64,000 nt of DNA from Peribacillus simplex NBRC 15720 = DSM 1321 (lineage in GTDB: Bacteria > Bacillota > Bacilli > Bacillales > DSM-1321): the NCBI RefSeq assembly GCF_002243645.1, contig NZ_CP017704.1, positions 845,501 through 909,500 on the forward strand. Direction: 5' to 3'. Below, one piece after another: positions 1 through 64,000 of this stretch; position 1 is the stretch's first letter, and each line of letters begins with the position of its first letter. Below the pieces are notes generated by a model. The model was given only the letters and a program-made list of their open reading frames with translations. It did not search any database and was not told where the DNA came from. The translations under genes and the position numbers were made by a program.

Positions 1-457
1 TGACCTTGTTTTCCCCTGTCGATAAATCATTGTATCCAAAGCCAAACTGACCATCCGTGAAATAAGTGATGGTAGCAATATAATTATTTTCCTTTTCTCG
101 AAGACCCTTACTATCCATTTTCGTTCCCGGAGTAATCAGTTGGACAACTTCCCTGCGTACCACACCTTTGGCTTGTTTCGGATCTTCGGTCTGTTCACAA
201 ATAGCTACTTTAAAACCTTTTTCTATTAATATATCAATATAATTAGCAGCCGAGTGATACGGAATGCCACACATCGGAATTCGCTCTTCACTACCGCCTT
301 CTCGGCTCGTTAATGTGATTTCGAGCTCTTGTGATGCATTCAGTGCATCGTCAAAAAACATTTCATAAAAATCGCCTAAACGAAAAAATAAAAAGGCATC
401 CTGATACTCTGCCTTAATTTTTAAATATTGCTGTATCATTGGAGTATATCCAGCCAT
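1..457 (-). CDS. mutS: DNA mismatch repair protein MutS, N-terminal part (cut by window edge)
   Basis: The first 152 codons of MutS are visible; the rest lies beyond position 1. The protein starts [15 protein letters not shown], as MutS of Bacillus does, and carries the mismatch-reading motif GDFYE at residues 28-32 (the Phe that wedges into the mismatch, followed by Glu). MutS binds base mismatches after replication and recruits MutL. The ATG at 457-455 was chosen because it gives the family N-terminus; a GGAAAGG lies about 10 nt upstream. The gene follows cotE on the same strand, as in B. subtilis, but a terminator separates the two, so mutS probably has its own promoter in the 270-nt gap. 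The reading frame is intact as far as it goes. Confidence 0.96.
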
Positions 458-673
458 TCCTTCAAAACCTTTCCAAACTAAAATCTATTACACATTTATG
501 TCCTTCATTATAACATACGGGAAAGCAACATTGCCTGTATTCGAAATTGCATGGAAAATCAATTATCCTTTAAATTGTGAGCTAGCTGTATCTGCAAAGC
601 CATACGCACGGATATAGTAACATTACATTCCTTTTTTTCTCATCGCCAGTCCAGCAAGGAACTTGTCCCGCTT

Positions 674-712
674 CAAATTAAATAAAACCGGATGAAGGGA
701 ATGTCATCCGGT
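674..712 (-). terminator. Rho-independent terminator of cotE
   Basis: A 9-bp perfect stem (687-695 with 704-712, arms ACCGGATGA/TCATCCGGT) is followed on the minus strand by TTTTATTTAATTT. It lies 16 nt past the cotE stop codon. Confidence 0.9.
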
Positions 713-727
713 ATTAATTTCTATATT

Positions 728-1267
728 CTATTCGTCTTCGAATTCATCAAGGAAATCCGGATCTAAATCTTCGAAATCCTCATCATCGAAATCAGAGCCC
801 CAGTCATCCTCACAGCGGCCATCTGGACTTACAGCGACACAAATTTTCGTTTCGCCGACGACTTCCACAAAGAATTCCCTTTCCACATGGACAATGATTT
901 TTTGTCCACATGGGGAGATGCAAGCTTCTAAACAATTCGGCTGTTGGACAGCTTTTGCAGCGATTTCATGGTCATCAAGATAATCGGGATCACGGTATTT
1001 CAGCGAAATAACGTCGGTATATTGCACTTTTTCAGTTACAACTTCCGTCTTCGAATTATGGTTATAAGAATACCAGACGTTGATTTCGTAGCTGCCGTGA
1101 ATTTCTACCTTTTTGCCGACTTTCTTTGCATCGTATTTATGGTTGATGATCCAACAACCTAGAATGCTAGAAGGATGATGAGCCGGGCAAATGGTGTGAG
1201 AGGACTTTGTGAATTTACGTCCTTTTGCCACCACCGCTTTAGTAATTATCTCTCTATATTGTGACAT
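728..1267 (-). CDS. cotE: Spore coat morphogenetic protein CotE
   Basis: This 179-residue protein is close to the 181 residues of B. subtilis CotE, which directs assembly of the outer spore coat around the forespore. The N-terminal two thirds ([19 protein letters not shown] onward) form the conserved multimerisation and targeting part. The last 30 residues are a run of Asp and Glu ([19 protein letters not shown]), the acidic tail typical of CotE. An AGGAGGG ribosome binding site sits about 10 nt upstream of the ATG. The gene lies between ricA and mutS, each separated by terminators, and a sigma-K-like promoter is visible about 110 nt upstream. It is expected to be made in the mother cell. Confidence 0.97.
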
Positions 1268-1376
1268 GCTAGCGAACCCTCCTCATACAGTTTCCATTCA
1301 TCCTATGCGTGGTAAAAGTCTATTGTGCGTAGAATTTTAATTGTTTGAAAACTGCTGTAATGTTTTAAACCTAGGT

Positions 1377-1406
1377 TATTTTATGCGCATGTTTTGGGAT
1401 ATGTGT
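1377..1406 (-). promoter_or_regulatory. Candidate sigma-K promoter of cotE
   Basis: The minus strand reads ACAC (-35), 17 nt, then CATAAAATA (-10), a full match to the sigma-K -10 consensus CATANNNTA. It lies 110 nt upstream of the cotE start. In B. subtilis cotE has both sigma-E and sigma-K promoters; I could not place a convincing sigma-E one here. Confidence 0.5.
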
Positions 1407-1441
1407 CACGAATGGGCACTGTATAAGGATTTCCGCATAGT

Positions 1442-1474
1442 AAAAAGCCCTTCTGAATTCAGAAGGGCTTTTTT
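1442..1474. terminator. Symmetric terminator between ricA and cotE
   Basis: A long near-palindrome (AAAAAGCCCTTCTGA and its complement around GAATTC) has A and T runs on both flanks, so it can act in both directions. On the minus strand it ends the miaB-ricA transcript directly after the ricA stop codon. Confidence 0.92.
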
Positions 1475-1478
1475 ATAT

Positions 1479-1907
1479 TCATGAACAGCTTCCGCCGCCT
1501 GCTTGTACTTGTGAACCTGTTTCACCGCGAAGGATGTCTCCTTCGGTCGATTCAATAATCAGGTCTGTCACCTTATTTGAAACTTGTGATGAGACCATTT
1601 GTAAAAGATCATTTACATCCACTTGGGATTGTTTGAATTCTTGCACGATCGGAAGTTCATCCAATTGTTTTTCCAGTGCATCAATTTTGGCCTGAACTTG
1701 ACTGTATGCTTTCTCTTTGCCGTAATGCTGGAAGTTTACAGCCTGTTTTTGCAAGCTCTTGATGCTGGCGATCATTTCACGGATTTTTTGGTTTTCATTG
1801 ATGTGAGCTTCTGCCCGTTTAAAGAAATCGACTTCTTCCGTGCTGGCGATCATTTCAGCAAGCTCGGCCGCTTTGTTCAGAATGTCATCTTTAGTATATT
1901 TAGTCAT
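1479..1907 (-). CDS. ricA: RicA (YmcA), subunit of the RicAFT RNA-maturation complex
   Basis: This 142-residue helical protein belongs to the YlbF/YmcA family. In B. subtilis RicA acts with RicF (YlbF) and RicT (YaaT) in an Fe-S containing complex that helps RNase Y mature operon mRNAs and is needed for sporulation, biofilm and competence. The core VDFFKRAEAHINENQKI and the tail ILRGETGSQV match the family, and one Cys lies at residue 141 of 142. I chose the ATG at 1907: it begins MTKYTKDDI like the B. subtilis protein, and a GGTGGAG ribosome binding site precedes it within the end of miaB. An in-frame upstream start at 1952 would add 15 residues unlike the family. It starts one base after the miaB stop, so translation is probably coupled. 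Confidence 0.94.
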   Translation of the reverse strand: MTKYTKDDILNKAAELAEMIASTEEVDFFKRAEAHINENQKIREMIASIKSLQKQAVNFQHYGKEKAYSQVQAKIDALEKQLDELPIVQEFKQSQVDVNDLLQMVSSQVSNKVTDLIIESTEGDILRGETGSQVQAGGGSCS

Positions 1908-1908
1908 A

Positions 1909-3453
1909 TTACTCCACCTCAATCGCCGTTGCTTCTTCAACCATATCCCCATTTAACGACCATGTTTTCGTTCCGGTGATTTTCACTTTTACGATTTGGC
2001 CAATAGCGGATTTTGGTCCTTTGAAGTTCACGAGCTTATTTTTCGTTGTATAACCTGCTAATACTTCCGCATTCTTCTTGCTTTCGCCTTCAACGAGCAC
2101 TTCAACAATCTGTCCATCATACTCCTTCATTTTCAATGCGCACGTTTCATTGACAAGGGCATTCAAGCGTTGCAGACGTTCCTTTTTCACTTCCATCGGT
2201 ACATTATCCTGCATTTTCGCAGCCGGTGTTCCCTCACGTGGTGAATAGATGTAAGTATATGCTGCATCGAAACCAACTTCGCGGTATAAAGACATCGTTT
2301 CTTCAAAGTGCTCTTCCGTTTCATTCGGATAGCCTACAATGATGTCAGTGGTTAGCGATGCACTTGGGATAGCTTCCTTGATCTTCTTTACTAGCTCTAA
2401 ATATTGTTCGCGTGTATATTTACGGGCCATGATTTTAAGTGTATCCGTACTACCCGATTGAACTGGAAGATGAATATGGTCAACGAGATTACCGCCCTTA
2501 GCCAATACTTCAATCAAGTGATCATCGAAATCACGGGGATGACTTGTCGTAAAACGAATACGCGGAATATCGATTTTGCGGATTTCATCCATCAAATCAC
2601 CGAAACGGTATTCGATATCCGTAAAATCTTTACCATAAGCATTCACATTCTGTCCAAGCAGAGTTATTTCCTTGTAACCCTGTGCAGCTAAATGACGGAC
2701 TTCCTGTATAATATCTCCAGGCCTGCGGCTTCTTTCTTTTCCTCTTGTGTAAGGTACGATGCAGTATGTACAAAACTTATCGCAGCCATACATGATATTG
2801 ACCCATGCCTTCGTTTTTCCTTTACGCACTTTCGGAAGGTTCTCGATTACATCACCTTCTTTAGACCAAACCTCAATGACCATTTCCTTGGAAAGATAAG
2901 CTTCATTAAGAATTTGCGGCAGGCGGTGGATATTATGCGTTCCGAAAATCATATCTACAAAATGGTGCTTCTCTAGGATCCGCTTTACAACTGACTCCTC
3001 TTGTGACATACAACCGCAAACTCCAAGCAATAGATCCGGCTTTTCCAATTTCAATGATTTTAAATGCCCCAATTCACCGAACACTTTATTCTCTGCGCCT
3101 TCCCGAATCGCACAAGTGTTAAGTAAAATGACGTTAGCATCATCCACCGTGTCTGTCGGCCGATAACCAAGTGCCATAAATATGCCCGCCATGACTTCTG
3201 TATCATGTTCGTTCATTTGACAGCCATAAGTACGAATGTAAAACTTTTTACCTTCTCCCATTCCACGGAAACCTTCAGGAATGGCAAAGTCATCATGATA
3301 TTCTACTTCTTCTTTTCCTCGCTTTTTCGCATCTTTTAAGGAAGGCGGAATATAAACGGCTTGAAAGTATTTACTGAAGTCCTTTTCGGATTTTTTGTCC
3401 GCTGGATTCTCAGCCTGTACTTTTTGTGATTCTAATCGTTGTTTCTCGTTCAT
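1909..3453 (-). CDS. miaB: tRNA-2-methylthio-N6-dimethylallyladenosine synthase MiaB
   Basis: MiaB is a radical-SAM methylthiotransferase that turns i6A37 of tRNA into ms2i6A37. The 514-residue protein has the N-terminal UPF0004 domain with three cluster cysteines (C78, C114, C148), the radical-SAM motif CX3CX2C at C224, C228 and C231, and a C-terminal TRAM domain ending near [14 protein letters not shown]. The first 60 residues form a charged extension also found in Bacillus homologues. An AGGAG ribosome binding site precedes the ATG. It forms a two-gene unit with ricA, and a sigma-A-like promoter lies about 145 nt upstream. Both products depend on Fe-S clusters. Confidence 0.97.
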
Positions 3454-3594
3454 AGTTAATCTCCTTTCAAAATAGTTAGTTTATTTCTTTCACCAACTAT
3501 TTCAAGACCTATCTTCAAATGGATTTATTCGGATTCCTTTTTAAGAATTACCAGTAAATATTAGCTATTAAGTGTGATATATCCACATTATCAT

Positions 3595-3623
3595 AGTATA
3601 AAGCTTTTAACAGCAAGAAACAA
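3595..3623 (-). promoter_or_regulatory. Candidate sigma-A promoter of miaB-ricA
   Basis: On the minus strand TTGTTT and TATACT are separated by 17 nt. The site lies about 145 nt upstream of miaB and after the tdh terminator. Confidence 0.55.
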
Positions 3624-3679
3624 TCATTCTGTCGTGGCTTCCTCAATTGTAAGAAATTTTTCACAAATACAGAAAATAA

Positions 3680-3720
3680 GAACATGAAATAAGAGGCTAT
3701 GACGAAATTAGCCTCTTCTT
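3680..3720 (-). terminator. Terminator of tdh
   Basis: A 9-bp stem (3691-3699 with 3709-3717, AAGAGGCTA/TAGCCTCTT) is followed on the minus strand by ATTTCATGTT. The T tract is weak. It lies about 75 nt after the tdh stop. Confidence 0.65.
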
Positions 3721-3795
3721 ATCATTTTTGGATGACGCCTTCCCCTTTCAAGATTTTTTAAATGCAGACAATGCAATTTCCACCTTTTCAGATGT

Positions 3796-4839
3796 TTAAG
3801 GTATAAGGAGAACCTTACCACACTGAGCTTTGATCATCAGTTCAAATCCCTTTTCAAAATCGCTAAGTGGAAACCGGTGGGTGATCATTGGTTTTACATC
3901 AACCTTGCCACTTTCAAGCAGACTTGAAACCTGCTGCCAGGTTGAAAACATCTTCCTTCCAGTTATCCCTTGGACAGTAAGACCCTTGAATACAATATCC
4001 TCTGTTATATTAAGCGTTACGGGCTTAGTAGGCAGACTTAGAATTGATATTCTTCCACCATTCGTCGCCATCTTGAACCCTTGTTGGATAGCTGCAGGAT
4101 TACCGCTCATTTCGCAAACAACATCCACCCCATCCGCACTTGTGAGGCTTTTCGTGATTTCCAATGGATCCTGTTTAATTGAATGAATGACGTCTGTAGC
4201 ACCCATCTTTTTGGCAAGCTGAAGTCGATAATCATTAATATCAAGAGCGATTACTTTATCAGCACCCGCGGCCTTTGCTACAGCAATCGCCATAAGCCCA
4301 ATTGGACCACAGCCGATTATTGCCACCGTTTTACCCAGCACCTCGCCAGCTAGCACTGAATGGACTGCATTACCCATCGGTTCTTGTATGGTAGCTATAT
4401 CGAGTGGCATATCACTTGGATTTTTCCATAAATTTTTGGCTGGCAAAGCTATATACTCTGCAAAGCACCCTTGTTTATCAACACCGATAATGTTAGTTTT
4501 TTTACAAATATGGAATTGACCGGTTAAGCACTGCCTGCATGTACCGCAAACTATATGTGTCTCGGCAGATACACAATCACCAACCGAAACATTGCTGACA
4601 CTTGCTCCTATCTCGATTACTTCCCCAGCAAATTCGTGCCCAAATACGTATGGTGGACTCACTCTTCCCTGTGACCATTCATCCCAGGTGAAAATATGAA
4701 TATCCGTTCCGCAGATCGAGGTCATTTTCACTCGAATCAAGACCTCGTCATCACGAATATCCGGTATATCGACAACTTGTAATTGGGCCCCATAACCTCG
4801 GTGGTGTTTGACGACGGCTTTCATTTTACCTCTCAACAT
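3796..4839 (-). CDS. tdh: L-threonine 3-dehydrogenase
   Basis: Tdh oxidises L-threonine to 2-amino-3-ketobutyrate with NAD+. The 347-residue length equals that of B. subtilis Tdh. This is a zinc-dependent medium-chain dehydrogenase: catalytic zinc ligand C43, the GHE pair H68/E69, structural-zinc cysteines C98, C101, C104 and C112, and the NAD-binding GCGPIG at 176-181. I chose the second ATG (4839): it follows GGGGG by 7 nt, whereas the ATG at 4845 sits only 1 nt from it. The usual partner kbl, which splits the product to glycine and acetyl-CoA, is not next to it. Without Kbl nearby the intermediate may go to a distant kbl or decay to aminoacetone. Confidence 0.95.
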   Translation of the reverse strand: MLRGKMKAVVKHHRGYGAQLQVVDIPDIRDDEVLIRVKMTSICGTDIHIFTWDEWSQGRVSPPYVFGHEFAGEVIEIGASVSNVSVGDCVSAETHIVCGTCRQCLTGQFHICKKTNIIGVDKQGCFAEYIALPAKNLWKNPSDMPLDIATIQEPMGNAVHSVLAGEVLGKTVAIIGCGPIGLMAIAVAKAAGADKVIALDINDYRLQLAKKMGATDVIHSIKQDPLEITKSLTSADGVDVVCEMSGNPAAIQQGFKMATNGGRISILSLPTKPVTLNITEDIVFKGLTVQGITGRKMFSTWQQVSSLLESGKVDVKPMITHRFPLSDFEKGFELMIKAQCGKVLLIP

Positions 4840-5069
4840 GTACATTCCCCCTGAAATAGGGCTGCTCTCTTCATCTACCTTAATATGTAAAGATATGAAA
4901 AATCAATCACAAAAATACCATAATCGCTTTTGTACCGACCTTTTCACATTAATAATGATGATTTTTAGGGCATTCGTACATTTTTGTTAAATGGGTCATG
5001 TTTCTATAGCATCTTGTCCGCTCTCGAATAAGATATCTTGTAAAACAAAATTATGAAGGAGTGACTTAT

Positions 5070-5345
5070 ATGTCATGTGGATGCAATAATCACGATCATC
5101 ATGATCGGGACCGCGATCGGGACCGCGATCGGGACAGAGATAGGGACAGAGATCGGGACAGAGATAACGATAGAATCGCAGACGATTTTTGTCGTGCTGT
5201 GAGGGGCTGTAATAGGCGCGACCGCGATCGGGACCGCGATCGGGACCGTGATCGGGACCGTGATCGGGACCGCCATCACAATTGTTGTCGTAGAAGGAAT
5301 CGTTGCAATTTCTTCGGCTGTGGATTCAATAACGGTTGGTGGTAA
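5070..5345 (+). CDS. Arg-Asp dipeptide repeat protein, Cys-rich ends (hypothetical)
   Basis: I do not recognise this 91-residue protein as a named family. It has a Cys/His N-terminus (MSCGCNNHDHH), a first block of about ten Arg-Asp dipeptides, a short ordinary stretch (IADDFCRAVRGCN), a second block of about nine, and a Cys/Asn/Trp-rich tail (NCCRRRNRCNFFGCGFNNGWW). There are 8 cysteines. No signal peptide or membrane segment is visible. The ATG at 5070 is preceded by GAAGGAG with 8 nt spacing; a GTG at 5061 would overlap that site. Small Cys-rich, repeat-containing proteins are common in the Bacillus coat and exosporium, and cotE is nearby, so a spore-surface role is possible but is only inference. 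It is one of two plus-strand genes here. Confidence 0.75.
   Translation: MSCGCNNHDHHDRDRDRDRDRDRDRDRDRDRDNDRIADDFCRAVRGCNRRDRDRDRDRDRDRDRDRDRHHNCCRRRNRCNFFGCGFNNGWW
5103..5165 (+). repeat. 12-nt tandem repeat, block 1
   Basis: About five copies of a unit like GATCGGGACCGC (variants GATCGGGACAGA and GATAGGGACAGA) encode Asp-Arg-Asp-Arg. The block is much richer in G and C than its surroundings. Confidence 0.9.
5221..5273 (+). repeat. 12-nt tandem repeat, block 2
   Basis: More than four copies of the same 12-nt unit (variants with CGC or CGT before GATCGGGAC) encode the second Arg-Asp run. The near identity to block 1 suggests recent duplication or unequal recombination. Confidence 0.9.
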
Positions 5346-5400
5346 GCTAATTTAGAGAGTATAGTGATTCTCTCCACTTGAGATTTCCAATTAATTACAA

Positions 5401-5435
5401 AAAAGGTTCACCCCATCTTTAGGGGTGAACCTTTT
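5401..5435. terminator. Bidirectional terminator between the Arg-Asp gene and korB
   Basis: A perfect 14-bp stem (5401-5414 with 5422-5435, AAAAGGTTCACCCC and complement) with a 7-nt loop has T runs on both sides. It serves the two convergent genes. Confidence 0.95.
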
Positions 5436-5441
5436 AACTTT

Positions 5442-6308
5442 TTACATAAATTCAGCAACAAGCTTATCAAAGTGCGCTTGATCCAGTGTCAGATCTGATT
5501 TATTTAACGCTTTTTCAGCATACCCTGGCACTAATTCCTGGTACGAAGGGCGTGAAGAGTCTTGATAAATAATCCCTGTCACAAGGCTGTCATGTTGCAT
5601 CAAAGTCTGCATGGCCTGTTCTTTATTTGATGAATCATAGCCTTCAATCGTGTTCAATTTAGTTAAGTTTTGTTTAAACCAATCATACGTATTGATCTTA
5701 TTGTATGTTACGCAAGGAGAGAAAACATTGATAAAGGAGAACCCTTTATGGTTTATCCCTGCTTCAATGATCGCCGTCAGGTCTTTCAAGTCAGTGGAAA
5801 AGCTTTGGGCGACAAACGTAGCACCAGCTGACAATGCTAATTCCATAGGTGATACAGCCTGTTCTATCGATCCTTCTGGAGTGGATTTCGTTTTAAATCC
5901 AGCAGCGGATCTAGGAGAAGTCTGGCCTTTTGTCAATCCATAAATTTGGTTATCCATGACAATATACGTAATGTCGATATTACGGCGGATCGCATGGATG
6001 GTGTGTCCCATCCCGATTGCAAAACCATCTCCGTCACCGCCTGAAGCTATAACGGTCAATTCACGGTTGGCCATTTTTACTCCTTGGGCAATTGGAAGTG
6101 AGCGGCCATGGATGCCGTGGAAACCATATGACTTGATGTAGCCTGATATACGCCCTGAACAGCCGATACCGGAAACAACGGCCAAATTCTCCGGCTCCAA
6201 TCCTACATTGGCTGCCGCACGCTGCATGGCAGCCTGAACGGAGAAATCTCCGCAGCCAGGACACCAGTTAGGTTTTACATCATTCCGAAACTCTTTAAAC
6301 GTTGCCAT
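5442..6308 (-). CDS. korB: 2-oxoacid:ferredoxin oxidoreductase, beta subunit
   Basis: This 288-residue protein binds thiamine diphosphate and decarboxylates a 2-oxoacid, probably 2-oxoglutarate, passing electrons to ferredoxin. Visible motifs are WCPGCGDF (C16, C19), C50, the TPP/Mg motif GDGDG at 91-95 and MDNQIYGLTKGQ at 118-128. I chose the ATG at 6308 (MATFKEFRND) because upstream codons do not resemble the family; a GGAGATG sequence lies just before it, within the korA end. It overlaps korA by 14 nt, implying coupled translation. Which 2-oxoacid it uses cannot be read from the sequence. Confidence 0.93.
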   Translation of the reverse strand: MATFKEFRNDVKPNWCPGCGDFSVQAAMQRAAANVGLEPENLAVVSGIGCSGRISGYIKSYGFHGIHGRSLPIAQGVKMANRELTVIASGGDGDGFAIGMGHTIHAIRRNIDITYIVMDNQIYGLTKGQTSPRSAAGFKTKSTPEGSIEQAVSPMELALSAGATFVAQSFSTDLKDLTAIIEAGINHKGFSFINVFSPCVTYNKINTYDWFKQNLTKLNTIEGYDSSNKEQAMQTLMQHDSLVTGIIYQDSSRPSYQELVPGYAEKALNKSDLTLDQAHFDKLVAEFM

Positions 6309-8052
6309 ATTCGAACATCTCCTTGCATTGTGTGTGAATTTCATGCGGGAGGAATGGGTTGCCATCATATTTTAGGATGCTTTTAATTTTATTAACATGT
6401 CCGACATTCATCTTGATAATATTAGCCAATTGTCCAGTCGCATTATTTTCAATAACTACTACTTTCTTAGCACTTTGCACCAATGATAGGACTTCATCAG
6501 CTGGGAAAGGATGAATCAAACGAATTTGCGCATGATTCACTTTCATTCCATCCGTTTCTAACCGGCCGATCGCTTCATCAATCGTCCCGCGTGTTGAGTT
6601 AAAGCCAAGAATTAATAAATCCGCTTCTTCATGCGGTGTGTTTTTGTATACTGGTGTTTGGAATGTGTTAGTTAAATTATTCAGCTTACGCATCCGTTTA
6701 TCCATTTGCAATTTACGATTCAATGCAGTCTCAGAAGGCCTGCCCGTTTCATCATGTTCAACACCTGTAACATGGTGAATTCCATTTTTCATACCAGGCA
6801 CTACACGTGGTGAGACTCCATCTTCCGTTACTTCATAACGCTTGAAGTAAGATTTGTTTTCAGCCTCTTCAATTTCAAAGTCAACCAATTTTCCGCGTCT
6901 TATCTCCACTTTGCCGTAATCAAGCGGCTGAACCGTTTGTTTACCCAATGATAGCTGTAAGTCGGATAAAACGATAACTGGACATTGATATTCCTCTGCA
7001 AGGTTGAACGCTTCTGCCGTATCATAAAAAGCTTCCTCAACAGTACTCGGAGCCATGACGATTTTAGGTATTTCACCATGTGTACCATAAATCATGGCCA
7101 TTAAATCGGATTGCTCCTGTTTTGTAGGAAGTCCCGTAGATGGGCCGCCACGTTGAGTATCGACGATTACAATTGGCGTTTCGGTAATGCCCGCTAAACC
7201 AATCGCTTCCATTTTTAAGGAAAGTCCAGGTCCAGCTGAAGCTGTGATGGCACGTACACCGCCATAGTTTGCACCGATTGCCATTGTAGCCGCTGCGATT
7301 TCATCTTCAGTCTGTATGACCGTCCCACCAAATTGAGGAAGTTTTTTAATTAAATATTCCATAATTTCCGAGGCCGGAGTAATCGGGTAAGCTGCCATGA
7401 AGCGGCAACCGCCTGCAACTGCGCCTAAAGCGATGGCATCGTTTCCGATCATGAACATTCGTTTTTGGCCGTCTGCCTTTTCCAGCTCCATTGCGCCCAG
7501 TTTTTCCCCAAGCATCACTTCCATTGCCTTATAGCCAGCAGTAATGGCATCCATATTCTTCTTAACTATTTCTTCACCTTTACGGCCGAATATTTCATCA
7601 ACCACATCGTTGAATACGGAAATTTCCATTCCTAGAACAGCACATGTCGCACCGATGGCGACCATATTTTTCATTAATGATGTTCCTAATTCGGCTGCTA
7701 TTTCCGTAAATGGAACAATATATAATTCCGCCTTTGTATCTTCTGGGCAGACAGGTTTGAATTTTGCATCTGCGATTATGATGCCACCTTCATGTAATTC
7801 TTTATAATTGACGTCAATTGTTTCTTGGTCAAAAGCAACTAAGATGTCTAAATCATCAGAGATAGCACGAGTTTCAGTAGTACTTACACGAATTTTGTTA
7901 TTCGTGTGTCCACCCTTGATTCGGGATGAGAAATGACGGTAGCCATACAAGTAATAACCTAAGCGATTGAGGGCAATACAGAATATTTCTCCTGTACTTT
8001 CAATACCTTCACCTTGTTGTCCGCCAACTTTCCATGAAAGTTGATTGATCAT
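6295..8052 (-). CDS. korA: 2-oxoacid:ferredoxin oxidoreductase, fused gamma-alpha subunit
   Basis: The 585 residues join a gamma domain (residues about 1-185, with GGQQGEGIESTGE) to an alpha domain that begins near GNDAIALGAVAGGCRFMAAYPITPASE. This is the two-subunit layout of the Kor-type enzymes seen in Bacillus and Mycobacterium. The enzyme could supply reduced ferredoxin or act beside the 2-oxoglutarate dehydrogenase complex. An AAAGGAGTG ribosome binding site precedes the ATG. A promoter with TTGCAA-17-TAGAAT lies about 120 nt upstream and overlaps a cre-like site, which suggests carbon catabolite control. korA and korB form one operon ending at 5401-5435. Confidence 0.94.
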   Translation of the reverse strand: MINQLSWKVGGQQGEGIESTGEIFCIALNRLGYYLYGYRHFSSRIKGGHTNNKIRVSTTETRAISDDLDILVAFDQETIDVNYKELHEGGIIIADAKFKPVCPEDTKAELYIVPFTEIAAELGTSLMKNMVAIGATCAVLGMEISVFNDVVDEIFGRKGEEIVKKNMDAITAGYKAMEVMLGEKLGAMELEKADGQKRMFMIGNDAIALGAVAGGCRFMAAYPITPASEIMEYLIKKLPQFGGTVIQTEDEIAAATMAIGANYGGVRAITASAGPGLSLKMEAIGLAGITETPIVIVDTQRGGPSTGLPTKQEQSDLMAMIYGTHGEIPKIVMAPSTVEEAFYDTAEAFNLAEEYQCPVIVLSDLQLSLGKQTVQPLDYGKVEIRRGKLVDFEIEEAENKSYFKRYEVTEDGVSPRVVPGMKNGIHHVTGVEHDETGRPSETALNRKLQMDKRMRKLNNLTNTFQTPVYKNTPHEEADLLILGFNSTRGTIDEAIGRLETDGMKVNHAQIRLIHPFPADEVLSLVQSAKKVVVIENNATGQLANIIKMNVGHVNKIKSILKYDGNPFLPHEIHTQCKEMFEYGNV

Positions 8053-8156
8053 GTCTTACACTCCTTTAGGACGTTCGTATATAAATGCATTTAACCGCAC
8101 CTCTCTTCAGAACATTAAACTATGTATAATTAATCGTTCTATTTTAGAAAAGGTGT

Positions 8157-8171
8157 ACTAAACGCTTTCAA
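8157..8171 (-). promoter_or_regulatory. Candidate cre (CcpA) site on the korAB promoter
   Basis: The minus strand reads TTGAAAGCGTTTAGT, matching WTGNAANCGNWNNCW at every position but one (G for C at position 14). It touches the end of the -10 hexamer and covers the expected start of transcription, a place from which CcpA represses. Confidence 0.5.
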
Positions 8172-8199
8172 TTCTATCGGTTAAATCATTAAATTGCAA
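8171..8199 (-). promoter_or_regulatory. Sigma-A promoter of korAB
   Basis: TTGCAA and TAGAAT are separated by exactly 17 nt on the minus strand. It lies about 120 nt upstream of the korA start. Confidence 0.65.
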
Positions 8200-8269
8200 C
8201 CCTTTTGCTTTTATTTTTTATATTTTCAGAATATTTATTCATATCAATATAGTAAGAATTGAAAATCAC

Positions 8270-9205
8270 TTAAGATATTTCCTTTTCAAGCGGAAAATTA
8301 CGAGTGAAATTATCAAAAAGTAGACCTTTTACAAACTCACTTGAATAAAGCCTGTTCAGTTCATTGATTAAGTTATGATAATCCTTATATGACATTAAAT
8401 TTTCTACCATATGATCGATTCCATCGAAGTCAGACCCTAATCCAATTTGTCTTTCCCCGCCCAAACTGCATATATGCTCTATATGTTTCAAGATATCCTT
8501 TATCGTAGCCGAATCACCATTTGCTAGAAATTGCGGGACAAAAGTTACGCCGATCACCCCATTTTTCTGCAAAAGGGCTTTTATCTGGGTGTCTTTTAAA
8601 TTTCGCGGATGAGGACAAAGATGATAAGCATTCGAATGAGAGGCAATTGGGAACTTCGCCAACTTTAGGGTGTCCCAAAATCCAGCTTCGGACAAATGGG
8701 ATAAATCACACCAAATCGACTTCTCATTCAATAGCGCGACCACCTCCGTTCCAAATCCTGTCAAGCCTCCCCCTCTTGTTTCTAATGCCCCATCCGCTAC
8801 CAAGTTAGCGTAATTCCAAGTTAGACCTACGGAGGACACTCCAAGATGAATAAGGGTTTTCAGTTTCAACAAATCATTCCCAATGCAATCGCACCCCTCC
8901 AAAGTTAGCATTGCACCGATTTCCTTTTCTTTTAAAGATTCGATGTCTGCCTTGGTCTTTATAAATTTCATTTCCGGCTCTGATAAAATCTTTTCATGAA
9001 AAATATCCACCATCGCCAAAGCCGCTTGAAATCTCATATCAGGGTGGACTTTTTCAGGAATATATATTGCAAAACATTGGACTTTTCCCCTTTCATCCAA
9101 TAACCCCCGCTTTGTTATATGTAATTTATCACTATTCGTAAAAGAAATATCCGGATCGATGAACATCTTCATCAGCACATCACAATGTGCATCAAAAATC
9201 TCCAA
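8270..9205 (-). CDS. Membrane-dipeptidase family protein (peptidase M19)
   Basis: The 311-residue protein belongs to the renal dipeptidase family M19, zinc enzymes that cleave dipeptides and related amides. It begins EIFDAHCDVLMKM with the HxD metal motif, has the bridging Glu in LEGCDCIG and the downstream His residues in ISHSNAYHLCPHPRNL, and ends with GLGSDFDGIDHMV, a family signature. I chose the TTG at 9205 because GGGGG lies 6 nt upstream and the protein then starts at the family N-terminus; an ATG at 9262 would add 19 unrelated residues and put the ribosome binding site inside the gene. Its substrate is unknown. It lies downstream of spoVS. Confidence 0.88.
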   Translation of the reverse strand: MEIFDAHCDVLMKMFIDPDISFTNSDKLHITKRGLLDERGKVQCFAIYIPEKVHPDMRFQAALAMVDIFHEKILSEPEMKFIKTKADIESLKEKEIGAMLTLEGCDCIGNDLLKLKTLIHLGVSSVGLTWNYANLVADGALETRGGGLTGFGTEVVALLNEKSIWCDLSHLSEAGFWDTLKLAKFPIASHSNAYHLCPHPRNLKDTQIKALLQKNGVIGVTFVPQFLANGDSATIKDILKHIEHICSLGGERQIGLGSDFDGIDHMVENLMSYKDYHNLINELNRLYSSEFVKGLLFDNFTRNFPLEKEIS

Positions 9206-9290
9206 TGTAATCCCCCTTCCTGTACCTTTTTTATGATTATATATTCCATTATAAAGGGACACTGGTCTTTCGTCATTTGGATTTCACGAC

Positions 9291-9323
9291 AAAAAAGAGC
9301 CTGCTCGCCATCCGACAAACAGG
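9291..9323 (-). terminator. Terminator of spoVS
   Basis: A 10-bp stem with three G-U pairs (9300-9309 with 9314-9323) is followed on the minus strand by CTCTTTTTTG. It lies 17 nt after the spoVS stop. Confidence 0.8.
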
Positions 9324-9339
9324 ACACCCAAACATGAAA

Positions 9340-9600
9340 TTATCTTGGTTCAATGATTAGTTTTATTGCCGTTCTCTCTTCGCCATCAATAAGTATATCT
9401 GTAAAGGCAGGAATACAAATCAAGTCAACTCCACTAGGTGCGACAAACCCTCTTGCGATTGCTACTGCCTTGACGGCTTGATTTAACGCACCTGCACCGA
9501 TTGCTTGAATTTCGGCTGCTCCTCTTTCCCTGAGCACTCCCGCTAGTGCGCCTGCTACAGAATTAGGATTAGATTTTGCTGAAACTTTTAATATTTCCAT
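9340..9600 (-). CDS. spoVS: Stage V sporulation protein S
   Basis: The 86-residue protein has the normal SpoVS length and sequence (MEILKVSAKSNPNSVAGALAGVLRERG). In B. subtilis SpoVS is needed for the step to stage V, coat formation and septation timing; the fold is Alba-like and suggests nucleic-acid binding. An AAGGAGG ribosome binding site lies 7 nt upstream of the ATG. It is separated from ymdB by a terminator and from the dipeptidase gene by its own. A sigma-H promoter is expected from B. subtilis, but I could not identify one with confidence. Confidence 0.97.
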   Translation of the reverse strand: MEILKVSAKSNPNSVAGALAGVLRERGAAEIQAIGAGALNQAVKAVAIARGFVAPSGVDLICIPAFTDILIDGEERTAIKLIIEPR

Positions 9601-9737
9601 TCCTAGTCCTCCTTGTTTTCCCTGCCGATTCTAACTTGGCTCAATAGTTATAACACTTTCCACTGCTACTATATTCATCAAGTAAAACTTGTATGACAAA
9701 GAAAACCGGGATTGTACACCATTTATTAATTAATGGA

Positions 9738-9770
9738 AAAACGGATGGCCAGTTTTACTGTCCATCCGTT
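9738..9770 (-). terminator. Terminator of ymdB
   Basis: A 9-bp stem AACGGATGG/CCATCCGTT (9740-9748 with 9762-9770) is followed on the minus strand by TTTCC. It starts 5 nt after the ymdB stop codon. Confidence 0.85.
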
Positions 9771-9774
9771 CGAA

Positions 9775-10572
9775 TCAATGATAAAAGGGATGATCTTCGT
9801 TAATCAGTATCCTTTCTATTTTTTTTGCCTTGCCAGTTTTATCATCAATTTCAAGGAGAACCCCACTTAATAGGGTCCGCCCCTCTTTTGGCACTTCGAA
9901 ACGAACAGGAAGGCTAGTTAGGAACCGATGGATGACTGCCTCTCTTTCCATACCAAGGATGCCATCATATGGTCCTGTCATGCCTACATCTGATATGTAA
10001 GCGGTGCCTGCAGGTAATATACGGTTATCGGCTGTCTGGACGTGTGTGTGTGTACCGACAACGGCTGTAACCTTCCCATCCAGGAACCACCCCATAGCTT
10101 GCTTTTCACTTGTAGCTTCTCCATGAAAATCGACAAAGATGATTGGTGTCCTTTTTTGAGCCTCCGCTACGAGTGCTTCCGCCTTTTTGAACGGACAATC
10201 CAAATCCGGCATGAACGTTCTCGCTTGCAAATTGATGACCGCTATTTCATGCTGGTTAAATTTTAAAAATTTCATTCCTTCCCCAGGTGCCCCGTCTGGA
10301 AAGTTTGCCGGACGGACGAGATATTTCGCTTCATCAATAAAATTGAAAATATCACGATTATCCCATGTATGGTTTCCCATGGTCACCGCCTGCGCTCCCC
10401 ATTCTAAAAAACTGCGGTAAATCTTTTCAGTAATTCCCCGGCCGCTTGCTGCATTCTCGCCATTGATGACCGTGATATGCGGACGATACTTTTCTTTTAA
10501 CTTAGGAAGGTATTCTTGGATCATGTCACGACCAGGAGACCCCACTACATCTCCAATAAATAGCAATTTCAT
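9775..10572 (-). CDS. ymdB: YmdB metallophosphoesterase
   Basis: YmdB is a calcineurin-like phosphodiesterase; the B. subtilis enzyme hydrolyses 2',3'-cyclic nucleotides and affects biofilm and motility choice. The 265-residue protein shows the metal ligands D8 (LLFIGDVVG), E39-N40 (INGENA), N67-H68 (MGNHTW), FVDFHGEATSEK and GTHTHVQTAD. It lies directly after rny, a conserved pairing, but the two are separated by a terminator. Confidence 0.96.
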   Translation of the reverse strand: MKLLFIGDVVGSPGRDMIQEYLPKLKEKYRPHITVINGENAASGRGITEKIYRSFLEWGAQAVTMGNHTWDNRDIFNFIDEAKYLVRPANFPDGAPGEGMKFLKFNQHEIAVINLQARTFMPDLDCPFKKAEALVAEAQKRTPIIFVDFHGEATSEKQAMGWFLDGKVTAVVGTHTHVQTADNRILPAGTAYISDVGMTGPYDGILGMEREAVIHRFLTSLPVRFEVPKEGRTLLSGVLLEIDDKTGKAKKIERILINEDHPFYH

Positions 10573-10680
10573 TGTAAAATCCTTTCTAGATTCACCTAAT
10601 ATATGAATTATTCAAGTATGTATTGTAACATAATTTGGGGTAATTATAGGAATTACGCTAAACGACTAATATCGGAAATA

Positions 10681-10710
10681 GAAAAAACGAAGTGGTTTGC
10701 ACCACTTCGT
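10681..10710 (-). terminator. Terminator of rny
   Basis: A perfect 9-bp stem ACGAAGTGG/CCACTTCGT (10687-10695 with 10702-10710) is followed on the minus strand by TTTTTC. Confidence 0.9.
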
Positions 10711-10723
10711 CTTTCATTAACAA

Positions 10724-12283
10724 TTATTTGGCGTATTCGACTGCTCTTGTTTCACGGATGACCGTGACTTTTATATGACCTGGGTAATCGAGCTCTTCTT
10801 CAATCCTTTTCCGGATATCACGTGCGAGTCGATGGGCCGAAAGATCATCGATCTGTTCTGGTTTCACTAGAATCCGCACTTCTCGTCCGGCTTGAATCGC
10901 AAAGGATTTTTCCACTCCATCATAGGATTCGGAAATTTCCTCAAGTTTTTCAAGTCTTCTAATGTAATTTTCAAGCGTTTCACTTCTAGCTCCCGGTCTT
11001 GCAGCTGATAATGCATCAGCGGCAGCCACAAGCACTGAAATGATGGAAGTTGGTTCCGTATCGCCATGATGTGAAGCGATGCTGTTAATGACAGTTGGAT
11101 GCTCTTTATATTTGGTGGCTAATTCAACGCCAATTTCGACGTGACTGCCTTCCACTTCATGATCAATCGCTTTCCCAATATCATGCAATAAACCTGCACG
11201 GCGGGCAAGAACTTCATCCTCACCAAGCTCAGCGGCCAGTAAACCTGAAAGCTGTGCCACTTCAATTGAATGTTTAAGTACGTTTTGCCCATAACTGGTA
11301 CGGAACTTCAAACGTCCTAGTATTTTGATGAGATCTGGATGGAGACCGTGAACTCCAACTTCAAAAGTTGTTTGTTCACCAATTTCACGAATATGTTCAT
11401 CTACCTCACGTCTTGCTTTGTCAACCATTTCTTCAATACGAGCCGGATGGATCCGTCCGTCCTGAACAAGTTTCTCAAGAGCCAAGCGTGCCGTTTCCCG
11501 TCTAATTGGATCGAATCCAGATAAAATGACAGCTTCAGGAGTATCATCAATAATAAGGTCAATACCTGTTAGCGTTTCTAACGTTCGGATATTTCGTCCT
11601 TCACGTCCGATTATCCGTCCTTTCATTTCATCGTTTGGAAGATTTACTACAGAAACGGTGGTTTCTGCAACATGATCAGCCGCACAACGCTGAATGGCAA
11701 GAGAAAGGACTTCTTTTGCTTTTTTATCAGCTTCTTCTTTGGCACGGGTATCACTTTCTTTAATCATAAGCGCTACATCGTGAGCCAGCTCGTTTTCCAT
11801 TCGGTCTATAATGATTGCTTTAGCTTCTTCACGAGTTAAACCGGAAACACGTTCAAGCTCTGTTTGCTGCTTACGAACCGTCTCGTCCACTTTGCTTTCC
11901 ATCTCTTCAATATGCTGTTGTCTTTGGTTTAGAGAATCTTCTTTTTTCTCCAAAAGGCTTTCACGTTTGTCTAACGTTTCATCCTTGCGGTCCAGATTCT
12001 CTTCTCTTTGCAATAACCGATTTTCTTGTTTTTGTAATTCGTTCCTTCTTTCACGGGCTTCCCGATCCGAATCGGCACGAACTTTATGAATTTCATCTTT
12101 TGCTTCCAACAAGGCTTCTTTCTTAAGTGCTTCCGCTTCACGTTTTGCATCCTCAAGGATGTGTTCTGCAGAGCCCTTTGCCCCTGCTATTTTACTCTCA
12201 AATTTTGATTTGTGAATAAAATAACCAACAACTGCACCGACGATTAGGCCAAGCAAAGTGAAGATGATTGTCATGGGTTCCAT
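10724..12283 (-). CDS. rny: Ribonuclease Y
   Basis: RNase Y is the membrane-anchored endonuclease that starts much of mRNA decay in Bacillus. The 519 residues compare with 520 in B. subtilis. In order there is an N-terminal membrane helix ([18 protein letters not shown]), a long charged coiled coil (about 30-195, rich in Lys/Glu repeats), a KH domain ([20 protein letters not shown]) and an HD domain with [13 protein letters not shown] chose the ATG at 12283 (MEPMTIIF), which has a GGGGAGG ribosome binding site; an upstream start at 12349 would add 22 residues before the membrane helix. The coiled coil and catalytic residues are intact. RicA, which guides RNase Y, is encoded about 9 kb downstream. 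Confidence 0.97.
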
Positions 12284-12416
12284 CGTTTCACCTCCCCTTG
12301 CTATGAACTTTTTACATAAAATGTTGAACTGTCGGCAAGTACATTGCACATAAATTCAATATACAGCACTTAATTTTCAAAATTTTAGTTTGAAAAATTG
12401 TAAAATATACATATTA

Positions 12417-12445
12417 ATTGTATAGTTGAGAATTTTTATTGTCAA
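12417..12445 (-). promoter_or_regulatory. Sigma-A promoter of rny
   Basis: A consensus TTGACA is followed after 17 nt by TACAAT on the minus strand. It lies about 135 nt upstream of the rny start. Confidence 0.85.
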
Positions 12446-12591
12446 GCGTTTGTCCCTTATGTATCAATGATTATTCAAGTTTTCTTAATATTAACCATCA
12501 TAATGTACAGCATTCATTATGGAAGAAGTCTGTAAATCTGATTTCAATGCCATTTAATCCTCTTAAAATTTCGCACTTTTCTCAAAATATA

Positions 12592-12622
12592 TAGAAAAGG
12601 CCTAAGCGAACAAGCTTAGGCC
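12592..12622 (-). terminator. Terminator of recA
   Basis: A perfect 9-bp stem GGCCTAAGC/GCTTAGGCC (12599-12607 with 12614-12622) with a 6-nt loop is followed on the minus strand by TTTTC. Confidence 0.93.
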
Positions 12623-12628
12623 ATACCA

Positions 12629-13675
12629 TTAATCAAGCAATTCAAAATGCTCTTCTGGTTCATTTTCTTCTGGTGGTAATTCATGCTCTCCATCGAGATT
12701 ATAGTGATCTCTGATTTTCTGAGAAATTTCCTTAGCGATATCCTGATTTTCTTTCAAGAACAGCTTCGCATTTTCGCGGCCTTGTCCGACACGCTCTTCA
12801 TTGTATGAATACCACGAGCCGCTTTTAAGGACGATATCAAGATCTGCACCCATATCGATGATTTCACCTTCCTGGGAAATCCCTTGACCATACATAATGT
12901 CAACTTCCGCTTGACGGAATGGTGGAGCAACCTTGTTTTTTACAACTTTGATTTTGGTTTTATTACCGACAATTTCATTTCCTTGTTTTAGTTGTTCCGC
13001 ACGGCGCACTTCCAGACGAACAGTTGAATAGAACTTCAATGCCCGGCCTCCCGGAGTCGTTTCAGGATTCCCAAACATAACACCGATTTTTTCACGGACT
13101 TGGTTAATGAAAATGGCAATGGTATTTGATTTATTAATGGCACCAGACAGTTTTCTTAGTGCCTGAGACATCATCCGGGCTTGAAGACCCATATGGGAAT
13201 CTCCCATTTCGCCTTCGATTTCAGCTTTAGGAACAAGTGCTGCCACCGAGTCAATGACAATGATATCCACCGCTCCACTTCGAACTAACGCTTCAGCGAT
13301 CTCTAAGGCTTGTTCACCCGTATCAGGCTGTGAAAGCAGTAACTCATCGATATTCACACCAAGTTTTTCTGAATATGCTGGATCTAAGGCATGTTCGGCA
13401 TCAATGAATGCAGCCGTGCCGCCAGTCTTTTGTACTTCTGCAATAGCATGTAATGCAACAGTCGTTTTACCGGAGCTTTCAGGTCCATATATCTCAATGA
13501 CCCGGCCTCTTGGATATCCGCCCACTCCCAATGCTACGTCCAATGCTAAAGAACCGCTTGAAATCGTTGAAATTCTACGATCAGACTGTTCCCCAAGTTT
13601 CATAATGGAACCTTTACCAAATTGTTTTTCAATTTGTTTTAACGCCATATCTAAAGCCGCTTGACGATCACTCAC
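12629..13675 (-). CDS. recA: Recombinase RecA
   Basis: RecA forms filaments on single-stranded DNA, drives strand exchange and triggers LexA cleavage. The 348-residue protein has the Walker A motif GPESSGKTT at 64-72, the segment [14 protein letters not shown], the [21 protein letters not shown] region and an acidic tail ([15 protein letters not shown]). It has its own promoter (TTGGCA-17-TATAGT) with an SOS box just upstream, so it should be induced by DNA damage. A GAGGAAAT ribosome binding site precedes the ATG. Confidence 0.99.
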
Positions 13676-13782
13676 TCAATTTCCTCCTCTATATTCAAAT
13701 AATCGGCTGTCCGATTAAAGTTGTACTTACGTTAGCAATTATTTGAGATCAAGGTTTGTATCCTGTCTCAAAACCTATCTTT

Positions 13783-13811
13783 ACTATATACTCTTTTTAC
13801 TATTTTGCCAA
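13783..13811 (-). promoter_or_regulatory. Sigma-A promoter of recA
   Basis: TTGGCA and TATAGT are separated by 17 nt on the minus strand. The -10 lies about 108 nt upstream of the recA start. Confidence 0.8.
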
Positions 13812-13820
13812 GCAAAAAGT

Positions 13821-13834
13821 CGAACATTCATTCG
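13821..13834. promoter_or_regulatory. LexA (SOS) box of recA
   Basis: CGAACATTCATTCG matches the Gram-positive SOS box CGAAC-N4-GTTCG in 9 of 10 defined positions. It sits 9 nt upstream of the recA -35. Confidence 0.85.
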
Positions 13835-13987
13835 TTTTTTTCTTTCGGGATATTCTTTGTAAAAAAGCGTTTTATCTTAAGGAAATCTCCATTTCCTTTC
13901 ACTTACTCCCTAAAAAAAACATTTTCATTGAATTAACTTTTTTCTTTTTTCCCTATTTTTCAAGAAACAAACTTCTCAAACCAAATA

Positions 13988-14017
13988 AAAAGCAGAGCTG
14001 TAAAAAGCTCTGCTTTT
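13988..14017 (-). terminator. Terminator of cinA
   Basis: A perfect 12-bp stem AAAAGCAGAGCT/AGCTCTGCTTTT with a 6-nt loop is followed on the minus strand by TATTTGG; the stem's own T run forms the release tract. It lies 6 nt after the cinA stop. Confidence 0.9.
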
Positions 14018-14022
14018 AGCGT

Positions 14023-15255
14023 TTATAAATCCCTTAATAGGTAGTGACAGCCGTACTTCACACTCCGAATACGGTTTTGCGCCCTGCTTCCGGAAAGATT
14101 CAACTCCTTGAAATGAGTGTTCCCATCCCGATAGGAAATGCCAATAAATACTGTCCCTACAGGCTTGCCTTCTTGTTCATCCGGCCCTGCAACACCCGTA
14201 AAGCTTATGCCTACATCCGCATCGAGCTTGCTCCGGACATTAGAGGCCATTTCCATTGCACACTCACCGCTGACCACCCCATGCTCAGATATCGTATCAT
14301 CACTGACGCCGAGGACATTCGACTTCGCATCATTCGTATAGCAGACAATTCCGCCTTTGAAGACTTTACCGGCACCCGGGATGGTTGTCAGCTGTTCTTG
14401 GAACATCCCTCCGGTCAAGCTTTCAGCTGCCGCGATTGAAAGCTTGCGGACCGTTAATTCTTTTACAAGTTCCTTTATTAGCGAAGTATTATCACTTCCA
14501 TAATGGAACTTGCCGACCCTGCTGAGAATTTCTTTTTCCGCTTCTAAAATAAGCTCCTCGCATTTTTCTTTAGAAGAGTCTTTAGCAGTGATCCTTAACG
14601 TCACTTCCCCTTCGGCTGCCAGCGGAGCAATTGTCGGATTCGTTTGATTGACAAGGAGATCTTCAATCACCGTTTCCAGTTCGGCTTCACCTATACCGTA
14701 GAACCGAAGAACCTTGGAATCGATCCGTTCATGCTTTTCCAATTTATTCATGATCTTTTCATAACCATAACTTAAAAACATCGGCTCCATTTCACTTGGT
14801 GGGCCAGGCAGAAGCATATATGTAATCCCAGATTTGGACAAGACCATTCCCGGTGCCATGCCCTGATCGTTTGCTAACACTTCACTGCCTTCTAAGACAA
14901 GGGCCTGCTTTTTGTTGTTTTCCGTCATCGGCCGTTCCCGTTTTTGGAAGTAAGCTTCAATGGATTGCAAAGCTTCATCATTAAAAACGAGCTTTTTCCC
15001 TATATGGCGAGCAATCGTTTCTTTTGTTAAATCATCTTTGGTAGGACCAAGTCCGCCGGTAAAGACAATCAAGTTTGCCCTCGATTCAGCGATTTCTATA
15101 GCTTGTTGTAAACGGCGGTCGTTATCCCCGACCACAGTATGGTAAAAAACGTTGATCCCCATTTCCGCAAACTGCTGCGATAAGAATCTTCCATTAGTGT
15201 TATTGATTTGTCCTAAAAGAAGCTCTGAGCCCACTGCAATGATTTCTGCATCCAT
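14023..15255 (-). CDS. cinA: CinA family protein (putative competence-damage inducible protein)
   Basis: The 410-residue protein has the two-domain CinA layout: an N-terminal MoCF-like domain (MDAEIIAVGSELLLGQINNTN, then VFTGGLGPTKDDLTKETIA) and a C-terminal CinA domain (SIAAAESLTGGMFQEQLT, then GISFTGVAGPDEQEGKPVGTV) of the type with nicotinamide-nucleotide amidase activity. The ATG at 15255 gives the standard N-terminus; an in-frame ATG at 15294 lies inside pgsA and adds 13 residues. It lies between pgsA and recA, the usual place in Bacillus, and a terminator follows it. Its link with recA in other Gram-positives suggests a part in competence. Confidence 0.96.
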   Translation of the reverse strand: MDAEIIAVGSELLLGQINNTNGRFLSQQFAEMGINVFYHTVVGDNDRRLQQAIEIAESRANLIVFTGGLGPTKDDLTKETIARHIGKKLVFNDEALQSIEAYFQKRERPMTENNKKQALVLEGSEVLANDQGMAPGMVLSKSGITYMLLPGPPSEMEPMFLSYGYEKIMNKLEKHERIDSKVLRFYGIGEAELETVIEDLLVNQTNPTIAPLAAEGEVTLRITAKDSSKEKCEELILEAEKEILSRVGKFHYGSDNTSLIKELVKELTVRKLSIAAAESLTGGMFQEQLTTIPGAGKVFKGGIVCYTNDAKSNVLGVSDDTISEHGVVSGECAMEMASNVRSKLDADVGISFTGVAGPDEQEGKPVGTVFIGISYRDGNTHFKELNLSGSRAQNRIRSVKYGCHYLLRDL

Positions 15256-15277
15256 CTTTTCAAAACCACCATTCGTT

Positions 15278-15862
15278 TTACTTTGAATTAACAAATACTT
15301 CTTTGTTTTTTATAAAATAATCCAAACCTGACCAGATTGTAAAGATTAATGCAATCCATAACGCGATATTAGCAAATGGAAGTGAAATGAGGGCAAAAGG
15401 AAGGTTATGCAGCAATAATGCCGAAATAGAAACAATTTGTGCCCATGTTTTAATTTTACCAAGCTGGTTCGCTGCAACCACTTCCCCTGTACCCGCTAAC
15501 ACCAGACGCAATCCGGTGACTGCAAACTCGCGACTTATGATTACGATGGCAATCCAAGATTGGCCGTACATTAAATCTAGATCAACCAAAACGATCAAGG
15601 CAGCCGAAACCAGAAGTTTATCAGCCAATGGATCTAAAAATTTCCCTAAATCAGTAATCATATTATATTTTCTGGCAAAATGGCCATCGATCCAATCCGT
15701 AGTGGAAGCGATAATAAAGAGGATGGCTCCAGCTAAGTGCGCCACTGGCAAACTGTATTCTCCCCAAGTCAGCGTTCCCCATGAAAAAGGAACGAGCATG
15801 ATGATTAAAAATACGGGTATTAAACAGATTCTTGCTACTGTAATCTTATTAGGCAGATTCAA
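15278..15862 (-). CDS. pgsA: CDP-diacylglycerol--glycerol-3-phosphate 3-phosphatidyltransferase
   Basis: PgsA makes phosphatidylglycerophosphate, the precursor of phosphatidylglycerol, at the membrane. The protein shows the CDP-alcohol phosphotransferase motif DG-x2-AR-x8-G-x3-D-x3-D in IDGHFARKYNMITDLGKFLD and five to six hydrophobic helices. I chose the TTG at 15862, giving MNLPNKITVARICLIP as in B. subtilis PgsA, because GGAGG lies 8 nt upstream of it; an earlier TTG at 15877 overlaps that site. The length is 194 residues. It follows rodZ after a terminator and precedes cinA by 22 nt. Confidence 0.95.
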   Translation of the reverse strand: MNLPNKITVARICLIPVFLIIMLVPFSWGTLTWGEYSLPVAHLAGAILFIIASTTDWIDGHFARKYNMITDLGKFLDPLADKLLVSAALIVLVDLDLMYGQSWIAIVIISREFAVTGLRLVLAGTGEVVAANQLGKIKTWAQIVSISALLLHNLPFALISLPFANIALWIALIFTIWSGLDYFIKNKEVFVNSK

Positions 15863-16002
15863 AACTTTTACCTCCAAAATTTACGCCTGCCATTTGGGCA
15901 ATGCGTCTTAGATCTGAAATAATGCTTATATGTATAATTTAACTCAAAATCCAATCTTATATGCCGGGTAAACCATTTCCCGTCGCCTTACTATTATAAG
16001 AG

Positions 16003-16030
16003 CAAAAATAGTCATCTAAAAGATGACTAT
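16003..16030 (-). terminator. Terminator overlapping the end of rodZ
   Basis: A perfect 10-bp stem ATAGTCATCT/AGATGACTAT with a 3-nt loop is followed on the minus strand by TTTTTGCTC. The rodZ stop codon lies inside the stem. Confidence 0.88.
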
Positions 16031-16926
16031 TCGGCTTTCGTAAATTGTATCGTAACCAATTGCGTATTCACTTCAGTCGGTGAAATGGAATACTCCAGCT
16101 TCTCATCATTCACATAAATCTCAGTTTCATATGCTCTGCCTATATTGATGACAGCTTCTTTTTCATTGGTGAAATCAATTACCTGGCTTTTGTCCTTGTC
16201 GATAGTGCCCTGGAAAAGTAATTTACCTTCACCATTTTTTATGCCGACCCATGGTGAACCTTTGGAGGTCACCTTTAACTTAAAGGTATCGGTATTTTTT
16301 AATTCATACGTACTATTTTTACCGCTGGAATTGGTGACGGCAAGTTTTTGCTCTTTCTTTTCATCTTTGACAACTGCATCATCTTCATTCTTCTCATCAG
16401 ATGAATCCGATTTTTCTTCATTCTGTTTTTGGTCTGCATTCTCTTTTTCTTCGTTAAACCCATCACTTTTATTGTAGCCCACGGCTTCATTCTCTTTAGC
16501 GTTCTTTTTATCATCATTATCCGGGTTACTCATATAGTTCGATACCAGCACCCAAATCAAAACGGCCGCACCAATTACTAAAACGACTGCCAAGATCTTC
16601 GGTAACATTTCTACAACCTTCGAATCCCCTGCCGGTATCGTTTTTCTGGATTGGACCCTTGAAAGCTGTTCTGGCAATTCCTCGCTATAGACCGATGGTA
16701 TTTCACTCTTATATTGTTCGAAAATCTCTTCTGAATCCAGTCCGACCGCTTCACAATATTGCTTTATGAATGCCCGTACATAAAACTTTCCAGGCATCAT
16801 ACTGTAATTTCCCTCTTCAATGCCAATGAGGTAACGCTTTTGAATCTTTGTTAATTCCTGCAAATCTTCTAAGCTAAGACCTTTAGCTTCCCTAGCTTCC
16901 TTTAATCGATTACCTAACTCAGTCAA
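16027..16926 (-). CDS. rodZ: Cell-shape protein RodZ (YmfM)
   Basis: RodZ links the MreB cytoskeleton to the membrane. The 299-residue protein has an N-terminal helix-turn-helix of the RodZ type (about 1-90, LTKIQKRYLIGIEEGNY), one membrane helix (about 108-130, ILAVVLVIGAAVLIWVLVS), an external Glu/Lys/Asp-rich linker, and a C-terminal beta domain (DUF4115). The start is a TTG at 16926 giving MTELGNRLKEAREAKG as in homologues: GCAGGTG lies about 7 nt upstream, while a GTG at 16935 overlaps it. It follows ymfK by 17 nt and is probably cotranscribed with it. Confidence 0.93.
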   Translation of the reverse strand: MTELGNRLKEAREAKGLSLEDLQELTKIQKRYLIGIEEGNYSMMPGKFYVRAFIKQYCEAVGLDSEEIFEQYKSEIPSVYSEELPEQLSRVQSRKTIPAGDSKVVEMLPKILAVVLVIGAAVLIWVLVSNYMSNPDNDDKKNAKENEAVGYNKSDGFNEEKENADQKQNEEKSDSSDEKNEDDAVVKDEKKEQKLAVTNSSGKNSTYELKNTDTFKLKVTSKGSPWVGIKNGEGKLLFQGTIDKDKSQVIDFTNEKEAVINIGRAYETEIYVNDEKLEYSISPTEVNTQLVTIQFTKAE

Positions 16927-16943
16927 ATAAAACACCTGCCATT

Positions 16944-17735
16944 TTAAAAGTCAAAGGAACCAAAATCGGACCCTGAAAACTGGTCTTTTTGGTCGACAAC
17001 TTCATATGTTATTTCTTCTTCAGGATTGTTTCGCAATTCAATAATATAATCAAAGTCTTCGAGGGTATACTCCGTATTTTGGACAAAAACATCCGGATGT
17101 TCGATTACTTTGACAGCATCAAGCCTCATTATTTCGCGGATCAACTGCCAATGACGCTCATTTGCACGGCGAGTGGAAACTATTCCATCTAAAATGAACA
17201 AATTATCATTATTATATTCATCCTCAATAAGCTGACTGCGGATAGTCTGCTTTAAAAGGGTCGATGACACAAACAACCATCTCTTATTAGCACATACACT
17301 CGAGGCTACGATAGATTCAGTTTTCCCGACACGAGGCATCCCTCGTATCCCAATTAATTTATGACCTTCCTGTTTAAATAGCTCGGCCAGGAAATCGACA
17401 AGCAAGCCTAGTTCATCACGAACAAACCTAAAGGTGTTTTTCTCATCGGCATCGCGCTGAATATAACGTCCATGCCTGACTGCGAGGCGATCACGCAATT
17501 TAGGTTCCCTAAGCTTAATAACCTTAATCGTATCCATCGTACGGAGGATTGACTCGAATCTTTCTATATTACGGCTGTCTTTCGCCAACAAAAGTAAACC
17601 ACGCCTGCCTTCATCGACCCCGTTAATGGTGATGATATTAATGGAAAGCATACCCAGAAGGGATGAAATATCCCCTAATAAACCAGGACGGTTGACTTGA
17701 ATTTCATATTCAAAATACCATTCTTTATTCTCCAC
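16944..17735 (-). CDS. ymfK: YmfK family protein (DUF3388; ACT-like domain plus P-loop)
   Basis: The function of this 263-residue protein is unknown. The N-terminus (about 5-75, YEIQVNRPGLLGDISSLLGM) looks like an ACT domain, a fold that binds amino acids or mediates dimers. The C-terminal half has GMPRVGKT at 132-139, which fits the Walker A pattern GxxxxGKT, then strands VCANKRWLFVSS and NLFILDGIV that could be nucleotide-binding core strands. It always sits by rodZ and the ymf genes in Bacillus, as here. No membrane segment is visible. The ribosome binding site is AAGGAGTG. Confidence 0.88.
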   Translation of the reverse strand: MENKEWYFEYEIQVNRPGLLGDISSLLGMLSINIITINGVDEGRRGLLLLAKDSRNIERFESILRTMDTIKVIKLREPKLRDRLAVRHGRYIQRDADEKNTFRFVRDELGLLVDFLAELFKQEGHKLIGIRGMPRVGKTESIVASSVCANKRWLFVSSTLLKQTIRSQLIEDEYNNDNLFILDGIVSTRRANERHWQLIREIMRLDAVKVIEHPDVFVQNTEYTLEDFDYIIELRNNPEEEITYEVVDQKDQFSGSDFGSFDF

Positions 17736-17927
17736 GATAACACTCCTTAAGCCTAAAAGCTTTTACCCTACTCAGGGGCAAAAAACTTATCCATCGTAAA
17801 TTTCAAGGTCTGAACACTTTAATATTAATTGTCTAGCTTCTATAATATAGCATTTCGTGATAAGTTAAAAGGAAAAACCCTAGAAAAATATTCATTTTTA
17901 TATAAGATGTTAAATAGTCATCCACTT

Positions 17928-17972
17928 CAATCCAAAAGGCCCTGTTAATTAATAACAGGGCCTTTTGGATTG
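17928..17972 (-). terminator. Terminator of ymfJ with a 20-bp perfect stem
   Basis: Two perfect 20-nt arms (17928-17947 and 17953-17972) flank a 5-nt loop; the arms include CCAAAAGGCCCTGTTA and complement. It directly follows ymfJ and separates the ymfFHIJ unit from ymfK. Confidence 0.9.
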
Positions 17973-17977
17973 ATATT

Positions 17978-18235
17978 TTACTTCGTTCCATTGTTCTCGA
18001 CTAACTTGACCATGACATTTGCCATGGCATGTTTTTCTTCATCGCTTGCGACCGACCAAAGATCGGAAAGCACTTTCTCTTGATCATTCTGGGGCTCAAC
18101 CTGATTAGCCAGGTAATCACCGATTTCGAAAGCCAAGTTGTTAACAGCACTTTCTGACAAACCTTGTTGTTCACCTTGATTTAATCTGTCGCCTAAGAAA
18201 TTTTTCCATTGATCCCAATTGTCCAGTACAGACAT
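17978..18235 (-). CDS. ymfJ: YmfJ (DUF3243) small protein
   Basis: This 85-residue helical protein belongs to the DUF3243 family, found in spore formers and of unknown function. It begins MSVLDNWDQWKNFLGDRLNQG and is acidic with no membrane segment. An AAAGGGTGACC ribosome binding site precedes the ATG. It is the last gene of the ymfF-ymfH-ymfI-ymfJ series. Confidence 0.93.
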   Translation of the reverse strand: MSVLDNWDQWKNFLGDRLNQGEQQGLSESAVNNLAFEIGDYLANQVEPQNDQEKVLSDLWSVASDEEKHAMANVMVKLVENNGTK

Positions 18236-18314
18236 GAATGGTCACCCTTTCCTTCAAAATAGTACATAGATATTTTGTGAAGGAACCGAGAAAATTATAC
18301 ATGTCTAAAAAAAA

Positions 18315-19040
18315 TCATGTGTACCAACCGCCATTTACGCCTAAGATTTGCCCGGTTATATAAGACGACTTGTCGGAAAGCAAATAATATACGGCCTCGG
18401 CGACTTCTTTGGAATGCCCCATCCTGCCCATCGGGATATCGCCTTTGATGATCTCCAGATCTTCTGCACTGAATGATTCGAGCATGGAAGTGGAAATCGC
18501 ACCGGGGGCAACGGCATTCACCCGGATTCCATTAAGCGATACTTCTTTGCTAAGAGCCTTGATAAAAGCATTTTGACTGCCCTTGACCATAGAATATAAT
18601 ACTTCACAAGATGCACCTGTCTGCCCCCAAATCGATGTGACCGCAACGATGGCAGCCTGTTCTTGGTACATAAGCTTTGGAAGTAGTTCCTTTGTTAATT
18701 GGAAAGGGCTCGTTACATGCAGCTGGACCATTTCATTAACGATTGTCTCATCCATGTCCGATATAAGCCCATAATAGCTATTGCCACTATTAAGGACGAT
18801 TGCATGGAGGGCAAAAATACTTTCAGCCAATTTCTTGTAGCCGTTCGGTGCAGCCAAATCCGCTTGAACCGGAATAAGTTCGACTTGATGAGGCTTCAGT
18901 TCTTCAATCAGTTCAAGTATCGCTTCTTCATTGCTGTTATAATGTAAATAAAGTGAGTAATTCTCCTCTGCGAGCTTTATAGCGATTTCCCTGCCGATTC
19001 CTCCACTGGCTCCAGTAATAAGGGCAAAACGTTTCCCCAC
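18315..19040 (-). CDS. ymfI: SDR oxidoreductase YmfI (EF-P modification)
   Basis: The 241-residue short-chain dehydrogenase has the cofactor motif TGASGGIG at 13-20 and the catalytic YxxxK in YSMVKGSQ. In B. subtilis YmfI reduces the 5-aminopentanone on Lys32 of translation factor EF-P to 5-aminopentanol. The automated name would be 3-ketoacyl-ACP reductase, but the conserved place next to ymfH and ymfJ supports YmfI. The ATG is preceded by AAAGGGGGCGGG. It lies 18 nt after ymfH. Confidence 0.93.
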   Translation of the reverse strand: MGKRFALITGASGGIGREIAIKLAEENYSLYLHYNSNEEAILELIEELKPHQVELIPVQADLAAPNGYKKLAESIFALHAIVLNSGNSYYGLISDMDETIVNEMVQLHVTSPFQLTKELLPKLMYQEQAAIVAVTSIWGQTGASCEVLYSMVKGSQNAFIKALSKEVSLNGIRVNAVAPGAISTSMLESFSAEDLEIIKGDIPMGRMGHSKEVAEAVYYLLSDKSSYITGQILGVNGGWYT

Positions 19041-19058
19041 ATTCCCGCCCCCTTTATA

Positions 19059-20345
19059 TTATTTAGGAAGTACCTGGCAGACAGTCATCCGTTGATCGGA
19101 TATTAAGTCCTTGGCGACCTCCATGATATCTTCGATCGTTAGTTTTTCCAATACCGATACAACATCGAACAAGTTCATGTCATTGAATGCATATCTGGTG
19201 AATTGATTCGCTATATATTCCGGCGAATTCAGGGAACGAAGGAAAGAACCAATTTTTTTCTTGATTGTCCTTTGCAAGCTTTTTTCATTCAGGCCGGTTC
19301 CGGCTTTTGATTTTTGCAGGATACCAAATAAAGACTCCGTCAACTCATCAGGTTTGGCACTGTCCCCGCCAATTAACGCAAACCCAAAGCCTTGTTCCTG
19401 TGTATAATCATAAGAGAAGCTTTGATCGATCAACCCTTCCTCATATAGCTCCTCATGCAAAGGTGAACTCTTGCCAAACAGCATTTCTAAATAAATATTG
19501 GTCGCCAATTCCCTTTTCAGAAGCTGTAATCCGGATTGGTGCACATTGATGGCCTTGATGCCCAGCATCACTTTTGGTGTCTGGACATTCATCCTTAAGA
19601 CTTCCTTATCCTTGGCAACGGTTTCCGGCTCTTCGTCAAATTTACGTTCCACTTCAGGTTGTTCGTTGTACCCTTTATTATTTTGATTATCCCGAATCAG
19701 TTTCATGGTACTTTCGACATCTACCGGTCCTACAACGAATAGGAGCATGTTGCTAGGATGATAAAACGTATTATAACATTCATAAAGCATATCTTTCGTA
19801 ATATCTGCAATGGATTCCACAGTACCGGCAATATCGATTTTCACTGGATGCTGATGATACATATTGGCTATCGTCCCGAAATATAATCGCCAGTCTGAAT
19901 TATCATCATACATATTGATTTCCTGCCCAATGATTCCTTTTTCCTTCTCTACCGTCTTTTCCGAAAAGTAAGGATCCTGGACAAAGTCAATTAAGGTAGT
20001 TAGATTCCTATCGAAATCGGACGTGCTGGAAAATAAATAAGCTGTACGGGTGAAAGAAGTAAAGGCATTTGCAGATGCTCCCTGCTTTGAAAATTGCTGA
20101 AAAACATCACCATCTTCCTTTTCAAATAGCTTATGTTCAAGAAAATGGGCAATCCCATCAGGTACTTTAGAGAATTCCGTTTCATTCAATGGTTTGAAAT
20201 GGTTGTCGATTGAACCATAATTCGTCGTGAAAGTCGCAAATGATTTATTGAACCCACTTTTCGGAAGAATATATACTTCGAGACCATTATCCATTTTTTC
20301 ATGGAAAAGTTCTTCTTTCAATTGAGTGAATGCTATTTTTTCCAT
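19059..20345 (-). CDS. ymfH: M16 family metallopeptidase YmfH (catalytic member)
   Basis: The 428-residue protein keeps the inverted zinc motif HxxEH (H67-F-L-E-H71, in IAHFLEHKLFE) and the downstream Glu in VEKEKGIIGQEINMYDD. It probably works with the preceding ymfF product, which lacks the motif, as the alpha/beta pair of mitochondrial processing peptidase does. The substrate is unknown. Its ATG overlaps the ymfF stop by one base (TAATG), so the two are translated in step. Confidence 0.94.
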   Translation of the reverse strand: MEKIAFTQLKEELFHEKMDNGLEVYILPKSGFNKSFATFTTNYGSIDNHFKPLNETEFSKVPDGIAHFLEHKLFEKEDGDVFQQFSKQGASANAFTSFTRTAYLFSSTSDFDRNLTTLIDFVQDPYFSEKTVEKEKGIIGQEINMYDDNSDWRLYFGTIANMYHQHPVKIDIAGTVESIADITKDMLYECYNTFYHPSNMLLFVVGPVDVESTMKLIRDNQNNKGYNEQPEVERKFDEEPETVAKDKEVLRMNVQTPKVMLGIKAINVHQSGLQLLKRELATNIYLEMLFGKSSPLHEELYEEGLIDQSFSYDYTQEQGFGFALIGGDSAKPDELTESLFGILQKSKAGTGLNEKSLQRTIKKKIGSFLRSLNSPEYIANQFTRYAFNDMNLFDVVSVLEKLTIEDIMEVAKDLISDQRMTVCQVLPK

Positions 20346-21625
20346 TACCCTTGCACCTCCGCTTCCGTTAGGAAATAAATCGTATCAAGCTGAATCTTTT
20401 GACCAACTGCAATGATTTCTTCCTTTGTGGTCTGCTCTGTTTTTGCAAACCACTCGTCGAGTGATATATCCTGCCCGGAAACCACATTATGATATAAAAT
20501 TTCCACAAGTCCTCTCGAAACGTCAATGGTTTCAAGGAGTTGGTTCTTAACAACCGCCTTTGTCTGTGCCAATTCTTCTTCGGAAAAGTTCCCTTGCTTC
20601 ATTTCCTTCATTTGTGCATGAATGATATCCAATGCCTGTTTGTAGTTGGCATTTTCAATGCCGGCCATGACCATTAAAAGTCCTTTATGACTTTCGAGCC
20701 TTGAAGCTGCATAATAAGCAAGGCTGGCTTTCTCCCTGACATTAATGAAAAGTTTCGAATGTGAAAAGCCACCAAAAATCCCATTGAATAGCTGAAGAGC
20801 ATAATAATCCGGATCACCGTATGCAACTTGGGTTCGATAACCGATATTCAATTTCCCTTGTTTCACATCCGAATTCTCAATGATTTCTTTTTCCTTCTCC
20901 ACTACCTTGCCCGTCTTACTTGGCAGTCTCACAGGCACACGTTCTTGCAACGACACATACTTGTCAGCTAGAGCCTCCACTTCCGATTCATCGATGTCAC
21001 CGATTACATATAAATCGATTTCATCCTCAGTCAGCATTTTTTTATAATAGGCGAAAAGGGACTCTGGAGTTATCGTTTCCAAGTCTTGAAGATTACCGCT
21101 CGCTTCTAAAGCATATGGTTCGTTTTTGCACATTTCCTCTACAAGGCGTGTAGCTGAATATCGCATTTTGTCATCGGAAATGGATTGAATCCGCTGTTTT
21201 AAAGAACGGATTTCATTGGAAACCGTTTTAGAGTCAAAGGCTTCGCCGTTCTTCTTCGGATTAAAGATCACCTCTGATAATAGCCCAAAAGCCTTTTCGA
21301 GAAGCGGGGTTGAATCACTAAGGAATTTTTCATTTACGATATCGATCGTAAAACTTATGATTTGATATTCTCCTTTTTTAGCTACATCGACATAAAACCC
21401 TGCTCCATATAAATCATCAAGATAAGATCGAAGCTCGGGTGTTGTAGGATATTTACTTGTATTGCTTTGTAATACATATGGCAGCAATGCACGATATGTA
21501 ACGTCCTCTTTTGTCAACGGGGCTTTCATCTTCAGCACTAGAGTATTCGTTTTATATTTATCCGTCCGGACCACATGAAGCTTGTAGCCGCTTTTTTCCG
21601 TAATTGTATCGGAAGCAATAGACAT
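20345..21625 (-). CDS. ymfF: M16 family protein YmfF (lacks zinc motif)
   Basis: The 426-residue protein has the M16 fold signature in its second half (IFGGFSHSKLFINVREKASLAYYAASR) but no HxxEH in the N-terminal domain, so it is probably a non-catalytic partner of YmfH. It is the first gene of the ymf unit: a promoter TTGCAT-18-TATATT lies about 80 nt upstream, and a GAGGAGG ribosome binding site precedes the ATG. Confidence 0.93.
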   Translation of the reverse strand: MSIASDTITEKSGYKLHVVRTDKYKTNTLVLKMKAPLTKEDVTYRALLPYVLQSNTSKYPTTPELRSYLDDLYGAGFYVDVAKKGEYQIISFTIDIVNEKFLSDSTPLLEKAFGLLSEVIFNPKKNGEAFDSKTVSNEIRSLKQRIQSISDDKMRYSATRLVEEMCKNEPYALEASGNLQDLETITPESLFAYYKKMLTEDEIDLYVIGDIDESEVEALADKYVSLQERVPVRLPSKTGKVVEKEKEIIENSDVKQGKLNIGYRTQVAYGDPDYYALQLFNGIFGGFSHSKLFINVREKASLAYYAASRLESHKGLLMVMAGIENANYKQALDIIHAQMKEMKQGNFSEEELAQTKAVVKNQLLETIDVSRGLVEILYHNVVSGQDISLDEWFAKTEQTTKEEIIAVGQKIQLDTIYFLTEAEVQG

Positions 21626-21704
21626 GAATAATCCTCCTCATTATATAAATCACCTTTATTAGCTTATTGTTTGTAGATTGGAACTCTTTTAAACATCTAC
21701 TTAA

Positions 21705-21734
21705 AATATACATGTGAAAGGAAAAATCATGCAA
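21705..21734 (-). promoter_or_regulatory. Sigma-A promoter of ymfF-ymfH-ymfI-ymfJ
   Basis: TTGCAT and TATATT are separated by 18 nt on the minus strand, downstream of the nupQ terminator. Confidence 0.6.
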
Positions 21735-21794
21735 GTTACAGCTACTTTTTTTGGTTATTCACCAGCTCACCATCACTTACTGCTCAATCTCAAA

Positions 21795-21829
21795 AGAAAA
21801 AACCGGCCAGCGCAATTTGCTGACCGGTT
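21795..21829 (-). terminator. Terminator of nupOPQ
   Basis: An 11-bp stem with one G-U type mismatch (21801-21811 with 21819-21829, AACCGGTCAGC/GCTGGCCGGTT on the minus strand) is followed by TTTTCTTTTG. It starts 6 nt after nupQ. Confidence 0.92.
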
Positions 21830-21835
21830 AAATAC

Positions 21836-22795
21836 TTATCTTTTCCCTTTGATGTAAGGCTGTCCGGATGCTTTTGGAGCATCTGCACGTCCAATGAAAC
21901 CAGTCAGTGCAATGATCGTCAGAACATAAGGAGCGATCAAGAGGTAAACCGATGGAATATCCTTGAAGAAGGGAAGGCTCGAGCCAACGATACTTAAACT
22001 TTGAGCCAACCCAAAGAATAACGCAGCACCCATTGCCCCGATCGGGTGCCACTTACCAAAAATCATGGCGGCAATGGCCATGAAACCTTGACCATTGATT
22101 GTCGCATGATTGAATTCATTCGAAAAGATGGTAGCATAAATCGCTCCGCCGATACCTCCAAAAGCACCTGATAATAAAACGGCGGCATAGCGGATTTTCG
22201 TAACATTGACACCCATCGTGTCAGCAGCCATGGGATGCTCACCCACTGCACGGATCCTTAACCCGAATGGTGTTTTATAAAGTACATACCAAACGACAAA
22301 AGATATTAGAATCGCTATATATACGATATAATAACCATTTGCGAAAAAGATGGGTCCTATAAATGGAATATCACTTAGTAACGGAACATCAATCCTTGGG
22401 AATGTTTCTGTGATTCTATCAGTTTGACCTTTGTCAAAAATCAGCTTCACCAAAAACATGGTCAGACCTACTGCCAACAAGTTGATGGCTACCCCACTAA
22501 CCGTTTGGTCCGCCCTGAACGTAATGCATGCCACAGCGTGCAGAATGGAAAACAGCAAGCCGGCAATCATTGCCGCTAAGACTGCGAGCCAAGGAGTCCA
22601 TTCCCCAAATACATCAGCAAACATTAAGTTAAAAACAATCCCTGTAAAGGCACCAATGACCATCAATCCTTCTAAACCGATGTTTATGACACCTGCCCGT
22701 TCAGAAAACACTCCTCCGAGTGAAGTAAAAATAAGTGGAGCAGCTAGAGCAATCATAGATGGAATAATAATTTGTAATACTTGGTAAAAATCCAC
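21836..22795 (-). CDS. nupQ: Nucleoside ABC transporter, permease NupQ
   Basis: The 319-residue protein has eight or so hydrophobic segments and the permease signature of the branched-chain/ribose-type family (FSERAGVINIGLEGLMVIGAFTG). With NupP it forms the membrane channel of a BMP-type importer. In B. subtilis NupNOPQ takes up guanosine and other nucleosides. It directly follows nupP with no gap. Confidence 0.9.
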   Translation of the reverse strand: MDFYQVLQIIIPSMIALAAPLIFTSLGGVFSERAGVINIGLEGLMVIGAFTGIVFNLMFADVFGEWTPWLAVLAAMIAGLLFSILHAVACITFRADQTVSGVAINLLAVGLTMFLVKLIFDKGQTDRITETFPRIDVPLLSDIPFIGPIFFANGYYIVYIAILISFVVWYVLYKTPFGLRIRAVGEHPMAADTMGVNVTKIRYAAVLLSGAFGGIGGAIYATIFSNEFNHATINGQGFMAIAAMIFGKWHPIGAMGAALFFGLAQSLSIVGSSLPFFKDIPSVYLLIAPYVLTIIALTGFIGRADAPKASGQPYIKGKR

Positions 22796-23839
22796 TTATT
22801 TCACCCCTTTCTTAAATCGAGCGGCAATCCAACGAATAAAATAACTGGATGCGACGAAGAAAATGATCAATGCTATGACAATATCTACAATTTCACTAGG
22901 TATTCCGGTTTCTAGCGGCATATTTAAGGCCCCGGCTTTCAGTCCCCCAAATAATAAGGCTGCCAGCACAACACCAATAGCCGTATTCGCTCCTAGTAAG
23001 GCTACTGCAATCCCATCAAAGCCCATACCTGTGAACCCGCCTTTAACTGCGGCATAACCGAAAGTCCCAAGGCCTTCCATCGCACCTGCAAGCCCTGCAA
23101 ACGAACCTGATATAACCATGGAAAGTATGATGTTCTTATTTACACTCATCCCTGCATATTCGGAAGCGTGCTGATTAAAACCTACCGCTTTCAGTTCAAA
23201 GCCAGTTTTTGTCCTTTCAAGAAGGAGCCACATGATGATTACGCAAATAATCGCTACCACTATTCCCCAATGCATCCGGGAAAAATCCGTAATGCTTTCA
23301 AAAAAAGGAGACCGCAGTGATGCTGTATCAGCAATTCTTTCTGTTTTATCCAGCTTGTCAGTCATTACATTCCGAATTAAATAATTCGTCACATATAAAG
23401 CAGTATAATTCAACATAATCGAAACGATTACTTCATGTACACGGAACTTAGCTTTTAAATAACCAGGGATAAATGCCCACAAGGCGCCAGCAGCTGCACC
23501 AACTAAGATGGCAAGCGGCAAATGGATGATCCTTGGAAGATCAAAAGCGATTCCGACCCAAACTGCCGCCAGCCAACCTACAATTAATTGCCCTTCTACA
23601 CCGATATTGAAAAGGCCCGTACGAAAAGCAAAAGCCACTGCCAAACCAGCAAGGATATAAGGGATGATTGTCCTGACGGATTCCCCTACATAATAAGAAT
23701 CACCAATAATTCCATTTATCATGGAGCCATAGCCGGCAACTGGGTCATAGCCGCTTACTAACATGATTATGGCCCCAACGACTAAGCCTAGGATAACTGC
23801 TATTAACGGACTCGTTAATTTAGATAAATACTTAGACAT
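22796..23839 (-). CDS. nupP: Nucleoside ABC transporter, permease NupP
   Basis: The 347-residue permease has about nine hydrophobic segments and the signature RTGLFNIGVEGQLIVGWLAAVW. I chose the ATG at 23839 (MSKYLSKLTSPLIAVILG) because a GCAGGTGG ribosome binding site precedes it and it gives the usual N-terminus; an in-frame ATG at 23956 lies inside nupO and adds 39 unrelated residues. It overlaps nupO by 8 nt. Confidence 0.91.
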   Translation of the reverse strand: MSKYLSKLTSPLIAVILGLVVGAIIMLVSGYDPVAGYGSMINGIIGDSYYVGESVRTIIPYILAGLAVAFAFRTGLFNIGVEGQLIVGWLAAVWVGIAFDLPRIIHLPLAILVGAAAGALWAFIPGYLKAKFRVHEVIVSIMLNYTALYVTNYLIRNVMTDKLDKTERIADTASLRSPFFESITDFSRMHWGIVVAIICVIIMWLLLERTKTGFELKAVGFNQHASEYAGMSVNKNIILSMVISGSFAGLAGAMEGLGTFGYAAVKGGFTGMGFDGIAVALLGANTAIGVVLAALLFGGLKAGALNMPLETGIPSEIVDIVIALIIFFVASSYFIRWIAARFKKGVK

Positions 23840-25367
23840 TTTGTTTTCCACCTGCTTCCGTCCGTTTACTGCCGGCCATAAGAAGGCCAAGCTCCTGTTC
23901 AGTCGTTTCTTTTGGATCGACAATTGCGACGATTTCCCCTTCGTATATAACGGCAATTCTGTCGCTCACATTCATGATTTCTTCCAATTCAAATGATATG
24001 AGGAGTACCGCTTTTCCTGCATCACGCTGTTCAATTAGACGTTTATGGATAAATTCGATCGCTCCTACATCAAGCCCGCGTGTTGGCTGTGCGGCAATCA
24101 ATAAATCCGGGTTCCTATCAACTTCCCGGCCGATGATCGCTTTTTGCTGATTCCCGCCAGAAAGAGCCCTTGCCGGGGTATATTCACTCGGAGTGCGAAC
24201 ATCGTAACTTTTGATCAATGAACGGGCTTTTTCAAATATTTTCTTTGAGTTCAAGATACCCGCTTTTGAAAATGGCTTTTGATAGTAGGTTTGCAAGACA
24301 ATATTTTCCCCAATGCTGTAATCGAGAACCAAACCATGCTTATGTCTGTCTTCTGGAATATGACCGACACCTGCTTCAGTGATTTTACGCGGCTTAAGAT
24401 TCCTGATCTCTTTTCCATTTAGCTTTATCGAACCTGCTGTTGTCTTCCTTAGGCCAGCCAATGCTTCAATTAGTTCGGATTGACCATTCCCATCTACACC
24501 AGCGATACCGACAATTTCTCCTGCACAGACAGTTAAATCCAAGTTCCGAACAGCTGAAACGCCCCGGGAATCCATGACTTCCAGTTCCCGAACTTCGAGA
24601 ACTACATCCGAAGGAGTAGCTGACGTTTTTTCCGTCTTAAATAGAACTTCCCTACCGACCATTAAGCTGGCCAATTCGTTAGGATTCGTTTCGTTGACAT
24701 TCACTGTACCAATTCCTTGCCCTTTGCGTATAACCGTTACCCGGTCACAAACCTCCATGATTTCCTTAAGTTTGTGTGTAATTAAAATGATGGATTTACC
24801 CTCTTTGATAAGGGCTTTCATAATATAAATCAATTCCTTGATTTCTTGAGGAGTCAATACAGCGGTCGGTTCATCAAAAATCAATATCTCCGCACCACGG
24901 TAAAGCGTTTTAAGAATCTCGACACGCTGCTGCATCCCTATTGAAATATCGGCAATTTTTGCATAGGGGTCAACACGAAGCTGATATTGTTCTGATAGTT
25001 TCCTAACTTCCTCGCTCGCTTCTTTTAAATCGATCTTACCCGCTTTTGATGGTTCTTTTCCTAAAATGATATTTTCTGTTACTGTAAAAGGGTCAACGAG
25101 CATAAAATGCTGATGGACCATCCCAATCCCTAAATCATTGGCAATGTTAGGACTGGTAATCTTGACTGGCTTGCCATTCACACGGATTTCTCCCTGCTCA
25201 GGCTGATATAAGCCGAATAAAACATTCATCAAAGTGGATTTACCCGCGCCATTTTCACCTAATAATGCGTGAATCTCCCCTTTTTTAACCTGAAGGGTAA
25301 CGTTATCATTTGCGACGATGCCGGGGAATTCCTTACGGATATTAAGCATCTCAATTACATATTCCAC
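23832..25367 (-). CDS. nupO: Nucleoside ABC transporter, ATPase NupO
   Basis: The 511-residue protein has two nucleotide-binding domains in tandem. The first has Walker A GENGAGKST, the signature ISIGMQQRVEI and Walker B ILIFDEPTAVL. The second has the degenerate Walker A GVDGNGQSE, signature LSGGNQQKAI and LLIAAQPTRGLD, in which Gln replaces the catalytic Glu. Such asymmetry is normal for this importer family. It lies 205 nt after nupN, with two terminator-like hairpins between. Confidence 0.93.
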   Translation of the reverse strand: MEYVIEMLNIRKEFPGIVANDNVTLQVKKGEIHALLGENGAGKSTLMNVLFGLYQPEQGEIRVNGKPVKITSPNIANDLGIGMVHQHFMLVDPFTVTENIILGKEPSKAGKIDLKEASEEVRKLSEQYQLRVDPYAKIADISIGMQQRVEILKTLYRGAEILIFDEPTAVLTPQEIKELIYIMKALIKEGKSIILITHKLKEIMEVCDRVTVIRKGQGIGTVNVNETNPNELASLMVGREVLFKTEKTSATPSDVVLEVRELEVMDSRGVSAVRNLDLTVCAGEIVGIAGVDGNGQSELIEALAGLRKTTAGSIKLNGKEIRNLKPRKITEAGVGHIPEDRHKHGLVLDYSIGENIVLQTYYQKPFSKAGILNSKKIFEKARSLIKSYDVRTPSEYTPARALSGGNQQKAIIGREVDRNPDLLIAAQPTRGLDVGAIEFIHKRLIEQRDAGKAVLLISFELEEIMNVSDRIAVIYEGEIVAIVDPKETTEQELGLLMAGSKRTEAGGKQNV

Positions 25368-25452
25368 GTATTATCAACTCCTAGAATGAGTGTAAATATT
25401 CTTAAATTTTTTAATTGCTTCTACTAGCTTATTGATTTTTTTAAAAAAACCA

Positions 25453-25487
25453 AATGAAAAACTACGATTCTATCATAGTTTTTCATT
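25453..25487 (-). terminator. Second hairpin in the nupN-nupO gap
   Basis: A 15-nt stem with one mismatch or G-U pair (25453-25467 with 25473-25487) is followed on the minus strand by TGGTTTTTTT. It looks like a terminator or attenuator. Confidence 0.7.
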
Positions 25488-25522
25488 CGATATTTTTCAG
25501 TTGCAAAGAGGCAATTGGGAAA

Positions 25523-25561
25523 AGAAAGAATAGAGGGCAATTCTGCCTCCCTATTCTTTCT
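25523..25561 (-). terminator. First hairpin in the nupN-nupO gap
   Basis: An 11-bp stem AGAAAGAATAG/CTATTCTTTCT (25523-25533 with 25551-25561) is followed on the minus strand by TTTTCCC. It lies 11 nt after nupN and would hold back most transcripts before nupO. Confidence 0.8.
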
Positions 25562-25572
25562 GGTATTACAGC

Positions 25573-26664
25573 TTATAAACCAAGTTTTTCGAATTCTTCA
25601 TCCGTACCCGGAACTACGAATTCACCTGATTTAATTTTTTCTGTCCACTCTTCGACCGCTTTTAAAGATTCTTCTGTTACGTTATCTTTTGTATCGGAAA
25701 TGCCTACACCATTTTCTTCGATACCGTACTCAATTACTTTTCCGCCTGGGAAGTTTCCTTCTTTCGCTTTCTCGGAAAGGTCTTTAACTGCTACGTCAAC
25801 ACGTTTTAGCATGGAAGTCAGTGTGATGTTGTCGTCAGTTCCAGGAACTGCCCCTAATTTAGCTTGGTCGCTATCTACACCGATAACATAGATTTCTCTC
25901 TTTGGATCTTTTTGCTTTTGCTCGACAGCTTCTGTGAATACACCTTTTCCAGTTCCGCCAGCAGCATGATAAATAATATCAATACCTGAAGAATACATGG
26001 AGCCTGCAGTGGATTTACCGATATCAGCTTTATTGAAATCTCCGGCATATTTAACTTCAACTTTCGCATCCGGATTTACAGATAAAACCCCAGCCTTAAA
26101 GCCAACTTCGAATTTCTTGATTAATTCAGATTCAACTCCGCCGATAAAACCGACCTTGTTTGTTTTCGTTTGCAATCCGGCAATTACTCCTACAAGGAAT
26201 GAACCTTGCTGCTCTTTAAAATTAATGCTGGCTACATTCTTTTTATCAACAACTGTATCCACGATAGCAAATTGTGAATCCGGACGTTGGTCAGCCACTT
26301 CACCAACAGCTTCGGCTAAAAGAAAACCGATACCATAGATTAGTTGGTAATCTTCACGTACAAGCGTATTCAGGTTTTTAGCGTAATCGGCATCAGATTT
26401 AGATTGCAGGTAGTTATAGCCATCTTTACCTTTTTCCAGACCATTATCCTTACCGAATTCCTGAATGCCCTTCCAAGCGGATTGGTTGAACGACTCGTCA
26501 TCCACGCCGCCAGTATCAGTTACCATCGCAACCGTGAAGTTATCTTTTTTGTCTTTCCCATTTGAAGATTCTTTATCATCATTCTCTGAATTACCACATG
26601 CCCCTAGTAGCGTACCGGCTGCAAGAACAAGTGAAAGAGCTAGACCTAATTTGCGCTTTTTCAA
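25573..26664 (-). CDS. nupN: Nucleoside-binding lipoprotein NupN (BMP family)
   Basis: This 363-residue surface lipoprotein captures the substrate for NupOPQ. It has a signal peptide ([17 protein letters not shown]) and the lipobox LLGAC with lipidated C23, then a charged linker ([17 protein letters not shown]) and the BMP domain ([22 protein letters not shown]). GuaB-type binding residues cannot be checked here, so guanosine is inferred from the B. subtilis name. AGGGGG precedes the ATG. It lies downstream of the GntR gene ymfC. Confidence 0.92.
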
Positions 26665-26786
26665 TTTTTATCCCCCTAATATACATAGTTTTTTGAGCAG
26701 GAATGTTCTGAAAAGTCATTTATGTTTGCGTTTTCACTTCTCGTTAATTTTTTTTGCACGCGTTTGATCGACTTTTACGGAATTGA

Positions 26787-26801
26787 AACAAACGCTTGCA
26801 T
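26787..26801 (-). promoter_or_regulatory. Candidate cre site upstream of nupN
   Basis: The minus strand reads ATGCAAGCGTTTGTT, one mismatch from WTGNAANCGNWNNCW. It lies 123 nt upstream of nupN and 24 nt after the ymfC stop. No firm promoter was found here to fix its role. Confidence 0.35.
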
Positions 26802-26824
26802 TCACCCGTATGCAGGGTCAAGGC

Positions 26825-27550
26825 CTACACACGTTTACGAAGAACATGAAAGCTGAACATATTGGCTTTAAAGTAGTTAACAGAATACAGGATAGGCTGG
26901 TCCCAATCATCCAGATGCATCTGCTTTAGAACGAGTAGTGCGGCTTCTGGCGAGCATTTAAGGATAGGAGAAACTTTCTCATGATATCCAATAGGCTCAA
27001 TCTCTGCTACGGCATGCGTAATTTTTCGATGCGCATCTCTTTCCAAAATATCCAAAAGAGACTCATCATTACGGTCAAAATTTTCTGATAGTATAGATTC
27101 AGGAATTTTGTCAATACAGTAGACAACTGGCTCCCCATTCGCTGTCCTTACACGTTCGATGATGACGATGCGTTCATCTGTTGAACAAGAAAACCTGCGT
27201 ATATCCTCTTCTGTAGGTTCTAGGGCCGTCGAGCTTAAGAAAATCGTACCCGGCTTCATTCCTGCCTCTTCAATCATGTTCGTGACACTTTTTAATTGCT
27301 CGATACCTGAAGTGAACCGAGGTTTCGGATTGACGAAAGTCCCAACTCCATGGCGGCGAATGATGATGTTTTCTTCTTCTAAAATTCGCAGCGCTTCTCG
27401 AAGTGTCGCCCTACTCACTCCCAATTTTTTTGCAAGATCGAATTCTGAAGGGAATTTTTCATTTTCCTGATAGACCCCTGCTTCAATATCCTGCTTCAGG
27501 TAATCAATGACCTGCAAATATAAATGTCGACTATCTGATTTTATTGACAT
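26825..27550 (-). CDS. ymfC: GntR family transcriptional regulator YmfC
   Basis: The 241-residue protein has an N-terminal winged helix (about 5-75, [33 protein letters not shown] motif region) and a C-terminal UTRA ligand-binding domain of the HutC subfamily. Position directly upstream of nupNOPQ suggests it controls nucleoside uptake and senses a nucleoside or its breakdown product; this is inference. Two perfect inverted repeats near its promoter suggest it also represses itself. The ATG is preceded by GGGGGAAACTGT. Confidence 0.9.
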
Positions 27551-27577
27551 ACAGTTTCCCCCAGCTAATTTCTTAAG

Positions 27578-27595
27578 ACATCAGACCTCTGATGT
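27578..27595. promoter_or_regulatory. Perfect inverted repeat, candidate GntR operator
   Basis: ACATCAGA-CC-TCTGATGT has 8-nt perfect arms and a 2-nt spacer. It lies 28 nt upstream of the ymfC start, within the expected leader. Compact symmetric sites of this kind are typical GntR-family operators. Confidence 0.55.
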
Positions 27596-27620
27596 TGAAT
27601 CATTCCTACTAATCGAAAAT

Positions 27621-27649
27621 AATATAACATTTTTTTTGATATAAATAAA
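27621..27649 (-). promoter_or_regulatory. Possible promoter of ymfC
   Basis: TATATT is preceded after 17 nt by a weak -35, TTTATT, on the minus strand. The weak -35 overlaps the second inverted repeat. Confidence 0.35.
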
Positions 27650-27666
27650 TAGTGTTTTACTATTTA
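27646..27666. promoter_or_regulatory. Second inverted repeat at the ymfC promoter
   Basis: TAAATAGT-GTTTT-ACTATTTA has 8-nt perfect arms around a 5-nt spacer and covers the possible ymfC -35. Confidence 0.4.
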
Positions 27667-27816
27667 CTTTAAAAGAATTTAGGAGAAATTACCCTTCCCT
27701 GTGTCTTTCAATCTAGAGAAGGCCGCGGAATTTGTACGATTATTCTCCTAAATCAGATAAATTAATTTTTGAAAATGCAAAATGAATGCAGCTCTGTTCA
27801 AGATGCTGTTTTCCTG

Positions 27817-27822
27817 TATAAT
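27817..27822 (+). promoter_or_regulatory. Possible -10 element of the plus-strand small gene
   Basis: TATAAT lies 34 nt upstream of the ATG at 27856. No good -35 was seen at the normal distance. Confidence 0.45.
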
Positions 27823-27855
27823 AGGATTTATCTTCTTTGAAGGGATGTACACAAG

Positions 27856-28155
27856 ATGTTAAAGATTACAGAATACACGATCGAAAAATTGAATGATCCA
27901 TTTGGTATTTTGTCCGGGGAACGTTACGAGTTGTTCTTGGATATTGAAGTGCCTGAAGAGGATGAGCTCTTTTCAGAAAATGGTTTATATATCCGGGTGC
28001 TTTTTGCTGTGGAAGAACAAATAGGCAAATTGATTAAATATGATATTTTTGAAAAAGGGAACGAAGGCGCACTTGAATTCGATTTAGAAGAAGATGAAGA
28101 AGCGATGATTACCGACTTCTGCCTTAAACATTTAAACGAGGCGATGAATAATTAA
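27856..28155 (+). CDS. Small acidic protein, probably DUF6509 family
   Basis: The 99-residue protein is acidic and all soluble, beginning MLKITEYTIEKLNDPFGILSGERYE. I believe it belongs to the DUF6509 family of Bacillaceae, of unknown function, but this is from memory of the N-terminal pattern. GAAGGG lies about 12 nt upstream of the ATG. It is convergent with spoIIIE and shares its terminator; it is transcribed against the flow of the region. Confidence 0.75.
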   Translation: MLKITEYTIEKLNDPFGILSGERYELFLDIEVPEEDELFSENGLYIRVLFAVEEQIGKLIKYDIFEKGNEGALEFDLEEDEEAMITDFCLKHLNEAMNN

Positions 28156-28180
28156 AAAACCGGGCTGCAGCCCGGTTTTT
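28155..28180. terminator. Bidirectional terminator between the small gene and spoIIIE
   Basis: A perfect stem AAAAACCGGGCT/AGCCCGGTTTTT with a 2-nt centre is flanked by T runs on both strands. Confidence 0.95.
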
Positions 28181-28184
28181 TTTT

Positions 28185-30515
28185 CTATGATGAATGCGCT
28201 TCATCCTGTTCATCTTTAGTAACCAATACATTTCGTGGTTTACTGCCTTCATATGGACCGACAATTCCCCTCGCTTCCATTTCATCAATCAATCTTGCTG
28301 CCCGTGTATATCCAATCCGGAAACGTCGCTGCAGCATGGAAACAGATGCAGTCTGCATTTCTACGATCAAGGACACCGCATCCCCGTATAAACTATCTTC
28401 GACTTCACCATTTGAAGTTTCTGCAATTTCATCCGGTATCATTTCTTCGTTATATTGTGCTTTTTGCTGTGAAATGACATATGTGACAACTTCCTCGACT
28501 TCATTGTCGGATAAAAAGGCCCCTTGGACGCGAACCGGTTTTGAAGCTCCTGCAGGCAGGAAGAGCATGTCACCCCGGCCTAACAGTTTTTCGGCTCCGC
28601 CCATGTCGAGTATCGTTCTCGAATCGGTCATTGAAGAGACACTAAAAGCAATCCGAGATGGGATGTTCGCTTTAATGACCCCTGTAATTACATCTACGGA
28701 TGGCCGCTGAGTGGCAATAATCAAATGGATGCCAGCTGCACGTGCCATTTGTGCAAGACGTGTGATGGCATCCTCTACATCATTTGAGGCGACCATCATC
28801 AAATCCGCCAGCTCATCGACAATGACTACGATATAAGGCAAGAGCGGTTGTTTTGCATCTTCTTCTATGTTATACCGGTTAATATAATCGTTGTAGCCTT
28901 CAATATTACGTGTACCGGAATGGGAAAATAACTCGTAGCGCCTTTCCATTTCACTGACAACTTTTTGTAAAGCCTGTGCAGCTTTCTTTGGATTTGTCAC
29001 TACAGGTGCGAGTAAGTGGGGAATTCCATTATAGACATTCAACTCCACCATTTTTGGATCGATCATCATCATTTTCACTTCATGCGGTTTTGCCCGCATC
29101 AGAATACTCGTGATAATCCCGTTGATACAAACGGATTTCCCGCTGCCAGTAGCACCAGCCACTAGTAAATGCGGCATTTTATTGAGCTCCGCTTTAACCG
29201 CTTCACCAGAAATATTCCGCCCTAAGCCTATTTGCAGTTTTGCGTCAGGCTTGTCAACTTCTTTGGCCTCTAATACTTCCCTTAATGACACCATTGCCAC
29301 TTCGGAGTTAGGCACTTCTATACCGATAGCCGATTTTCCGGGAATCGGAGCTTCGATCCTAATATCCTTTGCGGCCAGTGCAAGCGCCAAGTCATCGGAT
29401 AGGCTGACAATTTTACTTACCTTCACCCCTACATCCGGATGAACTTCATACTTGGTTACGGCTGGGCCTAAATGAACTTGCGTGACCCTCGCTTTCACTC
29501 CAAAGCTATGAAAGGTGCGCTCAAGTTTTGCCGCATTTTCATGGATCAATTGGTACTCTCCGCTTTGGTCCGTTTTTTTGGGCTGCAATAATAATGAAAG
29601 AGGCGGCAAAAGATATTCTTTATTCTCCACTTCCGTAAAATTCATAGGTGGAACGGCATCATCTTGGTCCTCTGTACTTTCAGCTGCAGGTTCCGGAACA
29701 ACCGGAATTATTTCATTTTCGTCGCTATAAGCTTTATCAGCAAAGCTGGAAATGATCCGTTCCGTCGCCATTTGCTGTGTTTCCTCTTCTTGATGAAGGG
29801 GCTGAACAGTTTCTTCATCCGGATCTTTTTCCCGTTTCTTCTTTTTCACGGGATTCTTTTTCTTTTCTTTTTTGTCTTCATTCCACGTTTTCATATCATC
29901 TCTGAATGCGGACCATTGTTTTTTGAAAAAGCCGCCGAGACCCATGAAAAACTTCCCGAGGGTTTCACCTAAAGTTTTCCCGGTCAATAGGACGGCACCT
30001 ACAATGATAAAAAGGAATGAAACGATTTTCGATCCAGCTTCGTCGAATAAAAAGTATGAGGCTGCAAATAATATTGCTCCAATCATACCGCCCCCAAGGT
30101 CCTTTGTGCTGGCCTTGCCGGTCACTTCCATCCAGAATAATTCCCATGTATTCGAAATGACGCTGGGCTTCGTAAACGGTCCTCCATCTGCAAGCATGTT
30201 AAACAGCGTCACATGACTTAGTAGGAGCATGCTCGCGACAAGGAAGTACATCCCGACGAATTGCCGTTTTAACAGGTAAGGGACCTCTCTCTTTATCATC
30301 AAATAGAAGCCAGCTGCAATTGCTCCCAATAAAAAGAGGATATACCATTCCCCCATGAAGAAGCGGATTAAAAAGACCGTCCCATTTCCCACTGCTCCAA
30401 GCTTGGCAATGGCAATGATGGCCAGACCTATTAAAGTTAGGCCAATCAATTCATATTTAAGCGTTAGTTTTAACTTCTCTGTACTATTCTTTTTTCTGCG
30501 TTTCTTCTTTGCCAT
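28185..30515 (-). CDS. spoIIIE: DNA translocase SpoIIIE (FtsK family)
   Basis: SpoIIIE pumps the chromosome into the forespore across the septum. The 776-residue protein compares with 787 in B. subtilis. It has a basic N-terminus ([10 protein letters not shown]), four membrane helices within the first 180 residues, a charged linker (about 200-290), the motor with Walker [11 protein letters not shown] and Walker [14 protein letters not shown], and a C-terminal winged-helix gamma domain ([29 protein letters not shown]) that reads SRS sequences. A promoter with TATAAT lies about 90 nt upstream. Confidence 0.96.
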
Positions 30516-30606
30516 AATATCACCTGATTCTTCATGAAACTATTCTAACTTTCCTATTCAACATCTCTACATGATTTCCCTTCACGAAACAAACGTTCGC
30601 TCACTG

Positions 30607-30635
30607 ATTATACCAAATAAATATGTCCCTGTCCT
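30607..30635 (-). promoter_or_regulatory. Candidate sigma-A promoter of spoIIIE
   Basis: AGGACA and a perfect TATAAT are separated by 17 nt on the minus strand. Confidence 0.55.
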
Positions 30636-30680
30636 TGATATATATACCATTTACTCTTAAGGCGGACAATTTTCCCATAT

Positions 30681-30707
30681 AATGAATAAAGCAGCCAAGC
30701 GGCTGCT
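30681..30707 (-). terminator. Terminator of tepA-ylzJ
   Basis: A 7-bp stem AGCAGCC/GGCTGCT (30690-30696 with 30701-30707) is followed on the minus strand by TTATTCATT. Confidence 0.7.
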
Positions 30708-30754
30708 GATTTTCATTCCAGTATATCATAATTTACCTCAGTTAGTCGTTACTA

Positions 30755-30982
30755 CTAAGGATTCATCTGTTCGAACACATTTATGACAGCACCCGGCTGA
30801 ATGTGTACATTCATATAATCTTCAGGATCCGTGCTTACAATTCGATCAATTCGAAACGTGCGGCCACCGTCATGTTCAACCATCACATGTACACCATTAT
30901 AGATCATTTCTATTAAATTTGCCGTCTTCTCATGGTGATGAGGGAAAATTATTTCTTCAGGAACGATCGTATAAAGCGTCAT
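30755..30982 (-). CDS. ylzJ: YlzJ-like small protein
   Basis: This 75-residue protein ([18 protein letters not shown]) matches the YlzJ family of Bacillus, which has no known function. Its start overlaps the tepA stop by 4 nt, so it is translated with tepA. No membrane segment is visible. Confidence 0.85.
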
Positions 30983-31725
30983 TGCAGAAGCCCCTCCTCT
31001 TCCCCAGCAATTTTGGGCCTTCTTTCTTCCATGAAGCTATTTAGTTTTCTCATGGCCTGGCCTACTCCTCCTACATCATCGATCATACCGATTTCAACTG
31101 CCTCTGCCCCGATTACATTCGTGCCAATATCACGGGTTAAATTTCCTTTAGCAAACATTAAATCCTTAAAACTTTCTTCCGTAACGTTAGAGTGCCTCGT
31201 AACAAATTTAATGACTCTTTCCTGCATTTTATCCAAGTATTCAAAGGTTTGAGGCACGCCAATGACTAGCCCTGTCAAACGAATGGGATGAATCGTCATC
31301 GTTGCTGTTTCTGCTATAAAGCTATGGTCACACGAAACCGCAATCGGCACACCGATCGAATGCCCCCCGCCAAGTACAATGGAGACGGATGGCTTTGAAA
31401 GGGAAGCCAGCATTTCTGCGATGGCCAGTCCCGCTTCGACATCTCCTCCCACTGTATTTAAAATGACAAGCAGCCCCTCTATATTGGGATTTTGTTCAAT
31501 TGCCACAATTTGCGGAATAACATGTTCATATTTGGTCGTTTTATTTTGAGGCGGCAGCTGCATATGTCCTTCAATTTGTCCAATGATCGTCAAACAATGG
31601 ATTTTTGAGTCCTGAGATAGTTGCGGAACATTAGTAGCCCCCAGCTGCTGGATCTTTTCGATTAAAGTTGAATTCTTACCTTCCTGCTTGCCTTCATTTT
31701 CATTTGGTAATGGTGCATTATCCAC
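30979..31725 (-). CDS. tepA: ClpP-like serine peptidase TepA (YmfB)
   Basis: The 248-residue protein belongs to the ClpP/crotonase fold group called translocation-enhancing protein TepA. The nucleophile Ser lies in [13 protein letters not shown] and the His in [11 protein letters not shown], as in ClpP. B. subtilis TepA has been linked to protein export and, in later work, to degradation of small spore proteins at germination; which holds here is unknown. The first 40 residues are a charged extension. Confidence 0.87.
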
Positions 31726-31811
31726 TATGCCAACCCCTTTCTCTTAAGCCTATAGCTTTATTATGTCTCGAGTCTCGGACTTCATTCTTCAAGATAAAAG
31801 AGGTTTGACAC

Positions 31812-31847
31812 AGAAAAAAAAACCCCTGACTGTTCAAATCAGGGGTT
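31812..31847 (-). terminator. Terminator of rnjB
   Basis: A 9-bp stem AACCCCTGA/TCAGGGGTT (31821-31829 with 31839-31847) is followed on the minus strand by a run of T. It lies 7 nt after rnjB. Confidence 0.95.
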
Positions 31848-31853
31848 CCTTAC

Positions 31854-33524
31854 TTAATATTCCATAATGATTGGTAAAATCATTGGGCGTCGTTTCGTTT
31901 TTTCATAGAAGAATTGGTTTAACGCATCACGCATTTCCTGCTTCAGCGTGGACCAATCAAAAGGTTGGCGCGACCCATTTTTCTTTACGATTTCACTTAC
32001 TATTTCAGTTGCTTCCCCAATCATTTTTTCTGATTCGCGAACATATACGAAGCCCCTTGAAATGATTTCAGGGCCAGCTGCAATGCTTTTATCCTGACGG
32101 TTCAACGTGACCACTACAATCAAAATGCCATCCTGGGATAATAAGCGCCGATCACGAAGAACGATATTACCCACATCTCCAACACCGCTGCCATCTATCA
32201 AGATATTTCCTGCAGAGACTTTGCCGGAAAGACCCATTTTATTGCCCTTTAGTTCAATGACATCACCTTTTTCGGCAATTATGATGTTTTCTCGTTTAAT
32301 CCCCGCGGCTATCCCAACTTTTTGATGGGCATATAAATGGCGGTATTCCCCATGTACAGGGATGAAGAATTTAGGATTCATCAAATTGATCATCATTTTA
32401 AGTTCTTCCTGGCTGCCATGCCCTGTTACGTGCACTTTATATTTATTTGCAGATACCACTTCCGCACCTACCCTGTATAGTAAATCGACGGTTTTGGATA
32501 AAATAAGTTCGCCGCCTTGTAGGGGTGATGCACTGATCAAAACTGTATCTCCCTTTTTGATCGTTACCTGCTTGTGGGTCTGTTTAGCCATTTTTTGAAG
32601 TGCCGCAATGGGCTCCCCCTGATGACCTGTCGATAACACGACGATTTCACGGTCGTCATACTGACTAATTTCATTAATTGGGATTATCAGCTCTTCTTCG
32701 ACCTTTAAGTAGCCAAGGTTCAAGGCAGTTTCATAAACGCGTTGCAGGCTTTTTCCTACAACTGCCACTTTTCTGCGACTTGCTGCCGCTGCATTGAAAA
32801 CATGTTGAATCCGATTGATGTTCGAAGCGAAGCACGCAACGATGATCCTTCCGGATGCAGCATGAAAAGCCTCTGTAATATCTTTGGCCACAACTGCTTC
32901 TGATGTCGTATAACCTGGCCTCTCGGCACCGGTACTATCCGAAAGCAAGCATAGGACACCTTCTTCACCGATGCTAGCCATTTTACCGATTTCCGGTTTA
33001 TATAGATCTGTTGCTGCTTGGTCGAATTTGAAATCCCCTGTATAAACGATTGCACCTTCACGAGTGTGGATCACGATTCCGACGGAATCAGGAATACTAT
33101 GGTTAGTCCGGAAAAAAGACACGGCTGCTTGAGGGAAACTTAAAAGAGAATCCGAATCGATTTCAGTGAATGTTGCCCTGCCGTTAAAGCCATCTTCTTT
33201 TAATTTCGTTTTGATTAAAGCAAGTGTAAGCTTTGTTCCATAAACAGGTACTGGTAAATATTTCAAGACATAAGCAAGCGCTCCCATATGGTCTTCATGA
33301 CCATGAGTAATGAATATCCCCTGCACCCGTTCCTTATTATCCATCAAATAAGAAATATCAGGGATAACCGCATCGATTCCGAGCATTTCGTCTTCTGGCA
33401 ACATTAACCCTGCATCAAGAAGATAGATGTCCTCGTTCACCTCGACGACGTACATATTTTTACCAAGTTCCCCTTGTCCTCCAAGAGAAATCACTTTTAT
33501 TCCATTATTTTTATCTTTACCCAA
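31854..33524 (-). CDS. rnjB: Ribonuclease J2
   Basis: RNase J2 is a metallo-beta-lactamase/beta-CASP nuclease that forms a complex with RNase J1. The 556-residue protein has the zinc motif THGHEDHMG and the downstream metal and CASP motifs (YTGDFKFDQ, SASPLQGGE, HVTGHGSQEE). The start is a TTG at 33524: AAGGAGG lies 8 nt upstream, while the ATG at 33554 is upstream of that site. A strong promoter TTGTCA-18-TATAAT lies about 50 nt upstream. The B. subtilis enzyme is also close to 555 residues. Confidence 0.94.
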   Translation of the reverse strand: MGKDKNNGIKVISLGGQGELGKNMYVVEVNEDIYLLDAGLMLPEDEMLGIDAVIPDISYLMDNKERVQGIFITHGHEDHMGALAYVLKYLPVPVYGTKLTLALIKTKLKEDGFNGRATFTEIDSDSLLSFPQAAVSFFRTNHSIPDSVGIVIHTREGAIVYTGDFKFDQAATDLYKPEIGKMASIGEEGVLCLLSDSTGAERPGYTTSEAVVAKDITEAFHAASGRIIVACFASNINRIQHVFNAAAASRRKVAVVGKSLQRVYETALNLGYLKVEEELIIPINEISQYDDREIVVLSTGHQGEPIAALQKMAKQTHKQVTIKKGDTVLISASPLQGGELILSKTVDLLYRVGAEVVSANKYKVHVTGHGSQEELKMMINLMNPKFFIPVHGEYRHLYAHQKVGIAAGIKRENIIIAEKGDVIELKGNKMGLSGKVSAGNILIDGSGVGDVGNIVLRDRRLLSQDGILIVVVTLNRQDKSIAAGPEIISRGFVYVRESEKMIGEATEIVSEIVKKNGSRQPFDWSTLKQEMRDALNQFFYEKTKRRPMILPIIMEY

Positions 33525-33571
33525 TCGAATATCCTCCTTAAAAATCCCGTTCATAATTTCCCAATGATTTC

Positions 33572-33601
33572 ATTATAACCGATGTTCAAAAAACATGACA
33601 A
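33572..33601 (-). promoter_or_regulatory. Sigma-A promoter of rnjB
   Basis: TTGTCA and a perfect TATAAT are separated by 18 nt on the minus strand, 48 nt upstream of the TTG start. Confidence 0.75.
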
Positions 33602-33760
33602 CACTTACCATTTTCAGAGGGACTTTTTCATTTAATTCAAAAAAACAACCTATTATGTAAGAGATCCTTTGTACTTTTATCGAGTTTCGATTGATCATAA
33701 AAAAATCCAAATATTTTCATCCCGAAATCGGAAAGTAAATCCCATTCATATACATCATTA

Positions 33761-33796
33761 TGTAAAAACAAGCCAATCTTCAACGATCAGCTTGTT
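33761..33796 (-). terminator. Terminator of asd-dapG-dapA
   Basis: A 12-bp stem with two G-U pairs (33767-33778 with 33785-33796) is followed on the minus strand by TTTACAT. Confidence 0.8.
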
Positions 33797-33806
33797 CCGT
33801 GTCTTT

Positions 33807-34676
33807 TTATTTTTTTAATACCTTTGTTAATGCAAGGCGCTCCTGCTCCGTCAATGGCACGATTGGAAGTCTCACCGATCCAACGTCAATTCCATATAAC
33901 TGAAGCGCTGTTTTGACAGGTGCAGGGCTTGGCGCCGCAAACAAACCTTTTATAAGCGGTAACAGTTCCTGATGCAGCCGGGCTGCCTCTTTCAAATTCC
34001 CACTGATGAAGGCCTCCACTATTTTCTGCAACTCATTACCAGCAATATGTGAAGCAACCGAAACTACACCCACACCACCAATCGCCAATACTGGGAGTGT
34101 TAAAGCGTCGTCCCCACTATATAATGCAAAATCTTCATCCGTGCCGGCTATGATTTGGGTCATAGCGTTTAAATCCCCGCTCGCTTCCTTAACGGCAACG
34201 ATATTAGGAATTTTCGAAAGGCGGATGATCGTTTCCGGTTCAATGTTAACCGAAGCGCGCCCAGGGATATTATATACCATAACAGGAAGAGTCGTACTAG
34301 CTGCAATAGCCTTAAAATGCTGGTACAGACCTTCTTGATTCGTTTTACTATAATACGGGGCAACTAGCATTATCGCATCGGCGCCATTTTGTTCCGCTTT
34401 TTTTGTCAACTCGATGGAAGCATACGTATTGTTGCTTCCTGTACCCATGATGATGGGTACACGTTTTTCAACAACCTTAGAAACATGACGCAATAACGCA
34501 ATTTTCTCCTCCGAAGATAAAGTTGGAGATTCACCTGTCGTTCCCGAAATCACAAGCGAATCGGTTCCATTAGTTAATAAGTAATTAACCAATGAAGTCG
34601 TCTTTTGAAAATCAACATTTCCCTTGCTATCGAAAGGGGTGACCATTGCGGTTGATACTCTACCAAATATCATCAT
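33807..34676 (-). CDS. dapA: 4-hydroxy-tetrahydrodipicolinate synthase
   Basis: DapA condenses aspartate semialdehyde with pyruvate, the first step of the diaminopimelate/lysine branch; its product also feeds dipicolinate synthesis. In the 289-residue protein the Schiff-base Lys is K163 (VAVKEASGD), with GTTGE at 45-49 and the catalytic Tyr in VMVYNIPGR. AGAGG precedes either of two adjacent ATG codons; I took the first. It is the last gene of the operon that starts at asd. Confidence 0.96.
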   Translation of the reverse strand: MMIFGRVSTAMVTPFDSKGNVDFQKTTSLVNYLLTNGTDSLVISGTTGESPTLSSEEKIALLRHVSKVVEKRVPIIMGTGSNNTYASIELTKKAEQNGADAIMLVAPYYSKTNQEGLYQHFKAIAASTTLPVMVYNIPGRASVNIEPETIIRLSKIPNIVAVKEASGDLNAMTQIIAGTDEDFALYSGDDALTLPVLAIGGVGVVSVASHIAGNELQKIVEAFISGNLKEAARLHQELLPLIKGLFAAPSPAPVKTALQLYGIDVGSVRLPIVPLTEQERLALTKVLKK

Positions 34677-34718
34677 CTAACACCTCTTTAAAACCTTTAT
34701 TTATTAAAAACCCTATGA

Positions 34719-35945
34719 TTAATGTATTTCACTTTCATGCAATTGAAATGCATAGTGCAGAGAATTAACAGCTTCTATTAAATCTTCTTCTTTTACGAGT
34801 ACCCAAATTGTCGTATGACTGTCCGCTGACTGGAGAATGGCAATTTCCTTTTCGGAAAGCGCTGTGACAATCTTCGCTGCAACGCCCGGCACTCCGTTGA
34901 TGCCTGCACCAACTACTGAAACCTTGGCACAATTCCGTTCTATGACCGGTTCATGACCAAGCTCGGCCAAAATCGAGAGGGCAAGTTCTGTCATCTCTTC
35001 TGAAACGGTATAAACTACACCACTTGGATATATATTTATAAAGTCCACTGAAATGGAGGCATTGGCCATTGCTTTGAAAACTTCTGCCTGTAGATTATAT
35101 TGATCTTTTTTCGCACGGACCTTGATTTGAGTAATCTTTGGAACATGGGCAATCCCGGTTACGAGCCTTTCACGTATGTCACTGCCCTGGCTTCCCTTGG
35201 TCACGCTTGTAACAAGTGTCCCCAAACCTTCGCTGTATGTTGACCTTATCCGAATCGGGACTTTTGCCTGCATCGCAATTTCAACGGCTCTCGGGTGAAT
35301 GACCTTCGCCCCTTGATAAGCCATGTTGCAAACTTCCGTATACGAAACGATTGATAATGGACGAGCTTGATCGGCAATACGTGGATCTGCCGTCATGATT
35401 CCTTCCACATCCGTAAAAATATCGACCCGTTCCGCTTGCAATGCAGCACCTAATGCAGCAGCTGAAGTATCACTTCCACCACGGCCGATGGTCGTGATGT
35501 CCCCGTTTTTAGCAGCTCCTTGGAAACCTGCTACAACGACGACATCCTTCACTTCAAGTTCTTTCATGAGACGATCGCACTTCATTTCGATTATTTTCGC
35601 ACTTGAATAGTCGGTATTCGTCAAGAATCCCGCTTGAGCTCCAGTATAAGCGACTGCATCAATACCATTTTCCAAGAGCATATTCGTAAATACGACAGAT
35701 GATATCGTTTCTCCTACTGACATAAGTAAATCCTGTTCTCGTTTTGAAAGGCTGGCTTTCGCTCCATTTACTAGGGAAAGTAAGGTATCCGTTGCATAAG
35801 GATCGCCTTTTCTTCCCATTGCTGAAACCACAACCACCACTTTATAGCCTTCTTTAATCGCATTTTCTATATGTCCCTTGGCAAATGAACGGCTTGCCTC
35901 ATCTCGAACGGATGTCCCTCCGTATTTCTGGACGATAATTTTCAT
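34719..35945 (-). CDS. dapG: Aspartokinase I, alpha chain type
   Basis: DapG phosphorylates aspartate, the first step towards diaminopimelate. The 408-residue protein has the kinase motif KYGGTSV at 6-12, a GRGGSDTSA catalytic loop and two C-terminal ACT domains that bind the feedback effector, which is diaminopimelate in B. subtilis DapG. The ATG at 35945 (MKIIVQKYGG) gives the family N-terminus; an in-frame ATG at 35954 adds three residues. It follows asd across a strong hairpin. Confidence 0.94.
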   Translation of the reverse strand: MKIIVQKYGGTSVRDEASRSFAKGHIENAIKEGYKVVVVVSAMGRKGDPYATDTLLSLVNGAKASLSKREQDLLMSVGETISSVVFTNMLLENGIDAVAYTGAQAGFLTNTDYSSAKIIEMKCDRLMKELEVKDVVVVAGFQGAAKNGDITTIGRGGSDTSAAALGAALQAERVDIFTDVEGIMTADPRIADQARPLSIVSYTEVCNMAYQGAKVIHPRAVEIAMQAKVPIRIRSTYSEGLGTLVTSVTKGSQGSDIRERLVTGIAHVPKITQIKVRAKKDQYNLQAEVFKAMANASISVDFINIYPSGVVYTVSEEMTELALSILAELGHEPVIERNCAKVSVVGAGINGVPGVAAKIVTALSEKEIAILQSADSHTTIWVLVKEEDLIEAVNSLHYAFQLHESEIH

Positions 35946-35967
35946 AATATGCACCCCAAATATAAGC

Positions 35968-35990
35968 CAGCTTCCCGATCCGGGAAGCTG
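35968..35990. other. Hairpin in the asd-dapG gap
   Basis: A perfect 10-bp stem CAGCTTCCCG/CGGGAAGCTG has a 3-nt loop. On the minus strand it is followed by GCTTATATTTGG, not a clean T run, so it may be an attenuator, an RNA-stabilising hairpin or a processing site. Confidence 0.7.
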
Positions 35991-36042
35991 ACAAAAACTC
36001 TCTATCTCTATTGGAAATTAATTTTGTGTCGAGTTCAAATTC

Positions 36043-37098
36043 TTACTTAACGGTAACCAAACCTAATTTCAAAAGGCTTTCAGCAATTTGAACGGAATTC
36101 CAAGCTGCTCCTTTTAATAGATTATCGGAAACCACCCATAAATGGAAGCCTTTATCTTCATCCAAATCTTTGCGAATTCGACCGACGAATACATCATTCT
36201 TGCCGACGGATGAAGCAGGAGTTGGGTATACTTGTTGTTCCGGTTCATCTTCTAACACAATTCCAGGTGCCGTTCTCATTAAATCCTTGATTTGAGAAGC
36301 CGCTATGCCTTCTTTTTCAACTTCAATGTATACAGATTCCGAATGACCTGTAACCACAGGAAGCCTTACGCAAGTTGCAGCTACTGGAAGGTCTTGCATA
36401 TGCATGATTTTCTTTGTTTCATTAATCATTTTCATCTCTTCGAATGTGTACCCGTTATCTTGGAATTTATCGATTTGGGGAATGACGTTAAATGCGATTT
36501 GATAATGCTTTTCGTCCCCTTTGACCGGTAAAATTTTCGGTTCTATTTCTTTTTCATCAAGCAAGTCGCGAGCTTGTTCCTTTAATTCATTTATCGCTGC
36601 AGCACCTGCACCAGAAACAGCCTGGTAAGTAGAAACAACAATTTTTGATAAGCCATATGTCTGGCGGATAGGCTCTAATGCCACAACCATTTGGATAGTT
36701 GAACAATTCGGGTTTGCAATGATCCCATTATGCTGTTTCAAGTCTTCTTCATTTACTTCAGGAACGACTAGCGGCACATTTTCATCCATGCGGAAAGCGC
36801 TCGTATTATCCACTACTATCGCACCGCGTTTCACTGCTTCTGGAGCCAATTCCTTAGACACGCTTCCTCCAGCACTGAATAAAGCGATATCGATGCCTTC
36901 AAAGCTTTCAGGTTTTGCTTCCTGCACTTCGATTTCTTCGCCCTTAAACGTAAGTTTGATTCCTGCAGAACGAGCCGATGATAAAAAGATGATATTCTTA
37001 ATCGGTAAGTCCCTTTGTTCGAGTGTTGAAATCATTTGTTGTCCTACTGCTCCAGTTGCTCCCACAACTGCAATACGCAATCCCTGTGTCTCAGTCAT
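36043..37098 (-). CDS. asd: Aspartate-semialdehyde dehydrogenase
   Basis: Asd reduces aspartyl phosphate to aspartate semialdehyde with NADPH. The 351-residue protein has GATGAVG at 13-19 for NADP and the catalytic Cys C132 in NPNCSTIQ. The ATG lies after a GGAGTATGTATAA ribosome binding region. It is 212 nt downstream of dpaB, so it may have both readthrough from the dipicolinate genes and its own promoter; no good promoter was found. Confidence 0.96.
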
Positions 37099-37310
37099 TT
37101 ATACATACTCCTTTTCTATCTCTTAAATTAGTTATTTGTTGGATTTATTACTTCTTGTTCAGAATATCATTTATTTTATCACATTAACATTCCAAAGGGT
37201 CGCACTTTAACAAAATATTCTGGTAGTGGAGTGGTTTTTTATAACTTCAACCTACAAATTTATGCATATATGTCAGTCGTTACAAAGCTGGATCCGTGGC
37301 AGAAACTTGT

Positions 37311-37913
37311 TCAGGCTAAATCATCCTTGAACCTTTCGACGATGACAGGTTGAATCTGTTCCCTTTCCAGTGCCGATATGATCGTATCCCTTATCATGCT
37401 CATCCTTGCAACCATGGAACTTGGTTTGCCTGTGGGATTATCCTGGCCATATGGAACAAAGTAAATATCTTTTGCTGCCATCAGCCTCATTAGATTGACA
37501 CCATTTAACCCAAGTGCATCATTTGTTGATATCGCGACCACGACTGGACGATGATTTCTCATCGTCGCTTTTGCAGCCATAAGTACAGGCGAATCGGTAA
37601 GAGCATTTGCCATTTTACTCATTGAGTTACCCGTTAAAGGAGCGATCACCATACAATCAAGTGGCAATTTAGGTCCTAATGGCTCTGCTTTGACGATTGT
37701 ATCAACGACATGATTCCCCGTCAATTTTTCTATTCTTTCGACCCAGTCCTCGCCCTTTCCAAAACGGGTTTCCGTGTTTTGTACTGTCGATGTTACGATT
37801 GGAATGACTTCCACCCCTTCATTTACAAGTTTTTCTATTTCCGGAAACACTTCATCATATGTGCAATGTGATCCTGTTAATCCGAAACCAATCCTTTTCC
37901 CTTTGAGACTCAT
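37311..37913 (-). CDS. dpaB: Dipicolinate synthase subunit B
   Basis: DpaB (SpoVFB) is a flavoprotein-fold subunit which, with DpaA, makes dipicolinic acid in the mother cell for spore heat resistance. The 200-residue protein begins MSLKGKRIGFGLTGSHCTYDEV and has the family segment MVIAPLTGNSMSKMANALTDSPVLMA. It overlaps dpaA by 4 nt (ATGA type). Confidence 0.96.
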   Translation of the reverse strand: MSLKGKRIGFGLTGSHCTYDEVFPEIEKLVNEGVEVIPIVTSTVQNTETRFGKGEDWVERIEKLTGNHVVDTIVKAEPLGPKLPLDCMVIAPLTGNSMSKMANALTDSPVLMAAKATMRNHRPVVVAISTNDALGLNGVNLMRLMAAKDIYFVPYGQDNPTGKPSSMVARMSMIRDTIISALEREQIQPVIVERFKDDLA

Positions 37914-38815
37914 ATTATTTTCCCCTTCCTTTTCAAGAACTCGTCTTGAATCAATAGTCCCAGTGCATTCGCTAATATCTGACCAGCTGTTTTCGGGGCA
38001 ACTATACCCGGCAGGCTCGGTGCCAACAGCGCCTTAATTCCCCTTTTTTCAGCGTAACGAAAATCCGTCCCCCCCGGTTTTGAAGCAAGGTCGATGATTA
38101 ATGTATGAACGGGCATATTAGCTATAACTTTTGCGGTAATTATCGGAAAAGGAATCGTATTGATACATATATCAACATTTTTCATTTCTGCAGCAAGATC
38201 ATTTAAATGAAAAGGGGTTAATGCCATTTCACTGATCCTTGCAATATCTTCACTTTTTCTTGCCCCCACCTTTACTTTTGCTCCAAGTGCCTGAAATGAC
38301 CGGGCTACACTCATACCGACCCTTCCCAGTCCGAGAACGGCTACATTCGATCCATGGATAGTAAAATCCGTATGTTGAATGGCCATCATGATCGCACCTT
38401 CAACAGTGGGAATCGAATTATAAATAGCCACATCATCACGTTCGAACAATAGAACGAGTTTGCGATCCACTTTCTTGAATATCTCATCGAGGTAATCGTT
38501 ACTGATTCCTGCATAAAAAATGCAATGTGCCGGGGTATTTTTTATCATTTCTTCAGTCAAAACAACCTCTTCACTGGAAAAGATCGTTTCTACTTTCCCA
38601 TCTGAATCCGTGCCCCGGACAGGTAAAATAACTGAATCTAATTCCATGAAATTTATATCTTCCATTTTTTCCTTAACTGCGCCGGTAAAAGCATGGTCGA
38701 GCTGTTCAAAACCTACCAATAATAGCTTTGCATCAAGCTCCGTCAGTTTACGGACAACTTCAAGCTGACGCGCATCTCCACCAATTACAGCGATTTGCAA
38801 GCCTGTGAGCATTAA
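37910..38815 (-). CDS. dpaA: Dipicolinate synthase subunit A
   Basis: DpaA (SpoVFA) is the NAD(P)-binding subunit of dipicolinate synthase. The protein of 301 residues begins MLTGLQIAVIGGDARQLEVVRKL, as in B. subtilis, and holds a second nucleotide-binding loop VAVLGLGRVGMSVAR. I chose the ATG at 38815, with AAGGTGACGG upstream; an in-frame ATG at 38863 adds 16 residues not in the family. A sigma-K-like promoter lies about 105 nt upstream. Confidence 0.96.
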   Translation of the reverse strand, partial: LMLTGLQIAVIGGDARQLEVVRKLTELDAKLLLVGFEQLDHAFTGAVKEKMEDINFMELDSVILPVRGTDSDGKVETIFSSEEVVLTEEMIKNTPAHCIFYAGISNDYLDEIFKKVDRKLVLLFERDDVAIYNSIPTVEGAIMMAIQHTDFTIHGSNVAVLGLGRVGMSVARSFQALGAKVKVGARKSEDIARISEMALTPFHLNDLAAEMKNVDICINTIPFPIITAKVIANMPVHTLIIDLASKPGGTDFRYAEKRGIKALLAPSLPGIVAPKTAGQILANALGLLIQDEFLKRKGKII

Positions 38816-38919
38816 AACCGTCACCTTCTTTATATAAAAGATCCTAAACATTCCTTGCCTCATGATACAATTCCTTCAGGAAGCAATTCGGTTTTTCCTA
38901 CATTCTCTAGTTACCCTGC

Positions 38920-38947
38920 CATCTTATGTTTTCACTTAAAAAACGGT
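38920..38947 (-). promoter_or_regulatory. Candidate sigma-K promoter of dpaAB
   Basis: AC, 17 nt, then CATAAGATG on the minus strand matches 6 of 7 defined positions of the sigma-K -10 (CATANNNTA has T then G for A at the end). B. subtilis transcribes these genes from sigma-K. Confidence 0.35.
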
Positions 38948-38960
38948 GATAAGAAAAGAA

Positions 38961-38994
38961 AAAACGCCCTAGCTATTGGCAGCTAAGGCGTTTT
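38961..38994 (-). terminator. Terminator of the ymxH-type gene
   Basis: A 14-bp stem with one G-U pair (38961-38974 with 38981-38994) ends in TTTT and is followed by TTCTTTTC on the minus strand. Confidence 0.93.
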
Positions 38995-39041
38995 CGAGAG
39001 TGCATTTCGAAAAGTTCCAAGGAGTATGGGGCGTGCGTCAT

Positions 39042-39311
39042 TTAACCGTCCATATGCTCTCCGTCTTTAAGTGAAAGTCCTTCCTGAAAATCAATGATGA
39101 CCATATCCGCACCGATTTTTTTTATATGTTCCCATGGCACTCTTATTTCACTGCCATTCCTTATAAGGCCAAACCATTTAACAGATGGGATGATCAACGA
39201 GGTAATTTGTCCAGTTTCATCTATCTCCAAATCCGTCTGACCAAGGATTCCTAATCTTTCCGCCCTATTCACATCGACTATTTCCTTTCCGCTCAATTCG
39301 CTCAACCTCAA
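39042..39311 (-). CDS. ymxH: YlmC/YmxH family PRC-barrel sporulation protein
   Basis: The 89-residue protein is a single PRC-barrel domain (MRLSELSGKEIVDVNRAERLGILGQTDLEID), a fold that often binds other proteins. The family is confined to spore formers; a role in sporulation is assumed but not defined. A GGGGGAACC ribosome binding site precedes the ATG. It lies between mlpA and dpaA, each separated by a terminator, as in B. subtilis. Confidence 0.9.
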   Translation of the reverse strand: MRLSELSGKEIVDVNRAERLGILGQTDLEIDETGQITSLIIPSVKWFGLIRNGSEIRVPWEHIKKIGADMVIIDFQEGLSLKDGEHMDG

Positions 39312-39421
39312 TTTTGGTTCCCCCTTTTTCGCCTTCTATTCAATCTATATCCGAAAAAGGTAAACTTAGAAGGAATTTATCCAAATATTGTCCATAACAT
39401 AGGACCCTCCCACATTCAACG

Positions 39422-39466
39422 AAAAAAAGCCTGACCTCCCATTAATAAAAGGAAGGTGCAGACTTG
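39422..39466 (-). terminator. Terminator of ylxY-mlpA
   Basis: An imperfect stem of about 14 bp with one bulge (arms around AGCCTGACCTCCC and GGAAGGTGCAGACTT on the plus strand) is followed by TTTTTTTCG on the minus strand. Confidence 0.75.
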
Positions 39467-39473
39467 TTCGTTA

Positions 39474-40700
39474 TTATTTGTCCCAGTTTTCCAACGGGCT
39501 CACTAATGACAAGGAATGTTTCGTAAAGATCTGATTTGCCAATTCATTGACGGTATCCTCTGTCACCGCGTCAATCTTGATGATGATATCATCAAGGGAA
39601 CGGTGCTCACCCAACATCAGCTCATTTTTTCCGTTCCGGCTCATGCGGCTATTCGTGCTTTCAAGGCTGAGCATCAAGCTTCCTTTAAGTTGCTCTTTAC
39701 TATTTCGTAATTCCTTTTCCGTAATGCCATCCCTTTTTAAAGTATCCAGTGTTTCCTGAATGGTTTCATACAGGCTGTCAAGCTGATTTGTGCCTGTCCC
39801 CCCATATACTGTCACCATACCGCTATCTTGATAGCTGGAATGATAGGAATAAACGGAATAGGCAAGGCCGCGTTGCTCCCTAACGTCCTGGAATAGGCGG
39901 CTACTCATGCTTCCTCCAAGAATGTTATTCAAGGTAATCAGGCTGTATGTTTTATCATTACCGATTTCCAACCCTTTGTAACCAAGGCATAAGTGGGCTT
40001 GTTCCGTATCTTTTTTACGGGTGATCCTATTTTCATGGAAGGACGGTTTGACCAATTCAAGACGGTCTTCCCCTCCTTGATACGAGCCAAAGTAGTTTTC
40101 GACTTCCTGAATCAATTTTTCATCCACATTCCCAGCAATGGACACTACCACTTTATCGGGTGTATACATGTCATGGACGTATTTTTTTAATGTATCACTA
40201 TTGAACGTTTCAAGCGTATTTTCCGTCCCAAGTATAGGATAGCCAAGGGGGTGATTTTCATATACTGCCTTGCTTAAGAGGTCATGGACAATGTCATCGG
40301 GTGTGTCTTCGTACATTTTGATTTCTTCGTAGACGACATTTTTTTCTTTTTTCAATTCTTCCCCATCAAATGTTGAGTTGAAGAACATATCAGCTAGGAT
40401 TTCAAGAGCATAGCTTGCATGGTTATCCATTACTTTAGCATAATAGCATGTATATTCTTTTGAAGTGAATGCATTCACCTGTCCCCCAATACTATCGAAC
40501 GACTCGGCAATTTCACGCGCATTTCTCGTAGTTGTTCCTTTGAAGAACATATGCTCCAGGAAATGTGAAACCCCATTCAATTCTGGTGTTTCATTTCTTG
40601 AACCTGTTTTGATCCATACTCCAATTGCTGCTGAGCGTACAGTTGGAATATTTTCCAATACAATTCTAACTCCATTTTGACACGTGTATTTCTTAATCAA
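39474..40700 (-). CDS. mlpA: M16 family metallopeptidase MlpA (YmxG)
   Basis: The 408-residue protein has an intact HxxEH zinc motif (H46-F-L-E-H50) and the downstream Glu in VVYEEIKMYEDTPDD. The B. subtilis homologue has been reported to affect extracellular protease levels. Its substrate is unknown. It follows ylxY by 46 nt and is probably cotranscribed. It is the third M16 protein in this window, with YmfF and YmfH. Confidence 0.93.
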   Translation of the reverse strand: MIKKYTCQNGVRIVLENIPTVRSAAIGVWIKTGSRNETPELNGVSHFLEHMFFKGTTTRNAREIAESFDSIGGQVNAFTSKEYTCYYAKVMDNHASYALEILADMFFNSTFDGEELKKEKNVVYEEIKMYEDTPDDIVHDLLSKAVYENHPLGYPILGTENTLETFNSDTLKKYVHDMYTPDKVVVSIAGNVDEKLIQEVENYFGSYQGGEDRLELVKPSFHENRITRKKDTEQAHLCLGYKGLEIGNDKTYSLITLNNILGGSMSSRLFQDVREQRGLAYSVYSYHSSYQDSGMVTVYGGTGTNQLDSLYETIQETLDTLKRDGITEKELRNSKEQLKGSLMLSLESTNSRMSRNGKNELMLGEHRSLDDIIIKIDAVTEDTVNELANQIFTKHSLSLVSPLENWDK

Positions 40701-40746
40701 CTAACATTCCTCCCAATCATTCTATGCTGCTATCGTTACCAATACA

Positions 40747-41706
40747 TTATGGATTCGATCGCTCTTCATCTACTGCTTCCGAAACGGTAACTACATCTAA
40801 GTCTTTCTTTTTTATTTCAATTATTAACGTTTCCAATGATTTTGCAGTGGATTCCGTCGGATGCATCAATATAAATGCTCCTGGGTGTACCTTAGAAAGC
40901 ACTCTTTGTTGAAGGACTTCAGGGCTTGGCTTTTGCCAGTCGATCGTATCCACACTCCACATGGCTGTCTCCATACCCAAAGAATCCGCGATTTTCACCG
41001 TTTCATCCCGGTAGCTTCCACTTGGTGGTGCGAACCATTTCATTTTCAAACCTGTCACCGCTTCAATGACTTCGTTCGTTTTTCGAATTTCCTCACGTGT
41101 AGCTTGTGCGGATATGTTTTTCATATCGGGATGTGAATAAGAATGATTTCCAATTTCATGCCCGCCACCCTTAATCATCTTAGCCAAATCAGGATTTTTC
41201 TTGGTCCAATTCCCTTCAAGGAAAAAAGTGGCCTTGACATTATTCTTTTTTAACACGGCCAACATATCTTGTAAGTATTCATTCCCCCAGGCCACATTGA
41301 TTAAAAATGAAACCACTGGCTTTTCGGGATGGGCCCGGTAAATCGGAGCCGGATCCAGATCCTCCATATGTATCTTTGCAGGTACCTGCTGAAATACCAG
41401 CTTATCCTTATCGAACACGCCCTCCTTCTTCATGGCTTTATACGAATCATCAATATTTACCTTCAGGCCATTATATGCAGGAACGGTTTTCCAAACAGAA
41501 TCTATTCGTGCATCCTGTGGTGCAATCTCATATTTTTTTGTTGATTCTTTTATTTGTAAAAGAAGCTCGTCCTCTTGCTTCATTGAAGCAACTGAATCAT
41601 CGGTTAATTGGGTCAAATAAATTTGTGTATATGGATTTTGCACTAATAACCATGATATACCTGCAATGGCACTTATCGCAACTATCTGCTTCCATTTATT
41701 ATTCAT
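40747..41706 (-). CDS. ylxY: YlxY, polysaccharide deacetylase-like protein
   Basis: The 319-residue protein has an N-terminal membrane anchor (about 7-22) and a C-terminal NodB-like domain. The usual first motif TFDDG is replaced by SFLINVAWGNE (133-143), so the catalytic Asp pair is missing. The metal-binding H-x3-H is kept (H188, H192 in NHSYSHPD). The third motif RxPxG reads APPSG (226-230), losing its Arg. It may thus be inactive or have another activity. B. subtilis YlxY is made under sigma-E in the mother cell. It lies after pnp and a terminator. Confidence 0.9.
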   Translation of the reverse strand: MNNKWKQIVAISAIAGISWLLVQNPYTQIYLTQLTDDSVASMKQEDELLLQIKESTKKYEIAPQDARIDSVWKTVPAYNGLKVNIDDSYKAMKKEGVFDKDKLVFQQVPAKIHMEDLDPAPIYRAHPEKPVVSFLINVAWGNEYLQDMLAVLKKNNVKATFFLEGNWTKKNPDLAKMIKGGGHEIGNHSYSHPDMKNISAQATREEIRKTNEVIEAVTGLKMKWFAPPSGSYRDETVKIADSLGMETAMWSVDTIDWQKPSPEVLQQRVLSKVHPGAFILMHPTESTAKSLETLIIEIKKKDLDVVTVSEAVDEERSNP

Positions 41707-41811
41707 TTTTTACGCCCCCTTCATACCAAAATGTATGAAGAAAACGGACAAGGTAGAACATGACATCCTTTTAATGCCATTCACACTATGGTTATTCCTA
41801 TACTTTCATGC

Positions 41812-41846
41812 AAAAAAAGCATGCAGATTCACAAGGAATCGCATGC
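41812..41846 (-). terminator. Terminator of pnp
   Basis: A stem of GCATGC paired with GCATGC and an inner GATTC/GAATC (41819-41830 with 41836-41846) is followed on the minus strand by TTTTTTTGC. Confidence 0.9.
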
Positions 41847-41862
41847 CGGATTTTCATTTTTA

Positions 41863-43980
41863 TTACGATTGAGAAGGGTTAGCTGCCTCTTTTTGCTCTT
41901 TCAGGACCGCTTTACGAGAAAGGTTTACCCTTCCTTGCTTATCAATCTCAGTAACTTTGACCAATAATTCATCGCCAAGTGAAACGACATCTTCCACTTT
42001 TCCAACTCTTTCTTCAGCCAGTTCAGAAATATGTACCAAACCGTCTTTACCATTGAAGATTTCAACGAAGGCACCGAACTTTTCGATACGTTTAACTTTA
42101 CCTAAGTATAGTTCGCCCACTACGACTTCACGTACGATATCCTCAATGATTTTCTTCGCTTTTTGAATCATTGGTTCATCAGTAGAAGATATGAATACCG
42201 TTCCATCTTGTTCGATGTCGATTTTCACGCCAGTTTCTTCAATGATTTTGTTGATATGTTTTCCGCTCGGTCCAATGACATCACGAATCTTATCCGGATT
42301 TATGGACATTGTAACGATTTTTGGAGCATATTTGGATAACTGCTCACGCGGTTGATTGATTGTTGACATCATTGATTCCAAAATATGCATCCTGCCATGT
42401 TTTGCTTGAAGTAAAGCTTCTTCAAGAATCTCTCTTGAAAGACCCTCAATCTTAATATCCATTTGTAGGGCAGTAACACCTTTTGAAGTCCCTGCGACTT
42501 TAAAGTCCATGTCTCCCAGATGATCTTCCATACCTTGAATATCCGTTAAGATTGTATAGTGCTCACCTGTTTTGACAAGACCCATTGCAATACCCGCAAC
42601 TGGGGCTTTCAATGGAACACCGGCATCCATCATTGCCAAAGTGCTTGCACAGATACTTGCTTGTGATGTTGAACCGTTTGATTCAAGCACTTCAGAAACA
42701 AGTCTGATTGTATATGGGAAGTCTTTATCGTTTGGAATGACAGGCTCCAAAGCTCTTTCACCAAGTGCACCATGACCAATTTCACGACGTCCTGCCCCAC
42801 GGATAGGGCCAGTTTCACCAACACTGAAATGCGGGAAATTATAGTGGTGCATAAAACGTTTTGACTCTTCGGTTCCAAGTCCATCCAGAATCTGCACATC
42901 ACCAAGTGCACCTAATGTACAGATGGATAGCGCTTGGGTTTGTCCGCGCGTGAACAAACCGGAACCATGTGTACGGGGCAGAATGGTAACTTCTGATGAT
43001 AATGGTCTGATTTCGTCTGGATTACGGCCATCCGGACGCACTTTTTCTTCCGTGATTAAACGGCGGACTTCGGACTTGACCAATTTATTCAGGATTTCTT
43101 TGATTTGCTTTAATTTTTCTTCATCAGTTTCTTCTTCATAATGAACCAACACACGATCTTTTACTTCTTTGATCGCGTCTTCACGAGCATGTTTTTCCTG
43201 AACTTGTACAGCTTTGTTCAAGTCAGCTCCACATAGGCCTTTCACTTCTGCTTCCAGTTCAGCATCCACTTGATATAAAGTGACCTGCATTTTTTCCTTA
43301 CCGATTTCAGCAACAATTTTCTCTTGGAATGCAATGATCTTCTTGATTTCATCATGTCCAAACATGATTGCTTCAAGCATGGTTTCCTCTGGTACTTCAT
43401 TGGCTCCTGCTTCAACCATGTTGATCGCATCTTTAGTGCCGGCAACCGTCAGATTGATGTCACTTTGAGCTAGTTGGTCAACAGTAGGGTTAATGATGAA
43501 TTCATTATTGATTCTCCCCACTACAACTCCAGCAATTGGACCTTCGAACGGTATATCGGAAACTGAAAGTGCAAGGGAAGAACCTAGCATAGCTGCCATT
43601 TCCGTAGAACAATCTTGATCGACACTCATGACCATGCTTATGATCTGAACATCGTTCCTGAAGCCATCAGCGAAAAGCGGACGGATTGGTCGATCGATTA
43701 AACGGCTTGCAAGAATGGCCCTTTCACTCGGCCGGCCTTCACGTTTGATGAAGCCTCCCGGAATTTTACCGACTGCATAGAGTCTTTCTTCGTAGTTGAC
43801 TGTCAAAGGGAAGAAGTCGACATTTCTTGGTTCCTTCGAAGCTGTTGCTGTACTTAATACGGCAGTTTCTCCGTAACGGACTAAAACTGCCCCGTTTGCT
43901 TGTTTGGCCAATTGCCCTATCTCTACCGTTACATTACGGCCGGCCCAGTCAAATGAATACGTATGTTTTTCCTGTCCCAT
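41863..43980 (-). CDS. pnp: Polyribonucleotide nucleotidyltransferase (PNPase)
   Basis: PNPase degrades RNA from the 3' end with phosphate and can add tails. The 705-residue protein has two RNase PH domains, the linking helical domain, a KH domain ([25 protein letters not shown]) and an S1 domain ([22 protein letters not shown]). The catalytic Asp lies in [17 protein letters not shown]. It follows rpsO after two hairpins; the 319-nt leader may carry autoregulation. AGAGGGG precedes the ATG. Confidence 0.97.
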
Positions 43981-44182
43981 TTATTAAACCCCTCTCTGAA
44001 TCTTCACTTAGAGGCTTAGTTTACCTAAACCTGTATTGGATTAAATCATTTATATGTGAAAGTAACTGAACTCAAGTTAAAACCAAACTATTCCTATTAT
44101 GCACGAAAAAAACAAGCATTAACAGTAAAATGAATAAAAATTTCATTCATTTGATTATGTATATCCTGATCATTTATAAATG

Positions 44183-44233
44183 GAAAAGGACCCGGCTCCT
44201 GCCGAGTCCCAAGGACGAAGGCTCAGCCTTATG
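44183..44233 (-). other. Two adjacent hairpins upstream of pnp
   Basis: On the minus strand AAGGCTGAGCCTT is followed by GGACTCGGCAGGAGCCGGGTCC and then TTTTCC. The second hairpin could terminate leftover rpsO readthrough or shape the pnp leader. Confidence 0.6.
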
Positions 44234-44263
44234 TAGAATACGTCCAAATCATTTGATTAACAT

Positions 44264-44286
44264 CAAAAAAGCGGGAAATTTCCCGC
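44264..44286 (-). terminator. Terminator of rpsO
   Basis: A perfect stem GGCGGGAAA/TTTCCCGC on the minus strand is followed by TTTTTTG. It lies 14 nt after rpsO. Confidence 0.92.
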
Positions 44287-44299
44287 CTTCCTGAAAAAA

Positions 44300-44569
44300 T
44301 TATCTACGTAGACCTAATTTGTTAATTAGTGTACGGTAACGAGTAACGTCTTTGTTACGTAGGTAAGTTAAAAGATTACGACGTTTACCTACCATTTTAA
44401 GAAGACCGCGACGTGAATGGTGGTCTTTTTTGTGTGTGCGTAAGTGACCGTTCAAGTTGTTGATTTCTTCTGTTAATACTGCGATTTGAACTTCTGGAGA
44501 CCCAGTGTCAGTATCGTGAGTTCTGAACTCAGCGATAAGTTCGTTTTTGCGTACTTGTGTAATTGCCAT
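44300..44569 (-). CDS. rpsO: 30S ribosomal protein S15
   Basis: The 89-residue protein is S15 throughout ([28 protein letters not shown], ending LINKLGLRR), which binds 16S rRNA in the central domain. I chose the ATG at 44569, preceded by TAGGAGG; an upstream frame start at 44602 would add 11 residues. A promoter lies about 100 nt upstream with a structured leader between. Confidence 0.98.
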
Positions 44570-44665
44570 GTTATTATTCCTCCTAAAATTCTGTAAAATC
44601 ACCTATTACCGAGCCAGCGTCGGAGTCTCGACTAGCCAAGCAATGGTTATTTTCATACATACAAT

Positions 44666-44694
44666 AGAATACATGTTTTTCATTAAAATTGCAA
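44666..44694 (-). promoter_or_regulatory. Candidate sigma-A promoter of rpsO
   Basis: TTGCAA and TATTCT are separated by 17 nt on the minus strand, just upstream of the structured rpsO leader. Confidence 0.55.
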
Positions 44695-44704
44695 GTCTTG
44701 TCTT

Positions 44705-45655
44705 TTATGCCTCAAGCTTTGCAAAATAGGCGATTGCATTTTGCTTATCCGTTTCGATTTGAGCGACCAATGCTTCAAGTCCGGAAAATTTCTGCTCACT
44801 CCGAAGTCTTGTATGCCATTCAACCGAAACCTGGCTGCCATATATATCTCCCGAGAACTCCAAGGCATGAACCTCTACAGTGGGATATTTGGGTTTTTCT
44901 TCGTGGAACGTAGGTTTGTAACCGACATTGCAAACCCCATTATACCATTTACCGCTTATTTTGATCCTGACGGCATATACACCTGCAGCAGGGAAGATAT
45001 AATCGTCACTTACTTCAATATTAGCGGTGGGGAATCCCAACTTCCTGCCCCGTTTTTCACCGTGAATGACATGACCTTTCGTTAAATAGCGTCGGCCAGC
45101 CAAATGATAAAAGTCGGAAAAGTTACCATTACCGAGAGTTTCCCTGATTCTCGTCGAGCTAACCTTTTCATCTTCAAGTGTCTGTTTTGCAACGACTGTC
45201 TGCGAAAATCTGCCCTGTGCGTAAACAGGCAAATCTTTCATCGATCCTTGACCATAGCGACCGTATGAATAATCAAAGCCTGCAACTACGTGACGGACAT
45301 TCAGCCCGGCAATGTACTCGTCAACGAACCGTTCTGGCAGTACCGAAGCGAATTCCTTGCTGAAATGGACAATGAATAAATAATCTATCTCCATCGACTC
45401 TATGATATCCACCTTATCTTCAAGTGGAGTGATATAGCGGATATTTTCCGTTTTCCTACCCAGTACTGCAGAAGGATGCGGGTCAAATGTCATGACTGCT
45501 GACTTAAGATTCATTTCAACGGCTTTTTGCTTGGCTGTTTGAATAACAATCTGATGACCTTTATGTATACCATCAAAAAATCCAAGCGCCATTACAAGCT
45601 CGGGAAAATCATCCGAATTAAATTGATGAGGATGCTCTATTGCGATCACTTTCAC
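44705..45655 (-). CDS. ribF: Bifunctional riboflavin kinase/FAD synthetase
   Basis: The enzyme (RibC in B. subtilis) makes FMN from riboflavin and FAD from FMN. The 316-residue protein has an N-terminal nucleotidyl transferase domain with FFDGIHKGHQ (27-36) and the STRIRE motif, and a C-terminal kinase domain (GKWYNGVCNVGYKPTF, TVEVHALEFSGDIYG). No FMN riboswitch was seen upstream. It follows truB by 33 nt. Confidence 0.97.
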   Translation of the reverse strand: MKVIAIEHPHQFNSDDFPELVMALGFFDGIHKGHQIVIQTAKQKAVEMNLKSAVMTFDPHPSAVLGRKTENIRYITPLEDKVDIIESMEIDYLFIVHFSKEFASVLPERFVDEYIAGLNVRHVVAGFDYSYGRYGQGSMKDLPVYAQGRFSQTVVAKQTLEDEKVSSTRIRETLGNGNFSDFYHLAGRRYLTKGHVIHGEKRGRKLGFPTANIEVSDDYIFPAAGVYAVRIKISGKWYNGVCNVGYKPTFHEEKPKYPTVEVHALEFSGDIYGSQVSVEWHTRLRSEQKFSGLEALVAQIETDKQNAIAYFAKLEA

Positions 45656-45688
45656 CTTTCAATCTCCTCTTTCCGGCGGTAAAACGGT

Positions 45689-46609
45689 CTATAATTCTTG
45701 TGCCAATACTTTTACAGGTTTAATTAATCCCTCTTTTGTCGGATGTACTTGATAAATGGCAATGGCCTTATCTGTTGGGTCGACCATCACAAAAGGCTTC
45801 CCTTTTTCAACAACAACATCCTTTGTTTGTTCCAATACCGCACCGTTAAGTACTTTCTTTGCTACTTTATCACTAATCTGAAATTTGGGCAAATGAAATA
45901 ATCCCCGCTCCAAAGGCAACAGAAATTCATCCGATTGTCCACTTTCCATGAACTCTTCCACTTCAGAAAATGTGAAACAGTCCTCCTGCTTAAAACCTGC
46001 TGATTCAATACGAGTCAAATCAGACATATGGGCAGGATATCCCAGTTCTTCACCCATCATGACTGCAAGCGTCCGAATATACGTTCCTTTGCTGCATTTG
46101 ACGCGAAAACGAAAAGTAATGGTTTCCCCTATAAATTCAGAACGATCATCGAGAAGGGTAATTTCATAGATGGTGACCTCCCTAGTCGGCCTCTCCACTT
46201 CCACCCCTGCACGGGCATATTCATATAACTTCTTCCCGTTTACCTTTACCGCTGAAAACATCGGCGGCGTCTGTTCGATTTTTCCAGTCAATGATTCCAG
46301 CACTTCCAGAATCCGTTTACGCTGAATCACTTGATCAACCTTTTTCTCTTCCACTTTTTCACCGCTTGCGTCTTCAGTTGTCGTTGAAAAACCAAGGGTC
46401 ACTTCCCCTTCGTACGCTTTACCGGCTTCTGTCAAATATTCGGCTATCTTAGTTGCCCTGCCAATGCAAATAGGTAAAACCCCTGTTACATCAGGATCTA
46501 AAGTACCTGTGTGCCCAACCTTTTTTGTCTTTAAAATCTTTCTTAATTTAAAAACACAATCATGGGATGTCAACCCCTTGGGTTTCCATAATGGAAGAAT
46601 ACCGTTCAC
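45689..46609 (-). CDS. truB: tRNA pseudouridine(55) synthase TruB
   Basis: TruB makes pseudouridine 55 in the T loop of tRNAs. The 306-residue protein has the catalytic Asp in HTGTLDPDVTGVLPICIGRATK, a KCSKGTYIRTLA motif and a C-terminal extension with a PUA-like part. It lies downstream of the terminator after rbfA and upstream of ribF. Confidence 0.97.
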   Translation of the reverse strand: MNGILPLWKPKGLTSHDCVFKLRKILKTKKVGHTGTLDPDVTGVLPICIGRATKIAEYLTEAGKAYEGEVTLGFSTTTEDASGEKVEEKKVDQVIQRKRILEVLESLTGKIEQTPPMFSAVKVNGKKLYEYARAGVEVERPTREVTIYEITLLDDRSEFIGETITFRFRVKCSKGTYIRTLAVMMGEELGYPAHMSDLTRIESAGFKQEDCFTFSEVEEFMESGQSDEFLLPLERGLFHLPKFQISDKVAKKVLNGAVLEQTKDVVVEKGKPFVMVDPTDKAIAIYQVHPTKEGLIKPVKVLAQEL

Positions 46610-46710
46610 GCTTTCACCTCATCATTTATAAAACACCTTAAACTACTATCATAAAGCAAAATGAATTCCAATTCCGAAAGGTGTTTTTCACTATTTTACA
46701 TATTCAGTTT

Positions 46711-46765
46711 TCAAAAAAAAAGAGACCGACTTCAAGAAGTGCAAAGCACTTATTGAGTCGGCCTC
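46711..46765 (-). terminator. Terminator of the rimP-nusA-infB-rbfA operon
   Basis: A long two-part stem (46722-46731 with 46756-46765 and an inner AAGTGC/GCACTT) is followed on the minus strand by TTTTTTTTTG. Confidence 0.93.
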
Positions 46766-46779
46766 CTTTTACTGCTTGC

Positions 46780-47148
46780 TTATTCCTCGTCTTTTTCAGC
46801 CGGTTTATCCTCTGAATTGATTTGGGAAATCAACGACTCGATACGATTACCATAATCAACCGATTCATCAAATTCAAAAAACAGCTCAGGTGTTTTGCGC
46901 AGGCGGATTCGCTGCCCAATTTCTGAACGCATGAATCCTTTCGCCTTAGCTAGACCTTGAAGGGTTTTCTCCCTTTGTTCCTGGTCACCCAAAACGGAAA
47001 TATAAACTGTTGCCTGTTGTAAATCGCCTGTAACCGCGACATCCGTCACTGTAACAAATCCGATTCTTGGATCTTTAATTTTTCGGCCGATAATTTCACT
47101 CAGCTCTTTTTTCATTTGTTCGCCAACACGATTTGAACGAAGGCTCAT
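46780..47148 (-). CDS. rbfA: Ribosome-binding factor A
   Basis: RbfA is a KH-fold protein for late maturation of the 30S subunit. The 122-residue protein begins [20 protein letters not shown] and has [22 protein letters not shown]. Its last residues are acidic and charged ([12 protein letters not shown]). It follows ylxP by 17 nt and ends its operon. Confidence 0.97.
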
Positions 47149-47165
47149 AATATCACCTCGATAGC

Positions 47166-47447
47166 CTAAAGCCAGTCTATATCTGTTATTGTTCGCTCTA
47201 GTTCCGGAAAAGAATCTAGAAATTTAAGGGCATTTTGAAGTTCCCGTTCAGTAGCCTTCCTTGATGATGTTACGGTTACGATAGTAATCTTTGTCCGCTG
47301 CCATAAATCCTGAAAATCGGTCTCTGCTACAGAAATATTGAACTTCTGCTTAAGCCGTGTCATGACACGCTGAAGCACGGCCCTTTTTTCTTTCAAAGAA
47401 TGGGTGTCATGGATGATGCATTCACATTGGACAGAGCCAACGATCAT
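47166..47447 (-). CDS. ylxP: YlxP (DUF503) protein
   Basis: The 93-residue protein belongs to DUF503 ([33 protein letters not shown]). Its role is unknown; the constant position between infB and rbfA suggests ribosome maturation. It overlaps infB by 4 nt. Confidence 0.93.
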
Positions 47448-49600
47448 TTACGTTCGATCTCTTCCATTACATACGCTTCAATTACATCGCCTTCTTTAAG
47501 GTCGTTGTAATTTTTAATCGTAATACCGCACTCATAGTTCGTTGCCACTTCTTTTACATCATCTTTAAAACGTTTCAATGCATCAATTTCACCTTCGTAA
47601 ATGACGACACCTTCACGAATTAAGCGAATTCCGCTATCACGTGTAATTTTTCCTTCTGTAACGTAAGAACCGGCAATCGTACCTACCTTGGATACTTTGA
47701 AAGTCGTACGAACTTCAGCCTGACCGATAATTTTTTCTTCGAATTCAGGGTCAAGCATCCCTTTCATAGCCGACTCGATCTCTTCGATTGCTTTATAGAT
47801 GATGCGGTGAAGGCGGACATCAACATTTTCTGATTCAGCTGCACGCTTCGCATTCACGTCAGGACGGACGTTAAATCCGATGACGATTGCATTCGAAGCT
47901 GTAGCAAGGATGATGTCAGACTCTGTAATGGCACCGACGCCAATGTGTATGATTTTCACTTTAGCGCCTTCCACTTCTATTTTATTCAGGGAAGCGGCTA
48001 CTGCTTCCGCAGAACCTTGAACATCAGCTTTTAAAATGATGTTTAATTCTTTAATTTCCCCTTCTTTCATTTGCTCGAACAATGTATCTAGGGTTACACG
48101 GGATTTTTCATTACGTTGTGAAGCAAGTTGTCTCTGTGCACGCACTTCCCCAACTTGACGGGCCGTTTTCTCATCTTCAAAGACGATGAAACGATCGCCG
48201 GCCTGTGGCACTTCGTTCAATCCAGTGATTTCAACCGGCGTTGAAGGACCTGCATCCTTAACACGGCGTCCAAGATCGTTAACCATAGCACGAACACGTC
48301 CGAATGTATTACCGATAACAATCGGATCACCGATTTTCAACGTTCCGTTTTGAACAAGCAAAGTGGCAACCGATCCGCGCCCTTTATCCAAACGCGCTTC
48401 GATAACCGTTCCATTTGCTTTACGAGTTGGATTCGCTTTATACTCCTCCACTTCACTTACAAGAAGAATCATTTCAAGCAAGCTATCGATACCCTCACCG
48501 TTTTTAGCTGAAATTGGTACGAAAATTGTGTCTCCGCCCCATGCTTCAGAAACTAAACCATGTTCTGTCAATTCTTGCATGACACGGTCCGGATTGGCAG
48601 CTTCTTTATCCATCTTATTGACAGCAACGATAATTGGAACTTCTGCCGCTTTAGCATGGTTGATCGCTTCAATCGTTTGAGGCATAACGCCATCATCCGC
48701 AGCAACGACAAGAATGGTGATATCGGTAACTTGTGCACCGCGGGCACGCATTGTTGTAAACGCAGCATGGCCTGGTGTATCCAGGAATGTTATTTTCTTA
48801 TCGTTAACTTTAACTTGATAAGCACCGATATGCTGAGTGATTCCGCCCGCTTCGCCTTCAGTAACTTTTGTATGGCGTATAGAATCAAGCAATGTCGTTT
48901 TACCATGGTCAACGTGCCCCATGATCGTCACGACAGCTGGACGTTCAATCAAATCTTCAGAAGCGTCCTCAGTGACAAGTGATTCAAGGTCTGTTAGGTC
49001 GACACGAATCTCTTCTTCGGCGACTACACCGTATTCCGTACAAATCAATTCTATTGCATCTTTATCCAAAGTTTGGTTGATTGTAGCCATAACACCAAGC
49101 ATAAAGAGCTTTTTAATGATTTCAGAAGGTTCACGGTGAAGTTTTTTTCCAAGTTCCATAACCGTCAAAGACTCATAAAACGTAATTTTCTCTGGAAGTT
49201 CTCTTTCTTTACGTTTTGTAACAGGTGCCTGAGGCGCTTGTTGTCTTTGTTTATTATTTTTATTCTTGTTATTGCGACCCTTGTTGAACTGACCTGTTGG
49301 TTTTTTCGTCCCTACAGGTTTAACTGGTGGTTTCTTCTTCAGTTTTTCTTTATTGACTGTGCTCTTTTCATCCGCTTCAGCTTCGTACTTTGCGACCGTA
49401 GCGTTAGCTTTTGGTTCAGCAGCTGGGCTTTTATCTTCGTTTTTAGGTTTGATTGAATCGTTTAATTTATTTACAGTTGAATCGTCTAATGCTGTCATAT
49501 GGTTTGTTACCTCTATATTCATTTCTTTAAGTTTATTTATTACATCCTTGCTTGAAACGTTCTTCTGTTTTGCATATTCATATACACGCAATTTTGTCAT
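47444..49600 (-). CDS. infB: Translation initiation factor IF-2
   Basis: IF-2 is the GTPase that places initiator tRNA. The 718-residue protein has an N-terminal IF2_N domain, a Lys/Asn/Gln-rich linker (about 85-130), a second IF2_N domain (about 140-190), the G1 motif GHVDHGKT at 228-235, the DTPGH and NKMD motifs, and the C-terminal domains. I chose the ATG at 49600 ([11 protein letters not shown]), preceded by GGGGGTGAAC; an upstream ATG adds 29 residues unlike the family. Confidence 0.98.
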
Positions 49601-49619
49601 ACGTTCACCCCCGTAAAAT

Positions 49620-49925
49620 TTAATCGAGCAGCGTTCGGAGTTTTTGTGCAAAACCTTCATCCAGAACTGCGACGGCAACTCTAGCATCCTTACCTATCGC
49701 ATGGCCGAGCATTGACCTGCTTTCGACTCTTTTTAAAGGAACCTGATAAAATGCGCACTTATCAGATATTTTTTTTTCAGTGTTTTTTGAAGCGTCCGCG
49801 GATAAAATAACAACTTTGGCATTACCGCTTCTAATCTCTTTAACCACTAATTCTTCACCCGAAATTAGCTTGCGTGCTCGATTGGCCAAACCTAATAGAG
49901 ACATCCATTGTTGTTGTTGGGTCAT
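49620..49925 (-). CDS. ylxQ: YlxQ, L7Ae family RNA-binding protein
   Basis: The 101-residue protein is related to ribosomal protein L7Ae ([27 protein letters not shown]). Such proteins bind kink-turn RNA. The frame starts [12 protein letters not shown]. It lies 4 nt after ylxR, in the nusA operon. Confidence 0.93.
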
Positions 49926-49929
49926 GATG

Positions 49930-50205
49930 TTAGTTTTTCTCCTTATTCACTAATTCAAGCAATTGTTCATAAAGGGAAGAATCGATTTGGGTACTAAGGT
50001 GATTAGCCAGCACATTTTTCTTTTTGGCCAGCTCGATAACATCCCGATCAAGAGTCAAATAAGCTCCCCTTCCCGATTTCTTTCCGGTCGGATCAAGGCT
50101 GACTTCCCCTTCTTTAGATCGAACGATGCGTATGAGTTCTTTCTTCGGCTTCATTTCGCCTGTAGCCACACATTTACGCATCGGGATTTTTTTTCGGCTA
50201 TTCAT
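49930..50205 (-). CDS. rnpM: RNase P modulator RnpM (YlxR)
   Basis: The 91-residue basic protein begins [29 protein letters not shown] and has GRGAYLT, both hallmarks of the YlxR family. In B. subtilis YlxR was found to bind RNase P RNA and was renamed RnpM. It lies 16 nt after nusA. Confidence 0.92.
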
Positions 50206-50221
50206 CTTTTTTCACCTCGAA

Positions 50222-51352
50222 TTACTCGTTATCCTCTTCGAAATCTGTTTCCTCTTCAGTAACATAACTATCTCTGCTCAAAAGGAATTCCTGTTCTTCC
50301 ACAGGATAAATACCAGCTTCGCGGGCTTCCGTTTCACTCTTGATATCAATTTTCCAGCCTGTAAGCTTGGCAGCTAAACGGGCATTTTGTCCACGCTTAC
50401 CAATTGCCAGGGAAAGTTGATAATCCGGAACGATTACAGTCGTCGCCTTTTCCTCTTCTTTAACAATAACTTCAAGTACTTTTGAAGGGCTTAAAGCATT
50501 CGCAACGAAAATGACCGGATTCTCCGACCATTTAACGATATCGATCTTTTCACCTTTCAATTCGTTGACGATGGCTTGAACGCGCTGACCTTTTTGACCT
50601 ACACAGGAACCGACAGGATCGACTTCTTCGTTATCGGAATGCACGGAGATTTTTGAACGGTCGCCTGCTTCGCGGGCAACTGACTTAATTTCTACTGTTC
50701 CATCAAAAATTTCAGGCACTTCGATTTCGAATAAACGTTTTAAAAGGCCAGGATGTGAACGGGATACAAAAATTTGCGGGCCCTTGGAAGTCTTTTCAAC
50801 TTTAGTGATGAAAACTTTAATGCGATCATGAGGTTTATACTGTTCATTCGGCATTTGCTCATTCACCGGGAGCAAAGCTTCGATTTTACCTAGGCTGACA
50901 TAAATGAATCGGGAATCCTGGCGTTGAACGATGCCAGTCATGATATCCTCTTCACGATCGATGAATTCGGCATAAATGATGCCTCGTTCCGCTTCACGCA
51001 CCCTTTGAGTAACGACTTGTTTTGCTGTTTGTGCAGCAATACGGCCGAAATCCTTAGGTGTTACTTCCATTTCGACAATATCCTCTAACTGATAGTTGGG
51101 ATCAATTGCTCTTGCTTCTTCAACAGAAATTTCCAGACGCGAATCGAACACTTCGTCAACAACGTCTTTTCTGGCAAATACACGCATAGTTCCTTTACCA
51201 AGATTCAAGTCGATACGTACATTTTGTGCTTGGTTAAAGTTACGGCGATATGCCGATATAAGGGCAGATTCAATCGCGTCGATCAAAACCTCCCTGGAAA
51301 TTCCTTTTTCGTGTTCTAAAATATAGAGAGCATCCAATAACTCATTGCCCAT
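50222..51352 (-). CDS. nusA: Transcription elongation/termination factor NusA
   Basis: The 376-residue protein has the N-terminal RNA-polymerase-binding domain, an S1 domain (about 135-200), and two KH domains ([23 protein letters not shown] and [23 protein letters not shown]). The tail is acidic ([11 protein letters not shown]). It lacks the C-terminal repeats of enterobacterial NusA, as is normal for Bacillus. It begins 43 nt after rimP. Confidence 0.97.
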
Positions 51353-51395
51353 GGTGATCCCCCTTACGGATATTTAAATTAATGATTTGCTTGAC

Positions 51396-51869
51396 TTATG
51401 AGAAGGTAATCGCCAATCTTGCTTTGGCTACCTTTTCGAATGGTATGACGATCGTTTTCTTTCTTGTCTTGATTCTGACTTCGAGTGTCACTTCTTCACC
51501 ATCGAAACTGGTTAAGATTCCTTCGAATTCTTTTTCATCTAAAATGGGCTCGTATGTTTTTATGTAAACATTTTTACCGATAGCATTAAGGAAATCCTTC
51601 TCTTTTTTCAGAGGCCTTTCAGCTCCGGGTGATGAAACTTCGAGAAAATAATTTTGTGGAATCGGATCAACCTCATCAAGCTTTTCACTGAGTTTTTCAC
51701 TCACATTTCCGCAATCATCAATATCTACGCCTGTTTCTTTATCAATGTACACTCGAAGGAACCAGCTTTTACCTTCCTTCACATACTCCACTTCGACTAA
51801 TTCAAGCTGCAATTCTTCAAGAATTGGTAATGCTAATTCCTCTACGACTTCCGTTACCTTTTTACTCAT
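51396..51869 (-). CDS. rimP: Ribosome maturation factor RimP
   Basis: RimP (157 residues) helps early 30S assembly. It begins [20 protein letters not shown] and has [24 protein letters not shown] and [15 protein letters not shown], both family marks. It is the first gene of the nusA-infB operon, after the polC terminator. Confidence 0.97.
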
Positions 51870-51939
51870 TTGTTTCCTCCATACGTGCGTTGTATGCGCT
51901 TGGTTTCGGATTCAAAATTAAATGGTCAATACAACACGA

Positions 51940-51961
51940 AAGAGTGGGTTTCCCCACTCTT
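51940..51961 (-). terminator. Terminator of polC
   Basis: A perfect 9-bp stem AAGAGTGGG/CCCACTCTT with a 4-nt loop is followed on the minus strand by TCGTGTTGT. The T tract is poor, so readthrough to rimP is likely. Confidence 0.7.
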
Positions 51962-52062
51962 GCCATTGGTTCCTCTTAGTATTTCCAATAAAAATATACC
52001 ATAATCAAGATTTTTATGCAAATACCTTGTCTGTTTCTTCCTTTTTGAAATCAGTTTCCTCT

Positions 52063-55000
52063 TTAAAATAAAGATAACTGATTTTGTTCAGGCAATGACT
52101 CCAGACAGCCTTGTTTATCAAGATATTCAAGGATGGTCTTCGAAACCTTCCCCCGTTGTTGAAGATCTTCTTTTGAGAGGAATTCACCATTTTTCCGCGC
52201 GTTGACGATATTGATCGCCGCATTCGTTCCGAGACCAGGTATCGAATTGAAAGGGGGTATCAAAGTGTTCCCTTCAATTAAGAATTGATCTGCACTGGAT
52301 TTGTACAAGTCCACTTTAGCGAATGAAAATCCGCGTTCACACATTTCCAAAGCTAGTTCAAGAACCGTCAATGTATTCTTTTCCTTTGTGGATGCATCCA
52401 ATCCCTTTACCATAATTTCTTCCATTTTTGATTTGATTGCTTGCGATCCCCGAGTCATCGCGTCGATTTCAAAATCATCGGCACGTACTGTGAAATAGGC
52501 AGCATAATACAATAAAGGCAGATGCACTTTAAAATAGGCAATCCGGACAGCCATCAAGACGTAAGCTGCAGCATGGGCTTTCGGGAACATGTATTTAATC
52601 TTCTTACATGAATCGATATACCATTCCGGTACCTCATTTTTCCTCATTTCCTCTTCGAATTCCTCCGAGAGCCCTTTCCCTTTACGTACAGATTCCATAA
52701 TTTTAAACGCTAGGGAAGGATCGAGACCTTGATAAATCAGATAGACCATAATATCATCGCGGCAACCTATAACCTCACTTAGTGTACATATCCGGTTGTG
52801 GATCAGTTCCTGTGCATTGCTCAGCCATACATCCGTACCGTGGGAAAGCCCTGAGATCTGAACAAGCTCGGAAAATGTCGTTGGTTTCGTATCTTCAAGC
52901 ATCTGACGGACAAAACGAGTACCAAATTCCGGGATGCCAAGCGTACCCGTTTTACACATGATCTGTTCTTCGGTAACTCCTAAAGATTCAGTACTGCTGA
53001 ATATTTTCATTACTTCTGGATCATCGGTAGGAACGGTCTTTGGATCGATGCCACTTAAATCTTGAAGCATCCGGATAACAGTCGGATCATCGTGTCCAAG
53101 TATATCAAGTTTCAAAATATTATCGTGAATGGAATGGAAATCAAAGTGAGTTGTTTTCCACTCAGAATTCCTGTCATCCGCAGGGAACTGAATAGGTGTG
53201 AAATCATAGATATCCATATAATCCGGAACAACGATGATTCCACCCGGATGCTGTCCTGTCGTCCGTTTCACACCAGTACAACCGGCAACAAGGCGATCAG
53301 TCTCGGCTCCACGCATATGGATGTTATTATCAGAGGAATACCCTTTTACATATCCATAAGCCGTTTTTTCCGCGACCGTACCAATCGTTCCGGCACGATA
53401 TACATACTCTTCACCGAATAAGACCTTCGTATAGTTATGGGCCTTCGGCTGATATTCACCTGAGAAGTTCAAGTCGATATCGGGAACCTTATCCCCTTTA
53501 AATCCAAGGAATGTTTCAAACGGGATATCATGCCCGTCTTTTGTATAAGCAATGCCACAATCGGGACAGTCTTTATCGGGCAGGTCAAACCCGGAACCTA
53601 CAGAACCGTCATTGAAGAATTCGGATTTCTTGCACTCCGGACATACATAATGCGGCGGAAGCGGATTCACCTCTGTAATTTCAGTCATGGTGGCAACGAA
53701 AGATGACCCAACCGATCCCCTTGAGCCAACTAGATAACCATCATTCAATGATTTTTTAACAAGTTTGTGTGAAATTAAATAAATAACGGCAAAACCGTGG
53801 CCAATGATGCTTTTCAATTCTTTCTCAAGACGGGCTTCCACGATTTCCGGCAGGTTCTCTCCATAAATCTTCCTTGCCATGCCATAACTCATTTCACGCA
53901 TCTCTTCTTCTGCACCTTCAATTTTAGGCGTGTATAACTCATCCTTAATTGGCTTGATTTCTTCAATCATATCAGCGATTTTATTCGTGTTAGTTACCAC
54001 GACCTCTTTGGCTTTCTCAGAACCAAGGAAGGAGAATTCCCGTAGCATTTCATCTGTTGTCCGAAAATGCACGTCAGGAAGCTTATGACGATTCAGCGGA
54101 TTTGCGCCACCTTGTGAATTCACAAGGATTTTACGGTAAATTTTATCATTTGGATCCAAATAATGCACATTTCCCGTGGCTACGACTGGCTTATCCAATT
54201 TTTCACCAAGCTTGACGATATTGGAGATGATCGTTTCTAACGATTTATCATCTCGTACATATTCAAGCTCAATCAAATGCTGATACACTTCCTTCGGATG
54301 GATTTCAAGATAATCGTAAAATTCGGCAATATCGACGACTTCCTCAAAACCCTTCTGCATCATCCCTTCAAAAACTTCCCCTTTATCGCATCCCGATCCG
54401 ACCAAGATTCCTTCACGATACTTTTTAAGTTGTGAGCGCGGTAATCGGGGCACACGATAGAAATAATCGATGTGTGTGATTGAAATTAATTTGAAAAGGT
54501 TTTTTAAGCCAGCCTGTGTTTGCGCGATCAACGTACAATGGGAAGGACGGGAACGCTGATAAGCATTTCCTTTACCCATATTGTCATTAAGTTGATCATG
54601 ATGGGTAATCTCCTTTTCCATTGCATCCTTCAGCATCTTCAGCATAAGGTAACCTGTAGCTTCGGCGTCATAAATGGCCCTATGATGCTGGGTCAAATCA
54701 ATATCGAACTTTTTACATAATGTATTTAACCGGTGATTTTTAAACTCCGGATATAAGAAACGGGCAAGTTCCAATGTATCAAGAACTGGATTGGAAGCTT
54801 TAGGATAACCCATGTTTTTATAACCTATATTCAAAAAGCCCATATCAAAGGCTGCGTTGTGGGCAACCAGAATCGCATCGCCCGCCCAGTCCTTGAACTT
54901 TTCTAGTACTTCCGAGACTTCTGGAGCATTTTCAACAAGATCATCAGTTATTCCAGTCAATTCTATCGTCGTATTGGATAGTGGGTGATGCGGATTCGCA

Positions 55001-56385
55001 AATGACTCGAATCGATCAATGATGTCACCGCCACGAATTTTCACTGCAGCAAATTCAATGATCGTATCATAAACAGCTGACAGGCCTGTCGTCTCTACGT
55101 CAAACACAACATAGGTGGCATCTGCCAAAGCGATATGCGCCTCATTATAAACAATTGGTACACCATCATTTACAAGATTCACTTCTACGCCATAAAGGAT
55201 TTTGATACCATTCTTTTTCCCGGCACTATAAGCTTCAGGGAATGATTGTGCTCCCGCATGATCTGTAATGGCCACAGCCTTATGTCCCCACTTTGCAGCC
55301 TGGGCAACAAGCGCAGAAGTAGGTGTCACTGCATCCATCTGGCTCATTGGGGTATGCATATGCAGTTCGACACGCTTTTCCCCTTCTGGAGCCTTATCCT
55401 GCCGTCCTTGTTTAGAAATTTCATTTATATCATTTGCGATCATTACAAGGTCACGTACAAATGTATCATTTTGGATGCTGCCTTGGGCACGTACCCACAT
55501 CCCTTTTTTCACTCGGGCAAGTATGGCAGCATCTTCTTTATCACGCGAAAACATTTTGACCAATATCGAGCTCGTATAATCGGTGACTTTAAAAGTCAAC
55601 AGGCTTCGTCCGCTGCGTAACTCACGCACTTCTGCATCAAATACGAAGCCTTCGATAGCAATCCTGCGCTCTTCATCGATAATCTGTTCGATTCTGCGGA
55701 AATCCGCATCTTCTTTAATCGTATAGCCAATTTTAACCGGTCCTTCGTAGACGCCATCGTCGCCGCCTTTTTCCGATTCTTTTTTCTGCATTTCCACTAG
55801 GGCAGCAAGTCCCTTTTCTGCGTCTTCCTTTTGTTTCTCTTCTAAGAACTTCTGGTAATCAGGATTCGAAACCGTTTCCTTCACTTCCGCTTCAAGTGTC
55901 AGCGGAGGAAAACCGAATGTTTGGTAGATATTCGAAATGATGCCGGAGTATTTTCGTTTCAACTGACCAGCCTCCGTATCATTACGGGCGCTTACGATAA
56001 GCTTATATCCATTCACCGTTGGCACTTGTTCATTCAGAAGTGATAACAGTGCTGGAGACATGCCTTCAAGCTCGCCAATGCAATTTTTCCAATACTCCTT
56101 CACCAATTGTTCGGTCACTTGCGGATTGGCCACATTCAAGTTGAATGTAACCTTTGCAATATGGGAAAACGTACTTGCTAGATGAGTAGCAAGTCTTGTA
56201 TGAACACTGCAAGGAATTAATGCAGGTATATTAAAGGCAAAATGCCATGTTTTGGACTCCCTCTCGATTGAGAGTTTATCAATTTCGGCACCTATGAAAT
56301 AATTCACAAAGGCATCCTCAGTCAAGTCCATTTGCTGGAGCAAGAGTTGAAATCTCTCTCTACCGCTATTTGGATTTTGATCCAT
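52063..56385 (-). CDS. polC: DNA polymerase III PolC-type alpha subunit
   Basis: PolC is the main replicative polymerase of low-GC Gram-positives. The 1440-residue protein (1437 in B. subtilis) has an N-terminal domain, an OB fold (about 235-320), a split PHP domain ([17 protein letters not shown]), a DEDD 3'-5' exonuclease ([21 protein letters not shown]), a zinc site (CPECKK and CPDCG), the catalytic [12 protein letters not shown], and C-terminal helix-hairpin-helix repeats. The frame is intact. Confidence 0.98.
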
Positions 56386-56498
56386 TTCCTCTCTCCCCTA
56401 TCTACTATCTCTTTAGATATTATTCACTATCATTTTCGTTTTGATATCAGAGGCTATTATAACATATCATGAATGTTTCACTAGTATCCAAATCCATG

Positions 56499-56532
56499 AA
56501 AAGGAAAGGCATCATCCAATTGAATGATGCCT
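56499..56532 (-). terminator. Terminator of proS
   Basis: A 9-bp stem AGGCATCAT/ATGATGCCT (56507-56515 with 56524-56532) is followed on the minus strand by TTCCTTTTC. Confidence 0.85.
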
Positions 56533-56549
56533 AATTCCCCTATTTTATA

Positions 56550-58262
<1,713 letters not shown>

Positions 58263-58387
58263 TCAATATTTCCTTTAAATTACTTGCAGCTACGGTAAAA
58301 TTCATACCGCAACATTAATACGGTCATTTCATACAAAAAAGACTTTCCGCGTTATTCAGAAAAGCTAATTTAATATACTCATTCTCG

Positions 58388-58416
58388 ATTATACTTACGA
58401 TTTCCCTAGAAAACAA
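58388..58416 (-). promoter_or_regulatory. Sigma-A promoter of proS
   Basis: TTGTTT and a perfect TATAAT are separated by 17 nt on the minus strand, 138 nt upstream of proS. Confidence 0.65.
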
Positions 58417-58461
58417 ACAATTTCCCCAAAACGGTTAAAAAACTAGGAAATCCCTTCAGAT

Positions 58462-58491
58462 AAGAAAACGACCAACAGATAAATCTGCTGG
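58462..58491 (-). terminator. Terminator of rseP
   Basis: An 8-bp stem CCAGCAGA/TCTGTTGG on the minus strand (58472-58479 with 58484-58491, one G-U) is followed by TCGTTTTC. Confidence 0.8.
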
Positions 58492-58517
58492 CCTGTTTTG
58501 CATTATCCAAACATGTC

Positions 58518-59786
58518 TTACAGGAAGAATCGCTGGATGTCATTCCATGTAACGACAATCATCAATAACATCAGCAAAGCAAAGCCGATGAAGTGGACCA
58601 TTCCTTCTTTTTGACGGTCAATTGGTTTCCCTCTTAAGAATTCGACCACAAAGAATAACAGTCTTCCTCCATCCAATGCCGGTAACGGAAGAAGGTTCAT
58701 GATTCCCAGGTTAATGCTGAGCAGCCCTGCCCATTTCATTAACGTGAATAAACCTTGTTTCGCTACTTCCTCAGTTGATTTATATATTCCTACAGGACCA
58801 GATAAACTGTCAATCGTAAATCCACCGGTTACGAGGTCACCAAGGATGATGAAGATTTGTTTTGTCCAAAAATACGTTTCTGTAAAACCATATTGTATAG
58901 CTTTAATCGGTGCTTTTTCAACAGGAGGGTAAACACCGATAATCCCGATTTTCTTCCCTTCCCTCTCCACTTCTTGTGGAACAACCGGAACTTCTAAAGT
59001 TTTCCCGTCCCTGTCAACGACAAACTCGATCTCTTGCCCAGGGTTCTTTTGAATGCTTTCCTGAACATCGCCCCAAGTGGAGACTTCCGTCCCTTCTATG
59101 GATTGAATGACATCCCCCGATTTTAAACCGGCATTTACTGCCGAACCATCTGGAGTCAACTCTCCAAGTTTCGCTTCATCCACCACGACTCCTTGAAACA
59201 GACCTATCAACACAAAAATGACAAAAGCCAATACAAAATTCATTGCCGGTCCAGCTACAATCGTTAGGAAACGATGCCCAAGCGACTTTGAGGCAAATTG
59301 CCGGTCAAAAGGAGCAATCTGGTTTTCCACACCATTTTCAACGATCACCGCTTCTTTATGAATGGCAAACGTTTTTAGTGTATCTTCCTCGCCCTCTTCA
59401 TAACCAGTAAGGATCAGTTTATGATCAAGGTCGATCACTTCAACTTCCACAAGACGAATATCAGGATATTTATCTTTATTATTCAAAATGATTTTTGTAA
59501 CATTCTCTTCATTATCAAACATTAATCCCACTCGATAGCCGGGCTTCAATTCTATATTCTCTGCGTCTTCACCAGCCATGCGCACATACCCGCCAAGAGG
59601 AAGCAATCGAATGGTATAAACGGTTTCCTTCTTTTTATATGTGAATACTTTTGGCCCGAAACCGATTGCGAACTCACGGCATAAAATTCCTGCACGCTTT
59701 GCAAACACTAAGTGCCCAAGCTCATGGAAAAATACAAGAGCGCCAAAAATGATGATGAACGCTATAATCGTTTCTAAAGTCTGCAT
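58518..59786 (-). CDS. rseP: Site-2 intramembrane metalloprotease RseP (RasP)
   Basis: RseP/RasP cuts anti-sigma factors such as RsiW and remnant signal peptides within the membrane. The 422-residue protein has HExxH at H21-E22-x-x-H25 in the first membrane helix, a PDZ domain (about 200-290, with GSAVNAGLKSGDVIQSIEGTEV), and the second metal motif in LPLPALDGGRLLFF. It follows dxr by 7 nt. Confidence 0.96.
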   Translation of the reverse strand: MQTLETIIAFIIIFGALVFFHELGHLVFAKRAGILCREFAIGFGPKVFTYKKKETVYTIRLLPLGGYVRMAGEDAENIELKPGYRVGLMFDNEENVTKIILNNKDKYPDIRLVEVEVIDLDHKLILTGYEEGEEDTLKTFAIHKEAVIVENGVENQIAPFDRQFASKSLGHRFLTIVAGPAMNFVLAFVIFVLIGLFQGVVVDEAKLGELTPDGSAVNAGLKSGDVIQSIEGTEVSTWGDVQESIQKNPGQEIEFVVDRDGKTLEVPVVPQEVEREGKKIGIIGVYPPVEKAPIKAIQYGFTETYFWTKQIFIILGDLVTGGFTIDSLSGPVGIYKSTEEVAKQGLFTLMKWAGLLSINLGIMNLLPLPALDGGRLLFFVVEFLRGKPIDRQKEGMVHFIGFALLMLLMIVVTWNDIQRFFL

Positions 59787-59793
59787 GTTCCGG

Positions 59794-60963
59794 TCACCTA
59801 TCTCTCACTAAAGATTCTATATACTGCCTTGTCATATGATCCACTTCCTGAATCGTTTCTAAATCTGGAAGGGCTATGACGGAATGCTGATTCAGCGCCT
59901 TTTCAATCAACGTTTCAATTTCAAGGAAGGTTACCTTTCCAGATAAGAATGCAGAGACTGCGGCTTCATTGGCGGCATTCAACACAGTAGTCATCGTTCC
60001 GCCCATTTTACCCGCTTTATAGGCGAATTGCAAACAAGGATATCTGGTGAAATCCATATCGCTAAAATGCAGTTTGCCTGCTTCAGCAAGGTTAAGTCTT
60101 TTACGACCTGCTAGCGGAATACGGTCTGGATAAGTAAGTGCATATTGTATCGGCACCCGCATATCCGGTGTCCCCAGTTGCGCTATCACGCTGGAGTCAT
60201 GAAACTCAACCATGGAATGGATGATACTCTCCTTATGTAGCAATACATCAATTTTATCGTAGGGAAGATCGAATAGCCAGTGGGCCTCAATTACTTCCAA
60301 TCCTTTATTCATCATTGATGCTGAATCGATCGTGATTTTAGCTCCCATTGACCAGTTCGGATGGTTCAGAGCCTCTTCCACCGTTACATCCTTCAATTCT
60401 TCCCTGGTCCGATCTCGAAAACTGCCTCCTGAAGCAGTAATGACAAGACGTTCTATATTTTTTTCCTTTTCACCTTGCAAGGCCTGAAAAATAGCGGAAT
60501 GCTCACTGTCAACTGGCAGCAATCTGACCCCCGCTTTTTTTGCTTCACTTATGACCAAATGACCTGCCGTCACCAAAGTCTCCTTGTTGGCGATAGCAAT
60601 ATCTTTTTTAGCCTTTATTGCTTGTAGTGTCGGATAAAGACCCACGCTTCCGATGACTGCATTGACCAATATCGTCGCCTGACCGTAAACAGCAACAGCA
60701 GTCAATCCCTCATCCCCATACATAAACTCGATATCTTTGCTGCTGGAGAATTCACTTTTCAAAACATGATAATCTTCTTCCGTCTGGACTGAAACCAGTT
60801 TCGGTTCAAACTCTTGTATATAAGTCCTGACCAATTCTATATTCTTTCCAGCAGAAAGCGCCACGATCTTGAATTGATCTGGATGGGACCTAACTACATC
60901 CGCTGTTTGTTGACCAATCGATCCTGTCGCGCCCAAAAGGCTGATATTTTTCAAATTGTTCAT
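59794..60963 (-). CDS. dxr: 1-deoxy-D-xylulose-5-phosphate reductoisomerase
   Basis: Dxr makes methylerythritol phosphate, the committed step of the non-mevalonate isoprenoid pathway. The 389-residue protein has [10 protein letters not shown] at 10-19, the metal-binding [13 protein letters not shown] and [24 protein letters not shown]. UppS, encoded just upstream, uses its product line. Confidence 0.98.
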
Positions 60964-60997
60964 CTCCTAATTCATATAACGCTTGCCTATATTTATA

Positions 60998-61795
60998 TTA
61001 TAAAACATGCAATAAATGCAAAATCGGTAAAATGAATATCACGCTATCAAGCCTGTCCAAAATTCCACCATGTCCCGGGAGAAGCTTCCCTGAATCCTTA
61101 ACGCCATAATGACGTTTATACGCCGATTGGACGAGATCACCCAACTGGCCGAATACCCCAATGATTAATGAAATCAATAATAATTGTAATAACGTGTAGT
61201 CAAGGCTGGAGAAGGCGTAAAATAGAACACCTACTACCATCGCGGAAATTAACCCGCCAATAAATCCTTCCACCGTCTTGTTTGGACTTATTTCTGGCCA
61301 TAGCTTTCTTTTACCAAATGATTTACCTATGAAGTAAGCTCCGGAATCGGTTGCCCAGATCGTAAATAGGGTAAGCAGGATATAAATCAGCCCCAACCCC
61401 AAAGAGTCACGTGTTTCAAATAGGTAGTAGAACCCTATCCCCAAGTATAGGATTGAAATCACTAGAAAGCCTGCGTCATCAAAAGTAAAACGGTTTTTTG
61501 AAATGACTGTATAAAGCAACAGCAGCAAAACCCCGATTAAGAAGACTTGAACTTTATCGTAATTTATTTGTGCTAAAAAAGCGGTATGCTCATTAGGCAA
61601 TAAAAGCACCCACAATAAAATGTGAGAAAGAAATGCTTCAAAAGATAGTAAACGTAACTTTTTCATTTTCATCAGTTCATACAAACCAATTGACCCTAAC
61701 AGATAAACCGTCAGTAAAAAGGGAGTGCCCCCTAAAATGACTAGTGGAATGAAGATAGCGGCAACTACGACCGCCGTAATTATTCGTTGTTTCAT
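60998..61795 (-). CDS. cdsA: Phosphatidate cytidylyltransferase
   Basis: CdsA makes CDP-diacylglycerol, the substrate of PgsA. The 265-residue protein has about eight membrane helices and the C-terminal signature KDSGKLLPGHGGILDRLDSVIFILP. I chose the ATG at 61795 (MKQRIITAVVVAA); an in-frame start at 61888 overlaps uppS and adds 31 hydrophilic residues. GGCGAGG lies upstream. Confidence 0.96.
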   Translation of the reverse strand: MKQRIITAVVVAAIFIPLVILGGTPFLLTVYLLGSIGLYELMKMKKLRLLSFEAFLSHILLWVLLLPNEHTAFLAQINYDKVQVFLIGVLLLLLYTVISKNRFTFDDAGFLVISILYLGIGFYYLFETRDSLGLGLIYILLTLFTIWATDSGAYFIGKSFGKRKLWPEISPNKTVEGFIGGLISAMVVGVLFYAFSSLDYTLLQLLLISLIIGVFGQLGDLVQSAYKRHYGVKDSGKLLPGHGGILDRLDSVIFILPILHLLHVL

Positions 61796-61820
61796 TATTC
61801 CATTTTCCTCGCCTTCTACA

Positions 61821-62594
61821 TTAAACGCCACCGAATCTTCGTGAACGCTTTTGATACTCCTCAACTGCCTGCAATAAATGCTCTTCACTAAAATCCGGCC
61901 ATAGCACCTCAGTAAACCACAGCTCAGTATAAGCCGCCTGCCAAAGCATGAAATTACTTAATCGGATTTCACCGCTTGTACGGATCAGTAAATCAGGATC
62001 CAACAAATGTTTGGTCATCAGGTAACTGGATAGCATTTCCTCAGTTACATTTTCCTTTATTATACCATTCTTAGCATCTTGAACGATGCTATTCACTGCA
62101 GATACAATCTCCCCGCGGCTTCCATAGTTCAGGGCAAAATTCAGAATCATCCCATCATTGTCTTTCGTGTCTTCCATCGCCCGTTTAACGGCATTTTGAG
62201 TATGTGACGGAATGAGTGACAAGTCCCCAATCGTTTCAACTCTTACATTTTCGGAAATGAGCTCGGGTAAAAATGTCCCAAGAAATTCCTGGGGAAGCTT
62301 CATCAAAAAGTCGACTTCACTTTTCGGACGTTTCCAATTTTCAGTGGAAAACGCATAGACTGTCAAAGTTTTGACCCCTAATTTATTGGCAACTTTAGTA
62401 ATTCTACGAACGGTTTTCATTCCTTCATGATGACCCGCCACACGTGGCAATGCACGCTTTTTGGCCCAACGGCCGTTCCCATCCATAATGATGGCGATAT
62501 GCTGAGGAACATCAAACTGTTTAATATGCTGAATCCTATTTGTTACATCGGAAGAAGCATCTTTTTTAACGAAACGCTTCCAAAGTGAATACAT
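61821..62594 (-). CDS. uppS: Isoprenyl (undecaprenyl) diphosphate synthase
   Basis: UppS builds the C55 lipid carrier for cell-wall synthesis. The 257-residue protein has IIMDGNGRWAKKR with catalytic D38 and the C-terminal LIRTSGEIRLSNFMLWQAAYTELWF. A GGGGGACTAAC ribosome binding site precedes the ATG. It is preceded by a 399-nt gap, so it likely has its own promoter. Confidence 0.98.
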   Translation of the reverse strand: MYSLWKRFVKKDASSDVTNRIQHIKQFDVPQHIAIIMDGNGRWAKKRALPRVAGHHEGMKTVRRITKVANKLGVKTLTVYAFSTENWKRPKSEVDFLMKLPQEFLGTFLPELISENVRVETIGDLSLIPSHTQNAVKRAMEDTKDNDGMILNFALNYGSRGEIVSAVNSIVQDAKNGIIKENVTEEMLSSYLMTKHLLDPDLLIRTSGEIRLSNFMLWQAAYTELWFTEVLWPDFSEEHLLQAVEEYQKRSRRFGGV

Positions 62595-62993
62595 ATGTTA
62601 GTCCCCCATCAGGTTGTACTTATCTCTCTACAAAGGCAAAGTTTTCGTGCACTATGTATATCAAGCTTTCTGCCGCTTAAAAAGAATCTATATTATAATA
62701 TCAAAAAAAAACTGGTTCTCATATTATTATTATGAAAATTATTTCTTCATTAGAAGCTAGAAAGGGAGAAATCATTACTTCTTTTTTTCTAAAACCGGTT
62801 ATGATTACCATGAAAAATGCAAAAAAAGGACCACCTCCAACGTTTGCATGCAACATACTAACTCAAGGAGTAATCATTATCGGAGAAACCTTATTATAAC
62901 AGTTTTCTCCTTTAAGCACACCTATATGTTAGAACCAAGACATGACCCAGTATGGATTCGGCCCTCTTTATTTAATCAATTCTTCAATGGAAA
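62595..62993. other. 399-nt gap between frr and uppS
   Basis: No gene is supported. On the minus strand it holds an extended -10 (TGTTATAAT at 62893-62901), a GGAGAAA/TTTCTCC hairpin around it, a TTGCATGCAA palindrome, a GGAGGTGGTCCTTTTTTT stretch and several AT-rich inverted repeats. It could be a uppS leader with control function. Confidence 0.6.
62893..62901 (-). promoter_or_regulatory. Possible extended -10 promoter for uppS
   Basis: TGTTATAAT fits the extended -10 TGnTATAAT. No good -35 is present. It would give a leader of about 290 nt. Confidence 0.4.
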
Positions 62994-63551
62994 TTATACT
63001 TCCAAAATTTCTTTTTCTTTATCTTTTGTAATTTCATCGATTTTCGTGATATTTCCATCTGTCATCTTTTGGATGTCATCAGCATAACCACGTAAATCAT
63101 CTTCAGTGATTTCACCACTTTTTTCAAGCTTTTTCAAATCATCATTAGCATCGCGACGCACATTACGGACAGCTATTTTCGCTTCTTCCGCTTCTTTTTT
63201 CACAACTTTCACAAGCTCTTTTCTGCGCTCTTCAGTTAACGCCGGGATGGCTATCCTGATGATCGATCCATCATTAGAAGGATTTAAGCCTAAGTCTGAT
63301 TTCAAAATCGCCTTTTCGATTTCACCCAATACCGTTTTATCATATGGTTGAATTACTAATAGTCTAGCTTCCGGGACAGAAATACCAGCCACCTGATTAA
63401 CTGGTGTCGGCGAACCATAATAATCAATCGAGATTCTATCTAGCAATGAGGCGTTTGCCCTTCCGGCACGGATGCTTGCTAATTCACGTGTGTACGCTCC
63501 AATGGCTTTTTCCATTTTCGTTTTCGCATTCGAAATAACTTGTTTCGGCAT
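62994..63551 (-). CDS. frr: Ribosome recycling factor
   Basis: Frr, with EF-G, splits post-termination ribosomes. The 185-residue protein shows the family sequence throughout ([30 protein letters not shown] and [18 protein letters not shown]). It lies 3 nt after pyrH, so it is cotranscribed with it. Confidence 0.98.
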
Positions 63552-63554
63552 CTT

Positions 63555-64000
63555 TTATTTCCCCCTTACAATAGTTCCAAGCGTTTCGCCTAAAACGGCC
63601 CGTTTAATATTACCTTTTTCCATGATCGAGAAGACGATCAATGGAATATCATTGTCCATGCATAGTGAGGACGCAGTTGAATCCATTACTTCTAACCCTT
63701 CTTTAATCACATCAAGATAGGAAAGTTCATCATACTTCACTGCATTTTTGTCCTTAACCGGATCTGCATTGTAAACGCCATCCACATTATTCTTCGCCAT
63801 CAAGATGACATCAGCTTCAATTTCAGCAGCACGCAGGGCGGCAGTGGTATCCGTTGAGAAGTATGGATTACCTGTACCAGCTGCAAAAATCACCACTCTC
63901 TTTTTCTCTAGATGCCTGATTGCACGGCGTCTAATGTATGGTTCTGCGACTTGTCTCATTTCAATGGAAGTTTGCACGCGCGTTTCAATTCCAAGCTGAT
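63555..64000 (-). CDS. pyrH: UMP kinase, C-terminal part (start beyond window)
   Basis: PyrH phosphorylates UMP to UDP. The last 147 codons or so are visible. They include [52 protein letters not shown] and [17 protein letters not shown], all typical of bacterial UMP kinase. The N-terminus lies past position 64000. It is followed closely by frr, the common arrangement. Confidence 0.97.

Follow-up and report, generated by a model that had tools for sequence, protein, structure and literature searches.

We propose that the open reading frame at positions 5070 to 5345 of the window (the whole 64-kb stretch of DNA that was analysed, which lies on a single-contig genome of 5.65 Mb) probably encodes a small disordered protein of the spore coat, or of an outer spore layer, that is produced late in the mother cell and in which Arg-Asp (RD) spacers separate docking or cross-linking ends. 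The frame runs from an ATG at 5070 to a stop at 5345, and the open reading frame list and translation give a protein of 91 amino acids with the layout MSCGCNNHDHH(DR)10 DNDRIADDFCRAVRGCNR(RD)9 RHHNCCRRRNRCNFFGCGFNNGWW. Its start, core, tail, ribosome binding site, promoter and terminator are conserved across species, which indicates that it is a real gene. The features are listed below.

728 to 1267, minus strand: cotE, outer-coat morphogenetic protein (Pfam CotE, 1.1e-83).
5009 to 5035, plus strand: putative mother-cell sigma promoter, with GCA in the -35 position (5009 to 5011) and the -10 AATAAGATA (5027 to 5035); from the footprint in congeners.
5013 to 5019, plus strand: CTTGTCC box (GGACAAG in reverse complement), placed 7 bp ahead of the -10; from conserved upstream regions.
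5055 to 5061, plus strand: ribosome binding site GAAGGAG, from the sequence; conserved upstream of congener orthologues.
5070 to 5345, plus strand: coding sequence of the low-complexity Arg-Asp protein, 91 amino acids; from the open reading frame and homologues.
5070 to 5102, plus strand: N-terminal MSCGCNNHDHH, Cys/His-rich, from the translation; the MSC start is conserved in homologues.
5103 to 5162, plus strand: array 1, (DR)10, five 12-nt units; from TRF and translation.
5166 to 5210, plus strand: conserved core NDRIADDFCRAVRGC, a predicted low-confidence helix; from profile, alignment and AlphaFold.
5217 to 5270, plus strand: array 2, (RD)9, 12-nt units; from TRF and translation.
5274 to 5342, plus strand: C-terminal HHNCCRRRNRCNFFGCGFNNGWW, Cys/Arg-rich with an aromatic end; from homologue comparison.
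5401 to 5435, no strand: bidirectional terminator-like hairpin common to the gene and the convergent korB, kept 3' of orthologues.

The repeats stand out from the rest of the window. TRF placed the 12-nt arrays at 5103 to 5165 and 5220 to 5277 with 92-93% matches and found no further tandem arrays in the 64 kb, and at least five alternating charged pairs were absent from every other frame of the window. The GC content is 0.58 over 5100 to 5299 versus 0.32-0.45 in the flanks. The original prediction had described near-identical GC-rich 12-nt units in AT-rich surroundings, two RD runs of about ten and nine dipeptides, a ribosome binding site of the gene's own and an orientation opposite to its neighbours; all of this holds, and the runs are exactly 10 and 9 dipeptides long. 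It had also described Cys-rich ends, but the cysteines are not confined to the ends: two of the eight lie within the central core. Within the RD runs of this gene, the departures from the unit GATCGGGACCGC (CGC/CGT/AGA, CGG/AGG) are all synonymous. The repeats are neutral and contain no Ser, Thr or Tyr, and the net charge per residue (NCPR) of the whole protein is +0.04. AlphaFold gave no usable fold for the 91 amino acids: the model is disordered except for a low-confidence helix at residues 28-44 over the core, with a mean pLDDT of 44.

Homologues were found in 25 of 36 congeneric species, 23 of them by whole-protein search and two more by the core profile; the named relatives that carry the core are Peribacillus frigoritolerans, P. 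simplex and related strains, which makes Peribacillus very probably the genus of this spore former. A whole-protein scan of the genome contigs gave no match, probably through masking of the RD runs by the low-complexity filter, whereas a core-only profile did work. The MSC start, the core NDRIADDFCRAV[RK][GR]C and the Cys/Arg tail are kept in most of the 25 homologues, as are the promoter and the ribosome binding site. The original prediction was to fall if related strains lacked a homologue with a conserved start, ends and cysteines, and it survives, as 25 of the 36 congeners have one. It had noticed neither the conserved core that defines the family nor the aromatic C-terminus.

The core reads DFCRAV[RK][GR]C in congeners and DFCRAVRGC in the window gene. 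Across 30 copies of the core, six of its residues (F, C, R, V, C and the last R) never change, whereas the codons for them do, and the columns F, C, V and C show no variation in the alignment across genera, in which members of other genera read, for example, FRVPVRAYIRGEDFCRAVRRCRENDVAGEMDNRRRCRCRWF. The core profile matched 41 of 397 genomes of the order, in 13 genera, and 6 of 399 genomes across the class, mostly of the same order. The last residue was F, W or I in 45 of 47 true members (after exclusion by eye of four further pattern matches as spurious), compared with 4 of 45 ordinary open reading frames in the window. We have coined the name DFCRAV core family for proteins with [DE]DFCRAVxxC and an aromatic or Ile C-terminal residue, both of which the window gene has. 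Neither the window protein nor the core family matched a Pfam or NCBIfam family above cut-off; the family is unnamed in both and is without a characterised member. Weak profile matches of the SdrD/ClfA and zf_DPOE_2/SR-25 types were compositional or under the cut-off and were rejected, as were extra core matches in five genomes (G005, G019, G020, G001 and G021), which were stop-interrupted and had no matching open reading frame. One genome of a sister genus (L120:8844-9741, G036) carries two tandem core-gene paralogues, of which one contains a long run of Ser.

Comparison of the relatives indicates that the conserved part of the protein is the core and not the RD runs, which are exchanged for Asn, His or Ser. 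The longest RD run in the orthologues ranges from 1 to 13 RD, Asn and His runs take its place in L017-L020 and L022, and the core itself is duplicated in L003, L005, L006, L008, L009 and L011. The proteins have 8-14 Cys, and several carry His7 runs; in others the His runs are missing or shortened, and the spacing of the tail cysteines is variable. In the nearest relative, with 94.7% identity across 3.3 kb, array 1 is one 12-nt unit shorter and array 2 one unit longer, which supports the expectation that copy number may change. Among the 25 orthologues, between 0.25 and 0.58 of the residues are charged. Net charge per residue lies between +0.01 and +0.06 in 24 of them and is +0.10 in the other, a near-neutrality that is partly automatic because the runs consist of RD, Asn and His; the frames in this slot in core-less congeners, moreover, include acidic ones, and both points reduce its weight as evidence.

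The upstream region of the gene suggests that it may be expressed during sporulation. The promoter footprint is conserved in 23 congeners; the -35 position is ACA in several homologues, and the -10 is CATAAGATA or CATATGATA in others. Many relatives in several genera share a layout of -35 AC, CTTGTCC, 7-8 bp and CATAnnnTA. The motif [TC]GTCC was found 7-8 bp from a -10 in 31 of 48 upstream regions versus 0.07 expected by shuffling; as these regions are related, the count shows conservation and not independent enrichment. In Bacillus subtilis, sigmaK and sigmaE recognise the same -10, and the sigmaK spacing is 14-16 bp (PMC517825). These elements (-35 AC, 14-16 bp, CATAnnnTA) are clear in several relatives, and the upstream footprint of the relatives appears to match the sigmaK layout. 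The window gene is mismatched at both elements, so that its own match is imperfect: its -35 position has GC instead of AC, and its -10 departs from the consensus as listed above.

The CTTGTCC box is a candidate SpoIIID-like site, since its reverse complement, GGACAAG, resembles the SpoIIID consensus; a literature search for a textual form of that consensus gave no paper. SpoIIID sites that overlap RNA polymerase sites in B. subtilis are usually repressive, and a putative SpoIIID site overlapping this promoter would delay expression. TTGTCC together with a -10 occurs at six places genome-wide versus two in a reversed control, which is not a clear regulon.

The gene lies on the plus strand, and cotE, ymcA, miaB, tdh, korB, korA, a dipeptidase gene, spoVS, ymdB and rny all lie on the minus strand (names other than CotE were assigned by eye and, in relatives, by matches to the window). 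In this and sister genera it keeps its place, antisense between korB and tdh/miaB-ymcA-cotE and close to spoVS. The core gene is at another location in two congeners, and in one other genus it adjoins spo0A, as judged by eye. A coat-gene neighbourhood is by itself no proof of coat function. Indirect support for the coat role that had been suggested for the protein comes from a promoter of sporulation type and from a locus that contains cotE and spoVS.

Based on these observations, we have proposed a model for how the protein may work. Transcription would occur late in the mother cell from the gene's own promoter of the sigmaK/sigmaE type. The DFCRAVRGC core, the N-terminal MSC segment and the Cys/Arg-rich, aromatic-ended tail would serve as docking and cross-linking parts, with cross-linking through disulfides, and the (RD)n runs would act as charge-neutral, zwitterionic, hydrated spacers between them. 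The length of the runs would shift through slippage or recombination of the 12-nt unit. Peptides of strictly alternating DR are reported to be zwitterionic, hydrated and poorly interacting, not to phase separate in vitro and to lose affinity for charged partners (PMC9324279). These properties fit a spacer and speak against RNA binding or condensation. A literature search for an Arg-Asp coat protein gave no paper.

The protein would thereby work in a manner like that of CotG, in which interacting ends are kept apart by disordered charged repeats. A spacer model has been published for CotG, where deletion of the repeats alters coat permeability and their replacement does not (PMC9765600). Both are small, modular, disordered proteins of coat type, in which the N and C ends flank tandem charged repeats that grew out of a short unit and vary from species to species. 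Spore-coat location and phosphorylation by CotH are further marks of CotG-like proteins. However, the two have no sequence in common; the window protein has its own DFCRAV core; the repeats of CotG are mostly positive, whereas the Arg-Asp repeats are neutral; and CotG is encoded beside cotH, whereas the window gene is about 400 kb from cotH (G000:C1:1252312). The same genome contains a CotG-like open reading frame with TSRRRST repeats and an NCPR of +0.29, divergent from cotH (L133:5032-5427, G000:C1:1253531-1253926). Because the window gene is not next to cotH, its protein is not positive and the genome has a separate CotG-like frame, we do not regard it as a CotG-family member.

The Cys/His-rich N-terminus presumably also resembles that of CotY, CotZ and ExsY, which are Cys-rich, cross-linking surface-layer proteins of the crust and exosporium; we treat this as a lead only. 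The kinship with CotY/CotZ that it raised was not supported, since the window protein has no PF10612 match. PF10612 found nothing in this genome, with a positive B. subtilis control, and the outer layer of this species may be built differently.

Several other explanations must be weighed against a spacer protein. The 8-14 cysteines, the N-terminal HDHHD and the His7 runs of several orthologues would suit a coat protein that binds metal ions (e.g. Zn, Cu or Mn) in the spore surface through clusters of Cys, His and Asp; we think this unlikely, as the His runs are absent from some orthologues or reduced in them, the spacing of the tail cysteines varies and no known metal motif scored above cut-off. 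Slightly less likely again is a regulator or another mother-cell protein without a structural role, such as a small assembly factor that binds a morphogenetic protein and for which the runs are decoration. The short core, the sole strongly conserved element, could be a binding motif, and cotE is in the locus, but the gene is away from cotE in other genera, and fast turnover outside the core together with the Cys-rich tail better suits structural material.

An RNA-binding or condensate-forming protein like U1-70K that acts through its RD runs seems improbable; RNA binding was among the roles that the original prediction had entertained. The window protein has two long RD runs and shares alternating Arg-Asp dipeptides with the mixed-charge domains of U1-70K/SNRNP70 and NELF-E, and a fusion of alternating (DR)50 to GFP localises to the nuclear speckles of human cells (PMC9324279). 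Those, however, are eukaryotic nuclear RNA proteins, whereas the window protein is bacterial, short and Cys-rich and has no RNA-binding domain above the Pfam/NCBIfam cut-offs; its RD runs are unconserved and evidently dispensable in relatives, and alternating D/R peptides behave as described above. Finally, low-complexity DNA opens other frames as well, and it does so here, as would be expected of a chance open reading frame or a non-functional minisatellite. The variation in the arrays and core is synonymous, and the cross-species conservation of the gene and its signals already refutes this idea, to which we give almost no weight.

If the gene does encode a coat spacer protein, it would represent an additional, unnamed family of coat type whose Arg-Asp spacer is zwitterionic by nature. 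The family would also provide a natural series of lengths and compositions for testing the permeability spacer model, which has so far been tested on CotG.

The slot is occupied even where the core is not found. Among the ten core-less congeners in which korB was located, six have another low-complexity open reading frame in the identical slot and orientation, and these frames look unrelated. Two of these frames are acidic (L142 and L144, NCPR about -0.2), and the others are rich in Arg/Glu (L146), Lys/Asp/Asn (L147) or Asn (L149); the sixth is L148. Upstream of four of the six (L142, L144, L148 and L149) there is a CTTGTCC sequence, similarly spaced from a -10-like element, and L147 has a variant. 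The C-terminal residue is aromatic or Ile in all except L148, with the ends FRWI, FSWI, FRWF and FNWF. By place and promoter only, these frames may be orthologues of the window gene. If so, they suggest that a promoter can outlast the coding sequence in one conserved slot, and in the korB-tdh slot the tail may have outlasted it too. A wider interpretation, which is possible but which we hold tentatively, is that of an unnamed mother-cell family that keeps its promoter, core and aromatic tail and exchanges the rest among RD, Asn, His, Ser and acidic sequence. Through turnover of the 12-nt unit, charge density and hydration would then be tuned in each species on its own, and the spore surface would tolerate this tuning or select for it, with net charge mostly near zero. 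In one congener (L140), the slot holds, as judged by eye, a transposase-like open reading frame of 440 amino acids.
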